From the NCBI GenBank assembly GCA_024397955.1, contig CP073744.1, forward strand, positions 992,001-1,056,000: a DNA stretch of 64,000 bases, read 5' to 3'. Shown here one piece after another: positions 1-64,000 of the stretch; position 1 is the stretch's first letter, and each line of letters begins with the position of its first letter. The notes beneath the pieces were generated by a model. It did not search any database. It was given only the letters and a program-made list of their open reading frames with translations, and was not told where the DNA came from. The DNA is from a bacterium SCSIO 12696 (GTDB taxonomy: Bacteria > Pseudomonadota > Gammaproteobacteria > Pseudomonadales > Porticoccaceae). Both the position numbers and the translations under genes were made by a program.

Positions 1-41
1 ATAACAGCGCCGCAGGCAGCAACGGAGTCAGTGCGCGATGA
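1..41 (+). CDS. C-terminal end of upstream protein, probably RND adaptor (partial)
   Basis: An open frame enters from the left edge (first complete codon at position 3) and ends [12 protein letters not shown] at a TGA at 39-41. That stop overlaps the ATG of the RND permease as ATGA, so the two are translationally coupled. In RND efflux operons the gene before the permease normally encodes the periplasmic membrane-fusion adaptor, so this is inferred to be its tail. Nothing in the 12 visible residues identifies the family by itself. Confidence 0.5.
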   Translation, partial: NSAAGSNGVSAR

Positions 42-3000
42 ACAGGGCAATCGCCTGGTGGGCGAAAAACCCGGTAGCTGCCAACCTGATGATGGTGGGC
101 ATCGTGCTCTCTGGAATACTCGGCTACCTGGGCATGGAGCGGGAAATCTTCCCTACCTTGCGGGTACCACTGGTGCAGGTAACCGTGCCCTGGCCCGGTG
201 CCGGCACTCAGGACGTGGAAGAACAAATTGTTATCCGGGTGGAAGAAGCGCTGTCGGATATGGACAACATCGACCGCCTGCGCTCCACCGCCAGCGAAGG
301 CTTTGGCCAGATATCCGTTATTGCCAAGAACGACGTGGATATGGCCCAGTTTGTCAACGACATCAAACTGCGAGTGGATTCCATCAGCTCGTTTCCGCGC
401 AATATCGAACGCCCGGTGGTGCGGGAGTTTGTCACCCGGGAAGAGATGATTCGTATTGCCGTACACGGTCAGGTAGGCGAGCGGCAGCTAAAGCGCCTGG
501 CGGAGCAAATTCGTCAGGAAATGACGGTTTTGCCCGGCGTGGCCATTGTCGACTTGTTTGGCACCCGCCTGGAAGAAGTGTCCATCGAACTGTCTGAGCA
601 GGCCATGAGTCGCTACGGGCTTACCTTCGACGACGTGGCCAACGCCATTCGCAGCCATTCCATCAATCTATCCTCCGGCCAGGTGCGCACCGCCACCGGC
701 GACTTGCAGTTGCGCGCCCGCAACCTGGCCAATAATCAGATGGATTTCGAAGCCATTGTGGTACGCCAGGGCGCCAGCGGCGGCACTGTCTACCTGAAAG
801 ACGTGGCACGGGTTATCGACGGTTTTGAAGACAATGAAATCCTCGCTACCCTCAACGGCGAACCGGCCATACTGGTTCAGGTAATGACCACGGAGAACAT
901 GGACGTGGTCAAAACCAGCGAATCGGTCAACGAATGGCTGGATGGCGCCAAAAAGAGAATGCCGCAAGGGGTTGGCTTAACCCTGTGGTGGGACGCTGCC
1001 ACCCTCTACGAAGACCGCATGAACACCATTATCGGCTCCGCAGGCTATGGCCTGATATTGGTGTTCCTGGTATTGCTTTTAACCCTGCGCCCGAAAGTGG
1101 CCCTGTGGGTAACCGTGGGCATTGCCACCGCCTACGCCGGTGCCTTTGCCCTACTGCCCGCCAACGATGTTTCCCTCAACATCCTCTCCACTTTTGCCTT
1201 TTTGCTGGTACTGGGGATTGTGGTGGACGATGCCATTGTGGTGGGCGAGAGCATTCACCAGGCGGGCAAAACCGAGCCTGATTCCAGCAAAGCAGCGATT
1301 CTCGGCACCCAGCTGGTGGCCAAACCGATTCTGTATGCGGTACTCACCACCATGATAGCCTTTATGCCCTGGTTTTTTATCTCCGGGGTGGAGGCACAGA
1401 TCACCCGCCAGATATCCATCATTATCGTGGCGGCACTGTCGTTCTCGCTGATTGAAGCGTTTTTTATTCTCCCGGCTCACTTGCGCAAACTGCAACCCCG
1501 CAGTCACGAACAGCAACAGCGCAACCGCTTTACCCGTTTGCAATACAAAGTGGAGCACAGCATTACCAAACTGGCCACCGGCCGTTACCAGCGTTGGGTC
1601 AACAGCGCGGTGAAACACCGCTACCTGACCGCCAGCGTGTTTTTTGGTTTTTTTGTTGTCAGTGTTGGCCTGTTCAATACCGGTTGGGTGAAGTTCTCCT
1701 TTATGCCGGAAATCGAGAGCGAACAGATCATCATCAATGTGGATCTGCCGGACGGCACCCCCTACTCCCGTGCGCTGGAAATACTGACCCAGTTACAAAA
1801 TGCAGAAAAGGCGCTGGAGCAGGAAGTTAACGACATGGCCGAGGACAATCAGGGCGAACTGGTGGAAAACTGGTACACCCGCTCTCGCCGGGACAGCGTG
1901 ATCGCCATCGTTAAATTGGCACCACCGGATGTGCGCGACCTCAGTGCCAAAAAAGCCGCCGAACGCCTGCGGGAACTAATTGGCGAGATTCCCGACGCCG
2001 ACGACATTACCGTGCAGTACACCACCAACAATCAGGATCCGGATCTGCAGTACTCCGTCAGCCATCCGGATCTGGATGCCCTGCGCAACGCCGTACTGGA
2101 TCTGCAACAACACCTGCGCAGTTACGAAAGCGCCTACGATGTGCACCACGACCTGCAAAGCAACGCCCGTGAGCTGCGTTTCACCCTGTTACCCGGTGCC
2201 AGCAAATTGGGGTTGACCCTGGCAGATATCTCCCGGCAGGTTCGTCAGGCCTACTACGGCGAGGAAGTGCAGCGCCTGCCCCGCAACGGCAACGACGTCA
2301 AGGTGATGGTGCGCTACCCTAAAGAAAGCCGCACCAGCCTGCAAAGCCTGCAGGACTTTCGGGTGCGCACTGCAGACGGCCGCCAGGTGCCACTGCTGGC
2401 GGTAGCAGAAGTGGAATACGAGCAGGGTTCCAAGCGCATCAACCGCCGCGAACGCCGCCGTTCCGCCGTTATCAGCGCCCGCCTGAAAGGCGACATTCGC
2501 CACCAGATTCAAACAGACCTGGACGACAACTTTTTCCCGGAATGGAAACAGCGTCACCCCGGTATCATTCTCGGTGCAGTGGGCGAAGCAGAAGGTGAGC
2601 AGGAATTTATTCAGGAGGTCACCAGCCTTTACCTGGTGGCGCTGTTCCTGATGTACGCGCTGATTGCCGTGGCCTTCCGCTCCTATTGGCTGCCGTTACT
2701 GATTATGACCGCTATCCCCTTTGGCTTTATGGGGGCAGTATTTGGTCACCTGATTATGGGGCAATCCATGGCGCTGTTTTCCTACTTTGGCATCGGCGCC
2801 GCCGTGGGCGTGGTAGTAAACGACAACCTGGTGCTGGTGGACTATGTGCTCAGACTGCGAGCGGAAGGTAAAAACGCCATTGAAGCGGTTACCCAGGCTG
2901 CGGTTAAACGCTTCCGTCCGATTTTGCTCACCTCACTGACCACCTTTATCGGCCTGATGCCGATGATGGCAGAGCGCTCCATCCAGGCGCAGTTCCTGTT

Positions 3001-3157
3001 GCCCACGGTGATATCCCTGGCCTTTGGCGTCGCCTTTGCCACCTTTGTCACCTTGCTGCTGGTACCAGCCCTGTACGCCATCAGCGACGACTGGCTACAA
3101 CGCCTGCGCCGGTTGCGTCCCAAAGCTGCTGTTCAGGAACCCAGCAGCTCCGTGTGA
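38..3157 (+). CDS. RND-family efflux transporter permease (AcrB/MMPL-type)
   Basis: Inner-membrane proton-driven exporter of 1039 residues, the usual size for tripartite RND pumps. The N-terminus ([19 protein letters not shown]) contains the first membrane helix, followed by a large periplasmic porter domain. A cluster of helices starts near residue 330 and includes [13 protein letters not shown], whose paired aspartates are the family's proton-relay residues in the fourth helix. A second periplasmic domain and a second helix cluster (from about residue 860) complete the internal duplication. The ATG overlaps the stop of the preceding gene, consistent with an adaptor-permease operon. Substrate cannot be deduced; sequence style favours a drug/organic-compound (HAE1-like) pump over a metal pump, which is inference. 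A terminator follows at 3214-3236. Confidence 0.93.
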
Positions 3158-3213
3158 TTGATTCTGAGTCACCCTTCATCACTGAAATGTGGCTCAGAAA
3201 TCACTGCCTCCCC

Positions 3214-3236
3214 AAAACCCGCATTTGCGGTTTTTT
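3214..3236 (+). terminator. Intrinsic terminator after RND permease
   Basis: A short GC stem (CCGCA/TGCGG around a two- to three-base loop) is flanked by an A-run on the left and six T on the right. It lies 56 bases after the permease stop and upstream of the mutS ATG, so it should end the efflux operon and argues against mutS starting upstream of it. Confidence 0.6.
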
Positions 3237-3294
3237 CCCGCGCCCCTATCCCGTAGAATTTCCCTTTTGCCGTAACCACTCAGTTAGACACTCC

Positions 3295-5892
3295 ATGACC
3301 GTCAAAACCCTAGAACAACACACCCCCATGATGCAGCAATACCTGCGCATCAAAGCCGAACACCCTAACGAGCTGGTGTTTTACCGCATGGGGGATTTCT
3401 ACGAGGTGTTTTTTGACGACGCCAAAAGAGCCGCCCAACTGCTGGATGTGACTCTTACCGCTCGGGGTAAATCCGGTGGCAACCCCATTCCCATGGCGGG
3501 AGTGCCCTACCACGCGGTGGAAGGCTATCTGGCACGGCTGGTGAAACAGGGTGTCTCCGTGGCCATCTGCGAGCAGATTGGCGACCCGGCCACCAGCAAG
3601 GGGCCGGTGGAGCGCAAGGTAGTACGTATTGTTACCCCCGGCACCATTTCCGATGAAGCCCTGCTGGAAGAACGCAGGGATAACCTGTTGGCAGCGGTGG
3701 CCTGCCAGGGGGAATTCTTTGGCATTGCCACTTTGGATATCGGCAGCGGCCGCCTGCAAGTGCAGGAAGTCATCGGCAGTGAAGGCCTGCTGGGTGAACT
3801 GCAACGGCTGAGCCCGGCAGAGCTGTTGCTCAGCGAAGAATTTCCCGCCATCGACTCTATTGAACAACGCTCCGGCACCCGCCGCCGTCCACCCTGGGAA
3901 TTTGACAGCGACAGCGCCCAGCGCTTGTTGTGCAGCCAGTTTGGCACCCATGACTTGAGCGGTTTTGGCTGCGAGGAATTGCAACTGGCGGTGTGCGCCG
4001 CTGGCTGTTTATTGCAATACGCCAAAGACACCCAGCGCACCGAGCTGCCCCATATTCGCGGTATCTCCGTGGAGAACCGCGACGACGCCGTAATTCTCGA
4101 CGCCGCTACCCGCCGCAATCTGGAAATTGACAGCAATCTCAGCGGCGGCATCGACAACACACTATTGGCGGTGATGGACAACACCAACACCGCCATGGGT
4201 GGCCGCCTGCTGCAGCGCTGGCTCAACCGCCCACTGCGCAACCTGCAAATTCTGGTGGGTCGCCAGCAGGCCATTGCCGAACTGCGTAACAACTACCGCT
4301 ACGAATTGCTGGCGGAGCAGCTGCGCCAGGTGGGGGACATGGAGCGTATTCTCGGTCGAGTAGCGCTGCGCTCTGCCCGCCCCCGCGACCTCACTCGCCT
4401 GCGGGACTCCCTGGCGGTACTGCCGCAACTGCAAAACGAACTGAAATCCACCGAAGCCCCGCAACTGGAGCAACTGGCGCAGGAAGCCGGCGAATTTCCT
4501 GAACTGGTGGACCTGCTGCAAAAAGCCGTTATCGACAATCCACCGGTGGTGATTCGCGACGGCGGTGTGATTGCCGAGGGCTACGACAGCGAGCTGGACG
4601 AATTGCGCGGCATCAGCGCCAACGCCGGTGACTATCTGGTGCAACTGGAAACCCGCGAGCGCGAACGTACCGGCATTAGCACCTTAAAGGTGGGCTACAA
4701 CCGAGTACACGGCTACTACATCGAAATCACCAAAGCCAATTCCGAGCAAGCTCCAGCGGAGTACATTCGCCGCCAGACCCTGAAAAACGCCGAGCGCTTT
4801 ATCACCCCCGAATTAAAAGAGTTTGAAGACAAAGCCCTTTCTGCCAAAAGCCGTGCCCTGGCGCGGGAAAAGGCCCTGTACGAAGCGCTGGTGGAAACGC
4901 TTAACGAACAGTTAGGGCCGCTGCAAATCTGTGCCGCTGCGGTATCGGAACTGGATGTGCTGGCCAACCTGGCAGAGCGCGGTGACAGCCTGAATCTGAT
5001 GCAACCGCAACTCAGTGAGGAACCGGGGCTGGCCATTCAGGCGGGCCGTCACCCGGTGGTGGAAAAAGTGCTGGATACACCCTTTGTAGCCAACGACCTC
5101 AGCTTTCACAATGACCGCCGCATGCTGATCATCACCGGCCCCAATATGGGCGGTAAATCCACCTATATGCGTCAGGCGGCGCTGATTACCCTGCTGGCTC
5201 ATATCGGCTCGCCGGTACCCGCAGAAAGCGCCACCATCGGTTTGGTGGATCGCATATTTACCCGTATTGGTTCTTCTGACGACCTGGCCGGTGGCCGTTC
5301 CACCTTTATGGTGGAAATGACCGAAACTGCAAATATTCTTCACAACGCTACGGATCGCTCATTGGTACTGATGGACGAAATCGGTCGCGGTACCAGTACC
5401 TTCGATGGCCTGTCACTGGCCTGGGCCTGCGCCGTGCACCTTGCCAAGCAAGTCCGCGCTTTCACCCTGTTCGCCACCCATTACTTTGAGCTCACCGCGC
5501 TGCCCGAAAAAATGCCCAACGTGGCCAACGTGCACCTGGACGCCACCGAGTACAACGACAGCATTGTGTTCCTGCACGCTATTCAGGAAGGCCCGGCCAG
5601 CCAGAGCTACGGTATTCAAGTGGCCAAGCTGGCAGGGTTGCCAAACAGCGTATTGGCATTGGCCCGCAAGGAACTGGCAATTCTGGAATCCGGCAGCCAC
5701 CAGGCGGTAGCCGCTGTTACACCAGAGGCTCCGGCCAAAGCACCGCTGCAGCCTGCTCAGGCCGAGCTGTTTAGTGACGACAGCGGCAAAAAACTGCGCC
5801 AGGCCATCGCCGCTATTGACCCCAACAACCTGACACCGCGCCAGGCTCTGGATGAGCTGTATCAGCTGCAAGAATTATTGAAAAAGGTATAA
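3295..5892 (+). CDS. mutS: DNA mismatch repair protein MutS
   Basis: Recognises mismatches and recruits MutL. The 865-residue product is the usual length. The start at 3295 is chosen because [17 protein letters not shown] matches the family N-terminus; a longer in-frame reading from 3154 would translate through the terminator and add 47 residues unlike MutS. The mismatch-wedging Phe-X-Glu motif is present in MGDFYEVF (F35, E37). The C-terminal ATPase has Walker [10 protein letters not shown] near residue 615, Walker [17 protein letters not shown] and the conserved ATHYFEL histidine. The final residues carry the helix-turn-helix dimerisation end. fdxA follows 68 bases downstream, an arrangement known in pseudomonads and relatives. 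Confidence 0.98.
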
Positions 5893-5960
5893 TGCGCGGC
5901 GTTTTAGAACAGCGTCATTTCTGCGCGGGATGACGAATACATTTTTCAGGAGAACTAACC

Positions 5961-6284
5961 ATGACCTTTGTGGTGGGTGAAAACTGCATCAAGTGCAAAC
6001 ACACAGACTGCGTTGAAGTGTGCCCGGTAGACTGCTTTTACGAAGGCCCCAACTTCCTGGTGATTCACCCGGATGAATGCATCGACTGCGCCCTGTGTGA
6101 ACCGGAGTGCCCAGTTGACGCCATCTTCTCCGAGGACGAACTCCCGGATGGGCAGGAAGTGTTTCTAGAGTTGAACGCCGAGCTGTCAGAAGTGTGGCCC
6201 AATATCACCGAGATGAAAGAGGCTCCGGCGGATTCCGCAGAGTGGGATGGTAAGCCGGGGAAATTGGCGCTATTAGAGCGCTAA
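5961..6284 (+). CDS. fdxA: 7Fe ferredoxin FdxA (3Fe-4S/4Fe-4S)
   Basis: Small cytoplasmic electron carrier, 107 residues, of the Azotobacter ferredoxin I type. By family alignment, cysteines 9, 17 and 50 should bind the [3Fe-4S] cluster and 21, 40, 43 and 46 the [4Fe-4S] cluster; the extra cysteines 12 and 25 of the family are also present. A good ribosome site (AGGAG, seven bases before the ATG) is seen. It probably shares transcription with mutS, and a strong hairpin terminator follows 30 bases after the stop. The mutS/fdxA/rpoS neighbourhood is conserved in Pseudomonas, but here a nuclease gene separates fdxA from rpoS. Confidence 0.96.
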
Positions 6285-6313
6285 GCCTGCAAATAGCACC
6301 AAGAACAAAAAAC

Positions 6314-6347
6314 AAAAAAGCGGCAAGGTCACCCTTGCCGCTTTTTT
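6314..6347. terminator. Bidirectional terminator between fdxA and the nuclease gene
   Basis: A perfect 15-bp stem (left arm 6314-6328, right arm 6333-6347) with a four-base TCAC loop. The stem begins with six A and ends with six T, so it works as an intrinsic terminator on both strands. It separates the plus-strand mutS-fdxA unit from the convergent minus-strand nuclease. Confidence 0.95.
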
Positions 6348-6366
6348 GTTGCAGAGCAAATAGCGT

Positions 6367-9300
6367 TTACCAACAATTCAGCTGGCTGCTACGCTGTATG
6401 ATCAGCCTGTTAAACGCTGCAACACCATCGCCTTGAATAAAGTCACGGTGCACACCGTCAGAACGGGCTTCAGCTTTCGCCAACAACTTACATGCTTTTC
6501 CAGTGCGCCCATTTTCCTCAAACCACTGGGCTTTCGCCAACAGGCGGTAATAGCGGTGTAAGTTGATAAACTGGCGGAAGCGGTTGCGACCCACGCCTTC
6601 AATAGCTCCCTGACGCAATGCCTGGTAAAAGGCATCCAGTAAGTCCACAGATTCCGGCAACGGATTGAGGCCGATAAACAGCGGGTCGTGATCCGAGTTG
6701 CGAGTGGCAGTGCTGCCATCAAAGTAGCTATCGCTGCGGCCAAAGTCCAAGTTGTAGTCCAAGGCATCGGCTTCATCCGCATTGATGTGCCAAACGCTGA
6801 CACCAGACAATTTCGCCAGCAAGCTGTCGCTAACCAACAGATAGTCCAGAGTACCTACCTGACCATCGAAGACAAACGAATACGCATCGTCGTCTTCCAC
6901 ATTGTTAAAGCCATTGGCGATCAGGTACTGCACTGGCTCTTCCTGAGCGTAAGCATTGAGGTCACCGAGAATCACCCGATCATCATCTTCCAGCCCGGTA
7001 GGGTTGGTCGCCAACCATTCATTCACCGCCACAGCACCATCGAGACGGCGCTGATTCCAGAAGCCAGCCCCATCTGCCTGGTCGAAGTTGGGGCTGGTGG
7101 TATCGGACAAGCCAGAGGGGCCTTTGGATTTGAAGTGGTTAGCCACCACCGTCAACGAATCACCACTCTCCAGATGAGTAAAGCTGGCTGCCAGGGAAAC
7201 GCGGTTGGTGGCCGGGCCATTGAAGATGGGATCAGCGTCAAAATCACGACCGGCAAACACATCCAGTGTTGCCGCCACCCCGTCATCCAGCATCGCTACT
7301 GAACTGCCTTCTGCCAGACTGACCACGGCAGGCTTGTAAATAAACGCCACGGCAATGGCATCGGTGCCCACAAACTGTTGCCCTGGGTACACGTAAGTGT
7401 ACTGGTTACTGCCCAACTCTCCATTAACTGCATTCACCAGAGTTTCGATAGCAGTACTGCCGTCGTTGATGGCGTCAAACTCGTTTTCCATCTCCACAAG
7501 GCCGAGGATATCGGCATCCATAGCAATAATGGCGTTCACCAGCTTGGCCTGCTGGCGGTTGAGCTCGGCGGTGGCTGGCTCCACACCAAATCGCGTCAAG
7601 TCGTCAGCACCTCGAGGTGACAGACCCACCGCGGTATTGGTATCGCCGTCATCCAGAGTGGTAAAGAAGTTCAAGACATTGAATGAAGCAATTTTCAGTG
7701 TGCCTTCAACAGACTCCGGAGCCAACGGGCGCAGATTCGGTGAATCACCACCTTCTGTGGACGTAAACCCATTGGTACCGTCTATGTGGGAGCGGACTCG
7801 CCAGGTAGCGGCGGAAGAAGAACTGCCTGCCCATTTGTAATCCAACACACCGGTGAGATTATCAATGGTGTCTCCCATACGCTTGGCGGAAGCCTCACTG
7901 TAAGGCGCAAAACCATCCAGCTTATCAATGCTGACGTTTTGAGCATTAAGGCCATCGTCGTAAGTAATACGGCGTGCACCCAAAGCCCGTTGAGCCTGGT
8001 CGAAGAGAATCGCATCTGGTGTATGTTGCTGGCTGAATTGCACCGGGCGTTCGCCAGCCACCAATTTGATCTCGTTAAAGCGATCCAGATTAAACTGCTC
8101 GGTAATCTGCAAAGTCTCAACGAACGTCACCAACATACCTTCATAGGATTCCAGATCGGGCTGGAAGTTACCGCCTTGATCGGTGGTGACATCGCTGCTA
8201 CCTAACAGGGCAACAGACGCCGGGGTCACTGCATTGAGTAGGCCGGATTCGACAACCTCCACTGCTGTCACGTTGGTGATTTGCGACTCGCCAAAAAACT
8301 GGCCAACGGTACCGGTAACACGCACCCGATCACCCAGATTCACATCGGTGCCAAAATCCCTGTCGAACACGAAAATACCTTCCGAGGAGCTGACGTCACC
8401 ATCTTCATCAGTGCTTTCTTCTTGAAGGAAGAAACCGTTCAAATCCCGGCCAGTGTCGGCATCACCATTCTGGAAGTCACCCACCACGATGGCATCCACC
8501 ATGACCATTTCACCGAACAGTGGGCTAACATCGGTATCGCCAAAATCATTGCTAACGTAAGTATCAGGATTGCCCTGAATTTCAGAGATCAAACGCAGTG
8601 TCGCAGCCACCGTACAGTTGTTGGCAGCTCCCGGTGTGGGTGTAGCCTGCCGGTACGTGTTGGTATTGCGCAGTCCACCTTGACCATTTTCACAGCGCTG
8701 GTTGGAGTCTGTTGCACTGCCCGCGCCAGCGGCTTCATTCACTTGAGGCTGGCCTGCATTGAGCAACGACAGCAAAGTAGCGTTGTCCCCGTCATTGGTG
8801 TCATAGACGATGGCATCCAGCAGATTCTCACCCGGTAGCGGTGAGTCGTTGGGAAAATCGCTGGCATCCCCTGACACCAAAGCCACCGCATCGGCACCAT
8901 TTTGAATGCTGTTGCCCGCAACAACCAGGCCGATATTAGCAACACTGGCGTTGCCCACCACAAAATAGCCATTGGCATCGGTGGCAAAACCGTCCAGGTC
9001 AATAGCGCCATAGCTGAGGTTATCGCTGCCGTTATACAGAACCAGGCTGAGTCCACTGAGATCGGTGGCACCGACGCCGCCGTCATACAGCTCGATAAAC
9101 TCCAGCACATCACTGCCTTCAGTGTCCGCATCTACTTCGTTAATCAGAACCGTGGTAGAAGAACCGGAACCACCACCGGAGCTGGTAAAGGTGCCAACAG
9201 GTATGGGGGACGACGCTGTGGCATTAGCGGCTTCTCCGTCCAGCGCATTGGTGCCACTGAAGCTCCAGTCAGAGACAGTAAACGTGCTGTTGCGTACAGT

Positions 9301-9753
9301 GCCTGAATTGCGGTAAGCCCAACCATCCAGGTATTCCCAGGGCTCACCGGTACCATCCGTATTAATGTCGCCAAACAGATCAACGACACCCCCATTTTGA
9401 AACAACTCAATGGCATCATCGCCATTAATGCTCATTGAACCGCTGGTGTAGTCCGGCGCAAAGCCAAAGAAATTGTTGAATTGCACGGACTCAGAAGCGA
9501 CGTAGATGTATTGCCCCGCTGAAGCCGCAACCGCGGGAAAGGTAAATTCCTCGCCATCGCTGCCACCACCGTTATTGGCACTGCCGAGGCTGTACACGCT
9601 CAAGTCAGCAATATCACTGACGACATACAACTCAACTCCTTTGGGCACGCCACCGGTAAGCGGCCCATCAAATACCCCGGTGATGGCCATATCCGCTTGT
9701 ACGCCCAAAGACGCACCCGCCAATATCGAAGCTATCGCTAGTTTGTTCATCAT
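6367..9753 (-). CDS. Secreted ExeM/NucH-family endonuclease with LTD domains
   Basis: Predicted extracellular DNase of 1128 residues, likely for using external DNA as phosphate and nucleotide source. A signal peptide (about residues 1-20, ending GVQA) comes first. Two lamin-tail-like domains follow (about 21-190 and 200-345), then an OB-fold-like segment (about 385-500) and an endonuclease/exonuclease/phosphatase domain (about 690-1025). The catalytic motifs are intact: GLVEMENE near 750, NHFKSKG near 873, LGDLNAY near 929 and NSDHDPLF near 1021. The last 95 residues form a helical tail with LHRYYRLLAKAQWF and KACKLLAKA, resembling FIMAH-type cell-attachment modules. The GlyGly-CTERM anchor seen in some ExeM proteins is absent. 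The gene sits alone between rpoS and the convergent fdxA. Confidence 0.9.
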   Translation of the reverse strand: MMNKLAIASILAGASLGVQADMAITGVFDGPLTGGVPKGVELYVVSDIADLSVYSLGSANNGGGSDGEEFTFPAVAASAGQYIYVASESVQFNNFFGFAPDYTSGSMSINGDDAIELFQNGGVVDLFGDINTDGTGEPWEYLDGWAYRNSGTVRNSTFTVSDWSFSGTNALDGEAANATASSPIPVGTFTSSGGGSGSSTTVLINEVDADTEGSDVLEFIELYDGGVGATDLSGLSLVLYNGSDNLSYGAIDLDGFATDANGYFVVGNASVANIGLVVAGNSIQNGADAVALVSGDASDFPNDSPLPGENLLDAIVYDTNDGDNATLLSLLNAGQPQVNEAAGAGSATDSNQRCENGQGGLRNTNTYRQATPTPGAANNCTVAATLRLISEIQGNPDTYVSNDFGDTDVSPLFGEMVMVDAIVVGDFQNGDADTGRDLNGFFLQEESTDEDGDVSSSEGIFVFDRDFGTDVNLGDRVRVTGTVGQFFGESQITNVTAVEVVESGLLNAVTPASVALLGSSDVTTDQGGNFQPDLESYEGMLVTFVETLQITEQFNLDRFNEIKLVAGERPVQFSQQHTPDAILFDQAQRALGARRITYDDGLNAQNVSIDKLDGFAPYSEASAKRMGDTIDNLTGVLDYKWAGSSSSAATWRVRSHIDGTNGFTSTEGGDSPNLRPLAPESVEGTLKIASFNVLNFFTTLDDGDTNTAVGLSPRGADDLTRFGVEPATAELNRQQAKLVNAIIAMDADILGLVEMENEFDAINDGSTAIETLVNAVNGELGSNQYTYVYPGQQFVGTDAIAVAFIYKPAVVSLAEGSSVAMLDDGVAATLDVFAGRDFDADPIFNGPATNRVSLAASFTHLESGDSLTVVANHFKSKGPSGLSDTTSPNFDQADGAGFWNQRRLDGAVAVNEWLATNPTGLEDDDRVILGDLNAYAQEEPVQYLIANGFNNVEDDDAYSFVFDGQVGTLDYLLVSDSLLAKLSGVSVWHINADEADALDYNLDFGRSDSYFDGSTATRNSDHDPLFIGLNPLPESVDLLDAFYQALRQGAIEGVGRNRFRQFINLHRYYRLLAKAQWFEENGRTGKACKLLAKAEARSDGVHRDFIQGDGVAAFNRLIIQRSSQLNCW

Positions 9754-9798
9754 TTTCCCTTCATGTTATTTGAATCAGAGCGAAAAATTCTGGTTGAA

Positions 9799-9821
9799 CA
9801 GATTTCTGAATTTGAAATCTG
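9799..9821. promoter_or_regulatory. Palindrome upstream of the nuclease gene, possible operator
   Basis: An 8-bp inverted repeat (CAGATTTC / GAAATCTG) with a 7-bp spacer lies 46 bases upstream of the nuclease ATG, in the expected promoter or leader region. It could bind a dimeric regulator or fold as an mRNA hairpin; no T-run follows, so it is not a terminator. Confidence 0.35.
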
Positions 9822-9835
9822 CGAAGGGATATCTC

Positions 9836-9853
9836 AACAAAGCAAGATGACAG
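9836..9853 (-). promoter_or_regulatory. Weak candidate Pho box upstream of the nuclease gene
   Basis: On the minus strand CTGTCAT (9853-9847) matches a perfect Pho half-site. After a 4-base spacer comes CTTTGTT, which matches the half-site at only 4 of 7 positions. Phosphate control would make sense for a secreted DNase, but one perfect half-site is thin evidence. The rest of the 239-base gap to rpoS shows nothing further that I can name. Confidence 0.2.
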
Positions 9854-9992
9854 TAGCGCAATAGATTTGTGTAATTGAGGCTACGGTTTTTTGACGGTGG
9901 AAAATTATGGTGATATGGCGGCTAGGAAAGAGAATCGCCTTAACCGGGCTGCTTTATGCAGATAGATAATCAGATCGAACTTAAGATTGATA

Positions 9993-10892
9993 TTACTCGT
10001 CAAATATCGTGTGACTGTCCAATCCTTGGCGCTTTAGAAGCTCTTTTAATCGCTGCAATGCATCAATCTGAATCTGTCGCACCCGCTCTCGGGTCAGCCC
10101 TACTTCCCGACCCACTTGTTCGAGGGTGGACACTTCATAACCTTGAATACCAAAGCGGCGGGCGATGACTTCACGTTGCTTTTCGGGGAGCTCATCAACC
10201 CAGTGCTCCAGTGCAGCCACCAGATCGTCATCTTCCACCAAGTGTTCCGGGTCATCGCCCTGCTCATCGACGATGGTATCGACCAGGGTGCGAGTATTGT
10301 CGTAGCCAAGGGTCACGTCCACAGAGCCCACCCGCTCATTCAACCCCAGCATTCGATAGACCTCGTCGATGGGCTTATCCAGTACATCGGCAATTTCTTC
10401 TGCGGTGGGGTCGTGGTCGAGCTTTTGCGACAGCTGGCGCGCCGCACGCAGGTAGACATTGATTTCTTTAACCACGTGGATGGGCAAACGGATGGTACGA
10501 GTCTGGTTCATCAGCGCCCGTTCAATGGTCTGGCGAATCCACCAGGTGGCGTAGGTGGAAAAACGATAGCCCAATTCCGGGTCAAATTTTTCCACCGCTC
10601 GCATCAATCCGAGGTTGCCCTCTTCGATCAAATCCAGCAAGGCCAGGCCACGATTCACATAGCGGCGGGAAATTTTAACCACCAAGCGCAGGTTGCTTTC
10701 GATCATTCGCTTGCGGGCGGATTCGTCCCCAGCGCGGTATTGGCGAGCGAAAAGAACTTCTTCCTCAGCGGTTAACAACGGCACAAAGCCAATCTCTTTC
10801 ATGTAGAGACTGGCGGCATCCATTACCTGTTCGCTGTGCTCCACTGGCGATTCCCCGCCGCCATGGGGCTTGTTAGTGGTATCCCGTTCCAC
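9993..10892 (-). CDS. rpoS: RNA polymerase sigma factor RpoS
   Basis: Stationary-phase and general-stress sigma-70 factor. Region 1.2-2 ([21 protein letters not shown] through [34 protein letters not shown]) and the region 4 helix-turn-helix ([23 protein letters not shown]) are clear. About 299 residues makes it roughly 30 shorter than Pseudomonas or E. coli RpoS; the variable N-terminal region 1.1 is reduced. There is no ATG start. The GTG at 10892 is preferred because a GAGG motif sits seven bases upstream; a TTG at 10898 is also in frame but lies too close to it. nlpD lies just upstream, as in most gammaproteobacteria, where an rpoS promoter often lies inside nlpD. Confidence 0.96.
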
Positions 10893-10936
10893 CCGCAACC
10901 CTCGTAATTTTTATTGGGTTCCACGTTACACGCGAT

Positions 10937-11746
10937 TCAGCGCTTGGGCAACAATCGAATAGGGTCCGTAGATTGGCCGTCGCGACGAATTTCAAAGTAA
11001 ATACGGTTTCGATTACTCAAGTCACCACCCACTTCAGCAATTTTCTGCCCACCAGACACACGATCCCCTTCTTTTACCAGCAGTTTGCGATTGAGTGCGT
11101 AAAAGCTCAGGTACACATCGCTGTGTTTGATGATAATGGATGGACCATAGCTGTGCAGGCCATTGCCCGCATACACCACTTCACCGGGGGCAGCCGCTTT
11201 TACCGCTCTCCCCTGGGGGGCTTGAAGGTAAACGCCTTTGAAGCGCTTGTTCACATCGTAATAGCGTACCAGCCTGCCCGTCACCGGCCACTGCCAGCGC
11301 CAGTTTTTTGGGGTTACGGGTTTACGGGTTACGGGTTGCGGGTTGGCGGCAGGCTTGGGGGTTTGAGGTTTTCGCGCTATCGGCTTAGGGGCAGGTTTGC
11401 TGACAGGCTTTGTCGATGTGGGCTTGGATGCTTTTGGGGTCGGCGCTGTCGCCACTTTGTGCGTACCGGCCTTCGAGGTATCCAGGTTCAAGCGTTGACC
11501 GGGAAAAATCGTATAGGGTGCGCGAATACCATTAACCGCTGCCAGCTTGCGGTGTTCCAGGCCGAAGCGCCAGGCAATGGAATAAAGGGTTTCACCAGAA
11601 GAGACCACGTGGGTGGTGACAATGTCGGGGCCCACCACTTGGCGATCGGATATGGGCGCAGTCACATGACGTGCGCAACTGCTGATAAACAGCAGTAGGC
11701 TCAATACCAGTAAACACCCTTTGTTAAGCCCGTTTAAGGCGGCCAC
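10937..11746 (-). CDS. nlpD: NlpD-like lipoprotein (LysM plus degenerate LytM/M23)
   Basis: Outer-membrane lipoprotein that activates septal amidases during daughter-cell separation. A signal peptide ends in lipobox LLFISSC. A LysM domain follows (TTHVVSSGETLYSIAWRFGLEHRKLAAVNG). A Pro/Lys/Thr-rich linker of about 55 residues leads to a C-terminal LytM domain. The metal-binding positions are altered: YLSFYALN replaces the usual AH motif and IYFEIR replaces HFEIR. This fits an amidase activator rather than a peptidase. The start overlaps the end of the DUF368 gene; GTG 11746, seven bases after GGAG, is preferred over TTG 11749. It lies directly upstream of rpoS. Confidence 0.93.
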   Translation of the reverse strand: MAALNGLNKGCLLVLSLLLFISSCARHVTAPISDRQVVGPDIVTTHVVSSGETLYSIAWRFGLEHRKLAAVNGIRAPYTIFPGQRLNLDTSKAGTHKVATAPTPKASKPTSTKPVSKPAPKPIARKPQTPKPAANPQPVTRKPVTPKNWRWQWPVTGRLVRYYDVNKRFKGVYLQAPQGRAVKAAAPGEVVYAGNGLHSYGPSIIIKHSDVYLSFYALNRKLLVKEGDRVSGGQKIAEVGGDLSNRNRIYFEIRRDGQSTDPIRLLPKR

Positions 11747-12659
11747 CAAGTTGCTCCAGACCCAATACCAGTACCACGCCCAATACAGCTAAGCCAATAG
11801 CCGCAAGGGTTTGCGGATTGTCACCGAACAAATCGTAGTAAGCTGTGGGCATCAAGTTTTGTTGCTCCAGTACTACTTCCTTACCGGAGGCGGTAAACAT
11901 AACCACCAGCTTTTCTTTCCAGGGCCAGACAATGGCCAAGGAACCCACCAAAAAGCCGGTAAGCAACCCCAATGTGGTGCTGCGATAGTTTTGCAACAAC
12001 CAGCCCAACAGGCGAGAAAAGGACAATAATCCCACCAGGCAGCCACTGGCAAAGGTGGCAAGTACAGGTATATTAAATTCGCTGATGGCTTCGATCAGAG
12101 CCGGATAAATGCCAATAAGCACCAGAATAAAGCTGCCGGAAACGCCGGGTAGGATCATTGCGCAAATAGCCAGAGCACCGGCACCAAACACAATAATCAG
12201 ACTATCCCCTGCTACCGCCCCTGGCATCCAAAACAAGCCTGCAGCCACCGCACTGCCCACCACAATGGCAAGCCCCTCTTGCCAGCGCCAACACCCCAGG
12301 TGAGTCAGCATCCAGATGATCGACGCGACAATAAGCCCAAAGAAAAACGACCACACCAGAATCGGATGCTCCTGCATGCCGTAATTCACCAGTTTGGCCA
12401 AGGACAATATACTCAGCAAGATACCGGCAAACAGTACCACCAGAAAATTGCCGTTTACCGCCCGCCATGCTCCGCTGATGTCACCACTAAACAGACGTTT
12501 GATGTTGGCCAGGTTGATGGCGCGAATTGAGCTCAACAGTTCGTCGTAGATGCCGCTGATAAAGGCAATAGTGCCGCCAGACACACCGGGCACTACATCC
12601 GCTGCCCCCATGGCGGCACCTTTGAAAAACAACAGCAAGTATTTGAAGGCTCCACCCAT
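11724..12659 (-). CDS. DUF368 membrane protein, probable undecaprenyl-phosphate translocase
   Basis: Polytopic inner-membrane protein of 311 residues with about eight or more hydrophobic helices. The N-terminal signature GAADVVPGVSGGTIAFISGIY and its internal echo MILPGVSGSFILVLIGIYPALIEAI are hallmark DUF368 repeats. Members of this family (PopT) have been implicated in returning undecaprenyl phosphate across the membrane; transfer of that role here is by family only. It is inserted between pcm and nlpD, and its 3' end overlaps the nlpD start. The envelope neighbours (nlpD, ispD/ispF, and uppS further away) suit a lipid-carrier role. Confidence 0.85.
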   Translation of the reverse strand: MGGAFKYLLLFFKGAAMGAADVVPGVSGGTIAFISGIYDELLSSIRAINLANIKRLFSGDISGAWRAVNGNFLVVLFAGILLSILSLAKLVNYGMQEHPILVWSFFFGLIVASIIWMLTHLGCWRWQEGLAIVVGSAVAAGLFWMPGAVAGDSLIIVFGAGALAICAMILPGVSGSFILVLIGIYPALIEAISEFNIPVLATFASGCLVGLLSFSRLLGWLLQNYRSTTLGLLTGFLVGSLAIVWPWKEKLVVMFTASGKEVVLEQQNLMPTAYYDLFGDNPQTLAAIGLAVLGVVLVLGLEQLGGRLKRA

Positions 12660-12684
12660 GAATCAACCGGTTTTATTGGCAGGA

Positions 12685-13368
12685 CTAGCGGGTAACGCCG
12701 CTGAGTAAAGGCACGAAGCGCACCGGTTCAATCACTTCTTCAGAAAAGTTATTGCTGTCGCCTTCCCGGGTAATTACACGCAGCTCTTGCTCACCATCCG
12801 GGCCGATAGGAATCACCAAAATGCCGTCAGGGGCCAGCTGGTGTAACAATTCTTCCGGTAAATTCTGCGGAGCCGCGGTGCTGATAATACCGTTGTACGG
12901 CGCGTAATCCGGCCAGCCAAAACCACCATCGGAAAGCGCGGCGGAAACGTTGCGATAGCCCAGGCGGCGCAACAGATCCCGGGAGCGATTGAGCAATGGT
13001 CGAATGCGCTCCACGGTATAGACTTTATTCACCAGTTGAGACAACACAGCGGTTTGGTAACCGGAGCCGGTGCCGATCTCCAGCACTTTATCCAGTGGGC
13101 CACGAGACAGCAGCAATTCGGTCATGCGCGCCACGATATAGGGTTGCGACAAGGTTTGCTTGTGACCAATAGGCAGCGCGGTATCTTCGTAGGCACGATG
13201 AGACAATGCCTCGTCCAGAAACAAATGCCGCGGCGTGGTGCGAATCACGTCCAACACCTGCTGGCTGGTGACGCCTTGTTCAACCAGACGTTGAATCAGC
13301 CGCTCCCGGGTACGCTGCGAGGTCATGCCAACTCCACCGACTTTAGCGGAAAGCCCAAAGGTACTCAC
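12685..13368 (-). CDS. pcm: Protein-L-isoaspartate O-methyltransferase
   Basis: Repairs isoaspartyl residues in aged proteins using S-adenosylmethionine. The 227-residue protein shows the family motifs [11 protein letters not shown], the AdoMet site [18 protein letters not shown] and [14 protein letters not shown] (the usual DAIIVTAA region). The GTG start overlaps the truD stop as GTGA and is supported by AGGAG six bases upstream; an internal ATG would remove only 14 residues. surE, which normally sits between truD and pcm, is missing here. Confidence 0.95.
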
Positions 13369-14444
13369 CCATCACTCCTGTTATTGTTACTTTCTATACC
13401 AGTTGCCGCGCCATTAACTGAGTCATTTGACACCACAGCTGGCGATGGCGCGACTATATCACGGCTCACCACCAGATGGGCCAATTCACGCAGTACAGCG
13501 GTTGCATAACAACCCGGCGGCAATGAAAACTCCAACTGCAGATCTTGCCCACAAAACTGCCAATTCCACTCGTCTGGCAACAGTTTCAGTGGCCGCCGTT
13601 CCTGACTCAGGCCGCTGTGTTCCAGAGCATCACACCAGCCGGGCAAACTATCGGCTGTGGCTTTTTCAAGCATACTGACGGCTTCAGAGACATTACTGCG
13701 CCCACGGCCCCAAAGTGGCCCACTGGAGTCACGTTCTCCGGGCATCAGCTGATTCCATGTACCCTCCTCTACCCGCTTGGCCAATACGCGGTTAAACAGA
13801 TAAGAGCGACCGGCGGATACATACAAGCTGCTCTGACCGCCGCGCTTGCCCTTCCCCGACTGGCGTTTGTAACGAGCCCGATCATCACCACTGCGATGCA
13901 CAAACCCATCTTGAAACTGCTGCAAATTGCCACCGTTATGGCCAAAGCGTTGCTCACCAAAATAGTTGGGAACCCCTTGCTCGGCGACAGCCTGCAGCCG
14001 TTGTTGCAGCGTGCTCCTATCTCCGGTTAGCGAACCCAAACGAATTCGAAAGCGGTTAGCGCGATGAGTGCCACGGCGCAATTTGCGCGGATGGCGACCG
14101 GACTGCAACAGCTCGACACCCTCGATAGCACAGAGATCGGTTACGTCCAATTCTCGCTTTGGCAGATAGAGACTAAACCACTGGCTGGTTACTGCACGGC
14201 GATCTTTGAGGCCGCAGTAACCCACATCCGCAGGCCGAACTTGCGCACGCTCCGCCAGTTGACCCACCAACCAGCGGGTATTTTGATTGGTTTTTCGCAG
14301 GTGCAGTAACAGGTGCTCACCATCCCCAGAGGGCTCGAAACCCAATTGCTCATCCACCACAAAATCCGCAGGTTCAACACGAAAGTTTGCCTCACCCACA
14401 GGGCCACCATGGGCAAACGGAAAATCCAGGGAAAGGTCAGACAT
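13365..14444 (-). CDS. truD: tRNA pseudouridine(13) synthase TruD
   Basis: Forms pseudouridine at position 13 of tRNA-Glu. The catalytic aspartate is D81 in [18 protein letters not shown]. Other family motifs are [12 protein letters not shown] near the N-terminus, [14 protein letters not shown] and [17 protein letters not shown]. The 359-residue length is normal. The last 30 residues ([21 protein letters not shown] region) form a low-complexity tail. The stop overlaps the pcm start, and ispF ends one base before the truD start codon is reached on the minus strand, so translation is tightly coupled. Confidence 0.95.
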
Positions 14445-14445
14445 T

Positions 14446-14922
14446 TCAGAGAGCCTGAATCAACACCACCGCGTGACAGGCGATGCCTTCCTGGCGGCCT
14501 TCAAAACCCAGCTTTTCGGTGGTAGTGGCTTTGACATTGAGCTGGCTGACGTCGGCGTTAAGGTCTGCGGCCAGATTATCTTGCATCGCCGAGATATGGG
14601 GCGCCATTTTGGGTGCCTGGGCAACGATGGTGATATCTGCATTACTCAGCTGCCAGCTGCGTTCTGCCAGCAGTGATACCACATGACGCAGAAGCTCACG
14701 GCTATCGATGCCTTTGTATTGAGGGTCAGTATCCGGGAAATGGCGGCCAATATCACCCAACCCGGCAGCGCCCAGCAGCCCGTCGCAAAGAGCGTGAATC
14801 AATACATCGCCATCGGAATGAGCCACAAAGCCTTGATTGTGAGCAATCGCCACGCCACCCAGCATCAAATGATCACCGGGGCCAAAGGCGTGGACATCGT
14901 AACCGTGGCCAATTCTTATCAC
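14446..14922 (-). CDS. ispF: 2-C-methyl-D-erythritol 2,4-cyclodiphosphate synthase
   Basis: Fifth enzyme of the MEP isoprenoid pathway; cyclises CDP-methylerythritol phosphate. The metal ligands D9 and H11 are seen in [10 protein letters not shown], and the third in the [21 protein letters not shown] segment. The C-terminal motif [22 protein letters not shown] is diagnostic. The 158-residue length is standard. Its start overlaps the end of ispD by four bases, giving the common ispD-ispF pair. Confidence 0.97.
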
Positions 14923-15653
14923 TGTTGATGTTCCTGGATTTTCTGTTCGATTTCACCCTGAGCAAGCAGGATAGCGGCGGCAATAGCCAAATCTTCCGCC
15001 CGGGTAATTTTGATATTGTCCCGCTGCCCTTCTATCACTTTATGAATCAAGCCAAGCTGCTCAATAGCGGAGGCCTCGTCGGTGGGCTGAATGTTGTTTA
15101 GTGCAGCACTTTCCAGAGCTTTGCGGAGAGTGCCATAGCGGAACATTTGCGGTGTTAGTGCACTCCACAGCTGGCGACGATCTTCGGTAGCGATCACATC
15201 GTTGTCACCACTGACTCGCTTTACGGTGTCAGCCATAGGGGCTGCCAGCAGGCCGCCAACAGGGTGATTGCTTAGTTGTTGCATTAGCTTGGCGATATCC
15301 GTGGGCCGCACACAGGGGCGAGCAATATCGTGTACCAACACCCAATCGTCCTCCGCCGCGCGACCATCCAGCGCTTGCAAAGCCAGACGTACAGTGTCCG
15401 CTCGTTCTGCACCCCCAGTGGCGGTTGTGATACGAGGGTTATCCAGCCCCAGTGTTGGCCAATAACTGTCGTCCCGGCCAATGGCCACCACACATTGTTC
15501 TATGTCGGGCAGAGAAAGGAGTCGTTCCAGCGTCCAACAGGCCACCGGTTTGCCCAACAGACTCTGGTATTGCTTGGGGTGGGAACCACCGAAACGACGG
15601 CCAACACCGGCCGCCGGTATCACTGCCCAGTATTTGCAATGGACACTGCTCAC
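14919..15653 (-). CDS. ispD: 2-C-methyl-D-erythritol 4-phosphate cytidylyltransferase
   Basis: Third enzyme of the MEP pathway, transferring CMP to methylerythritol phosphate. The nucleotide-binding loop is [13 protein letters not shown] followed by HPKQY; the [17 protein letters not shown] segment and the [11 protein letters not shown] segment are family signatures. The 244-residue length is typical. Its start overlaps the 3' end of ftsB by four bases and its stop overlaps ispF. The ftsB-ispD-ispF order is conserved across gammaproteobacteria. Confidence 0.97.
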
Positions 15654-15949
15654 TTGTCGCCGCCCTTTTTCTCCTGGTCTTTTTCAACCACGATATAAAA
15701 GGTTTCCCCTTCCTTGATCATGCCTAAATCGCTGCGTGCTCGCTCTTCAATAGCCCCCATGCCATCTTTCAACGCCTTTACCTCTTCGGCAATGGCTTCG
15801 TTGCGAACCTGAGCCTCACTGTTGATGGCTTGTTGTTCTTCGACCGCTTTTTCCAACTCTACCTTTTGGGCAATACTGCCCTCACCAAACCACAGGCGAT
15901 ACTGCAGGGCGACAAGGAAAATAATCAGAATTGCGATAAGCCAGCGCAT
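15650..15949 (-). CDS. ftsB: Cell division protein FtsB
   Basis: Small bitopic divisome protein (99 residues) that forms a coiled-coil complex with FtsL and FtsQ. One N-terminal membrane helix (RWLIAILIIFLVALQYRLWF) is followed by a heptad-rich coiled coil. The family motif ERARSDLGMIKEGETFYIV comes next, then a short charged tail. It lies between eno and ispD as in E. coli, but a terminator-like hairpin and a palindromic repeat now separate it from eno. Confidence 0.95.
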   Translation of the reverse strand: MRWLIAILIIFLVALQYRLWFGEGSIAQKVELEKAVEEQQAINSEAQVRNEAIAEEVKALKDGMGAIEERARSDLGMIKEGETFYIVVEKDQEKKGGDK

Positions 15950-15965
15950 GGGGGCAGTTTAATGC

Positions 15966-16004
15966 AAAACGGCGGGGCCAACATATAGATAGCCCCGCCG
16001 TTTT
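15966..16004. terminator. Hairpin terminator between eno and ftsB
   Basis: A 13-bp perfect stem (15966-15978 with 15992-16004) with a 13-base loop, GC-rich in the inner nine pairs. A T-run of six follows on the plus strand and four T on the minus strand. On the minus strand it lies after eno and 17 bases before the ftsB start, so it should at least attenuate read-through from eno. Confidence 0.7.
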
Positions 16005-16015
16005 TTCGAAACAAT

Positions 16016-16107
16016 CGTCATTGCGAGGCGCCCGAAGGGCGACGTGGCAATCTCCGTCAGGCTACTGCCACACTGGCTGAGATTGCTTCGCTGCGCTCGC
16101 AATGACG
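16016..16107. repeat. MITE/REP-like palindromic element (CGTCATTGCGAG ends)
   Basis: The 92-bp element has perfect 12-bp terminal inverted repeats, CGTCATTGCGAG (16016-16027) and its complement at 16096-16107. A second inner pair, GCAATCTC (16047-16054) and GAGATTGC (16079-16086), allows a long cruciform or RNA hairpin. The sequence belongs to a widely dispersed class of bacterial intergenic repeats beginning TCATTGCGAG. It fills the eno-ftsB gap. A shorter relative lies at 28398-28449. Confidence 0.8.
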
Positions 16108-16114
16108 GAGTAAA

Positions 16115-17428
<1,314 letters not shown>

Positions 17429-17439
17429 TTAAATGCTTT

Positions 17440-17514
17440 GTCGTTCCCGCGAAGGCGGGAAACCATCATCTTGCGTAATTGGCAAGATGGATCCCCGCCT
17501 TTGCGGGGGTGACG
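17440..17514. repeat. Palindromic intergenic repeat between kdsA and eno
   Basis: The left arm GTTCCCGCGAAGGCGGG mirrors the right arm CCCCGCCTTTGCGGGGGTGAC with a few mismatches. Inside, CATCTTGC (17467-17474) pairs with GCAAGATG (17482-17489). Sequences of this form (TTCCCGCGAAGGCGGGAA) are common dispersed repeats in Proteobacteria. It could act as an RNA-stability or termination element upstream of eno. Confidence 0.75.
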
Positions 17515-17533
17515 GTCTTTCTATAAACGGTGA

Positions 17534-20092
<2,559 letters not shown>

Positions 20093-20294
20093 TCAAGAAA
20101 AGCAAAACACCAGCACCATTAATAGTCAGCACCAAAAAGTATTCAGATTCTTATTGTGAGTCGCCTTTTGAGTTACACAAAGGGCGTAAATAGAGAGACT
20201 TGCAGAGCAGACTTGTGTAGAAAAGTCACCTGTGCCCATCTCGATCAAGATGGGTGGGCAGGATACCAGAAAGGCAAAATGGAAACCACCAGAA

Positions 20295-21569
20295 TCAAGC
20301 AACTTGCCAATCGAAACAAGGCCATCCTGTACTCGTAAATAAGCCTGCAACAGCAATAATTTCCTGGCCCGTAGTGTTGTAAATCAACGGTACTCGCTGC
20401 CGCAACCAGGGCTCCAAATGATATTCCTGCAGCAATTTTTTAAGAGTTTGCGAGCTGTTGCGCCCTTGGGGCTGACAGCGCTCCCCACCCTGCCGGAAGC
20501 GAACGATTACCGGCTTGGCAAACGGCTTTGCGGCAAATAATTTGCCACAACCTTCTATGTGCAGCGGCTGGTTTCCATCCCAGTTGATTTCAGTACCTAT
20601 TGCAGGTGGCGCGGGCAGTGGCGGCAGCAAGTAAATACGTTGGTTGTAGCGGTGCAGCTGGCAATCACCAAAGTCGATTATCGGGCTGGCGTCCTGCTGA
20701 GCATCCAACAGATTACTATGGATACTCTCCAAACGTGTTTTCGCTGGCAACGAATAGCCGCTTTGTTCACACCAATAGCGAATAAGGTTGTGGCGCCGGG
20801 CAATATCCATATTGGCCAACACGGATTGTTGAATGCTGACACCAAAACGCTCTCGCCGAACTTCCGCCACATCCAGATCGATGGCGGCCAATCGCTGATT
20901 TAATTGGTCAGTATCGTGGCACAGGGTAGACACCTGCCCCAGCCGCTTTGTAGCATCCGGCCAACGGGTTTCCAGTGCCGGTAGGACCTGATGGCGCAGG
21001 TAGTTGCGATCGTAATCCAACTGCTGATTGGATTCGTCTTCCACCCAGTTCAAATTGTGCGACTGGGCATAACGCTGAATATCCTGTCGCGAGATATCCA
21101 GCAATGGCCTCAGCAACTGGCCTTTACCCAAAGGCCGGCTGCGAGGAATACCGGCCAAACCGCGAGGGCCGGCACCGCGCATGAGGCGGTAGAGTACGGT
21201 CTCTGCCTGATCATCGGCGTGATGAGCCAGTAGTAATAGTTCATTGGTCCGCAAGGCCGATTCAAAGACCTGGTAACGTGCGTTGCGGGCAGCCAGTTCG
21301 GTGTTTTCATTGCTGTCCAAGTTTACCCGAAATGCCTGTAACTGCACTCCCAGCTGGCGGCATTGCTCCGCGCAGTGGGCTTGCCAGGCATCGGCGTTTG
21401 CGGAGATTTGATGATTAATGTGTAAGGCTGTCACTTTTTCCGCACCCAACACAGCGACTACAGCATGGAGAAGGGTTTGGGAATCCAAACCACCACTGTA
21501 GCCCACGTACACTCGCTCAGCGTTTTGCAGAGTCGGCAGGTCGGACGCTAACAAGTCAGAGGTAACCAT
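20295..21569 (-). CDS. tilS: tRNA(Ile)-lysidine synthetase
   Basis: Converts cytidine 34 of the AUA-reading tRNA-Ile to lysidine, changing both charging and decoding. The PP-loop is YVGYSGGLDSQTLLHAVV. The segment LLLAHHADDQAETVLYRLMRGAGPRGLAGI is characteristic, and the C-terminal domain (GERCQPQGRNSSQTLKKLLQEYHLEPWLRQRVPLIY) confirms the E. coli-type long form. Length 424 residues. It lies between pyrG and accA, as in several gammaproteobacteria where it follows accA. Confidence 0.95.
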   Translation of the reverse strand: MVTSDLLASDLPTLQNAERVYVGYSGGLDSQTLLHAVVAVLGAEKVTALHINHQISANADAWQAHCAEQCRQLGVQLQAFRVNLDSNENTELAARNARYQVFESALRTNELLLLAHHADDQAETVLYRLMRGAGPRGLAGIPRSRPLGKGQLLRPLLDISRQDIQRYAQSHNLNWVEDESNQQLDYDRNYLRHQVLPALETRWPDATKRLGQVSTLCHDTDQLNQRLAAIDLDVAEVRRERFGVSIQQSVLANMDIARRHNLIRYWCEQSGYSLPAKTRLESIHSNLLDAQQDASPIIDFGDCQLHRYNQRIYLLPPLPAPPAIGTEINWDGNQPLHIEGCGKLFAAKPFAKPVIVRFRQGGERCQPQGRNSSQTLKKLLQEYHLEPWLRQRVPLIYNTTGQEIIAVAGLFTSTGWPCFDWQVA

Positions 21570-21584
21570 GCGGGCAGTGTAACC

Positions 21585-21614
21585 AAAAAAGCCAGAGCAA
21601 TGCTCTGGCTTTTT
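21585..21614. terminator. Terminator between accA and tilS
   Basis: Stem GCCAGAGC (21591-21598) with GCTCTGGC (21602-21609), extended by five A:T pairs, loop AAT. A-run on one side and T-run on the other make it functional on either strand. On the minus strand it lies after accA and just before the tilS start. Confidence 0.85.
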
Positions 21615-21634
21615 ATGTTGCGACGGAGATGCCT

Positions 21635-22588
21635 CTACTCAGGATTACCGTAGGCCATCAAGCGCTCAAAACGTTTTTCCAACAGGCGTTCCATGGGAAT
21701 ATCCCGCAGGTTTTCCAGCTGGGCGCTAAGGCGATCACGCAAAGTGATAGACATAGCTTCAATATCCCGGTGGGCACCGCCCAATGGTTCAGGAATGGTT
21801 TCATCGACAATACCCAAGGCTTCCAGTGTGTCTGAGGTCACACCCATCGCCTGAGCCGCATCAGAGGCTTTTTCGGCGGTTTTCCAAATGATATTGGCGC
21901 AGCCTTCTGGAGAGATCACAAAGTACGTAGAGTACTGCAACATATTGAGGTAATCGCCAACCCCGATCGCCAAGGCGCCACCGGAACTGCCCTCGCCAAT
22001 CACCGTACAGATCATCGGGGTTTCCAGTCGCGACATCACCGCTAGGTTCTGGGCAATGGCTTCAGAGATACCTCGCTCTTCGGAGTCAATACCGGGGTAG
22101 GCTCCCGGGGTGTCGATCAGGGTAATAATCGGCAGCTTAAAGCGCTCTGCCATTTCCATCAGGCGCAGGGCCTTGCGATAACCCTCTGGCTTGGGCATAC
22201 CGAAATTGCGGTGAATTTTGTCGTTAACACCGCGGCCCTTTTCTTCACCAATGACCATCACTGGAATGCCATTAAGGCGTGCGGTACCGCCGACAATAGC
22301 GTGGTCATCACCAAAATGGCGGTCGCCGTGCAATTCATCGAAGTCGGTAAATACCCGCTTGATGTAATCCACTGTGTAGGGGCGCTGGGGATGACGGGCC
22401 ACCTGAACCACCTGCCAGGGGGTCAGGCTGGAGTAGATGCTTTCCGTCAGCTTGTGGGATTTGTCCCGCAGTTTGGCAATTTCCTCGGTAATATTGAGGT
22501 CATTGTCGTTGCCAACCAGCTGCAGTTCTTCAATTTTGGCTTCCAGTTCCGCAATGGGCTGTTCAAAATCGAGATAGTTGAGATTCAT
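21635..22588 (-). CDS. accA: Acetyl-CoA carboxylase carboxyltransferase subunit alpha
   Basis: Alpha half of the carboxyltransferase that makes malonyl-CoA for fatty-acid synthesis. The protein begins [22 protein letters not shown] and shows [46 protein letters not shown] [17 protein letters not shown] and [16 protein letters not shown]. The 317-residue length is normal. It lies after dnaE, a conserved neighbour, but 160 bases away with an inverted-repeat leader between them. Confidence 0.97.
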
Positions 22589-22613
22589 TCGCCGTCGATT
22601 CCGTAATTAATTA

Positions 22614-22679
22614 TTAGTGGCAAAAAACGCGGGTAAACAGACACCTAGAGTACTATTTGTTACCCAAAATGGCCACTAA
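22614..22679. promoter_or_regulatory. Nested inverted repeats in the dnaE-accA gap
   Basis: TTAGTGGC (22614-22621) pairs with GCCACTAA (22672-22679), and inside it GGGTAA (22631-22636) pairs with TTACCC (22660-22665). The structure begins about 25 bases upstream of the accA ATG, so it would form in the accA leader. A T-run on the minus strand lies just inside the outer arm. It may be an attenuator or simply part of an intergenic palindrome. Confidence 0.4.
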
Positions 22680-22748
22680 CTTTGTGGGGTAGGCTATATA
22701 CAAGGGCTTTGGGTATCCGTTGTTATTCTGAGCTCTGTCACCCTGGCT

Positions 22749-26447
<3,699 letters not shown>

Positions 26448-26568
26448 CGGCGAAACGATCTCGTATACAGGCTAAAAGCAGAGCCGAGATTCTAGCAAGA
26501 AAGGTAACAGGATACAGGGCAATCCACTCAACGCAGAAAGATATTTTATCTACCTGAGAGTATGGTAT

Positions 26569-27204
26569 TTACACCAATGGCAACTGCTCTATTTCGAGCA
26601 TGCTTTTGACCGGCTCAAATGAGCGGCGATGAATATCACAAGGCCCCAACAACTTAATGGCATCGGTATGTTGTTGGGTGGCATAGCCTTTGTGGGCGGA
26701 AAAACCGTAGCCGGGATAAACTTGGTCAAAGGAGGCCATTTCCCGATCCCGAGTGACCTTGGCCACAATGGAGGCGGCGCCGATTTCTGCTACTTTGGCG
26801 TCACCCTTGATCACGGTTTCACCCTTGTAAGGCCACTTGGGCATTTTGTTGCCATCCACTGCCACATATTCAGGCTGCACCGGCAAACCCGCCACCGCGC
26901 GATACATGGCCATCATGGTGGCTTGCAGGATATTGTAGCGATCAATTTCTGCCACGCTGGCGCGGCCCACACACCAGGCTAACGCTTTCTGGGTAATTTC
27001 TTCGTACAGTTGTTCGCGACGCTTTTCAGAGATTTTCTTGGAATCACCCAGACCTTCAATGGGCAGCAACGGGTCGAGAATCACGGCAGCAGTCACCACA
27101 TCCCCAGCCAACGGCCCACGACCCACTTCGTCAACACCCGCCAACAGCTGACCGGTGTAGTTCAGTTTGTAGGGCGTGGTCGTTGGAGGGCTTTTCTTTG
27201 CCAT
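26569..27204 (-). CDS. rnhB: Ribonuclease HII
   Basis: Endonuclease that cleaves the RNA strand of RNA-DNA hybrids and removes misincorporated ribonucleotides. The catalytic acidic residues are seen in [24 protein letters not shown] and in [21 protein letters not shown]-like [23 protein letters not shown] and [19 protein letters not shown] complete the family pattern. Length 211 residues. It lies nine bases after lpxB, as in many gammaproteobacteria. Confidence 0.97.
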
Positions 27205-27213
27205 AGGTGATGA

Positions 27214-28386
27214 TTATGGAGCCAGCGACTGAGTTGGGTCGTTTTCTATCAAGTTGGCTAATGCATTGGCAGCGGTTTCGCTGGCATTGCGGCGCAGCAG
27301 TTGATGCAGCTCGGTAAAGGCCTCTTTCAACTGATCAGTGTGCTGGGAGTTATTGAGGTAGTTCAGCAGCTCGCTGGCAATATTTTCCACCGTCGCATCG
27401 TCCTGAATCAACTCTGGCACCAGGCGTTTATCCGCCAGCAAGTTGGGCAGCGCCACATGGGGCACTTTTACCAAGCGCGAAAATATGGCGTAGGAAAACT
27501 TGCCCATACGGTAACTGACCACCATCGGCTTTTTCAGCAACATGGCTTCCAGAGTCACTGTGCCAGAGGCTACCAGCAGAGAATCCGACGCTGCCATGGC
27601 CAACAGAGCGTTGCCATCGGTTACGGTGATATCCAGAGAAGGGAACTGCTTTACCAGCTCGTCGATCTGCTGGCGTCGATGAAGGTTGGCAGCAGGAATC
27701 ACAAAGCGAATGCCCGCTACCTGTTGCTGCAGCTTTTCCGCCACCTGCAGGAACAACAAACCGAGCTGCGCCACCTCAGAGCCGCGACTGCCCGGCAATA
27801 GCGCCAGCAATGGCTGATCACCGGTTAAACCCAATTGCTCACGAGCAACAGCGGTATCGTTCTCCATGGGCAGCTTATCCGCCAGGGGGTGGCCCACACA
27901 GGTTTCAGGCACCCCGTGCTGCTGGTAAAAGCGGGACTCAAAGGGAAACAGGGTGAGAATATGATCCACCGAGCGGCCAATGGTTTTTACCCGCCCCTGG
28001 CGCCAGGCCCATACCGAAGGACTGACGTAATGGGCCGTGGTTATTCCAGCACGCCGTAGTTTGCCTTCCAAGTGAATGGTAAAGTCCGGGGAGTCAATAC
28101 CGATAAACAGTGCCGGCTTGGTATCGCGGAAGTGTTTGTACAGGTTGCTGCGCATGCGCAGCAGTTCCGGCAGGCGTTTCAGGGGCTCAACAATACCCAT
28201 CACCGACAGCCGCTCCATGGAATAAAGGCTGTGAAAGCCTTCGGCGATCATTTTTTCGCCACCAACCCCTTCAAAACGAGCGTTGGGGTAGCGCTTGCGC
28301 AGTGCAAAAATCAGCCCGGCACCCAGTTGATCCCCAGAGGCTTCGCCGGCGACAATACCGATGGTAATGGATGAGTCTGGGTTCAT
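27214..28386 (-). CDS. lpxB: Lipid-A-disaccharide synthase
   Basis: Glycosyltransferase joining UDP-diacylglucosamine and lipid X. It begins MNPDSSITIGIVAGEASGDQLGAGL, and shows YVSPSVWAWRQGRVKTI, LTLFPFESRFYQQHGV, FVGHPLAD-like CVGHPLADKLP, ALLPGSRGSEV and VASGTVTLEAMLLKKPMVVSYRMG. The start at 28386 is chosen by family match; 19 further upstream codons are open but lie inside the repeat at 28398-28449. Length 390 residues. Confidence 0.97.
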   Translation of the reverse strand: MNPDSSITIGIVAGEASGDQLGAGLIFALRKRYPNARFEGVGGEKMIAEGFHSLYSMERLSVMGIVEPLKRLPELLRMRSNLYKHFRDTKPALFIGIDSPDFTIHLEGKLRRAGITTAHYVSPSVWAWRQGRVKTIGRSVDHILTLFPFESRFYQQHGVPETCVGHPLADKLPMENDTAVAREQLGLTGDQPLLALLPGSRGSEVAQLGLLFLQVAEKLQQQVAGIRFVIPAANLHRRQQIDELVKQFPSLDITVTDGNALLAMAASDSLLVASGTVTLEAMLLKKPMVVSYRMGKFSYAIFSRLVKVPHVALPNLLADKRLVPELIQDDATVENIASELLNYLNNSQHTDQLKEAFTELHQLLRRNASETAANALANLIENDPTQSLAP

Positions 28387-28397
28387 AAGCCATTTAC

Positions 28398-28449
28398 TGT
28401 CATCGCGAGACGAATCAACAGGATTGTATGGTTTGTCTCGCAATAACGG
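28398..28449. repeat. Short palindromic repeat between lpxA and lpxB
   Basis: GCGAGAC (28405-28411) pairs with GTCTCGC (28435-28441) over a 23-base spacer. The outer bases TGTCATCGCGAG and CTCGCAATAACGG resemble the ends of the element at 16016-16107 (CGTCATTGCGAG / CTCGCAATGACG) with two or three changes. It is probably a shorter, decayed copy of the same repeat family. Confidence 0.5.
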
Positions 28450-28452
28450 GAT

Positions 28453-29223
28453 TTAACGAATTATCCCGCCTTTAGCGGTTTTAATGCTATCGACCATCAC
28501 CTGCACGGCGGGTTCTGCATCAGCGGTTTTTTGCATTTCTGCCAGTGCATCTTCCAATGACAAGCCACGGCGATAGAGCGTTTTGTAAGCACGGTTGATA
28601 TCGCGGATTTGGTCCTTACTGAACCCGCGGCGCTTTAAACCTTCAATATTGACTGTTTTGGGTTCCGCCGGATTGCCTGCGGCCATTACATAGGCGGGGA
28701 CATCGCGATTAATAAAACCCGCTGCACCGATAAAGCTGTGGGCTCCCACTTTGCAGTACTGAGCCACCATGGCGTAACCCGCCAGAATGGCCCAGTCACC
28801 GATCCATACGTGCCCTGCCAGTGCAACGTTATTCACCAGAATACTGTGGTTGCCGATCACGCAGTCGTGGCCCACATGGGCGTAGGCCATCAACAGGTTG
28901 TGGTTGCCAATGGTGGTTTCTGAGCGATCCTGAATGGTACCCCTGTGAATAGTGACGCCTTCACGAATGGTATTGTGATCCCCCATCACCAAACGGGTAG
29001 GCTCACCTTTGTATTTCAGGTCAGGGGTGTCTTCACCCACCGACGAAAACTGAAAAATACGATTGTGTTTACCGATCACCGTCGGCCCTTTAATCACCAC
29101 ATGGGGGCCAACCACAGTACCTTCGCCAATCTCTACATCGGGGCCGATAATAGAGAACGGCCCCACTTCCACGTCATCGGCCAGTTTTGCCGATGGGTCG
29201 ACGACCGCGCGCGGATCGATCAC
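28453..29223 (-). CDS. lpxA: UDP-N-acetylglucosamine acyltransferase
   Basis: First enzyme of lipid A synthesis; adds hydroxyacyl chains from ACP. A left-handed beta-helix of hexapeptide repeats begins MIDPRAVVDPSAKLADDVEVGPFSIIG. The catalytic histidine lies in MAYAHVGHDCVIGNHSILVNN. The C-terminal helical part (GLKRRGFSKDQIRDINRAYKTLYRRGLSLEDA) is typical. Length 256 residues. It is three bases after fabZ. Confidence 0.98.
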   Translation of the reverse strand: MIDPRAVVDPSAKLADDVEVGPFSIIGPDVEIGEGTVVGPHVVIKGPTVIGKHNRIFQFSSVGEDTPDLKYKGEPTRLVMGDHNTIREGVTIHRGTIQDRSETTIGNHNLLMAYAHVGHDCVIGNHSILVNNVALAGHVWIGDWAILAGYAMVAQYCKVGAHSFIGAAGFINRDVPAYVMAAGNPAEPKTVNIEGLKRRGFSKDQIRDINRAYKTLYRRGLSLEDALAEMQKTADAEPAVQVMVDSIKTAKGGIIR

Positions 29224-29226
29224 GAT

Positions 29227-29661
29227 TTATACCTTTTTCAGTGCACACATGAGTTGAGCTTCACAGGCCAACTCACCATCCACGGTCGCGCGTGCTTCAA
29301 ACTTGAGGATGTGGCGTTTGCGGGAAATCAGCTTTGATTCCAGCACCAACTGATCACCGGGCACCACTTGACGGCGAAAACGCACCCCATCGACACCAGC
29401 AAACAGGTACAAAGTGTCTTCATTGGGGCTATCTCTACCATCAGAAAAACCGAGTATGCCGGAAGCTTGCGCCAGGGCTTCAACAATCATCACACCAGGG
29501 AAAATTGGGGCACGGGGAAAGTGACCATTAAACACCTCTTCATTCGCGGTGATATTTTTGTAGGCCACAATGCGTTCGCCTGGCTCCAGCTCGGTAACGC
29601 GATCTACCAACAAGAACGGATAGCGATGTGGTAGATATTCTTTAATTTCATTGATGTCCAT
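29227..29661 (-). CDS. fabZ: 3-hydroxyacyl-ACP dehydratase FabZ
   Basis: Hot-dog-fold dehydratase of fatty-acid elongation. The catalytic H47 ([12 protein letters not shown]) and E61 (VMIVEALAQ) are present. The start at 29661 is chosen because [22 protein letters not shown] matches FabZ N-termini and GGAG lies six bases upstream; the product has 144 residues. The frame stays open upstream to a GTG at 29724 and an ATG at 29718 ([11 protein letters not shown]...), and these codons fall inside a 24-bp inverted repeat, so use of the extended form cannot be excluded. Confidence 0.95.
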
Positions 29662-29698
29662 GGATGCTCCAAAAAAGTCTTCAGCCAGCCCGAAGGCG

Positions 29699-29980
29699 AG
29701 GGTCTGTTGACGTTTCATATCCACCTCTGCTGAGAGCGATTTTTGCGCTCAACAAGGCGTAAAGAGTGCCGTGTAGTCATTCTACATCAGCGATTTACAA
29801 CGCAGTGGAGCTGCAAAAATAGCCTCAGCCCTGCGGGTTGGGACTGAAAAGGCGTCCCTCGTTGTTGCTTGTTGCTACTCCCCATTATAAAGAGGGGAAC
29901 GACCAAACAACACGACTCGCGCCTAGACGGACGCCTTTTCAGCCACCAACAGTGGAGGATATGAAACGTCAACAGACCCT
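29699..29980. repeat. 24-bp perfect inverted repeat enclosing 234 bp upstream of fabZ
   Basis: The arms are 29699-29722 and 29957-29980, identical over 24 bases in opposite orientation. Each contains a ribosome-site-like GG(A/T)GGA-type stretch, an ATG and codons for MKRQQTL. Between them a second perfect 14-bp inverted pair occurs (29844-29857 and 29929-29942, core CTGAAAAGGCGTCC). There is also a small hairpin at 29734-29750. The region fills the lpxD-fabZ gap and contains no convincing gene. It may be a large palindromic repeat, an mRNA structure, or an invertible segment. Confidence 0.8.
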
Positions 29981-30018
29981 AGACAAGCCGCGGATTATAA
30001 TGCAACTAAGGCTGGCAT

Positions 30019-31059
30019 TCACTCACTTTCCAGCCGCTTTTCGAGGCGCCTCAAGCGTTTGCTCATATCATCCAGCTGATTGAATCGCGCCGCATTTTTT
30101 CGCCACTCTCGGTAAGTAGACATAGCTGTACCAGAGGAATAAGTCCCTGGTTCCGGCAGGCTTTTGCTCACCACAGTGGCTCCGGTAATATTTACGTTAT
30201 CGGCTATAGTGACATGCCCTACACAACCAGAACGCCCTGCCCAGGTGTTATTGGCACCAATCTGGGTGCTGCCGGATATTCCAGTGTAGGCAGCCATGGC
30301 GGTATTTTTTCCAACCTTCACGTTGTGAGCGATCATTACCTGATTATCGATAATCACTCCATCGGCAATTTCTGTATTGCCCAAAGCACCGCGGTCAATA
30401 GTACTGTTGGCGCCAATTTCAACGCGATCACCAATGACCACACCACCGAGCTGGTAAATTTTTACCCAACCGCCCTGCCCCTCAGTGGAACTGTCCGGTG
30501 CAAAGCCAAAGCCATCGGCACCGATCACAGCGCCGCTGTGAATCGTCACTGCATTGCCAATGCTCACTCCGTGATAAACCGACACATTGGCAGCCAAATG
30601 GCAAGATTCGCCGACAATACTGTTATCACCGACACAAGACCCTGCACCTACTACGGTATTGGCACCTATACGCACGTTTTCGCCGATCACTGCATTGGCA
30701 GCAATACACGCAGAAGGGTGAATATCCGCAGAATCGGCTACCACCGCCGAAGCATGAACCCCGGCGATAGCCTTGGGAGCATTGTTCATTAATCTGGATA
30801 GGTGGGCGTAGCCAAGATAGGGGTTATCTAACAGTAATGCGTTACCGTTGTATTTGTCCGCCACTTTCGGGCTGAGTATCACTGCTGACGCGTTGGTTGT
30901 GGCCAAAAAGCGCTCATAAGCGGGATTGGCCAAAAAAGATATCTGCCCTGCCTCAGCCTCTTCCAGTGTGGCGATAGCGTCAATGGTGCAATTCGCATCA
31001 CCGCGCAGCTCGGCTCCCAGCTGTTGGGCTATTTGGCCCAGAGTGTATGGCGTTGTCAT
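30019..31059 (-). CDS. lpxD: UDP-3-O-(3-hydroxyacyl)glucosamine N-acyltransferase
   Basis: Third acyl-transfer step of lipid A. An N-terminal uridine-binding domain (MTTPYTLGQIAQQLGAELRG) precedes hexapeptide-repeat coils (HPSACIAANAVIGENVRIGANTVVGAGSCVGDNSIVGE), and the catalytic His region VMIAHNVKVGKNTAMAAYTGISGS is seen. The C-terminal tail is a coiled-coil-like helix ending SKRLRRLEKRLESE. The start at 31059 is supported by GGGAG five bases upstream and gives 346 residues. An ATG at 31071 would add only four. Confidence 0.97.
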   Translation of the reverse strand: MTTPYTLGQIAQQLGAELRGDANCTIDAIATLEEAEAGQISFLANPAYERFLATTNASAVILSPKVADKYNGNALLLDNPYLGYAHLSRLMNNAPKAIAGVHASAVVADSADIHPSACIAANAVIGENVRIGANTVVGAGSCVGDNSIVGESCHLAANVSVYHGVSIGNAVTIHSGAVIGADGFGFAPDSSTEGQGGWVKIYQLGGVVIGDRVEIGANSTIDRGALGNTEIADGVIIDNQVMIAHNVKVGKNTAMAAYTGISGSTQIGANNTWAGRSGCVGHVTIADNVNITGATVVSKSLPEPGTYSSGTAMSTYREWRKNAARFNQLDDMSKRLRRLEKRLESE

Positions 31060-31087
31060 AGCATCTCCCATGGCATTGCAAACGAAA

Positions 31088-31114
31088 CGACCCGCAGTGT
31101 AACACTGCGGGTCG
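31088..31114. other. Strong hairpin between ompH and lpxD
   Basis: A 12-bp perfect stem (31088-31099 with 31103-31114) with a 3-base loop lies in the short ompH-lpxD gap. No T-run follows on the minus strand, so it is more likely an RNA-processing or stability element that separates ompH from lpxD expression than a true terminator. Confidence 0.6.
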
Positions 31115-31141
31115 CGACAGAAACCACCTAAACTCGAGTAA

Positions 31142-31657
31142 TTATTTGGCCGAGCTTTTGTTGATACGATCAATCAACTTATTGGTGATGTCCACAGCGC
31201 CGTTGTTCCACAGCGCCGCTTCTTTGTTGATCAGAATATCAATCTTTTCTTCATCAATCAGTGCCTGCAACTGCTCAAAAGCGATGGGCTGAATTTCTTG
31301 CAGCAGAGCCCGCTGAACCGCCTGTTGCTCTGCCTGAAATTTACGCTCCAGCAACTGCAAGTCGGCTTTATAAGCTTCCATTTCACGGTTGGCCTTGGCT
31401 TTCTTTTGGTCATCCCAGCTCAGATTGTTGGTTTCAAAATCTTTTTGCAGCTTTTGGGCATCAGCAACAATGCCATCGGACTCTGCCTTGAGCTTTGCCA
31501 AATTGGATTCGGCAGCCAATTCTTCATAGCGTTTTTTCGCCAACTCAGAACTGGTGATGGCTTTACCCAAATCGCACACGGCTATTTTACTTTCCGCAGC
31601 AGCCGCTACGCTGAACAGCGCAATCAAGGCAAAGACTGTTGTTTTAAATTTACCCAC
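31142..31657 (-). CDS. OmpH/Skp family periplasmic chaperone
   Basis: Periplasmic holdase for unfolded outer-membrane proteins. The signal peptide (MGKFKTTVFALIALFSVAAAAE) is followed by a conserved short strand (KIAVCDLGKAITSSE), long charged coiled-coil helices (about 40-120) and the C-terminal strand/helix. Length 171 residues. It lies between bamA and lpxD, as in nearly all gammaproteobacteria, and works with BamA in outer-membrane assembly. Confidence 0.94.
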   Translation of the reverse strand: MGKFKTTVFALIALFSVAAAAESKIAVCDLGKAITSSELAKKRYEELAAESNLAKLKAESDGIVADAQKLQKDFETNNLSWDDQKKAKANREMEAYKADLQLLERKFQAEQQAVQRALLQEIQPIAFEQLQALIDEEKIDILINKEAALWNNGAVDITNKLIDRINKSSAK

Positions 31658-31705
31658 GTTGTTTCTCCAATTAGTACAAAAGTTAAGTGTAAAAAATACT
31701 GTTTA

Positions 31706-31735
31706 AAACCAGTTGCGACAGCTTAGAACTGGTTA
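31706..31735 (-). terminator. Possible attenuator at the bamA 3' end
   Basis: AACCAGTT (complement of 31727-31734) and AACTGGTT (complement of 31706-31713) form an 8-bp stem on the minus strand with a 13-base loop; the 5' arm overlaps the last codons of bamA. A T-rich stretch follows after a short interval. It may reduce read-through from bamA into ompH. Confidence 0.35.
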
Positions 31736-34278
31736 CCCAGTGAAAACTGAAAGCTTTCTTCTTCATCCAAAGGCCCGGCGTTAAAGGGTTTGGAAATACT
31801 GAAAGTAATAGGACCAAACCCAGACAGCCAAGTGGCTCCCAAACCAAATGAATAGCGCAACTCGCCCACATCTGGCTTAAAGCAGTTCAAATCCGTTTGA
31901 CCTGGCAACAGGATCGGTTGGTCTCGAGCTTGAAGAACAGTGCCATTAACGCTCAGCAATGGGCCCCGAGGGTCATCGAAAGTGGTAATCCCAGTGGTAC
32001 ATTCCGTATCAAAAATGTTACCCGCGTCGACAAAAAAGCTGGCCTGAACTTGCGACTGATCTTTAATAAACGGCAGCGGGAAAATCACTTCCGCACTGGC
32101 TTCAACCGACACATTGCCACCGAAAGCAGACGTATTGTCCACATTCAGTCCACCCGGAAACTGGCTATTGAGGAATGCCTGCAAGGCCTCAGGGTCGTTT
32201 ATATCCACTGTATCATTTACGGGCAACACAGCACGGATACTTCTCGGCCCCAAGGTATTTCGTTCAAAACCGCGGATGGAGTTAAATCCTCCGCCAAAGA
32301 AGTTTTTATAAAATGGCAAACGCTCAGTGTCACTGAGACCATCTCCATAGCCTAATTCAGTGCGCAAACGCAGTGACCAGCCATTGAGGAATTTCGCCCA
32401 ACGCCCCAAAGGAAAATACTTCTGACCGCTATAGGTGAGTCGATAGTAAGAAAGATCACTGACGCCGGGAGGTGATATTTCCAGGCCGACATTCTGCCGC
32501 GCTCCGCTGGTAGCAAATACACTGCTGTTCAAGGTTGACTGCAGCCATCCAAAGTTCAACGTAAGAAAGTCGTTTTTAAAACCGTTATCCGCGACAAACT
32601 TCAACACTTCCGCAGAAGTGGTGCTCTCGCCAAGCTGCTGAAATTCATAGCCAAAGCCGTAGCTCAACCGCTGGGTGTTGGACAGTGGATAGCTGAAATT
32701 GACATTAATGCCCTGGTTTTCCGTATTAAAACCGCTCAGGTTAAAACGGGAAAAATCACTCTCACGGGCAAATACACTGAATCCTGCGCTCACCCCATCC
32801 ACGGTAAAGTAAGGATCGGTGTAGGAAATACTGAGGGACTTCTGGAAGTCGTTACGGTTCAGCGCGAAACCCACTGTTTTTCCGGTACCCAGGAAGTTAC
32901 TTTCACTAAGGTTACCACCCAGCTGCAAACCGGATGTTTGCGAGAAGCCAAACTGGGCGCCGATCTGACCCGACGGCTGTTCTTCAAAAGAAAAATTTAC
33001 ATCCACTTGGTCGTCAACACCCGGCACCTCTGGCGTATCCACCTCAATGGAGTCGCGTTTTACAAACGCGGTGCGCTGCAACCTCAGTTTACTGCCTTCG
33101 ATACGGGAATTAGACGCCACCGCCCCTTCCATTTGCAGCATTTCCCGGCGCACCACATCATCGGCGGTTTTGGTATTGCCGCGAATGTTGATGCGACGTA
33201 CATACACCCGTTTTTTCGGGTTGATGGCGATAGTCACCTTGGCGGTGCTGTCTTCACGATTCAGTTCCGGCACCGCCTGCACCTCGGCAAAGGTGTAGCC
33301 ATCGTTACCCAGACGCCGGGTAATCAAATCGACGCTGTAGTCAGCCAAGCTCTGGGAATAGGTCTTGTCTTCCTGTAAGACGATCAGGAAACGTAGCTGC
33401 TCTTCGGGAATCACCAGATCTCCCGACAGAGCAATTTCGCTCACGGTGTAGATATCCCCTTCTTCGATATTCACGGTCAGGTAAACCGATTTTTTGTCCG
33501 GACTCACGGACACCTGTGTGGATTTAACATTAAAGCCGAGATAGCCGCGATCTTTATAAAAAGATTCCAGGCGCTCTAAATCGCCTTGCAGCTTTTCACG
33601 GCTGTACTTGTCGTCATTGCGAAACCAGGACAGCCAGTTGCTGGTGGTCAATTCAAAGTCTTCCCGCAACACCTCTTCATCAAAGGTTTCGTTGCCGACG
33701 ATATTGATATGCTTAATGGCTGCTGGCTTGCCCTCGGTAATATCCAGAAAAACCGCCACCCGGTTGCGCGGCAACGGTTCAATGCGGCCTTCAACAGAGG
33801 AACCGTAAAGGCCGTTCTTGGCGTATTCCCCTTTCAAGCTCTGAGCAATACCGTCGAGGACATCGCGCTTGAAAATACGGCCTTCCGCCAGACCGTTGTC
33901 GCGCATACTGATCAACAATTGCTCTTCGGGAATTTTTTTACTGCCATCGATGGTGATGGATTCCACCGCTGGGCGCTCTTTCAAGCGAACGACCAGGCGG
34001 CCATTGTCTTCGGAAAAGGCAATATCTTCAAAATTTCCGGTTTTAAACAAGCTTCGCGCGGCTTGGCGTAACGTCTCTTCGTCGACCAGATCACCAACTG
34101 ATATGGGGAATGAGGCAAACACCTTGCCCGCAGAGACCCTTTGCAGCCCCTGAATATCAATATCGCGCACTTCAAAGACTTTGCCGTAAGCTGCGCCACT
34201 GAATAATCCCAGGGCCAGACAAACCCCTACCCACCTCTTTGCACTAAATAGATTTGCCATAAACTTCTTAGCAGTCAT
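31723..34278 (-). CDS. bamA: Outer membrane protein assembly factor BamA
   Basis: Central component of the BAM complex that inserts beta-barrel proteins. A signal peptide ends near GAAYGKVF. Five POTRA domains follow (about 35-430; the first begins FEVRDIDIQGLQRVSAGKVF). The 16-strand barrel shows the lid-loop motif GGFNSIRGFE, and the protein ends in phenylalanine (SLGNQF), the barrel-recognition signature. Length 851 residues, slightly longer than E. coli. The ATG overlaps the rseP stop as ATGA. Confidence 0.98.
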   Translation of the reverse strand: MTAKKFMANLFSAKRWVGVCLALGLFSGAAYGKVFEVRDIDIQGLQRVSAGKVFASFPISVGDLVDEETLRQAARSLFKTGNFEDIAFSEDNGRLVVRLKERPAVESITIDGSKKIPEEQLLISMRDNGLAEGRIFKRDVLDGIAQSLKGEYAKNGLYGSSVEGRIEPLPRNRVAVFLDITEGKPAAIKHINIVGNETFDEEVLREDFELTTSNWLSWFRNDDKYSREKLQGDLERLESFYKDRGYLGFNVKSTQVSVSPDKKSVYLTVNIEEGDIYTVSEIALSGDLVIPEEQLRFLIVLQEDKTYSQSLADYSVDLITRRLGNDGYTFAEVQAVPELNREDSTAKVTIAINPKKRVYVRRINIRGNTKTADDVVRREMLQMEGAVASNSRIEGSKLRLQRTAFVKRDSIEVDTPEVPGVDDQVDVNFSFEEQPSGQIGAQFGFSQTSGLQLGGNLSESNFLGTGKTVGFALNRNDFQKSLSISYTDPYFTVDGVSAGFSVFARESDFSRFNLSGFNTENQGINVNFSYPLSNTQRLSYGFGYEFQQLGESTTSAEVLKFVADNGFKNDFLTLNFGWLQSTLNSSVFATSGARQNVGLEISPPGVSDLSYYRLTYSGQKYFPLGRWAKFLNGWSLRLRTELGYGDGLSDTERLPFYKNFFGGGFNSIRGFERNTLGPRSIRAVLPVNDTVDINDPEALQAFLNSQFPGGLNVDNTSAFGGNVSVEASAEVIFPLPFIKDQSQVQASFFVDAGNIFDTECTTGITTFDDPRGPLLSVNGTVLQARDQPILLPGQTDLNCFKPDVGELRYSFGLGATWLSGFGPITFSISKPFNAGPLDEEESFQFSLGNQF

Positions 34279-35663
34279 CGTTGTTGTTGGTTGGTTATTG
34301 TACTTTCATCGGAACTGTCATCTGGCAGCTCACGGCGAATATCGTTGCCAATAGCAAAAATCATCAGACCCATCACCATGAACAGGCCTATTTTGTAGCC
34401 AATCATTTGTGTTTTTTCAGACACCGGGCTGCCTTTGATGGCCTCAGCGATGTAGTACATCAGGTGGCCACCGTCCAGCACTGGGATGGGTAGCAGGTTA
34501 AGTACACCCAGGCTAACACTGAGCAGAGCGAGGAAGCTCAGATACGAAACCAGCCCTCCCTCCGCTGTTTGGCCCGCCACTTTAGCAATGCCCAATGGTC
34601 CACTCAAGTGTTCCGCAGAAATCCGCCCCACAATCATTTTTTGGAGCGTTTGCAGAGTCATGGTTGTGGTGTCCCAAGTCTTGGCCAATGCCAAGCCAAT
34701 AGATTGGCCGGGCCCATATTGATCCAGGCGCCAGTAGCGGTTTAGTGCGGTAACACCAACCTGGCCAATGGTTTCACCATTAACGGTTACCGCTGCTGGC
34801 GTTACCGTCAATGACAATTCAGTACCTTGACGCTCTATCACCAAATCAATGGGCCGCTCCGCTCTGGGACGCACGTGCTCCACCCACTGGACCCAGTCTG
34901 CCAGTGGCTGCCCATCAGCGCTGATAATACGATCTCCCGCTTCAAGGCCAGCCCGTTGCGCCGGGCTGCCATCTGCAACCGAGCCCACCGCCGCATCCAG
35001 TGACGGCACCGTGAGCTGCAAACCAATGGCTTTGAGTAAATCCGGATTTTTGCTGTCCACATCCCAGTCGCCCAAATAGGTGGCGTAACTCAAGACCTGA
35101 TCAGAGCCGAGAGGAGATGCGGTGAATTGAATCTCCGACGTGTCGCCGAGACGCAGAATTAGTTGCTCGTGGAAGCTCTGCTGGGATGGGGTTTTCACAC
35201 CATCCACTGTCAATATTTCCAGGCCGGGTGTGAGACCAGCGCGATCGGCAATGGAGCCCGGCTCAACATCACCGACAATAGCGGCAACACCGATAACCCC
35301 ATGCATAAAAATAACCCAATAAAACACAATGGCCAAAACAAAATTGGCTACTGGGCCGGCCAGCACCACGGCAATGCGCTGCCACACAGGCTTGCGGTTA
35401 AAAGCATGGGGAAGGTCTTCGGCGGCAACATCCCCTTCACGCTCATCCACCATGCGCACATAGCCGCCCAGAGGGATCCAGGCGATTGTGAATTCCGTGC
35501 CGAGTTTATCGGTCCAGGAAAAAATAGGTTTACCAAAGCCTACCGAGAAACGCAGCACTTTGACGCCGCAGCGGCGGGCTACCCAAAAATGACCGAATTC
35601 GTGGAAGCTCACCAATACGCCCAAGGCGACAATGGTGTAAAAGACCGTGCTAACTATATCCAC
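34275..35663 (-). CDS. rseP: RIP zinc metalloprotease RseP
   Basis: Site-2 intramembrane protease that finishes cleavage of anti-sigma factors. The zinc motif HEFGH is at residues 21-25, inside the first membrane helix. Two periplasmic PDZ domains follow (about 125-200 and 215-300; GSIADRAGLTPGLEILTVDG and GSPAQRAGLEAGDRIISADG). The third zinc ligand region is LLPIPVLDGGHL near the C-terminus. Length 462 residues. It may also act on the anti-sigma factor at 44019-44747 (inference). Confidence 0.97.
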   Translation of the reverse strand: MDIVSTVFYTIVALGVLVSFHEFGHFWVARRCGVKVLRFSVGFGKPIFSWTDKLGTEFTIAWIPLGGYVRMVDEREGDVAAEDLPHAFNRKPVWQRIAVVLAGPVANFVLAIVFYWVIFMHGVIGVAAIVGDVEPGSIADRAGLTPGLEILTVDGVKTPSQQSFHEQLILRLGDTSEIQFTASPLGSDQVLSYATYLGDWDVDSKNPDLLKAIGLQLTVPSLDAAVGSVADGSPAQRAGLEAGDRIISADGQPLADWVQWVEHVRPRAERPIDLVIERQGTELSLTVTPAAVTVNGETIGQVGVTALNRYWRLDQYGPGQSIGLALAKTWDTTTMTLQTLQKMIVGRISAEHLSGPLGIAKVAGQTAEGGLVSYLSFLALLSVSLGVLNLLPIPVLDGGHLMYYIAEAIKGSPVSEKTQMIGYKIGLFMVMGLMIFAIGNDIRRELPDDSSDESTITNQQQR

Positions 35664-35685
35664 TCAGGACAACCTCATTTAAACA

Positions 35686-36882
35686 CTACTCTGCCAACAG
35701 CGACTGCGACAAAATATCCATGGCTTTCTGGCGAGCCATCTGGTCGCTGGCTTGGACAGCTTCGATACTGCCCGGTTCACTGACCTGCCACTGTTGCACT
35801 ACCCGATCCACCAGCTGAGCAATTTGGTCAAACTTCAACTGACCTTGTAAAAACGCCGCCACAGCCACTTCGTTTACGGCGTTGAGTACAGCGGGGTAAT
35901 CACCACCACTCTGGGCCGCCTGACGGGCCAGACGAAGACAGGGAAAACGCTGTTCGTCCGGCGCTTCGAAATCCAGCCTTGACGCAGCCACGATATCCAG
36001 TGACGACACCCCTGAATCAATGCGTTGAGGCCAGGCCATGGCATGGGCGATGGGGGTACGCATATCCGGGTTGCCTAACTGGGCGAGCACACTGCCGTCT
36101 ACATATTCCACCATAGAGTGCACCACGCTCTGTGGGTGCACCACCACTTCCACTTTCTCAGGGCCGACATCAAACAGCCAGCAAGCTTCAATCAGCTCAA
36201 GCCCCTTGTTCATCATGGTGGCCGAGTCCACCGAGATTTTACGACCCATGGACCAGTTGGGATGAGCGCAAGCCTGGTCCGGCGTTACCGCTGACAGCTC
36301 TGCCAGTGGCTTGGTGCGAAATGGGCCGCCAGAACCGGTCAACAAAATTTTGCGTACTCCGGCTCTGTCAAGGTGGTCATACCCCTCTGGCAAACACTGA
36401 AAAATCGCATTGTGTTCACTGTCGATGGGTAACAGCTCAGCACCACCGCGCCGCACAGCATGGATAAACAAGCGCCCGGCCATCACCAGGGCCTCTTTAT
36501 TAGCCAACAGCACTCGCTTGCCATTTTCGGCAGCAGCCAGTGTGGGCATCAGGCCAGCGGCGCCAACAATGGCCGCCATCACCATATCCACCTCTACTGC
36601 TGAAGCCACCTGGCACAATGCACCCTGGCCCGCCAACACCTCAGTGGGCACATCAGCCAGCAGTTCTTGTAACTGCGCTGCATGAGCACTGTCTGCCACC
36701 ACTGCGTAACGGGGCTTGAACTGGCGACACTGTCTGGCCAACTGCTCTACCTGACTGTTGCAGGTAAGGGCAAATACGTGAAACTGCTCCGGGTGGCGAG
36801 CAATCACATCAAGGGTACTCACCCCAATAGAGCCGGTAGCACCAAGTACCGTGATGGTTTTTACAGATTGGGTACAGGTCAA
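35686..36882 (-). CDS. dxr: 1-deoxy-D-xylulose 5-phosphate reductoisomerase
   Basis: Second step of the MEP isoprenoid pathway. NADPH-binding motif [16 protein letters not shown] lies near the N-terminus. [39 protein letters not shown] and [27 protein letters not shown] carry metal and substrate ligands. Length 398 residues. Its start overlaps the cdsA stop by four bases. With ispD and ispF, three MEP enzymes lie in this window. Confidence 0.98.
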
Positions 36883-37739
36883 AGCAAGTTGCCAGAAAAA
36901 TTAAGCAGATAAATCAGAGTAAATACTGGAAACGCTGCGGTCATACCATCGACCCGATCGAGAATACCCCCGTGACCGGGCAGAATAGAACCGCTGTCTT
37001 TGATATTGCGCTGCCGTTTGACCATGCTCTCCAGCAGATCGCCCAATACCGAAGACACCGCTGTGGCAGCAATCAGTAACGCCAACAGCAACCACTGTTG
37101 TCCGCTGGCATTCAACTGCCAACCCAACACCACCAGCAAAAGGCCATTCACAGTTAGCCCGCCGACAACTCCCGCCCAGGTTTTTTTGGGGCTGACCGTC
37201 GGCGCCAGTTTGCGGCGACCAAAGTGCTTTCCAGCGAAATAGCCTCCGGTGTCCATAAGCACCACGATCGATACCACCACCAACAGTGCCCAACGGCCAC
37301 CGTTGTCAGTGGGTAACGTTGCGAAACCATTCGAATAAAGAAGCAAAGTCATCGCCAACCAGGTGGGCACCAGCACAAACCATCCCATCAGCACCTTAAC
37401 CCAGGTATTTGCCCACAGCACCACTGTGTTTGGGAAACTTTTCACCCAAAACAGGGCAATCAACCACCAACCGCAAGCGCTGGCCAACAAGGTCAGTTGA
37501 CTACTGCGAGGCCCTTCCAGCAGGTAATGATTGGCAGCTAACACCAAAGCCGCACTGCCCACCACAAAACCCAGGCGCGCGACGATGGACCGCAAGCCCG
37601 CAAGATTGCTCCACTCCCAGGATGCAAGCAGCACCAACGATGCGCTCAACACCGCAAACCAGGGTTTGGGCAAGAAAAACAGTGTCGCCAGAAACAGGCC
37701 AACCAGAGTCAGTCCAGTGATAATCCGCACTTTAAGCAT
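36879..37739 (-). CDS. cdsA: Phosphatidate cytidylyltransferase
   Basis: Integral membrane enzyme making CDP-diacylglycerol for phospholipids. It has about eight helices. The C-terminal signature [12 protein letters not shown]...[33 protein letters not shown] is complete. The start [16 protein letters not shown] at 37739 matches the family, has AGGA eight bases upstream, and overlaps the uppS 3' end by eight bases. Length 286 residues. Confidence 0.97.
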
Positions 37740-38481
37740 CGGCTGCTTCCTCCGCCTCAATCTGTTCGGCGGTCATGCCAAAGCGGCGTTGGCGATGGCG
37801 GTAGTCTTGCACCGCAGCGGTAAACGCGGCTTCATCAAAATCTGGCCACATCAATTTGGAAAAATGAAATTCTGCATAGGCCATTTGCCAAAGCAAAAAA
37901 TTGCTGATGCGCTGTTCAAAGGCGGTGCGGATGCAGAGATCCACCGGCGGCAGATCCGCCAGCGAAATTTGCTCGCCAAGTAAAGTTTCGTCCACTTGGC
38001 TACTGGCTAGCTCACCACGTTCAACCTGCTCAGCCAGTTTGCGCGCGGCGTTGGCAATATCCCAATGGCCGCCGTAATCCACCGCCAGCACCAGGGTTTG
38101 CTTGCCACCCAGCGTTTGCTGTTCGGCGTCTTCAATCAGTTTGCTCAAGCGACCGCTAAAGCGCTCGCGATTGCCGATAACTCGCAGTGCCACCCCCTTT
38201 TGTTTGAGGGTTTTGACTTCTTTTTTCAGATATGAGGCAAACAGCGACATAAGCCCCTGTACCTCTGCTGCCGGGCGGCGCCAGTTTTCGCTGCTAAACG
38301 CAAACAGGGTCAGTACATCCACGTCGTGCTTTTTACAGGCTTCCAGGGCATCGCGTACCCGTTCCACACCGGCCTGATGACCAGCCAAGCCACCCAGACC
38401 ACGCTGTTTGGCCCAGCGATTGTTGCCATCCATAATGATGGCTACATGCCGCAACGGACAGTGATTGACTGTGGCGTTCAT
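37732..38481 (-). CDS. uppS: Undecaprenyl diphosphate synthase (cis-prenyltransferase)
   Basis: Builds the C55 lipid carrier for peptidoglycan and O-antigen. The catalytic Asp lies in VAIIMDGNNRWAKQRGL. FAFSSENWRRPAAEV and the C-terminal pair DLCIRTAFEQRISNFLLWQMAYAEFHF are characteristic; family members usually read RTGGE where this has RTAFE. The start at 38481 has AGGAA seven bases upstream, giving 249 residues. It lies between frr and cdsA as usual. Confidence 0.97.
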   Translation of the reverse strand: MNATVNHCPLRHVAIIMDGNNRWAKQRGLGGLAGHQAGVERVRDALEACKKHDVDVLTLFAFSSENWRRPAAEVQGLMSLFASYLKKEVKTLKQKGVALRVIGNRERFSGRLSKLIEDAEQQTLGGKQTLVLAVDYGGHWDIANAARKLAEQVERGELASSQVDETLLGEQISLADLPPVDLCIRTAFEQRISNFLLWQMAYAEFHFSKLMWPDFDEAAFTAAVQDYRHRQRRFGMTAEQIEAEEAADA

Positions 38482-38521
38482 AGAACGATTCCTGCAACAA
38501 CAGGCACCATGCACCCGGGCA

Positions 38522-39079
38522 TCAGATTTCCATTAAGTCTTTTTCTTTTACCGCCAGCAACTCGTCCACCTGGCCCACAAAACGGTCGGTGATTTTCTGT
38601 ACATCATCCTGGGCTTTGCGATCTTCGTCTTCGGTAATCTCTTTTTCCTTGAGCAAGTCTTTCACATCAGAAAGTACATCGCGGCGGATATTACGGATGG
38701 AGATACGGGCGTTTTCCGCTTCACTGCGGGCCTGTTTGGTGTAGCCCTTACGCGTCTCTTCAGTGAGCGGTGGCATCGGGATGCGAATCAACTCACCGGT
38801 AGTGACTGGATTAAGGCCCAGATCCGATTTCATAATGGCTTTTTCAATTTCCGGCACCAGCTGTTTTTCCCACACGCTGATACTCAGGGTACGGGCATCC
38901 AGCACAGAGATATTGGCCATTTGATTCAGGGGCGTATCGGCACCGTAGTAAGACACGTTAATGCCATCCAGCAGGCTGGGGTGGGCACGACCGGTACGAA
39001 TTTTGGAGAACGCCGTATTTAAAGCAGTGATGCTTTTTGCCATGCGCTCTTCGGCGTCTTTTTTGAGATCATTAATCAT
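38522..39079 (-). CDS. frr: Ribosome recycling factor
   Basis: Splits post-termination ribosomes with EF-G. The three-helix bundle and small beta domain are recognisable: [35 protein letters not shown], then [11 protein letters not shown] and [18 protein letters not shown]. The start at 39079 ([13 protein letters not shown]) gives 185 residues, identical to E. coli Frr length, and overlaps the pyrH stop by eight bases. Confidence 0.98.
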
Positions 39080-39827
39080 CGTTCTCATCCTTAGCTTCTT
39101 CAATCAGGGTGCCCTCTTCGCCACCCACAACAATACTCAGCAATGCGCCGGGCTTGGACATGCGGAATACCCGCAGGGGCATATCCTGTTCCCGGCACAG
39201 ACAAATAGCGGTGAGATCCATCACACCCAATTTTTTGTCAAGCACTTCATCGTAAGTGAGGTTGCTGAACATTTTTGCATCCGGGTATTTCATCGGGTCG
39301 GCATCGTAGACGCCGTCTACCTTAGTGGCCTTCAGTACCAGCTCTACTTCCACCTCAATACCGCGCAGGCAAGCAGCGGAATCGGTGGTAAAGAACGGGT
39401 TGCCAGTACCGGCGGAAAAAATCACTACCTCGCCTTGTTCAAGGTAGCGCATGGCTTTACGGCGATCGTAGTGCTCCACCACACCGCTCATGGGAATGGC
39501 AGACATCACTCTGGCAGAAATATTGCTGCGCTCAAGGGCATCGCGCATGGCCAGGGCGTTCATGACCGTGGCCAGCATCCCCATATGGTCACCGGTTACT
39601 CGTTCCATGCCCGCTTCACTGAGGGCCTGGCCGCGAAACAAATTGCCACCGCCAATTACCAAACCGACCTGCACACCAATGCCCACCAGTTGACCGATTT
39701 CCAAGGCCATGCGGTCGAGCACCTTGGGATCAATACCGAAGCCCATATCCCCCATTAGCTCTTCACCGCTGAGCTTCAACAGGATGCGTTTATACTTCTT
39801 GTCCTTGGTGGCAGCGCTATTAGGCAT
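39072..39827 (-). CDS. pyrH: UMP kinase
   Basis: Hexameric kinase making UDP, of the amino-acid-kinase fold. Motifs are [43 protein letters not shown] and [19 protein letters not shown]. The start at 39827 is chosen by GAGGA upstream, giving 251 residues. The gene lies between tsf and frr, with an intrinsic terminator between it and tsf, so some separate promoter activity is likely. Confidence 0.97.
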
Positions 39828-39863
39828 GATTTCCTCATCGAGCAAATAGGTTAGTCAGAAAAG

Positions 39864-39895
39864 AATACGGGAGCCCAATTTTGGGCTCCCGTATT
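39864..39895. terminator. Intrinsic terminator after tsf
   Basis: A 15-bp perfect stem (39864-39878 with 39881-39895) around a TT turn lies between the tsf stop and the pyrH start. On the minus strand it is followed by CTTTTC. Strong stem, weak tail, so partial termination of the rpsB-tsf transcript is the best reading. Confidence 0.75.
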
Positions 39896-39925
39896 GTACA
39901 GATTTTCTGTCTGTTGTCCTCGGTC

Positions 39926-40780
39926 TTATGCACCTTGAACAGCAGCAGCCACCTCAGCAGCAAAATCCGTTTCTTCCACTTCGATGCCTTCGCCCACTTC
40001 ATAGCGGGTAAAGGAGGCCACTTCGCCACCGGCATTCGCCACCAGCTTGCCCACTTTCACGTCTGGATCCTTCACGAAGGGTTGCTCAACCAGGCTGTTT
40101 TCTGCCTTGAACTTGTTCATGCGGCCAACAATCATCTTCTCGATGATTTCTTCCGGCTTGCCGCTCTCGCGCGCCTGGGCGGTAAAAATTTCCTTCTCTT
40201 TATCGAGAACGTCCTGAGGCAGATCTTCTGGCTTGGCCACTTGCGGGTTAACCGCGGCAACGTGCATAGACACGTCTTTGGCCACTTCGTCGCTACCGCC
40301 AGTCAATGCAGTAAGAACGCCGATACGATTGTTACTGTGCACGTAACCGTCAACCACAGCACCTTCTACAACCACAGCGCGACGAACACCGATGTTTTCG
40401 CCAATTTTCTGAACCAGCGCTTCGCGAGCTGTTTCCAACTCACCGGCCATCAAAGCAGCAACATCGGTTTGCTTCTCGGCAAATACTTTATCCACAACGG
40501 TACCAACGAAGCCCAGGAAGCCTTCGTCGCGGGCAACGAAGTCGGTTTCGCTGTTAACTTCAACCAGTACGCCGTAGCTGTTGTCGTCGGCCACTTTGAT
40601 GGCAACAACACCATCGGCAGCGGTACGGCCAGCCTTTTTAGCCGCTTTCATACCACTGGATTTGCGCAGCTCTTCGATAGCCACTTCGATATCACCACCG
40701 GCAGCAGCCAGTGCTTTTTTACATTCCATCAGCCCGAGGCCTGTGCGCTCGCGCAATTCCTTTACCAACTTCGCTGACAT
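39926..40780 (-). CDS. tsf: Elongation factor Ts
   Basis: Guanine-nucleotide exchange factor for EF-Tu. The N-terminus [41 protein letters not shown] is diagnostic, as is [19 protein letters not shown] with the TDF motif that contacts EF-Tu. The C-terminal module ([15 protein letters not shown]) is present. Length 284 residues. It follows rpsB in the universal rpsB-tsf order, with a terminator-like hairpin between them. Confidence 0.98.
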
Positions 40781-40867
40781 GAGTTTGTCCTCTTGAATTC
40801 ACATTGTGCCCGGTTCACCGGCAACGGCCAGTAAACCCGATAATTGTTTCAGATAAGTGCGTATTTC

Positions 40868-40892
40868 AAAAAAGGGGCCGTCGGCCCCTTTT
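40868..40892. terminator. Terminator/attenuator between rpsB and tsf
   Basis: A 10-bp stem (40870-40879 with 40883-40892), loop GTC, flanked by A on one side and T on the other. On the minus strand it ends in six T followed by G. It should let only part of rpsB transcription continue into tsf. Confidence 0.8.
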
Positions 40893-40912
40893 GTACTGCT
40901 GCTGGAGAATAG

Positions 40913-41659
40913 TTACTCCGCTGCAGCTTGCTCAGCTTCCACTTCAACAAATTCGTCTTTGCTGGTGATGCTGCTGCCTTTTTGCTTGCCTTCCAATACC
41001 GCATCGGCAATGGCTGCGGTGTACAGCTTGATGGCGCGGATAGCGTCATCGTTACCGGGGATGATGTAGTCAACACCGTCGGGGTTGCTGTTGGTGTCGA
41101 CAATGCCAATCACGGGAATACCCAGTTTGTTGGCTTCCTGGATGGCAATGCGCTCGTGGTCTACGTCAACGACGAAAAGCACGTCTGGCAGGCCAGCCAT
41201 GTCCTTGATACCACCGATGGAACGGTCCAGCTTTTCCATCATGCGAGTGCGCATCAGCGCCTCTTTTTTGGTCAGCTTTTCGAAAGTACCGTCCTGGCTC
41301 TGAGCTTCCAGGTCGCGGTAGCGACGGATAGAGCCACGAATGGTTTTGTAGTTGGTGAGCATGCCACCCAGCCAGCGGTGGCTGACGAAAGGCATACCAC
41401 AACGCTCGGCCTGCTCGCGAATGGATTTCTGGGCAGCGCGCTTAGTGCCAACAAACAGAATCTTGTTGCCGTGAGCGGCCAGATCGTGAACGGCTTGCAG
41501 CGCGTCATTAAACGCGGGAACAGTTTGCTCGAGGTTGATGATGTGAATCTTGTTGCGGGCGCCGAAAATGTATTGACCCATTTTCGGGTTCCAGAAGCGG
41601 GTCTGGTGACCAAAGTGAACACCAGCCTGCAGCATGTCTCGCATGGAAACAGAAGCCAT
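40913..41659 (-). CDS. rpsB: 30S ribosomal protein S2
   Basis: Begins [78 protein letters not shown] and [48 protein letters not shown] are universally conserved. Length 248 residues with an acidic C-terminal tail. It heads the long minus-strand essential block and is preceded by a 340-base leader region probably used for autoregulation. Confidence 0.98.
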
Positions 41660-41954
41660 GATAAATCCTTAAATTGTATAAAACGTTCGCATAAGCAGAG
41701 ATTTTGTTCATCTGGCAAGGCAAAGATGAGCGAAAATCGGGAGTTTGTTGAAACAAATGACCGATTTGAGCGAATCTTTAACGCCGTCAGGGGGCAAAAG
41801 ATCAATTATGCGAGCGTTTTTGGGTTGGGTCTTCCATATATCCCACTGTTCAACCTCATACCCTTAACGCAGGGGAAAGGCACCCAGAACAGTGTGTCGA
41901 TATATGTGCGACGTTTATTGGCCATTGCAAGGCGTACCTTGCTCGGCGGCGCGC
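41660..41954 (-). ncRNA. Probable rpsB 5' leader (S2 autoregulatory region)
   Basis: The 342 bases between rpsB and the next gene contain no credible ORF on either strand. If transcription starts just after the -10 at 41955-41960, the leader is close to 290 bases long. In E. coli a structured rpsB leader (t44) binds S2 and represses the operon; an equivalent role here is inferred from position and length. I did not identify the conserved S2-binding structure itself. Confidence 0.4.
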
Positions 41955-41983
41955 TTTATACCACAAAAGCAAGTCACAGTAAA
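41955..41983 (-). promoter_or_regulatory. Candidate sigma-70 promoter of rpsB
   Basis: On the minus strand a -35-like TTACTG (41983-41978) and a -10 TATAAA (41960-41955) are 17 bases apart. The -10 is followed at once by a GC-rich discriminator (GCGCGCCGCC), the usual mark of stringently controlled ribosomal promoters. Confidence 0.5.
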
Positions 41984-42001
41984 AGCAGTCTTTGCAGCCC
42001 T

Positions 42002-42757
42002 CTATCTGGAAAAGTGGTAACTCACCCCTACAACCACCTGGCTGCCGGTGCGCACGTCATTAAAAAAGCCACTGGTATTGCCACTGTAGTGGTATTCCAA
42101 AGAACCCACCCAATGCTTGGCAAATGGGCGACCAATGCTGAATCTCGCGTAGTGATACTGGTCGCCATTCAGCTGCCCCAAATCCACTAGCCCAACTTCT
42201 ACTTCACCAACGCTCTGCCAGGGAAGGTGCTGACGAACCGTCGCAGAAACCACCAGTTGGTTCTGATTGGTATTCCAAATGGAATCGGTGTAGGCAGCGA
42301 ACAAAGTCAGGCTATCCTGGTAGTCCAGCTGAATTCGCCGCTCCTGATAGTCGGCATTGCGAGATAGATTTTGCTGACGATATTCCAGCCAGGCATTGCT
42401 GACACTGAGCTGCCAATCGTCAGTTAACAAACGACGATAACCAATACTGTACTCCGCTTCCCAGTCCCTCGACTGAGCCTGGCCACCTAAACCGCCAATA
42501 TCCGCTTTCGCCAACCAGGCTGATGCAAACCAACCGGACTCATGCCCCAACCAGGCTTTTACCTGTGGAGTCACAGTCTCCTCAGCCAGAGAAATACCGC
42601 GATAAATGTAGTCAGAAGAAACCGACAACGCACCATTAAATTGCCAGGGGCTGCGATCATCATCGGCTTGCACAGAATACGCACACAGCAAAAAAAGCAA
42701 CACCACCGTGTGGAGTTGCCAGCGACTGTTAACAGGAATAGTCAGTTGCTTATTCAA
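42002..42757 (-). CDS. TorF-family putative outer-membrane porin
   Basis: Predicted beta-barrel protein of 251 residues with a signal peptide ending near YSVQADDD. The opening strand SVSSDYIYRGISLAEETVTPQ is the signature of the Gcw_chp/TorF family, members of which carry repeated alternating strands such as YSIGYRRLLTDDWQLSVSNAWLEY and end with GVSYHFSR. It lies two bases downstream of the subtilase gene and is apparently last in the sigma/anti-sigma operon, so it may be that regulon's outer-membrane component. The transported substrate is unknown. Confidence 0.75.
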   Translation of the reverse strand: MNKQLTIPVNSRWQLHTVVLLFLLCAYSVQADDDRSPWQFNGALSVSSDYIYRGISLAEETVTPQVKAWLGHESGWFASAWLAKADIGGLGGQAQSRDWEAEYSIGYRRLLTDDWQLSVSNAWLEYRQQNLSRNADYQERRIQLDYQDSLTLFAAYTDSIWNTNQNQLVVSATVRQHLPWQSVGEVEVGLVDLGQLNGDQYHYARFSIGRPFAKHWVGSLEYHYSGNTSGFFNDVRTGSQVVVGVSYHFSR

Positions 42758-42759
42758 GG

Positions 42760-44019
42760 TTATTTGAGAGGGCTCCTGGAATCACGAGGCGTGTTTTCAA
42801 CAGGCACCATCTGTTTAAGTTGGGCCACCACCTGCCCAGGGTTCAAATTGGGCTGTTTTTCTTTCATTAATGCCGCCAAAGCCGACACCTTGGCTGCGGA
42901 CATGGAGGAACCGGAGAAAAAGTCGAAACCGCCATCGGGGGCGGTGGTGAGCACATTGGCGCTGTTGAGGTGAACGAGCAATCTGCGTTCGTCACTGTCT
43001 GGTGGTTTCCGGCAAACACCAATCACACCGGGCAGCCGAGCGGGATAACCTATGTTTGCATCCCCGGGATCTGCGGCCACCACCAGAATATTCCGTTTCA
43101 GGGCTTGAGCCACCAAACGGGCAATCAACGGATCTTGAGGGCCTGCCAGGCTCATATTGATAATATCCGCACCACTGTCTATGGCGTGACTGATGGCACT
43201 GGCCACGGTAAAGCTGTTGCAGTGGGCTTTACTGGTACTGTCACCAAGCTGCCAGCAAGCCTTGAGCACTGACACGTCTGCGTCGGGGGATAAACCAACA
43301 ATGCCCAGCTCATTGTTGGGCTGGGCAGCGATGATACCGGCAACGGCAGTGCCATGAATATCGGCTCGAAAACGTTGACTGTTGTTATCAACAAAATTTT
43401 CCACCGCCTTAATTTGGGGTTTTAGCTCCGGGTGGCGAACATCGGCACCGGTATCGATCACCATTATTTTCACCCCTCTTCCGGTAGCTTCCCGGTGGAG
43501 GCTGGCAATGTGCTCACGACTGTTTTGGTACTGCAGTTCGAAGTAAGGATCGTTGTACGGAGCGCTCTGAACCGAATAACTGACCATCTGCTGTACAGAT
43601 TCAATGCGGCGATCGTTGCGCAGCTGCTGCATCACATCCGCCACGACCAAGCTATCGGGGATCCCCAGCAAAACGCAGTAAATGGACAGGGAATTAATCA
43701 ACCAACCGCGCTCTTCCCGCAATTGGTAATCTCGGGCAATGTCTTTTACCTGGCGTCGCACCAGCAGTGTACTGTTGTAATTCAACGGTGCCTGATAATT
43801 GCGCCCAAACGAACGCACAGCGGCATTCTCTTTAGCAGCATCGTGAGTCAGTGTTACCAGTATTGGAGTGAACCCACTGGGCACACTAACGCCCCGCTCC
43901 GGGATAAACTGATCCAGTGACACTTGCTTATGTTGTGAGCTGCCACAGGCAGACAGCACCAGGGCAAACAACACTGCCGTCACTGTTTTTAAGCGAGCAC
44001 TGCCAATCACTAAAGCCAT
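42760..44019 (-). CDS. S8 (subtilisin-like) lipoprotein with I9-like prodomain
   Basis: The 419-residue protein starts at 44019, where ATG overlaps the anti-sigma stop as TAATG; a longer reading adds a non-secretory N-terminus. A lipobox (VLSAC, Cys25) indicates export and lipidation. Residues about 105-150 (YCVLLGIPDSLVVADVMQQLRNDRRIESV) look like an inhibitor I9 propeptide. The triad is D189 (VIDTGAD), H222 (DIHGTAVAGI) and S372 (SGSSMSAA). The usual oxyanion motif AAGN reads AADPGD (315-320), so the asparagine is missing, and the residues after the serine differ from the usual pattern. It may be a weak protease, a binding protein, or specialised for the anti-sigma factor beside it. Confidence 0.85.
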   Translation of the reverse strand: MALVIGSARLKTVTAVLFALVLSACGSSQHKQVSLDQFIPERGVSVPSGFTPILVTLTHDAAKENAAVRSFGRNYQAPLNYNSTLLVRRQVKDIARDYQLREERGWLINSLSIYCVLLGIPDSLVVADVMQQLRNDRRIESVQQMVSYSVQSAPYNDPYFELQYQNSREHIASLHREATGRGVKIMVIDTGADVRHPELKPQIKAVENFVDNNSQRFRADIHGTAVAGIIAAQPNNELGIVGLSPDADVSVLKACWQLGDSTSKAHCNSFTVASAISHAIDSGADIINMSLAGPQDPLIARLVAQALKRNILVVAADPGDANIGYPARLPGVIGVCRKPPDSDERRLLVHLNSANVLTTAPDGGFDFFSGSSMSAAKVSALAALMKEKQPNLNPGQVVAQLKQMVPVENTPRDSRSPLK

Positions 44020-44747
44020 TACTGCATTTCCTGCTGAGATGCCCTGGGGGAATGAACCGACGGCTCTGCCAGTTTTACCCAAGGGCTGCCACGCAAATTG
44101 TGCAATACCAATTCCTGCTGAGCTGAGGGCTTAAGGGTGGATATGGTATACAAACCCGCTTTTGATGGCCCACTGATAATCTGTGCATCCACATTATTCA
44201 GCAAATTTCGGATATCCACTTCTGTTGCAGCAGGCTGAAAGATTACCCGGTACACCTGGCTGTGCTCTGCTGCAGCACGCACCAAATCATCATCACTGGA
44301 GTAGGTTTCCAGGGTAACACCTTGCGGCTTCCCAGGCAGCACAACCAGTAAGCTCACCACCAAAACCAGGCACGCTGCCTGAGCCCACATCACTGTTTTT
44401 GCAGCTTTCGGTGTGCCAGACCACTGGCGTTGCCAACTGGATAGCCAGGTGACTTTGCCACCGTGGCTGCTCTGAGGTGCGGCTTGGCCATCGATTGCTC
44501 TCAAGGTCTTTTCCAAGTTGGCTTCCATCCGCTGGGTAGTGAGTAACTCTTCCAGCTCTGTAGGCTCAGTGCGGATGGCATCCACCACTTGCTGGGCTTG
44601 CTGCAACTCAGCGAAACAAACTTCGCATTGGGCCACATGCTCCTGAACTTGGCGCTGTTGAGCCGCATTTAACTGGCCGTTGACAAAACTCGGGAGCATT
44701 GCCTGGCATTGGTCGTGGTAAAGCGGCCTGGGTGCGTCGCTTTTCAT
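44019..44747 (-). CDS. Zinc-finger transmembrane anti-sigma factor
   Basis: Predicted to hold the adjacent ECF sigma factor at the membrane. The N-terminal zf-HC2/ZAS motif is H37-x3-C41-x2-C44 with C14 or H11 as further ligand. A single membrane helix lies near residues 117-137 (AQAACLVLVVSLLVVL). The roughly 100-residue periplasmic part (VYRVIFQPAATEVDIRNLL...AGLYTIS...LHNLRGSPWVKLAEP) has the strand-helix-strand pattern of subtilisin I9-type prodomains; this is a visual resemblance. It overlaps the sigma gene by four bases and the subtilase by one, indicating strict coupling of the three. Confidence 0.88.
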   Translation of the reverse strand: MKSDAPRPLYHDQCQAMLPSFVNGQLNAAQQRQVQEHVAQCEVCFAELQQAQQVVDAIRTEPTELEELLTTQRMEANLEKTLRAIDGQAAPQSSHGGKVTWLSSWQRQWSGTPKAAKTVMWAQAACLVLVVSLLVVLPGKPQGVTLETYSSDDDLVRAAAEHSQVYRVIFQPAATEVDIRNLLNNVDAQIISGPSKAGLYTISTLKPSAQQELVLHNLRGSPWVKLAEPSVHSPRASQQEMQ

Positions 44748-45355
44748 GGTGTTTCCCCCTTTACTGCCGGGATTGGCACAGTATCGTGGCCAAATACCCT
44801 TTTAAAAATTTTGCGTGCATGGAATAGACGCGTTTTAACCGTATTGGCCGGACATTCCATAATTTGGCCGATTTCCTCGCAGGTGTAGCCGGATTGGTAA
44901 GCCAGCTCAACGCAACTTCTCTGTTCTGGCGACAGATGTTGCATGGCCTGCTCAATTTCCTGACGGCTATCCCAGCGCTCCACTTCATTGTCGGTGGCCT
45001 CCTGCTCTGGCACTGCGTCCAGATCCTGGCTGGCATGCTTCTCAAGTTTACGGGCTGCTTCCCAGCACTTGCGCATACCAATCCCCATAATCCAGGTAGA
45101 TACACGGGATTCGCCACGAAAATCGCTGGCTTTTTGCCAGGTAGTCAACAGAGTATCGTTAACCACCTCCTCAATAACATCCAACTGCTTCAGATAGCGA
45201 TAGGCAAAGCGGGTCAGCAGTGGGTAGTAACGGCGATACAGGGCTGAAAAAGCTTTTTTATCCCCTGCACCCGACGCCTGCAATAACTGCAAATCCAGCT
45301 GATCCTGTTTTTGAACTTGGTTATTCAATAGTCCACATCCACTCGCTTTCGACAC
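44744..45355 (-). CDS. ECF RNA polymerase sigma factor
   Basis: Extracytoplasmic-function sigma factor of 203 residues. Region 2 is seen in DKKAFSALYRRYYPLLTRFAYRYLKQLDVIEEVVNDTLLTTWQKASDFRGESRVSTWIMGI and region 4 in LSPEQRSCVELAYQSGYTCEEIGQIMECPANTVKTRLFHARK. The first codon used here is a GTG without a clear ribosome site; TTG codons about ten codons further on (near GGA) are alternatives, so the N-terminus is uncertain. It is first in the sigma-anti-sigma-subtilase-porin set. The exact ECF subgroup cannot be assigned by eye. Confidence 0.92.
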   Translation of the reverse strand: MSKASGCGLLNNQVQKQDQLDLQLLQASGAGDKKAFSALYRRYYPLLTRFAYRYLKQLDVIEEVVNDTLLTTWQKASDFRGESRVSTWIMGIGMRKCWEAARKLEKHASQDLDAVPEQEATDNEVERWDSRQEIEQAMQHLSPEQRSCVELAYQSGYTCEEIGQIMECPANTVKTRLFHARKIFKRVFGHDTVPIPAVKGETP

Positions 45356-45383
45356 CTGTTAGTGGCCGCTACCCAAAAAAAGG

Positions 45384-45401
45384 TTCATTCAATGGAATGA
45401 A
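45384..45401. promoter_or_regulatory. Perfect palindrome upstream of the ECF sigma gene
   Basis: TTCATTC-AATG-GAATGAA, a 7-bp perfect inverted repeat with a 4-base spacer, lies 28 bases upstream of the assigned sigma start, in its promoter or leader. On the plus strand it is followed by a T-run. It is a candidate operator or hairpin; no known regulator is implied. Confidence 0.4.
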
Positions 45402-45480
45402 TTTTTATTGAACTCAAAGCGACTTCCCCCCCACTAATAGAGTGAAGGGGCTTCCCCCCGAGAATCATGTTGGGTTACCA

Positions 45481-45598
45481 GTCTTAACCCGGCAGCAGTT
45501 GGTTCTGTATTTTTAGGCCCGGCTGTCTGTCAGAGAGTATCCCCAAACTCAATCAACCGGGTTAGACTTTTTGCCCCGCCAACTGGCGGGGCTTTTTT
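45481..45598 (+). ncRNA. Candidate small RNA with intrinsic terminator
   Basis: A closing stem is formed by GTCTTAACCCGG (45481-45492) and CCGGGTTAGAC (45557-45567), pairing 11 bp with one bulge. It encloses about 64 bases and is followed five bases later by a textbook terminator at 45573-45598. No plus-strand gene lies upstream, and on the minus strand the terminator is followed by A, not T, so it does not serve the MFS gene. These features suggest an independent plus-strand transcript. The 5' end, promoter and function are not determined; the gap 45356-45480 holds the sigma promoter region and a C-rich stretch. Confidence 0.4.
45573..45598 (+). terminator. Strong plus-strand intrinsic terminator
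   Basis: Stem GCCCCGCC (45573-45580) with GGCGGGGC (45585-45592), loop AACT, followed by six T. It is oriented for plus-strand transcription, although all neighbouring genes are on the minus strand. Confidence 0.85.
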
Positions 45599-46820
45599 AT
45601 GGAGACGTGGCCACTTCGCCGGAGAACAGAGTGCTGCGCCATACCATCCACAGGCCAGCAATAATGGTGAGCGAACCAAACCAGGCGATGGCAGGCAACA
45701 GCCCCAACCAGGCCACCAGGTGACCACAGCTCCAGGCACCCAGCGGAGCGGCACCAAATAAAGACAGCTGATACACCGACACCATGCGGGATGCATAGCT
45801 GCTGGGGGCCACCTCGTGCACCATGGTGCGGCCCAATACCATGGACCAGCCAGAAAACAGGCCCCAAAAAAATATTACCGCGAAAACCCCCCAGCTGGGC
45901 AGGTGACAGGCCAGCAGAACCAATAAACCGCCGCGAATGAGCAGGCTGACAACCATAAACCGCCCTGCTCGCCAACGGTTACTCAAGCCGCGAATAACCA
46001 AGAGGTTGGCAACTATCACCCCCGCCGTAAAAGTGAGCTGCAGCCAGGCGAAAAAGGCGGCACCACCGCCATAGAACTCTCTGGCCAACAGTGGCAGCAC
46101 CACCAAATACACCCCCAGCCCCAGAAAGCCGGTGGCAAACACCGCAGCCATCAAATGGCGCAGCTGCAAATGCTGCCAGGCCAACTTGAGGCCCGCGATC
46201 ACACGGGTGTTGACGCCAACCCGGCGAACCGTTTCAACATCGGGGTTTTGGTGACTGTACTTTAATAAAAAGGCGGTAATCACGACTGCTGCCATCTGTA
46301 GCGAGACCATCACCACCAGCCCCAGCTGGTCCAGCCAACCGGCAGCGAACATGCCCAGGCTCTGGCAAGCGAACTGCACCAGGCTCATGCGGGCAACGGC
46401 GCGGTTTAAATGCCCACTGGCCACTTTGGGCAGCAGACTCTCTCTGGCCGGCTGTATAAAAGCAGTGATGGCGCCGTAGCCAAAACCAAACAAAACCACC
46501 AGCAAATAACTGATGGAACCGGTTAACACCAGCCCCATCATCAGGCCATAGGGAATCAGGTAAAGAAGATAGAGCCGGAACAGCAACCGCCCCTGATGAC
46601 GATTCTCCGATAAGGCGCCACCCCAGAGCACAAACAGCAGAGCTGGCAACATCGCCATCATTTGAGCAAAGCCCACTCGATCGGCGCTTTCCTGCAACAC
46701 ACCGGCTATCAGCCAGGGGTAAATCACAATTTGCAGGCCACCCAGCAGCGACCCGGTGCCTACCCCGGAGAGAAAATAACGAAACCCCGATGAACCGGGT
46801 TCAGGGGTGGAGTCAGTCAC
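45597..46820 (-). CDS. MFS transporter
   Basis: Twelve-helix inner-membrane transporter of 407 residues. The N-terminal half contains GGALSENRHQGRLLFRLYLL, a variant of the MFS loop 2-3 signature, and FGFGYGAITAFIQPARESLLPKVASG, typical of the enterobactin-exporter-like (DUF894/MFS_3) group, where the FxxPAxxSLLP motif follows helix 4. Substrate is unknown. It is followed on the minus strand by the convergent candidate sRNA and preceded by the small membrane protein at 46825-47040, with only four bases between them. Confidence 0.88.
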   Translation of the reverse strand: MTDSTPEPGSSGFRYFLSGVGTGSLLGGLQIVIYPWLIAGVLQESADRVGFAQMMAMLPALLFVLWGGALSENRHQGRLLFRLYLLYLIPYGLMMGLVLTGSISYLLVVLFGFGYGAITAFIQPARESLLPKVASGHLNRAVARMSLVQFACQSLGMFAAGWLDQLGLVVMVSLQMAAVVITAFLLKYSHQNPDVETVRRVGVNTRVIAGLKLAWQHLQLRHLMAAVFATGFLGLGVYLVVLPLLAREFYGGGAAFFAWLQLTFTAGVIVANLLVIRGLSNRWRAGRFMVVSLLIRGGLLVLLACHLPSWGVFAVIFFWGLFSGWSMVLGRTMVHEVAPSSYASRMVSVYQLSLFGAAPLGAWSCGHLVAWLGLLPAIAWFGSLTIIAGLWMVWRSTLFSGEVATSP

Positions 46821-46824
46821 TGAG

Positions 46825-47040
46825 TCAGCGGTCTCTGCGGCGTTGCAGTGCGCGGCGGATCAATGACATCAACGTACCCGCCACAAACGCCAGACCAATC
46901 ACCGCAGCCAGCCCCAGCAGCAGGGTAAGCAGGGCCACCAATGCACCCTCCGGGGTGTCGAAAATCGCCAGGATACCCACCAGCAATACCATGCTGGCAA
47001 TCAGGCCGAGCATCAGGGTTTTTGGGCGTTTAAACTTCAT
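46825..47040 (-). CDS. Small two-helix membrane protein, function unknown
   Basis: A 71-residue protein with a basic N-terminus (MKFKRPKT), two hydrophobic segments (about 9-27 and 32-58) and an arginine-rich end (RRALQRRRDR), suggesting a hairpin with both ends in the cytoplasm. It sits four bases upstream of the MFS gene and may be cotranscribed with it. I recognise no family. Confidence 0.6.
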   Translation of the reverse strand: MKFKRPKTLMLGLIASMVLLVGILAIFDTPEGALVALLTLLLGLAAVIGLAFVAGTLMSLIRRALQRRRDR

Positions 47041-47097
47041 AACACGCTTTCTATCGATGGTTTATCGTGGGCAGCCTTTGACTGGTCAAAATCGCAG

Positions 47098-50491
<3,394 letters not shown>

Positions 50492-50516
50492 AGGTCGTGA
50501 AACGAACAATCAATTC

Positions 50517-50592
50517 GTAAGGTGGACCAGCACAGCCTAATCCACCGGTTATCGCAAAACAATGACGGGCAACATAAGTTGACCCGCCCTAC
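50517..50592. repeat. Palindromic intergenic repeat between smc and zipA
   Basis: The first half has GGTGGA (50521-50526) and TCCACC (50541-50546); the second has GACGGGCAAC and GTTGACCCGCC around an ATAA loop. Read on the minus strand it starts GTAGGGCGGG and ends near GGTCCACCTTACG, a form shared by common GTAGGGCGGGT...GGTGGA intergenic repeats in Proteobacteria. Confidence 0.6.
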
Positions 50593-50609
50593 TAAAAATC
50601 GGTTATCCG

Positions 50610-53600
50610 TCAGGCTTCCGCCAGCTCAACCGCTTCATTCACATCCACGGATACCAGGCGCGACACGCCGGGCTCATGCATGGTTACGCCCATTAACTGA
50701 TCCGCCAGTTCCATGGCAATCTTGTTGTGGGTGATAAAGATAAACTGCACCGTTTCCGACATCTCTTTTACCATGCGGATGTAGCGCCCTACGTTGGCGT
50801 CATCCAGCGGCGCATCCACCTCGTCCAGCATACAAAAAGGCGCTGGATTGAGCCGGAAAATAGAGAATACCAGGGAGATCGCGGTCAGTGCCTTTTCACC
50901 ACCAGACAGCAAATGGATGGTGGAGTTTTTCTTGCCTGGGGGGCGAGCCATAATCGCAACACCAGTATCCAGCAGGTCTTCGCCGGTCAGCTCCAAATAG
51001 GCGTGGCCGCCGCCAAACATTTTCGGAAACAGTTCCTGAATACCGCTATTCACCGCATCAAAGGTTTCTTTGAAGCGTGTACGGGTTTCACGGTCAATTT
51101 TTCGAATGGCGTTTTCCAGTGCCTCCAACGCCTCTTCCAGGTCGTTGTTCTGGGCATCGAGATAAGTCTTGCGCTCTGATTCCACCTGATATTCGTCAAT
51201 AGCCGCCAGGTTGATGGGGCCAAGGCGGGAAATCCGTGCCGCCAAACGTTCCAGCTCCTGTTCCCAGGCCTGCTCACTGGCGTCTTCCGGCAGGTTTTCC
51301 ACCAGCGTATCCAGATCGAAATCCTGCTCCATGACCTGCTCGCGGATAGTGCCACTGCGAGTGGCGATTTCCTGAGCGGCCAGTCGCTCCTGTTCCAACT
51401 TGGAACGCAACACCTGCACCTGTTGTTCAAGCTCGTTGCGGCGCTGTTCGTGCTGGCGCATTTCGTGCTCGACGTTTTCCAGATTGCGGCGGGCCTCGCC
51501 CAACTCCCTTTCCACGGTAAGGCGCTGCTCCAGCTTTTCTTCCAGCTGGATCTTCAGCTCTTCACCGGGGTTGTCGTTTTCGGCAAAACTGGAACGCAGT
51601 TGATCACGACGTTCCTGTAGACGCTGAGCCTGTACTTCGAGGCGGGAAATACCGTCGCGAATCGATTGCAGTTGGGTGCGTATGGACTGCTCGCGCATGG
51701 CCAACTGATGTTGGCGATCCCGTTCGTGGCGGGCATTCTGGCGGGCCAGGTCAAGCTTGGCGCGGAGTTCGTCCCGTTGCAGCATTAAGGTTTCGCGGCG
51801 ATGGGTGTCGTCTTCCATGGATTCGATCGCCTGCTCCAGCAACTGCCGAGCCTCAGCCAGGCTTTCCTGCTCCAGCTGTTGTTGCTGCTGGATATCCGCC
51901 TGCTCCTGTTCAGCGCGCAATCGGCGAGCGCCCACTTGCTCCATCTGTACTTCACTGGCGCTAAGACGAGAACGCAATTCCGTAAAGCTGCGCTGCTGCT
52001 CACTCCAGCTGCGGTTATGGGCTTCGCGCTGTTGCTCCAGCTCTGCCAGGTTGTGGATGTGCTGTTGGTGTTGCCCACTCAACTGTTCAATCAGTTGTTC
52101 TTGAGTGGCGATCTGTGCGTTCAGTTCTTCCAGCTCTTGCTTGCGCGCCAACATCCCCACAGTAGCATCGCCACTGCGGGCAACCCGCAGCCAGTTGCTG
52201 CCCAACCACAGACCATCGCGAGTCACCACCGATTCGCCAACACTGAGCTGTGGGCGCAACACCAAAGCTTGTTCCAAGGTATCTACGGCGTAAATACCTG
52301 CCAACAGAGCGCTGGCTGCATTGCTGCCACTGGCTTTGCTGGCCAGGGTTTCGGCTTTGTCCGCCGTCACCTGAGCACCGCTGGCGTTATCCACCAGAAT
52401 CAGCTCACCCTGTTCAAAGGATTGCGCCAGCTGGGCAACCCCATCAATCTGCTCAATACAGGCGGCTTGCAGATAGCTGCCCAAGGCAGTTTCAATGGCG
52501 GTTTCCCACCCCTCAGCCACCACCAGGCTGTCAGCCAGGCGCGGGCTGGCGGACAAATAATTGTGTTCCAGCCAGCGCTGGGCACCGGCCTCCCCTTCCA
52601 TGGCCGCTTGTTGCAAGGCATCCAGAGAAGCCTGCCGACCGCGCATGGCCTGCAGCTGGCCCCGGGCCTGATCCAGTTCAACCGCACATTGATTACCTGC
52701 GGCACGGCTCTGTTCAATACGCTCGGCGTAGCTGTCCACCTGCTGTTGCAAGTGTTCGAGATTCAGTTCCTGCTCCGCCAGCTGTTCTTTCAGCAGCTCA
52801 ATTTCTTCCTGCATGGGGCTGACGCTGAGCCCGGAAGACTCATCGCGCAGTTTTTCCATGCGCTCGCCCAAACGGCGCAGTACCTGTTCCAGGTGTTGAA
52901 TGCGAGATTGCTGCACTTCCGCCTGTTGGCGGGGAGCGGCGGCGGTCTGGTTAAACTCGTCCCACTGGGCCTGCCAACTGTGCATACCGTCTTCCGCCTC
53001 TTGCAAGGCAGCGCCGGTCACCTCTTCCGATTGCTGAGCCACTTCCAGTTGGGGAACGATGTCTTCCAGCTCCGCTTCCCAAGCGGCAATTTTCTCTCGG
53101 TCCTGACGCAGGTGTTCGTCAGTTTCAGCGAAGTTGCGCTCAGTTTGCTCCAAATCCTGCTGTAATTCCCGGGCGCGATCCTGAGCGTGCTGGATAGCCT
53201 GCTCCATCTTGGCCACTTCTGCACCAATGCCGTAGTAGCGCCCCTGCACTTCGCCAAAGGCGTCGCCCAGGTCGGTGTAACTGCCGCGCAGCTTTTCAAT
53301 AGAGGTATCACAGCTCAGACGCTCGGTCACCAGGGCTTCTACACCCAACTCGAATTCGCTAATGGCCTGCTTGCGGGCTTGATTCTGGTCGCTGAGTTTT
53401 TTGAAGCGCAAGGCGTGAAGCTGAGCTTTTTGCAAGCGCTCTTCTTTTTTGTACTCGGCGTATTTTTCCGCGGCTTTGGCCTGGCGCTCCAGGCGGCTCA
53501 GCTGGCGACCCAGCTCTTCGCGAATATCCGTTAGCCGCTCCAGATTTTCGTGAGTGCGGCGCATGCGGTTTTCGGTATCGCGGCGGCGCTCCTTGTACTT

Positions 53601-54113
53601 AGAAATACCCGCCGCTTCTTCGATGTACACCCGCAGTTCATCCGGCTTGGCCTCGATCAGGCGGGAGATCATGCCCTGCTCAATAATGGCGTAACTGCGC
53701 GGCCCCAGGCCGGTGCCCAGAAAGATATCGGTGATATCCCTACGACGACATTTGTTGCCGTTCAGATAGTAGGTATTCTGGGCATCGCGGGTCACTTTGC
53801 GCTTGACCGAGATTTCCGAGTAGCTGGCGTATTCGCCACCCAGAGTACCGCTGGTGTTATCAAACACCAGTTCAATGGACGCCTGGCCCACCGGTTTGCG
53901 GCCACCGGAGCCATTAAAGATCACATCGGTCATGGATTCGCCGCGTAGGTGCTTGGCGGAGGACTCCCCCATCACCCAGCGCACGGCGTCAATGACATTG
54001 GACTTACCACAGCCATTGGGGCCGACAACCGAACACATATTGCTGGGAAAGCTAACGGTGGTCGGGTCTACAAAAGATTTAAACCCGGCCAGTTTGATGC
54101 ATTTGAGCCGCAT
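50610..54113 (-). CDS. smc: Chromosome segregation protein SMC
   Basis: Condensin ATPase of 1167 residues. The N-terminal head begins MRLKCIKLAGFKSFVDPTTVSFP with Walker A GPNGCGKSNVIDAVRW. Two long coiled-coil arms (about 170-500 and 680-1000; very rich in E, Q, L, R) flank a hinge near 510-660. The C-terminal head has the signature LLSGGEKALTAISLVFSIF and Walker B FCMLDEVDAPLDDANV. The position next to zipA-ligA is conserved in pseudomonads and relatives. A species with SMC instead of MukBEF fits a non-enterobacterial gammaproteobacterium. Confidence 0.98.
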   Translation of the reverse strand: MRLKCIKLAGFKSFVDPTTVSFPSNMCSVVGPNGCGKSNVIDAVRWVMGESSAKHLRGESMTDVIFNGSGGRKPVGQASIELVFDNTSGTLGGEYASYSEISVKRKVTRDAQNTYYLNGNKCRRRDITDIFLGTGLGPRSYAIIEQGMISRLIEAKPDELRVYIEEAAGISKYKERRRDTENRMRRTHENLERLTDIREELGRQLSRLERQAKAAEKYAEYKKEERLQKAQLHALRFKKLSDQNQARKQAISEFELGVEALVTERLSCDTSIEKLRGSYTDLGDAFGEVQGRYYGIGAEVAKMEQAIQHAQDRARELQQDLEQTERNFAETDEHLRQDREKIAAWEAELEDIVPQLEVAQQSEEVTGAALQEAEDGMHSWQAQWDEFNQTAAAPRQQAEVQQSRIQHLEQVLRRLGERMEKLRDESSGLSVSPMQEEIELLKEQLAEQELNLEHLQQQVDSYAERIEQSRAAGNQCAVELDQARGQLQAMRGRQASLDALQQAAMEGEAGAQRWLEHNYLSASPRLADSLVVAEGWETAIETALGSYLQAACIEQIDGVAQLAQSFEQGELILVDNASGAQVTADKAETLASKASGSNAASALLAGIYAVDTLEQALVLRPQLSVGESVVTRDGLWLGSNWLRVARSGDATVGMLARKQELEELNAQIATQEQLIEQLSGQHQQHIHNLAELEQQREAHNRSWSEQQRSFTELRSRLSASEVQMEQVGARRLRAEQEQADIQQQQQLEQESLAEARQLLEQAIESMEDDTHRRETLMLQRDELRAKLDLARQNARHERDRQHQLAMREQSIRTQLQSIRDGISRLEVQAQRLQERRDQLRSSFAENDNPGEELKIQLEEKLEQRLTVERELGEARRNLENVEHEMRQHEQRRNELEQQVQVLRSKLEQERLAAQEIATRSGTIREQVMEQDFDLDTLVENLPEDASEQAWEQELERLAARISRLGPINLAAIDEYQVESERKTYLDAQNNDLEEALEALENAIRKIDRETRTRFKETFDAVNSGIQELFPKMFGGGHAYLELTGEDLLDTGVAIMARPPGKKNSTIHLLSGGEKALTAISLVFSIFRLNPAPFCMLDEVDAPLDDANVGRYIRMVKEMSETVQFIFITHNKIAMELADQLMGVTMHEPGVSRLVSVDVNEAVELAEA

Positions 54114-54220
54114 GGAGGTGGTGATCCAGAAATCGAAGTTAATTGCGCGATTTTACACGCTCAGAGCGTGGGCACAACGGAAGAAAGTCGGGTTTTGAGG
54201 AGTGGGTTTAGGTAGAGGAG

Positions 54221-54354
54221 TACGAAGGTGAGTGGCGATCCGGAATTTGAGGTGCCTTTTCAGACACGCCGTACACTGTTTTTCAAATTAAGCTCCTTGT
54301 AGGCTCTTCTGCGGCGTCCCTACCGCAGACGGTCTGAAACTCCAGACCTTCGTA
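54221..54354. repeat. Three-tier nested inverted repeat between ccmI and smc
   Basis: Three inverted pairs are nested in order: TACGAAGGT (54221-54229) with ACCTTCGTA (54346-54354); TTTCAGAC (54258-54265) with GTCTGAAA (54332-54339); ACGCCG (54266-54271) with CGGCGT (54312-54317). The CCTTTTCAG and GGCGTCCC pieces recall the element upstream of fabZ. It fills most of the 249-base gap, which must also hold the smc promoter. No gene is seen. Confidence 0.6.
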
Positions 54355-54362
54355 TTAAGTTC

Positions 54363-55592
54363 TTATAGTTTGTTATTAATGACTAGCTCAACGGGAGAGT
54401 CATTTCCCACTGCGACTGAGCCCAAATTACCCTGTAAATCACCGGGCTGGGCCTTTACACCACCGGAAGCCGAAACACGCGCTACCACAGATATTTCGTC
54501 CATATCCGCCAGACTGGCTCCGGGCAACATCAGGTTACTGTCATCCAATATCACTTGCAGAGGGAATACGGGGTTCGCAATGCGTTGCACCGCCAAGGGC
54601 GCACCAGTGGTTTGGCCAACCGGGCGAGCAATAACAAACAGTGTCCCCCCCTGTGGCGATGCCAACTCGGGAGCCAACTGAACTGCCAAGCGCAATTGGC
54701 CCTTGGCCAGCTCGTTGTGCTGCTCCGGTGTCAACTGAGCGCGGGCTTTTTCCAGTTCTGCTGCAATCTGTGCCGTGGTTGCCTGTTGTGGTGGTAAGAC
54801 TTTGAGCACTTTGCTCCAATCGCGCACCGCGGTGAGGAAGTCCCCCTCCTCATAAGCCAGGCGACCCCGCAACCCCAATACAGGCAGGTTGTCGGGGGTC
54901 TTCGCCAATATACGATCGGCCAGAGATTTCATTTCTGCAAAGCTGTCTGGCTGCTGCAAGGCAAACGCCACTTGCAGGTACTCCTGCATCAAGGTCACAT
55001 CCTGGCCACCAGACAACTCATCGGCGCGACGATACGCCGTCAGTGCTTGGGGAAGTTGGTTTTGTTCGGTATTGAGGCGGCCACTCAGCACCCAATAATA
55101 AAAGTTATCTGGCCGCTGCTGCAGTTGCTGCTCAATCTCAGCCAGCACTTCTCGACGCAGCGCAGCTGCCCCACTGTCACCGCGGGATTGCAGTTGGCTA
55201 CTGCGCTCCAATTTCTCCACAATGGACAAATCGGCACTGGCTCCCAACTGCTGGTAAGTCCATATGGCCACGATTGGCAGCAACACCACCAAAGCTACCA
55301 TCAGCCACAGCGGCTTTGACGCTTTAGTGGTGGAAGCTTCCGCTGGTGACTGATTTTCAGCCAACAGGCTGCGCTCTAGCTCGGCGCGCAGAGCGGAAAA
55401 CTGATTATCGTCAATATCGCCACGGTCATACTGCTGCTGCAACTCAGCCAAGTGTTCCTGAAACAGCTCCGTATTGGCCTGAGGTTGTTCTACATTCACC
55501 GAACTGCGACTGTTGCGCAACAACGGGTAACACACAAACAACAAGGCCAGTGCAGCCAACGCGGCCAACGGCCACCACAACGTTGCCATCAA
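54363..55592 (-). CDS. ccmI: Cytochrome c biogenesis protein CcmI (CycH-type)
   Basis: Apocytochrome c chaperone of System I. Two membrane helices (about 5-22 and 95-112) flank a cytoplasmic coiled-coil segment (LFQEHLAELQQQYDRGDIDDNQFSALRAELERSLL), a strong CcmI mark. The periplasmic part carries TPR repeats (DNFYYWVLSGRLNTEQNQLPQALTAYRRADELSGG; NLPVLGLRGRLAYEEGDFLTAVRDWSKVL) and a C-terminal beta domain. Length 409 residues. Its start overlaps the ccmH stop by four bases. Confidence 0.93.
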   Translation of the reverse strand: MMATLWWPLAALAALALLFVCYPLLRNSRSSVNVEQPQANTELFQEHLAELQQQYDRGDIDDNQFSALRAELERSLLAENQSPAEASTTKASKPLWLMVALVVLLPIVAIWTYQQLGASADLSIVEKLERSSQLQSRGDSGAAALRREVLAEIEQQLQQRPDNFYYWVLSGRLNTEQNQLPQALTAYRRADELSGGQDVTLMQEYLQVAFALQQPDSFAEMKSLADRILAKTPDNLPVLGLRGRLAYEEGDFLTAVRDWSKVLKVLPPQQATTAQIAAELEKARAQLTPEQHNELAKGQLRLAVQLAPELASPQGGTLFVIARPVGQTTGAPLAVQRIANPVFPLQVILDDSNLMLPGASLADMDEISVVARVSASGGVKAQPGDLQGNLGSVAVGNDSPVELVINNKL

Positions 55593-56074
55593 TTGGGCTC
55601 CTTACGGTCTGCATCCCCATCGGAGGCGAGCATATCCGCCAGCTGCGCTTGTTCAGAGTCACTGAGTACGACTGGCTCAGCCTGACGTTGGCGTCGAACC
55701 ACCACAATCACCACAGCGCCACCAATCACCGCCAGCAGCAGTGGCAACAGCCAAAGGCTGTAAGTGCCGGGCTTAAACTGCGGCATGTAGATAATGAAAT
55801 CCCCGTAACGATCCACCAGGAAATCCACCACTTCGTCATCACTTTTGCCCTCTTCCAGTAAACGCAGCACGGTGCGGCGCAAATCCTGGGCAATGGTGGA
55901 ATCGGAGTCACTGAGGTTCTGGTTTTGACATTTCGGGCAACGCAAGTCATCGATCAGGGCCAGATAACGAGCCCGGATATCTTCATTGGAGAAAGTTTCC
56001 AGCTCAGCGGCCTGAACAGACAACGCCAGCAGCAAGGTGATCGCAACAACAATGCGCAATGGAGAGAAAAGCAC
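55589..56074 (-). CDS. ccmH: Cytochrome c biogenesis protein CcmH (CycL-type)
   Basis: Thiol reductase that delivers reduced apocytochrome c to the heme ligase. A signal peptide ends SVQAAE. The redox motif is LRCPKCQNQNLSDSDS, followed by a three-helix bundle (DLRRTVLRLLEEGKSDDEVVDFLVDRYGDFIIYMP) and a C-terminal membrane helix (LWLLPLLLAVIGGAVVIVVV). Length 161 residues. Only ccmH and ccmI are here; the rest of ccmABCDEFG is not in the window. Confidence 0.95.
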   Translation of the reverse strand: MLFSPLRIVVAITLLLALSVQAAELETFSNEDIRARYLALIDDLRCPKCQNQNLSDSDSTIAQDLRRTVLRLLEEGKSDDEVVDFLVDRYGDFIIYMPQFKPGTYSLWLLPLLLAVIGGAVVIVVVRRQRQAEPVVLSDSEQAQLADMLASDGDADRKEPN

Positions 56075-56179
56075 GGTTTGGCCTCAACGGTTGAGTACAG
56101 CAAGCGCGGGAATTATAGCCATAAGCGCCATAGAATTCAGGGCCTGCTGCACTCTTTTATACCGTCAATTAATGCCGGT

Positions 56180-57076
56180 TTAAGATCCCTGTTGAGGCTT
56201 TATCAGTGGCCCAAGGGACGCCAGGTACTCGTTATAAATGGTATCCGGAGAGGTGTTATACACCTCATAGTCACCAATGGGCCGGTCGCGGAACGACTTC
56301 AGGCTCTGATCCAGATAACGAACCCCTTCAGTACGGCTTTCCTGTACCGCGTTAGTATCTATTTCAATGGGGAATATCTCTTCCCGACTGCCAGCCGTGT
56401 GTAACACGTAGCCATTGGGGCCGCAGACAATGGATTCACCCCAACCACAAGTACCAGCGGTGCCGCCAAAACCATTAATATGGAAAATGTACATCTGATT
56501 GATGGCCGCCATGGAGTGAATAATGGAATGCTCTATAGGCAGATCGATGCCATCGGTCATGGTGGGGTTAATCACCACATCCACACCAGAACAGGCCAAA
56601 GTGCGCCATAACTCTGGCTGCCAAGCGTCATAACACACCAACACGCCAAATTTGCCCACTTCGGGAATATCAAACGTGACAAAGTGATCACCGGCAGTCA
56701 CACCCTCTTCGTAGGGGTACCAGGGAAACATTTTGTCGTATAAAGCAATGACAGCACCGGTTGGATCAATCACTGGGCAGGTGTTGTACACCACACCGCC
56801 GACTTCGCGATACAACGTGCCAGGCACCAACCAGATGTTGTATTTCTTCGCCATCTGGCAAAACTGTTCCAGCGTTTCTTCAAAATAAGTCTTGTAGTAC
56901 GTCAATGGACCGTAGGTACAAAGCTCACTAAAGACCGCCATATTCACAAACGGATAAACCGCTGTTAGATCGATCAGGCTTTGTTCGATTTTTGCAATGT
57001 TGTTATAGCCATCCATAACCGGATTGGACGGGATGGCAAGTTGAATACCGGCGATAGAAAATTTTGAAGATGCCAT
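56180..57076 (-). CDS. Carbon-nitrogen hydrolase (nitrilase superfamily)
   Basis: Cytoplasmic amidase/nitrilase-type enzyme of 298 residues. The catalytic Glu-Lys-Cys set is visible: E in VFSELCTYG, K in LYDKMFPWYPYEEG and C in VLVCYDAWQPELWR. The CYDAWQPE stretch and long C-terminal tail (YLDQSLKSFRDRPIGDYEVYN) resemble amide hydrolases more than nitrile hydrolases, but substrate cannot be fixed. The start at 57076 gives 298 residues, with AAGGAG eleven bases upstream; a GTG four codons earlier lies too close to that site. It lies between the btu operon and ccmH with gaps on both sides and is probably transcribed on its own. Confidence 0.85.
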   Translation of the reverse strand: MASSKFSIAGIQLAIPSNPVMDGYNNIAKIEQSLIDLTAVYPFVNMAVFSELCTYGPLTYYKTYFEETLEQFCQMAKKYNIWLVPGTLYREVGGVVYNTCPVIDPTGAVIALYDKMFPWYPYEEGVTAGDHFVTFDIPEVGKFGVLVCYDAWQPELWRTLACSGVDVVINPTMTDGIDLPIEHSIIHSMAAINQMYIFHINGFGGTAGTCGWGESIVCGPNGYVLHTAGSREEIFPIEIDTNAVQESRTEGVRYLDQSLKSFRDRPIGDYEVYNTSPDTIYNEYLASLGPLIKPQQGS

Positions 57077-57221
57077 ATTCAGTAACACTCCTTATTGATG
57101 AATAAGTAAATAGAAAGACCCCAACGGGCGGGTGTTTGTAACACCGCACGGGAGTCTGGACAAACATTATGACTATTGTGTTGCTGCCAGAATGTGTAGT
57201 GAGCATGCACTTGATGCATGG

Positions 57222-58109
57222 CTAGGGGTTTGAGCTGGAAATATCCGCTCTCACTCGATCCAAATGCCCGCACACCTGCTCAGCACCCAGCAAAATACGC
57301 GGCGAATGGCGATGGAGAATATCCGGGTCAATCCAATAGAGGTGGCTATTTTTTACAGCGGAAATACTGGGCCATTTCAACCAGTCGTCCAGCCAGGGGG
57401 GGCGAGTCTCATCGGCACCGCTGGCAACAATCACCCGGGGATTGGCAGCAATAACAGATTCCACATTCAGGCGCGGCACTTTGGGCTTGGCATCAGCGAA
57501 CAAGTTGGTGCCGCCACAAAGTTCAATCACATTGGAAATCAAGCTATCGCCATTAAGAGTCATCAATGGCTGGTGCCACACTTGGTAGAACACCATCACC
57601 GATTGCTTTGATGTGTTTGCCTGACGCAGTTGCTGTAAGCGTTTTTGATAACTTTGCTGTGCTTTACGCCCCTGCTCTACCTTGCCAGTGAGCTGGGCGA
57701 ATACCCCTAACATATCGCCCACATCTGCCAATGTGCTCGGATCACCCACATAAACCGGTATGCCTAATGTTTCCAAGCGGCCGACAATATCCCGACCATT
57801 GTTGGCGTTCCAGGCCAACACTAGGTCCGGCTCTAGGCTTACCAGGGTTTCATAGCTGATTTTTTGGTGTGAACCCACCCGTAGAATACGCTTCGCCGCT
57901 TCTGGGTAGTCACTGTATTCCATGGCACCCACAATGTTTTCCCCGGCGCCTATTTCAAAAAGGACTTCGGTAATGTGCGGAGCCAGACTAACTATACGCT
58001 GAGCAGGTTTTTCCAATTGCAGGTTGCGCCCCAAATCATCGGTGACACGGATTTCTCCTTGGCACAACGCGGAAAAAAAGCACAAAACTGAAAAAAGGCA
58101 ATAGCGCAT
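57222..58109 (-). CDS. btuF: Cobalamin ABC transporter, periplasmic binding protein (BtuF-like)
   Basis: Class III helical-backbone binding protein, 295 residues. The signal peptide ends near ALCQGE. RIVSLAPHITEVLFEIGAGENIVGAMEYSDYPEAAKRILRVGSHQKISYETLVSLEPDLVLAW is typical of BtuF. The C-terminal lobe has ELCGGTNLFADAKPKVPRLNVESVIAANPRVIVASG. It is the last gene of the corrinoid operon, 20 bases after the ATPase. Heme or siderophore binding proteins share the fold, but context favours corrinoid. Confidence 0.85.
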   Translation of the reverse strand: MRYCLFSVLCFFSALCQGEIRVTDDLGRNLQLEKPAQRIVSLAPHITEVLFEIGAGENIVGAMEYSDYPEAAKRILRVGSHQKISYETLVSLEPDLVLAWNANNGRDIVGRLETLGIPVYVGDPSTLADVGDMLGVFAQLTGKVEQGRKAQQSYQKRLQQLRQANTSKQSVMVFYQVWHQPLMTLNGDSLISNVIELCGGTNLFADAKPKVPRLNVESVIAANPRVIVASGADETRPPWLDDWLKWPSISAVKNSHLYWIDPDILHRHSPRILLGAEQVCGHLDRVRADISSSNP

Positions 58110-58129
58110 TTGGATTGGTTTAACGATGA

Positions 58130-58912
58130 TTAATAGACAATAAGTTTTTGACCGTTACTGGGGTTGGCGATAACGTCAATTTTTGCTCTGAACACCCGCT
58201 GCAATATCTCCGGCGTCATCACCTGTTCCACATCACCCTGTGCGGCCACCTCACCACAGCTCAATAGCATAATTTGATCCGCCAGCTGGGTTGCCAGATT
58301 CAGGTCGTGGGAGACCATCAGAATCCCCACCCCCTGACCGGAAAAATGCCGAATCACATCCACCATTAATTGGCGATGGGACAAATCAAAGGAGGACGTC
58401 GGCTCATCCAATATCAAGCAGCGACCATTTTTTGTATCGCTGTCTTCTGGTTCATCCCATATTTGGGCCAACACCCTGGCCAACTGTACCCGCTGTTTTT
58501 CACCGCCGGACAATTGTGTGTAAAAGCGTTTCGATAAATAACTGCTGTCTACCATTTGCAGTGCCGCCGCCACGATCTCCCGATCCCGTTGATGGCCACT
58601 GCTGTGAGCACTGCGCCCCAACATAACCACTTCTTCTACCGTAAAGGGAAAGTTCAACGTGGAGTGTTGCGGAAGTATCGCCAGGCGTTGAGCCAACCCA
58701 CCGGCTGGCCATTGGGCCATAGGCCTTTCCTGAAAAAACACGTCGCCACGATCACTGGTTAATTCTCCAGTGAGCACATTGAGCAAAGAGGTTTTACCGC
58801 TGCCATTGGGGCCCAGTATAACCATCACTTGCCCAGACAGCAGCAACAATTGCACATCACTGAGAATGGCTGCGCCACGCCGTGAAAGATAAATATCAGT
58901 GGCTTTCAGCAT
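58130..58912 (-). CDS. btuD: Corrinoid ABC transporter ATPase (BtuD role, HmuV-like)
   Basis: Drives import through the adjacent permease. Walker A is GPNGSGKTS, signature LSGGEKQRVQLARVLAQIW, Walker B CLILDEPTSSFD and switch His in MVSHDLN. Length 260 residues from the MLKATDIYLSRR start at 58912. The inserted stretch between signature and Walker B (DEPEDSDTKNGR) and LARVLAQIW resemble HmuV heme-transport ATPases, so sequence alone leaves substrate open. The position between btuC and btuF and the linkage to btuB and cobQ argue for corrinoid. Confidence 0.85.
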   Translation of the reverse strand: MLKATDIYLSRRGAAILSDVQLLLLSGQVMVILGPNGSGKTSLLNVLTGELTSDRGDVFFQERPMAQWPAGGLAQRLAILPQHSTLNFPFTVEEVVMLGRSAHSSGHQRDREIVAAALQMVDSSYLSKRFYTQLSGGEKQRVQLARVLAQIWDEPEDSDTKNGRCLILDEPTSSFDLSHRQLMVDVIRHFSGQGVGILMVSHDLNLATQLADQIMLLSCGEVAAQGDVEQVMTPEILQRVFRAKIDVIANPSNGQKLIVY

Positions 58913-58919
58913 GGGTGTT

Positions 58920-59963
58920 CTACCTGGCAAACCGGCGCTGCTGAATCAACAGCGACACAAAGAATGGCACACCCAGCAGAGCCGTTAAAATCCCTGTGGG
59001 CAATTCCGCCGGCGCCATAACCACCCGGGCAATCACATCCGCAAGCACCAATAAAATAGCTCCTGCCACGGCAGAAGCGGGCAGCAGGTAACGGTGATCC
59101 GGGCCGACCAACAAACGCACCAGATGGGGAATAATCAGCCCCACAAATGAGATCATGCCTGCGATGGCCACAGATATTCCCACGCCCAAAGCGCACAGAA
59201 AAATACTCCGCCGTTTTAGCCACTGCACCTGAATACCCAAATGGCGAGCCTCGGATTCACCCAGCAGCATGGCATTCAAAGCGCGACCATCGCGAATAAA
59301 CAGTGGCAATAACAGAGCCATCACTGCGGTGCCAACCGCCACTCGCTGCCAGTTGGCACCATTGAGGTCGCCCATTTGCCAAAGGCTGATACGGCGCAGG
59401 GTATCGTTATCCGCCAAATAGCTCAGCAAGCTGCTGATCGCCACCGCCAAAGAGCTGATGGCAATGCCCGCCAGCAGCATGGTGGATACGGAAGTGCCGT
59501 TGCTGGAAGTGGCCAGCCGGTACACCACCAACGCGGCTAACAAACCACCCAGAAATGCGCCCACTGCCACCCAGGGTAATCCTTGGGCGAATACGCCAAA
59601 GCCATCGAAAAACAGTGCACCAAAAACGATCATGGCGCTGGCACCGGCGGAGGCGCCAGCAGAAACCCCAATCAAGGTCGGGTCTGCCAACGGGTTGCGA
59701 AACAAGCCTTGCAACACAGCGCCGCAACTGGCCAGTACCGCACCGGTGAGAGCGGCCAATAAAACCCTTGGCAGGCGAATGGCAGAGACAATCAATGCCT
59801 GCTGGTTCAGTGATTCGCTGCTTAAACCAAACAGGTGCAGTACACCTTGCCACAGTGCCAGCGGATGAATGGAACTGGGCCCCAGCAAGCAGGCAACCGC
59901 CATTGCCACAGGCAAGAGCACCAACAACCCACGCAGCAGCTGTTTACCTTGCAGCGGACGCAC
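58920..59963 (-). CDS. btuC: Corrinoid ABC transporter permease (BtuC-like, FecCD family)
   Basis: Inner-membrane permease of 347 residues with about ten helices. Family marks include [69 protein letters not shown] and the coupling-helix segment [34 protein letters not shown]. The end ([21 protein letters not shown]) is typical. It overlaps the cobQ 3' end by 20 bases and ends seven bases before the ATPase start. Confidence 0.9.
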
Positions 59964-61437
59964 AATAGGGCTCCTTGGTGGCTCTTGTCAGGCCCGGCAA
60001 CAAAATAGACAAGCTGGTAAAATCGCAGTGTTGTTCTAGAGTATCTGCCAGTCGCTCCAGTTCCTGCTCACGTAACCCATTTAAATCGACGGTTCCCTGA
60101 GAACCACCTCCAGCCCAGCGCAACAGCGCCGCAGCGGCTTCGGGCTGGTCGAACAAACCATGGAGATAGGAACCCATTACCTGGCCGTCTTCAGCAATAG
60201 CACCATCATTGCGACCATCGGATATAACTACCAATGGTTGTTGGTTGCCACGGGTAACACCGCAGTGAATTTCATAACCTTCCACAAAAGCGTTATCCAA
60301 CACCAAGTGGCCACGCACAGGGCGCAGTTGTTTTTGTGGTTCTAATTGAGTGTCCACATCCAACAGGCCCAATCCCCTACTCTGCCCCGGCATACCTTCC
60401 ACGCCGGTTGGGTCTGCTACTGTGTGGCCGAGCATTTGGTAGCCGCCGCAAATACCCAGCACTTTGCCGCCGTAGCGCAGGTGTTTTTTAATCGCCTCCG
60501 GCCAATGGTTATCACGCAACCATTGCAAGTCGGCGCGCACGCTTTTGCTGCCGGGCAGAATAATTAAATCGGCCGGTGGAATGGGTTGACCACTGCCCAC
60601 GTAAGTCAGCTTGACCTGGGGGTTGAGTCGCAGCGGATCGAAATCTGTGTGATTGCTGATTCGAGGGAATACCGGCACCACCACATGCAGTGGCTGTTCT
60701 TCGGTGAGTATTTGGTGAGTATTGATGGCGTCTTCCGCATCCAACTGAAAATTGGGCAGGTAAGGCAGTACGCCTATCACCGGTATACCGGTTTTTTGTT
60801 CCAACCATTCCAGGCCGGGTTCCAACAGCGCAATATCGCCACGGAATTTGTTAATGACGAAACCGCACACCCGTGCCCGTTCCGATTCGCTCAACAATTC
60901 CAAAGTGCCTACCAAATGGGCAAACACGCCGCCGCGATCAATATCGGCAATTAAAATAACCGGGCAGTCCACCGCTTCGGCAAAGCCCATATTGGCGATG
61001 TCGTTTTCCCGCAAATTAATTTCAGCGGGACTGCCAGCGCCTTCCACCACAATGGTTTGATACTGTGCAGACAGGCGTTGGTGCGATGCCAACACAGCCG
61101 CCATAGCGGTTTTTTTGTAGCCGTGATAATCCCCCGCTTCCATATGGGTTAAGGCTTTGCCGTGAATAATAATCTGGGCACCGGTGTCGCTGGAGGGTTT
61201 TAGCAACACCGGGTTCATGTCCGTATGCGGCGGTAAAAAACAGGCTTGCGCCTGCACCGCCTGGGCGCGACCAATTTCGCCACCATCGCTGGTGACTGCG
61301 CTGTTCAGCGCCATGTTTTGCGGTTTAAAAGGGGCCACCTTGATACCGCGACGAACCAACAACCGACACAGGCCCGCCACCAGGATGCTCTTGCCTGCAT
61401 CGGAAGTGGTGCCTTGTATCATCAGGGTGTTGGCCAT
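59944..61437 (-). CDS. cobQ: Cobyric acid synthase
   Basis: Amidates adenosylcobyrinate a,c-diamide at four positions to adenosylcobyrate. An N-terminal P-loop-type domain ([22 protein letters not shown], then [13 protein letters not shown]) is joined to a class I-like glutaminase domain with nucleophile region [11 protein letters not shown]. Length 497 residues. It follows cobO by two bases. Within a transport operon it may complete salvage of incomplete corrinoids or be part of a wider pathway located elsewhere. Confidence 0.95.
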
Positions 61438-61439
61438 TA

Positions 61440-62078
61440 TTAATAATCCACACCTTTGCGCGCTTTTACACCGCTGGTGTAGGCGTGTTTGTTGTTCTTC
61501 ACTTCGGATACGGTATCCGCCAATTCCTGCAGCGCGGAGCCACCACCTCGCCCGGTAACGACAACGGTTTGCTCCGGTGGTCGATGGCGAATGGCATTAA
61601 GTACGGTTTCTTCATCCAGGTATTTGTAGGCCAGCATATAGGTGAGCTCATCCAATACCACCAAGTGCAGGCTGTGGTCAGACAGCATGCGTTCGGCCAC
61701 GGCCCAGGTTTTTTGTGCAGCGGCGATATCACCGTCGCGATCTTGAGTGTCCCAGGTAAAGCCAGTGCCCATCTGGTAAAAACCCACTTCCGGGTGGCGA
61801 TCGCGAATAAAAAGCTCTTCACCGGATTGTTGGGCACCTTTAATAAATTGGGTAACGCCCACTTTGTAGCCATAACCGAGGCTGCGAATCACCATGCCGA
61901 ACGCCGAACTGCTTTTGCCTTTGCCATCCCCGGTGAGCAGGATCACTATGCCCCGCTCTTCACTGGCGGCGGCGATACTGGCGTCCACTTTCGCTTTTTG
62001 CTTTTGCATTTTTCGTTTGTGAGATTCGGCTTTTTTGTCGCTTTCGATTTTAGAGAGGTCGCCCATGACTATATCCAT
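61440..62078 (-). CDS. cobO: Corrinoid adenosyltransferase (CobO/BtuR)
   Basis: Attaches the 5'-deoxyadenosyl group to cob(I)alamin or cobyrinic acid diamide. The ATP loop is [52 protein letters not shown] and [41 protein letters not shown] match BtuR/CobO. The 212-residue form starts at ATG 62078 without a good ribosome site. A second in-frame ATG at 62066 is an alternative. A hairpin with a short T-run lies immediately upstream (62082-62102), which could control entry into the downstream genes. Confidence 0.95.
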
Positions 62079-62081
62079 CGC

Positions 62082-62102
62082 AAAAGGGGCGCAAAGCGCC
62101 CC
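62082..62102 (-). terminator. Terminator-like hairpin just before cobO
   Basis: GGGGCGC and GCGCCCC form a perfect 7-bp GC stem around a TTT loop, followed on the minus strand by four T and then the cobO ATG three bases later. It may terminate part of btuB transcription or hide the cobO ribosome site. The remaining btuB-cobO gap (to 62250) has no gene and no cobalamin-riboswitch core that I could recognise. Confidence 0.5.
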
Positions 62103-62250
62103 TCGGGCACCCCTAAAAATGCACTATTTCCGCGATAGCGGCGTTGGCGTCGTACTCGACTCCTCATGTATCTCTTATACACTGTGGGTCTCCGTGCGCC
62201 GCCGTCTTGCTCTCGTGAAAATATCACTATTTTTAGAAGCACCCTAAGGT

Positions 62251-64000
62251 TTAAAACTGGTAACGAATCGTGATTTCGCCACGACGACCATCGGTTTCAA
62301 AACGCTGTGTCGCACTTATCAAATTCACGGTGTAATCCTTGTCGAGCAGATTCTCTACCCGTGCTGACAGTTTCAGTTGATCGGTAATATCGTACACCGC
62401 GCCAGCACCCAGCAGGCCAAAGCCACCCAGGCGCTGACCGCCTCTTTCATGACGGCCCCGTTCGGCCCTCACATCCACCGAAAGGGAAACTGCGCCAAAA
62501 TCCCTACCGGCTTCCAGGTAAGCAGATACACGAGCGCGGTCGGTCAGGAATACACCAGTGGCGTCGTCGGTGGCGCTCAGGTAATCGGCGTTGGCATCCA
62601 CAAACCAGTCGCCCCAGGTAAATCCAGTGGTCACTTCAACTCCTTGCAAGGTAGCGGAGTTGATATTAATGGGACGAAAATTTTCGTCAGAGCCAATCAG
62701 GTCGTCCACACTGTTGCGGTAAGCGGTGACACTCCAATTCAGTTGGTCATATTGACCTCGCAGTGCCAACTCATAGTTAGTCGATTCTTCCGGCTGTAAA
62801 TCCGGGTTATCAAAACCGGGAAAATACAGCTCGTTAAAAGTAGGCGCACGGAACGCGCTGCCATAGCTGGCCACCAGAGACAGATTTTCGCTGAGTGCAT
62901 AACCCACCGACAGGCTGCCAGTGGTGTCGTTGCCGTAGCGCTGGTTATCGTCGTAGCGGAGATTGGCCACAACGGAAAAATCACCCAAGTTGTCCTGCCA
63001 CTGGACAAAAACCGCCGTATTATCGCGCTCGGTCTCATCGAAAGGCGTCGCTGTAATAACTTCGTCATCGTAGTAATCGACACCAGCGCTCAATTGGGTG
63101 TCGGCATCTATTGCCTTATCTACTTGGACAGAAAAACTGTTTCTACGAGTAGTGATGTCAGAGAAGAAAGCGGGGGTTACAAGACGATCGTCACGGTAAC
63201 CTAACTGAACCTTAACATCTGTGGATTCGTTAGCCTGATAAACAAAACTCAGATTGGTATTTTTCTGTTCACTGTCAGAAAAGAAACCGGTATCGGTGCC
63301 AAAAGTATTATCAAATTCAGCACGGTTCTGGGAGCGCAAATAATTTAATTGCCCAACCAGTTTATCAGTCAGTTTGTAAGAGCCATTAAACGTAATGGAC
63401 TGCTCTTCAAAGCTGTCGCGATCGTCGTTGCCACCGGTGATGATTGAGGTGCGATCAATGCCGTCCGTTTCTTCATCACTTACTGACAAGAAAAAATCGC
63501 CGCTCTGGTTGCCACCACTGATATTGGCGGTGTACTGACGGGTATCGTTGCTGCCGTAGCGAACTTTCAGTTCTGGTCTAATGCTTCCTTCCTGGCCCTG
63601 GCGAGTGAATATTTGAATAACACCACCCAGGGCATCAGCGCCGTACAAACCAGACAGCGGGCCTTTAACAATTTCGATGCGCTCAATGGACTCCAGCGGA
63701 ATGGTTTCCAAGGTTGTGCCACCGGTGGTGGCACTGGCGGTACGCACGCCATTTACCAGCACCAATGCCTGGCCAGTACTGGTGCCGCGAATAAAGGTAC
63801 CGTTCACAGAACCTCTACCACCACTGTCACGGGTGCTAACACCACTGGCTCGATTTAACAGGTCGGGCAAATCCAGAGGTTGCAAGCGTTCGATATCAGC
63901 GCGGGTAAACACCTGTGTGGCCGCCAGTACGTCGCTGACCGGACGCTCGGTGCGGGTAGCGGTAGTGATTACTTCTTCATCGATATTCGATTTGGCGAAA
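62251..64000 (-). CDS. btuB: TonB-dependent vitamin B12 receptor BtuB (5' end outside window)
   Basis: Outer-membrane receptor for corrinoids; 583 residues are visible and the start lies beyond the right edge. The visible N-terminal part reads SNIDEEVITTATRTERPVSDVLAATQVFTRADIERLQ, including a TonB-box-like EEVITTATR followed by the plug domain (LLNRASGVSTRDSGGRGSVNGTFIRGTS, IERIEIVKGPLSGLYGADALGGVIQIFT). The barrel follows, ending GEITIRYQF with terminal phenylalanine. It heads the corrinoid operon. A cobalamin riboswitch would be expected upstream, outside this window. Other TonB receptors look similar, but length, plug sequence and context support BtuB. Confidence 0.92.
   Translation of the reverse strand, partial: FAKSNIDEEVITTATRTERPVSDVLAATQVFTRADIERLQPLDLPDLLNRASGVSTRDSGGRGSVNGTFIRGTSTGQALVLVNGVRTASATTGGTTLETIPLESIERIEIVKGPLSGLYGADALGGVIQIFTRQGQEGSIRPELKVRYGSNDTRQYTANISGGNQSGDFFLSVSDEETDGIDRTSIITGGNDDRDSFEEQSITFNGSYKLTDKLVGQLNYLRSQNRAEFDNTFGTDTGFFSDSEQKNTNLSFVYQANESTDVKVQLGYRDDRLVTPAFFSDITTRRNSFSVQVDKAIDADTQLSAGVDYYDDEVITATPFDETERDNTAVFVQWQDNLGDFSVVANLRYDDNQRYGNDTTGSLSVGYALSENLSLVASYGSAFRAPTFNELYFPGFDNPDLQPEESTNYELALRGQYDQLNWSVTAYRNSVDDLIGSDENFRPININSATLQGVEVTTGFTWGDWFVDANADYLSATDDATGVFLTDRARVSAYLEAGRDFGAVSLSVDVRAERGRHERGGQRLGGFGLLGAGAVYDITDQLKLSARVENLLDKDYTVNLISATQRFETDGRRGEITIRYQF

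Follow-up and report, generated by a model that had tools for sequence, protein, structure and literature searches.

The trigger of each ECF sigma-factor system is a long-standing open question, and several described systems resemble the locus reported here. With the RseA/DegS/RseP systems (sigma-E, AlgU/MucA) it shares an ECF sigma factor, a one-helix membrane anti-sigma factor and the presence of RseP, as well as an exported serine protease as the candidate for the first cut. With FecI/FecR/FecA it has in common the grouping of an outer-membrane protein, an anti-sigma factor and an ECF sigma factor in one locus, and with ECF54 the conservation of a subtilase near the ECF factor, the ECF54 neighbours also including a carboxypeptidase and CHAT. 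Subtilase prodomains fold, inhibit and are finally digested by subtilases, and POIA1 is a free inhibitor of family I9; the prodomains and inhibitors of this family (pro-subtilisin E, fervidolysin, POIA1) resemble the C-terminal domain of our anti-sigma factor in profile match, order of fold elements and 'AEP' end. The site-1 proteases named in the passages of PMC7593790 consulted are DegS, DegP, SipS, SipT and Prc, and the words 'subtilase' and 'subtilisin' are absent from its main text. ECF54 is described, in section 3.3 of PMC8999054, as having no anti-sigma factor, its proteases being proposed to act on the sigma factor itself.

Here, we analyse a cassette located in a window of 64,000 nucleotides from the bacterium SCSIO 12696 (Porticoccaceae; contig CP073744.1), to which all coordinates refer. 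Our favoured reading, to which we give slightly better than an even chance, is that the anti-sigma factor acts as a membrane-tethered bait for, and inhibitor of, its own protease, which would make the cassette a self-contained envelope-signalling switch.

Organization and recurrence of the cassette

The cassette consists of four minus-strand open reading frames, all of them present in the window: an ECF sigma factor (44744–45355; Pfam Sigma70_r2 and r4_2, GTG start), a membrane anti-sigma factor (44019–44747), an S8 subtilase predicted to be a lipoprotein (42760–44019, ATG start) and a TorF/Gcw_chp-like outer-membrane protein (42002–42757; PF09694, TTG start). The order and spacing given in the first-pass annotation are borne out, with a 4-base overlap between sigma and anti-sigma genes, a 1-base overlap between anti-sigma and subtilase genes and a 2-base gap before the TorF-like gene. 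This gene order recurs more than chance would give: the sigma, anti-sigma and subtilase genes stand in the same order on one strand in 68 of the subtilase's 80 closest named relatives, from Pseudomonadota and Acidobacteriota, a result that rules out a window-specific oddity and answers the concern, raised with the original proposal, that the order might occur only in this strain.

A TorF-like gene lies nearby in 57 of those 68 loci, but it is the least tightly attached of the four, preceding the sigma gene in 24 of the 80 loci, following the subtilase in 32 and not being detected next to the sigma–anti-sigma–S8 genes in 11, some of which are cut by contig ends. The window protein scores above the cut-off for Gcw_chp (32.8 bits, cut-off 24) and just under the NCBIfam cut-off for the related TIGR02001 (TorF family porin; 44.5 bits, cut-off 47.15), and is for this reason called TorF-like; a second Gcw_chp gene is found elsewhere in the genome.

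The genome also encodes a site-2 protease, a candidate for the second step of regulated intramembrane proteolysis: RseP (34275–35663, minus strand), with Peptidase_M50 and PDZ domains. The gene to which the first-pass annotation assigned the final cleavage is therefore real, but its nearness looks incidental, since it lies beside bamA and since, of the seven further loci in the order that carry the cassette, six showed none of four genes flanking it in the window (MFS, rpsB, tsf, ligA) within 10–17 kb. Of the eight loci of the order compared for these four genes, Porticoccus sp. W117 alone matches, and proximity of RseP was discarded as a linkage argument. In Porticoccus sp. W117 a terminator-like hairpin upstream of the sigma gene (45573–45592, no strand assigned) is also conserved, inverted there together with the cassette. 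A genome from the same genus as the window and without a subtilase match (G181) retains ligA and the MFS gene, with no rpsB within 16 kb, and hence offers no clean empty insertion site.

The anti-sigma factor carries a subtilase-prodomain-like domain

The sole Pfam domain of the window's anti-sigma factor is zf-HC2 (residues 13–44; 28.2 bits, cut-off 22.2). In the AlphaFold2 model a single long helix (residues 114–136), predicted from its hydrophobic sequence to span the membrane, separates it from a C-terminal, predicted periplasmic domain, and the ECF sigma gene adjoins that of an anti-sigma factor with a cytoplasmic sigma-binding domain and one predicted membrane helix.

At the family level, the C-terminal domain (residues 165–233; 44049–44255, minus strand) is a subtilase prodomain. 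Whole anti-sigma factors match the Fervidolysin_NPro-like family PF22148 in 43 of 68 cases at E values up to 1 (best 2.5e-8); for isolated C-terminal domains the figure is 51 of 66 at E values up to 10 (best 9.6e-9). Both sets were hand-chosen from 83, with near-duplicates left out. The assignment rests on the family, because the window's own copy (E 0.044, 14.6 bits) is below the cut-off of 21 and a PF22148 search of its genome gave no match at E ≤ 0.001. Profile comparison with hhalign aligned 64 columns of the domain, the terminal V-x-x-A-E-P among them, to the prodomains of ordinary subtilases (Prob 97.0, E 8.7e-11), while four control profiles (two subtilase segments, TorF and sigma) gave 0.1–0.2 in the same test. 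The ordinary prodomains were cut from 15 subtilase frames of loci brought in by PF22148, and the set is thus not blind to that family; it left out L203, L220 and L222 (cassette genomes) and L226–L228 (short frames), did not take L230–L232 (cassette genomes) and kept the mis-extracted rows L206 and L215. Compared with the neighbouring subtilase's own prodomain, the domain gave Prob 85.0, against 0.1–1.6 for seven controls.

The predicted structure is compatible with this assignment. Residues 164–229 form a β-α-β-β-α-β arrangement with the 'AEP'-type strand last (AlphaFold2, block-mean pLDDT 89–96), and the propeptides 3whi, 1spb_P, 1scj_B and 2z58_B are within the top 24 Foldseek matches of the anti-sigma model; the fold is a common one, a translation factor ranked first and no match reached E ≤ 0.001. 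Searching PDB sequences with the profile of the domain returned unrelated weak matches only and no propeptide. The canonical 'AEP' end retains its glutamate in 68 of 80 deduplicated rows (L020, L021 and L028 left out of this and the corresponding glutamine count), and the chain stops at the point where cleavage of a prodomain normally takes place, so that the usual processing site is absent. An H-x(2-4)-C-x-x-C motif, present in the anti-sigma factors of eight of 21 S8-bearing genomes, was rejected as a mark of the family, many profile-matching members being without these zinc ligands. The prodomain identity, which the first-pass annotation had missed, would provide a specific physical link between the anti-sigma factor and the subtilase.

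Pairing of the domain with the subtilase

In a sample of 398 genomes the prodomain-like domain and the subtilase are almost exclusive partners. Of the 35 genomes that encode the domain, 31 have an S8 gene next to it, and in all 21 genomes with the subtilase a protein encoded beside it matches the anti-sigma profile along almost its entire length. The S8 neighbour is absent in the other four of the 35, one of which has a caspase-type Peptidase_C14 in its place. In two of the 31 (G483 and G591) the protein that carries the domain is short and corresponds to the anti-sigma profile in its C-terminal half only, and no sigma factor was detected at either locus. At three subtilase loci (L049, L087 and L098) the 6 kb around the S8 gene contain neither a sigma nor an anti-sigma gene, and the genomes still encode a full-length anti-sigma factor of the prodomain-bearing type. 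The conserved gene order, the often overlapping genes and the nearly exclusive pairing all support the proposed role of the subtilase as a dedicated partner of the sigma/anti-sigma pair. Coevolution was set aside as proof of contact, since evolutionary distances, compared over 60 loci, are correlated throughout the cassette (domain–S8 0.67 to 0.69, domain–sigma 0.65, domain–TorF 0.64) and do not single out the domain–subtilase pair.

An intact triad without the oxyanion asparagine

The subtilase is the sole S8 match in its genome, both matched stretches falling in its gene. A lipobox (LSAC, Cys25) is present in the window copy; a regular expression found one in 37 of 80 relatives and a cysteine aligns with Cys25 in 56 of 88 rows, so that lipoprotein status is not universal in the family. 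Asp189 and His222 of the catalytic triad are invariant in the 88 aligned rows and Ser372 is present in 87, with one gap. No row has an asparagine at aligned column 319, the position of the oxyanion asparagine (AAGN motif); in this gapped stretch an asparagine stands one column earlier in four rows and one later in five, and a loose AAxN expression matches two of the 88, while in the ordinary S8 protein L019 an alignment to the family profile shows AAAGN. Membership of S8 stands on the profile (Peptidase_S8, 112 bits) and the triad, the missing asparagine, which had escaped the first-pass annotation, being a deviating feature that could mean a very weak protease.

Since the triad is intact, a site-1 role is possible. 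As first proposed, the subtilase would simply be a dedicated site-1 protease; it would then cut the linker between the membrane and the C-terminal domain, the prodomain-like fold serving as a docking handle or being an evolutionary leftover. The conserved operon and the triad agree with this, as does the fact that membrane anti-sigma factors are usually controlled by regulated intramembrane proteolysis (PMC7593790); however, the constant company that the domain keeps with the subtilase (31/35) and the conserved 'AEP' end would go unexplained, and we regard this simple form as distinctly improbable.

The subtilase also possesses a diverged prodomain of its own (residues 50–150; 43570–43872, minus strand), which shows the β-α-β-β-α-β order within residues 50–144 of the AlphaFold2 model and for which Foldseek ranks unprocessed pro-subtilisin E first. 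PF22148 matches only three of 65 subtilases (best E 0.11; hand-chosen from 88, near-duplicates left out), and the 'AEP' glutamate is replaced by glutamine in 81 of 85. This divergence makes help in trans plausible: the anti-sigma prodomain may be a chaperone that assists folding of the subtilase and reports its abundance or occupancy. A subtilase busy with misfolded envelope proteins would then leave the anti-sigma factor open to another site-1 protease, for example DegS, and would itself be an effector or sensor rather than the site-1 protease. Loss of the oxyanion asparagine, which predicts a slow enzyme, points the same way, and an anti-sigma chain that ends at the prodomain cut point is more readily understood as a bound inhibitor than as a substrate; on the other hand, the subtilase model still shows its own folded prodomain. 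We consider the chaperone role rather unlikely. Retention of the glutamate in the anti-sigma domain and its exchange for glutamine in the subtilase prodomain suggest a division of labour, which we count in favour of the bait-and-inhibitor reading.

A conserved promoter motif in front of the sigma gene

A conserved ECF-type motif, TGAACCTT-N16-ACTAAC, precedes the sigma gene (45358–45387, minus strand). It ends two bases before the GTG, for which reason the true start is probably the in-frame TTG at 45328, 27 bases further in, giving a protein of 194 amino acids. The dyad TGAAC-16-GGAA occurs in 19 of 69 deduplicated sigma upstream regions (from 80), the best dyad in ten shuffles reaching 4–5, and a stricter form of the motif in 29 of 76, against a shuffled mean of 1.94 and a maximum of 5. 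The latter count excludes L028 (duplicate of L015) and L021, whose duplicate L013 was not added, so that this species is missing; L012, a duplicate of L020, was likewise not added. The genome contains a single copy of the strict pattern, at 45358–45387, and it is presumably autoregulatory. A search of the genome allowing two mismatches gave 14 matches against 41 for the backwards control, and we therefore make no claim to a regulon beyond the operon. One match with a single mismatch lies at G000:C1:1654622.

The single conserved motif before the sigma gene would also suit a system in which the subtilase and the TorF-like protein are mere regulon members engaged in envelope quality control, the ECF factor sensing something else, and the loci at which the subtilase is unlinked from sigma and anti-sigma genes (L049, L087 and L098) would fit as well. 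Such an arrangement would make it a coincidence that the anti-sigma factor and the subtilase share prodomain homology, and the strict motif was not found within 260 bp upstream of the TorF-like gene in any of 24 TorF-first loci, which speaks against a promoter copy of its own there; we judge this arrangement highly improbable.

Proposed mechanism and comparison with known systems

In the bait-and-inhibitor reading, the ECF sigma factor would be held by the one-helix membrane anti-sigma factor, and the subtilase, a predicted periplasm-facing lipoprotein, would bind the anti-sigma prodomain as if it were its own, so that at rest the two would form a complex that is tethered and inhibited. A signal from the envelope, in which the TorF-like outer-membrane protein may have a part, would allow the subtilase to digest the prodomain, and this destruction would constitute the site-1 event. 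Having lost its bulky prodomain, the anti-sigma stump could become a substrate of RseP, which would finish the cleavage, and the freed sigma factor would direct transcription of the operon that encodes it, starting at the conserved promoter and resetting the system. That the sensor is a captured protease prodomain, one protease–inhibitor pair having been divided between a lipoprotein and an inhibitor anchored in the membrane, whose destruction triggers transcription, is a tentative extension to which we give somewhat less than an even chance.

No description of the cassette or of a prodomain-bearing anti-sigma factor was recognised in the literature searched, including passages of PMC8999054, PMC8103513, PMC7406223, PMC10202637, PMC7593790 and PMC9769791; its ECF group may have received earlier notice in the main ECF reclassification (NAR 2021). 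If correct, the proposal would supply a concrete and testable sensing mechanism for a widespread ECF group, carried by numerous environmental bacteria, for which no description was found in that literature. It would also exemplify how a protease can be reused together with its inhibitor domain for signalling at the membrane, the sequence suggesting both partners and the contact to mutate. The caspase-type variant (G516, L155) would, if the proposal is true, make the switch one member of a sigma/anti-sigma/protease class.

The cassette is set apart from each of the systems that it resembles. Its outer-membrane protein is Gcw_chp/TorF-like, in contrast to FecI/FecR/FecA, and neither a FecR domain nor a TonB-dependent receptor was found by Pfam in the four window proteins at E values up to 1. 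Unlike in ECF54, a membrane anti-sigma factor is conserved, which places the cassette outside that group. Whereas the anti-sigma domain resembles family I9, it is carried by a transmembrane anti-sigma factor and encoded apart from the protease, and we know of no other prodomain-bearing anti-sigma factor of this kind. Finally, in comparison with RseA/DegS/RseP, the candidate protease is a subtilase and not an HtrA-type PDZ protease, and the sensor domain of the anti-sigma factor is, at the family level, a subtilase prodomain.

The four-gene cassette

The four minus-strand genes proposed in the first-pass annotation, encoding an ECF sigma factor (44744-45355), an anti-sigma factor (44019-44747), an S8 subtilase (42760-44019) and a TorF-like protein (42002-42757), were borne out in the window sequence, with their coordinates and overlaps. 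Domain searches of the window proteins also upheld the first three identities, with sigma-70 regions 2 and 4 in the sigma factor, zf-HC2 in the anti-sigma factor and S8 in the subtilase, but the TorF label stood less firmly: the fourth product is Gcw_chp/TorF-like, with an NCBIfam TorF score just below the cut-off. The cassette subtilase and anti-sigma factor are the only matches to S8 and zf-HC2, respectively, in searches of the 2.93 Mb source genome, which contains two Gcw_chp matches.

The anti-sigma sensor domain

Beyond its membrane helix, the anti-sigma factor carries a domain of some 70 residues (consensus RVVF...L...A.IV.GP...G.Y.L...AL..LR....V..AEP). As judged from sequence and model comparisons, this domain is a subtilase prodomain, although the window's own copy falls below the cut-off of the Pfam model. 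Three lines of evidence agree on this identity: matches to PF22148, profile-profile comparison and the fold predicted by AlphaFold2. PF22148, the fervidolysin prodomain model, was matched by 43 of 68 anti-sigma factors scanned whole (E up to 1) and, when the domain was scanned alone (E up to 10), by 51 of 66; with the window domain it was the sole family listed, with a sub-threshold E of 0.044. The anti-sigma domain aligned over 64 columns with the prodomains of 15 subtilase ORFs at other loci (Prob 97.0, E 8.7e-11), four control profiles giving 0.1-0.2 in the same comparison, and the cassette subtilase's own N-terminal domain scored 75.3 against the same set. Compared directly with the N-terminal domain of the neighbouring subtilase, the anti-sigma domain gave a Prob of 85.0 (seven controls, 0.1-1.6). 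Residues 164-229 are predicted to fold as beta-alpha-beta-beta-alpha-beta (block-mean pLDDT 89-96; overall pTM 0.40), the same order as predicted for the subtilase's own prodomain (50-144). A Foldseek search with the anti-sigma model placed propeptides within the top 24 matches, not ranked first and none at E ≤ 0.001, the fold alone being a common one, and a PDB sequence search with the domain found no propeptide.

Pairing of prodomain and subtilase

Among 398 genomes, the subtilase profile (E ≤ 1e-40) matched 21 and the prodomain profile (E ≤ 1e-4) 35; in all 18 genomes matched by both, the two matches lie at most about 1.4 kb apart on one strand. An S8 gene adjoins the domain in 13 of the 17 remaining prodomain genomes and is absent as a neighbour in four (G516, G641, G496 and G585), the neighbour in G516 being a Peptidase_C14 caspase. 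In the three subtilase genomes missed by the prodomain search, the anti-sigma factor has a weaker prodomain match. A check of 38 genomes placed the domain within a protein with an almost full-length match to the anti-sigma profile in 21/21 subtilase genomes, where the H-x(2-4)-C-x-x-C zinc motif is seen in only eight of the 21 anti-sigma factors, and in 11 of the 13 other genomes with an S8 neighbour; in G483 and G591 the match is restricted to the C-terminal half.

At locus L155 (3950-5985), a sigma factor and a prodomain-bearing anti-sigma-like protein are followed by a Peptidase_C14 caspase in place of the subtilase, possibly a protease swap within the same switch. Weaker prodomain-like matches occur in anti-sigma-like proteins at L166 (3184-6201) and L157 (3287-5358), where the neighbour appears by eye to be SulP-type transporter-like and no S8 gene was detected nearby. 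One genome (G383, contig C1; loci L101 and L121) has two subtilase copies, with a prodomain encoded beside each.

Distribution of the cassette

The cassette, sought elsewhere as the first-pass annotation had suggested, recurs in seven other genomes of the Pseudomonadales, and sigma, anti-sigma and subtilase genes stand in this order in 68 of 80 named relatives (the best 80 of at least 518). Nine of 293 genomes sampled from the order had a subtilase match at E ≤ 1e-20; one (G245) has a large S8 gene with the other cassette genes not nearby, and the remaining eight are the window itself and seven that all carry the sigma, anti-sigma, subtilase and TorF-like genes, TorF preceding sigma in one of them (L018). 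The cassette of Porticoccus sp. W117 (6178-9540 of its locus, versus 42002-45355 in the window) is flanked by MFS and rpsB genes as in the window, but in inverted orientation; the inversion takes in about 240 bp upstream of sigma, including the promoter and a hairpin, and sigma is separated from rpsB by an additional ORF (9868-11190). This hairpin, a strong GC stem that has a plus-strand T tract, lies in the window at 45573-45592, between the MFS and sigma genes, and is kept in W117, relocated with the cassette. No subtilase match at E ≤ 1e-20 was found in a third genome of the genus (G181).

The named-genome scan gave at least 518 looser matches, possibly including ordinary S8 genes, and the best 80, by their titles, belong to Pseudomonadota and Acidobacteriota. 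Within these 80, sigma, anti-sigma and S8 genes are followed by TorF in 32, preceded by it in 24, without a detected TorF in 11 and accompanied by TorF on the opposed strand in one; the other 12 have other arrangements, cut contigs or unlinked genes. In three of the 12 (L049, L087 and L098) both sigma and anti-sigma are absent within 6 kb of the subtilase, and in a fourth (L058) a contig end cuts the locus; all four genomes possess a full-length anti-sigma factor of the cassette type. The anti-sigma stop and the nearest subtilase start overlap by four bases in 38 of 59 loci scored, a count biased towards overlap since the start closest to the stop was taken.

Features of the subtilase

All 88 aligned subtilases have Asp189 and His222, as well as Cys255 and Cys267, and 87 have Ser372, the remaining row having a gap. 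An oxyanion-hole asparagine, present in an ordinary S8 relative, occurs at the aligned column in none of the 88 rows; four have Asn one column earlier and five one column later. The predicted structure best matches unprocessed pro-subtilisin E, with fervidolysin eighth.

The prodomain of the subtilase itself is difficult to recognize (PF22148 in 3/65, best E 0.11). The glutamate at the AEP end of a prodomain caps a subtilisin helix in the prodomain complex; this position is Gln in 81 of 85 of the subtilases' own prodomains, while Glu, residue 228 of the anti-sigma factor, is kept in 68 of 80 anti-sigma domains, for which reason the subtilase may be bound more strongly by the anti-sigma domain.

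The promoter motif

A two-part motif, TGAACCTT-N16-ACTAAC, lies upstream of sigma at 45358-45387 and is the only strict match in the source genome. A TGAAC-16-GGAA dyad was found in 19 of 69 regions upstream of sigma (any dyad in ten shuffles, at most 5). The stricter form of the motif occurs in 29 of 76 such regions (shuffled mean 1.94, maximum 5 in 50 shuffles), with identical spacing in 26 of the 30 strict matches listed, six spacings being permitted, and the looser form in 50 of 76 (shuffled mean 5.48). A mismatch-tolerant genome search yielded fewer matches than its control, and no wider sigma regulon is therefore claimed. By operon position, TorF in the window would be under the sigma promoter; elsewhere this is perhaps not always so, since the strict motif precedes TorF in none of the 24 TorF-first loci.

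Proposed mechanism and comparison with known systems

The simplest use of these parts would be a tethered protease-inhibitor pair, for which we infer binding, inhibition, cleavage and a signal. The anti-sigma prodomain would keep the subtilase near the membrane until a signal allowed the slow protease to digest it, and the shortened anti-sigma factor would become a substrate of RseP, the candidate site-2 protease encoded at 34275-35663. This last step is consistent with the size-filter role of the RseP PDZ domains that has been reported (PMC7593790). The main rival readings are a chaperone or occupancy sensor and a subtilase that is simply a site-1 protease.

The literature searched for the cassette arrangement contained no recognized description, and the gene association may already be listed in the key ECF classification. 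The nearest published statement found concerns the group ECF54, described as having subtilases and CHAT proteins among its gene neighbours and as lacking an anti-sigma factor (PMC8999054). The two systems are alike in their subtilase neighbours, but the cassette differs in possessing an anti-sigma factor, and it is the identification of this factor's sensor domain as a prodomain that we consider to be new.
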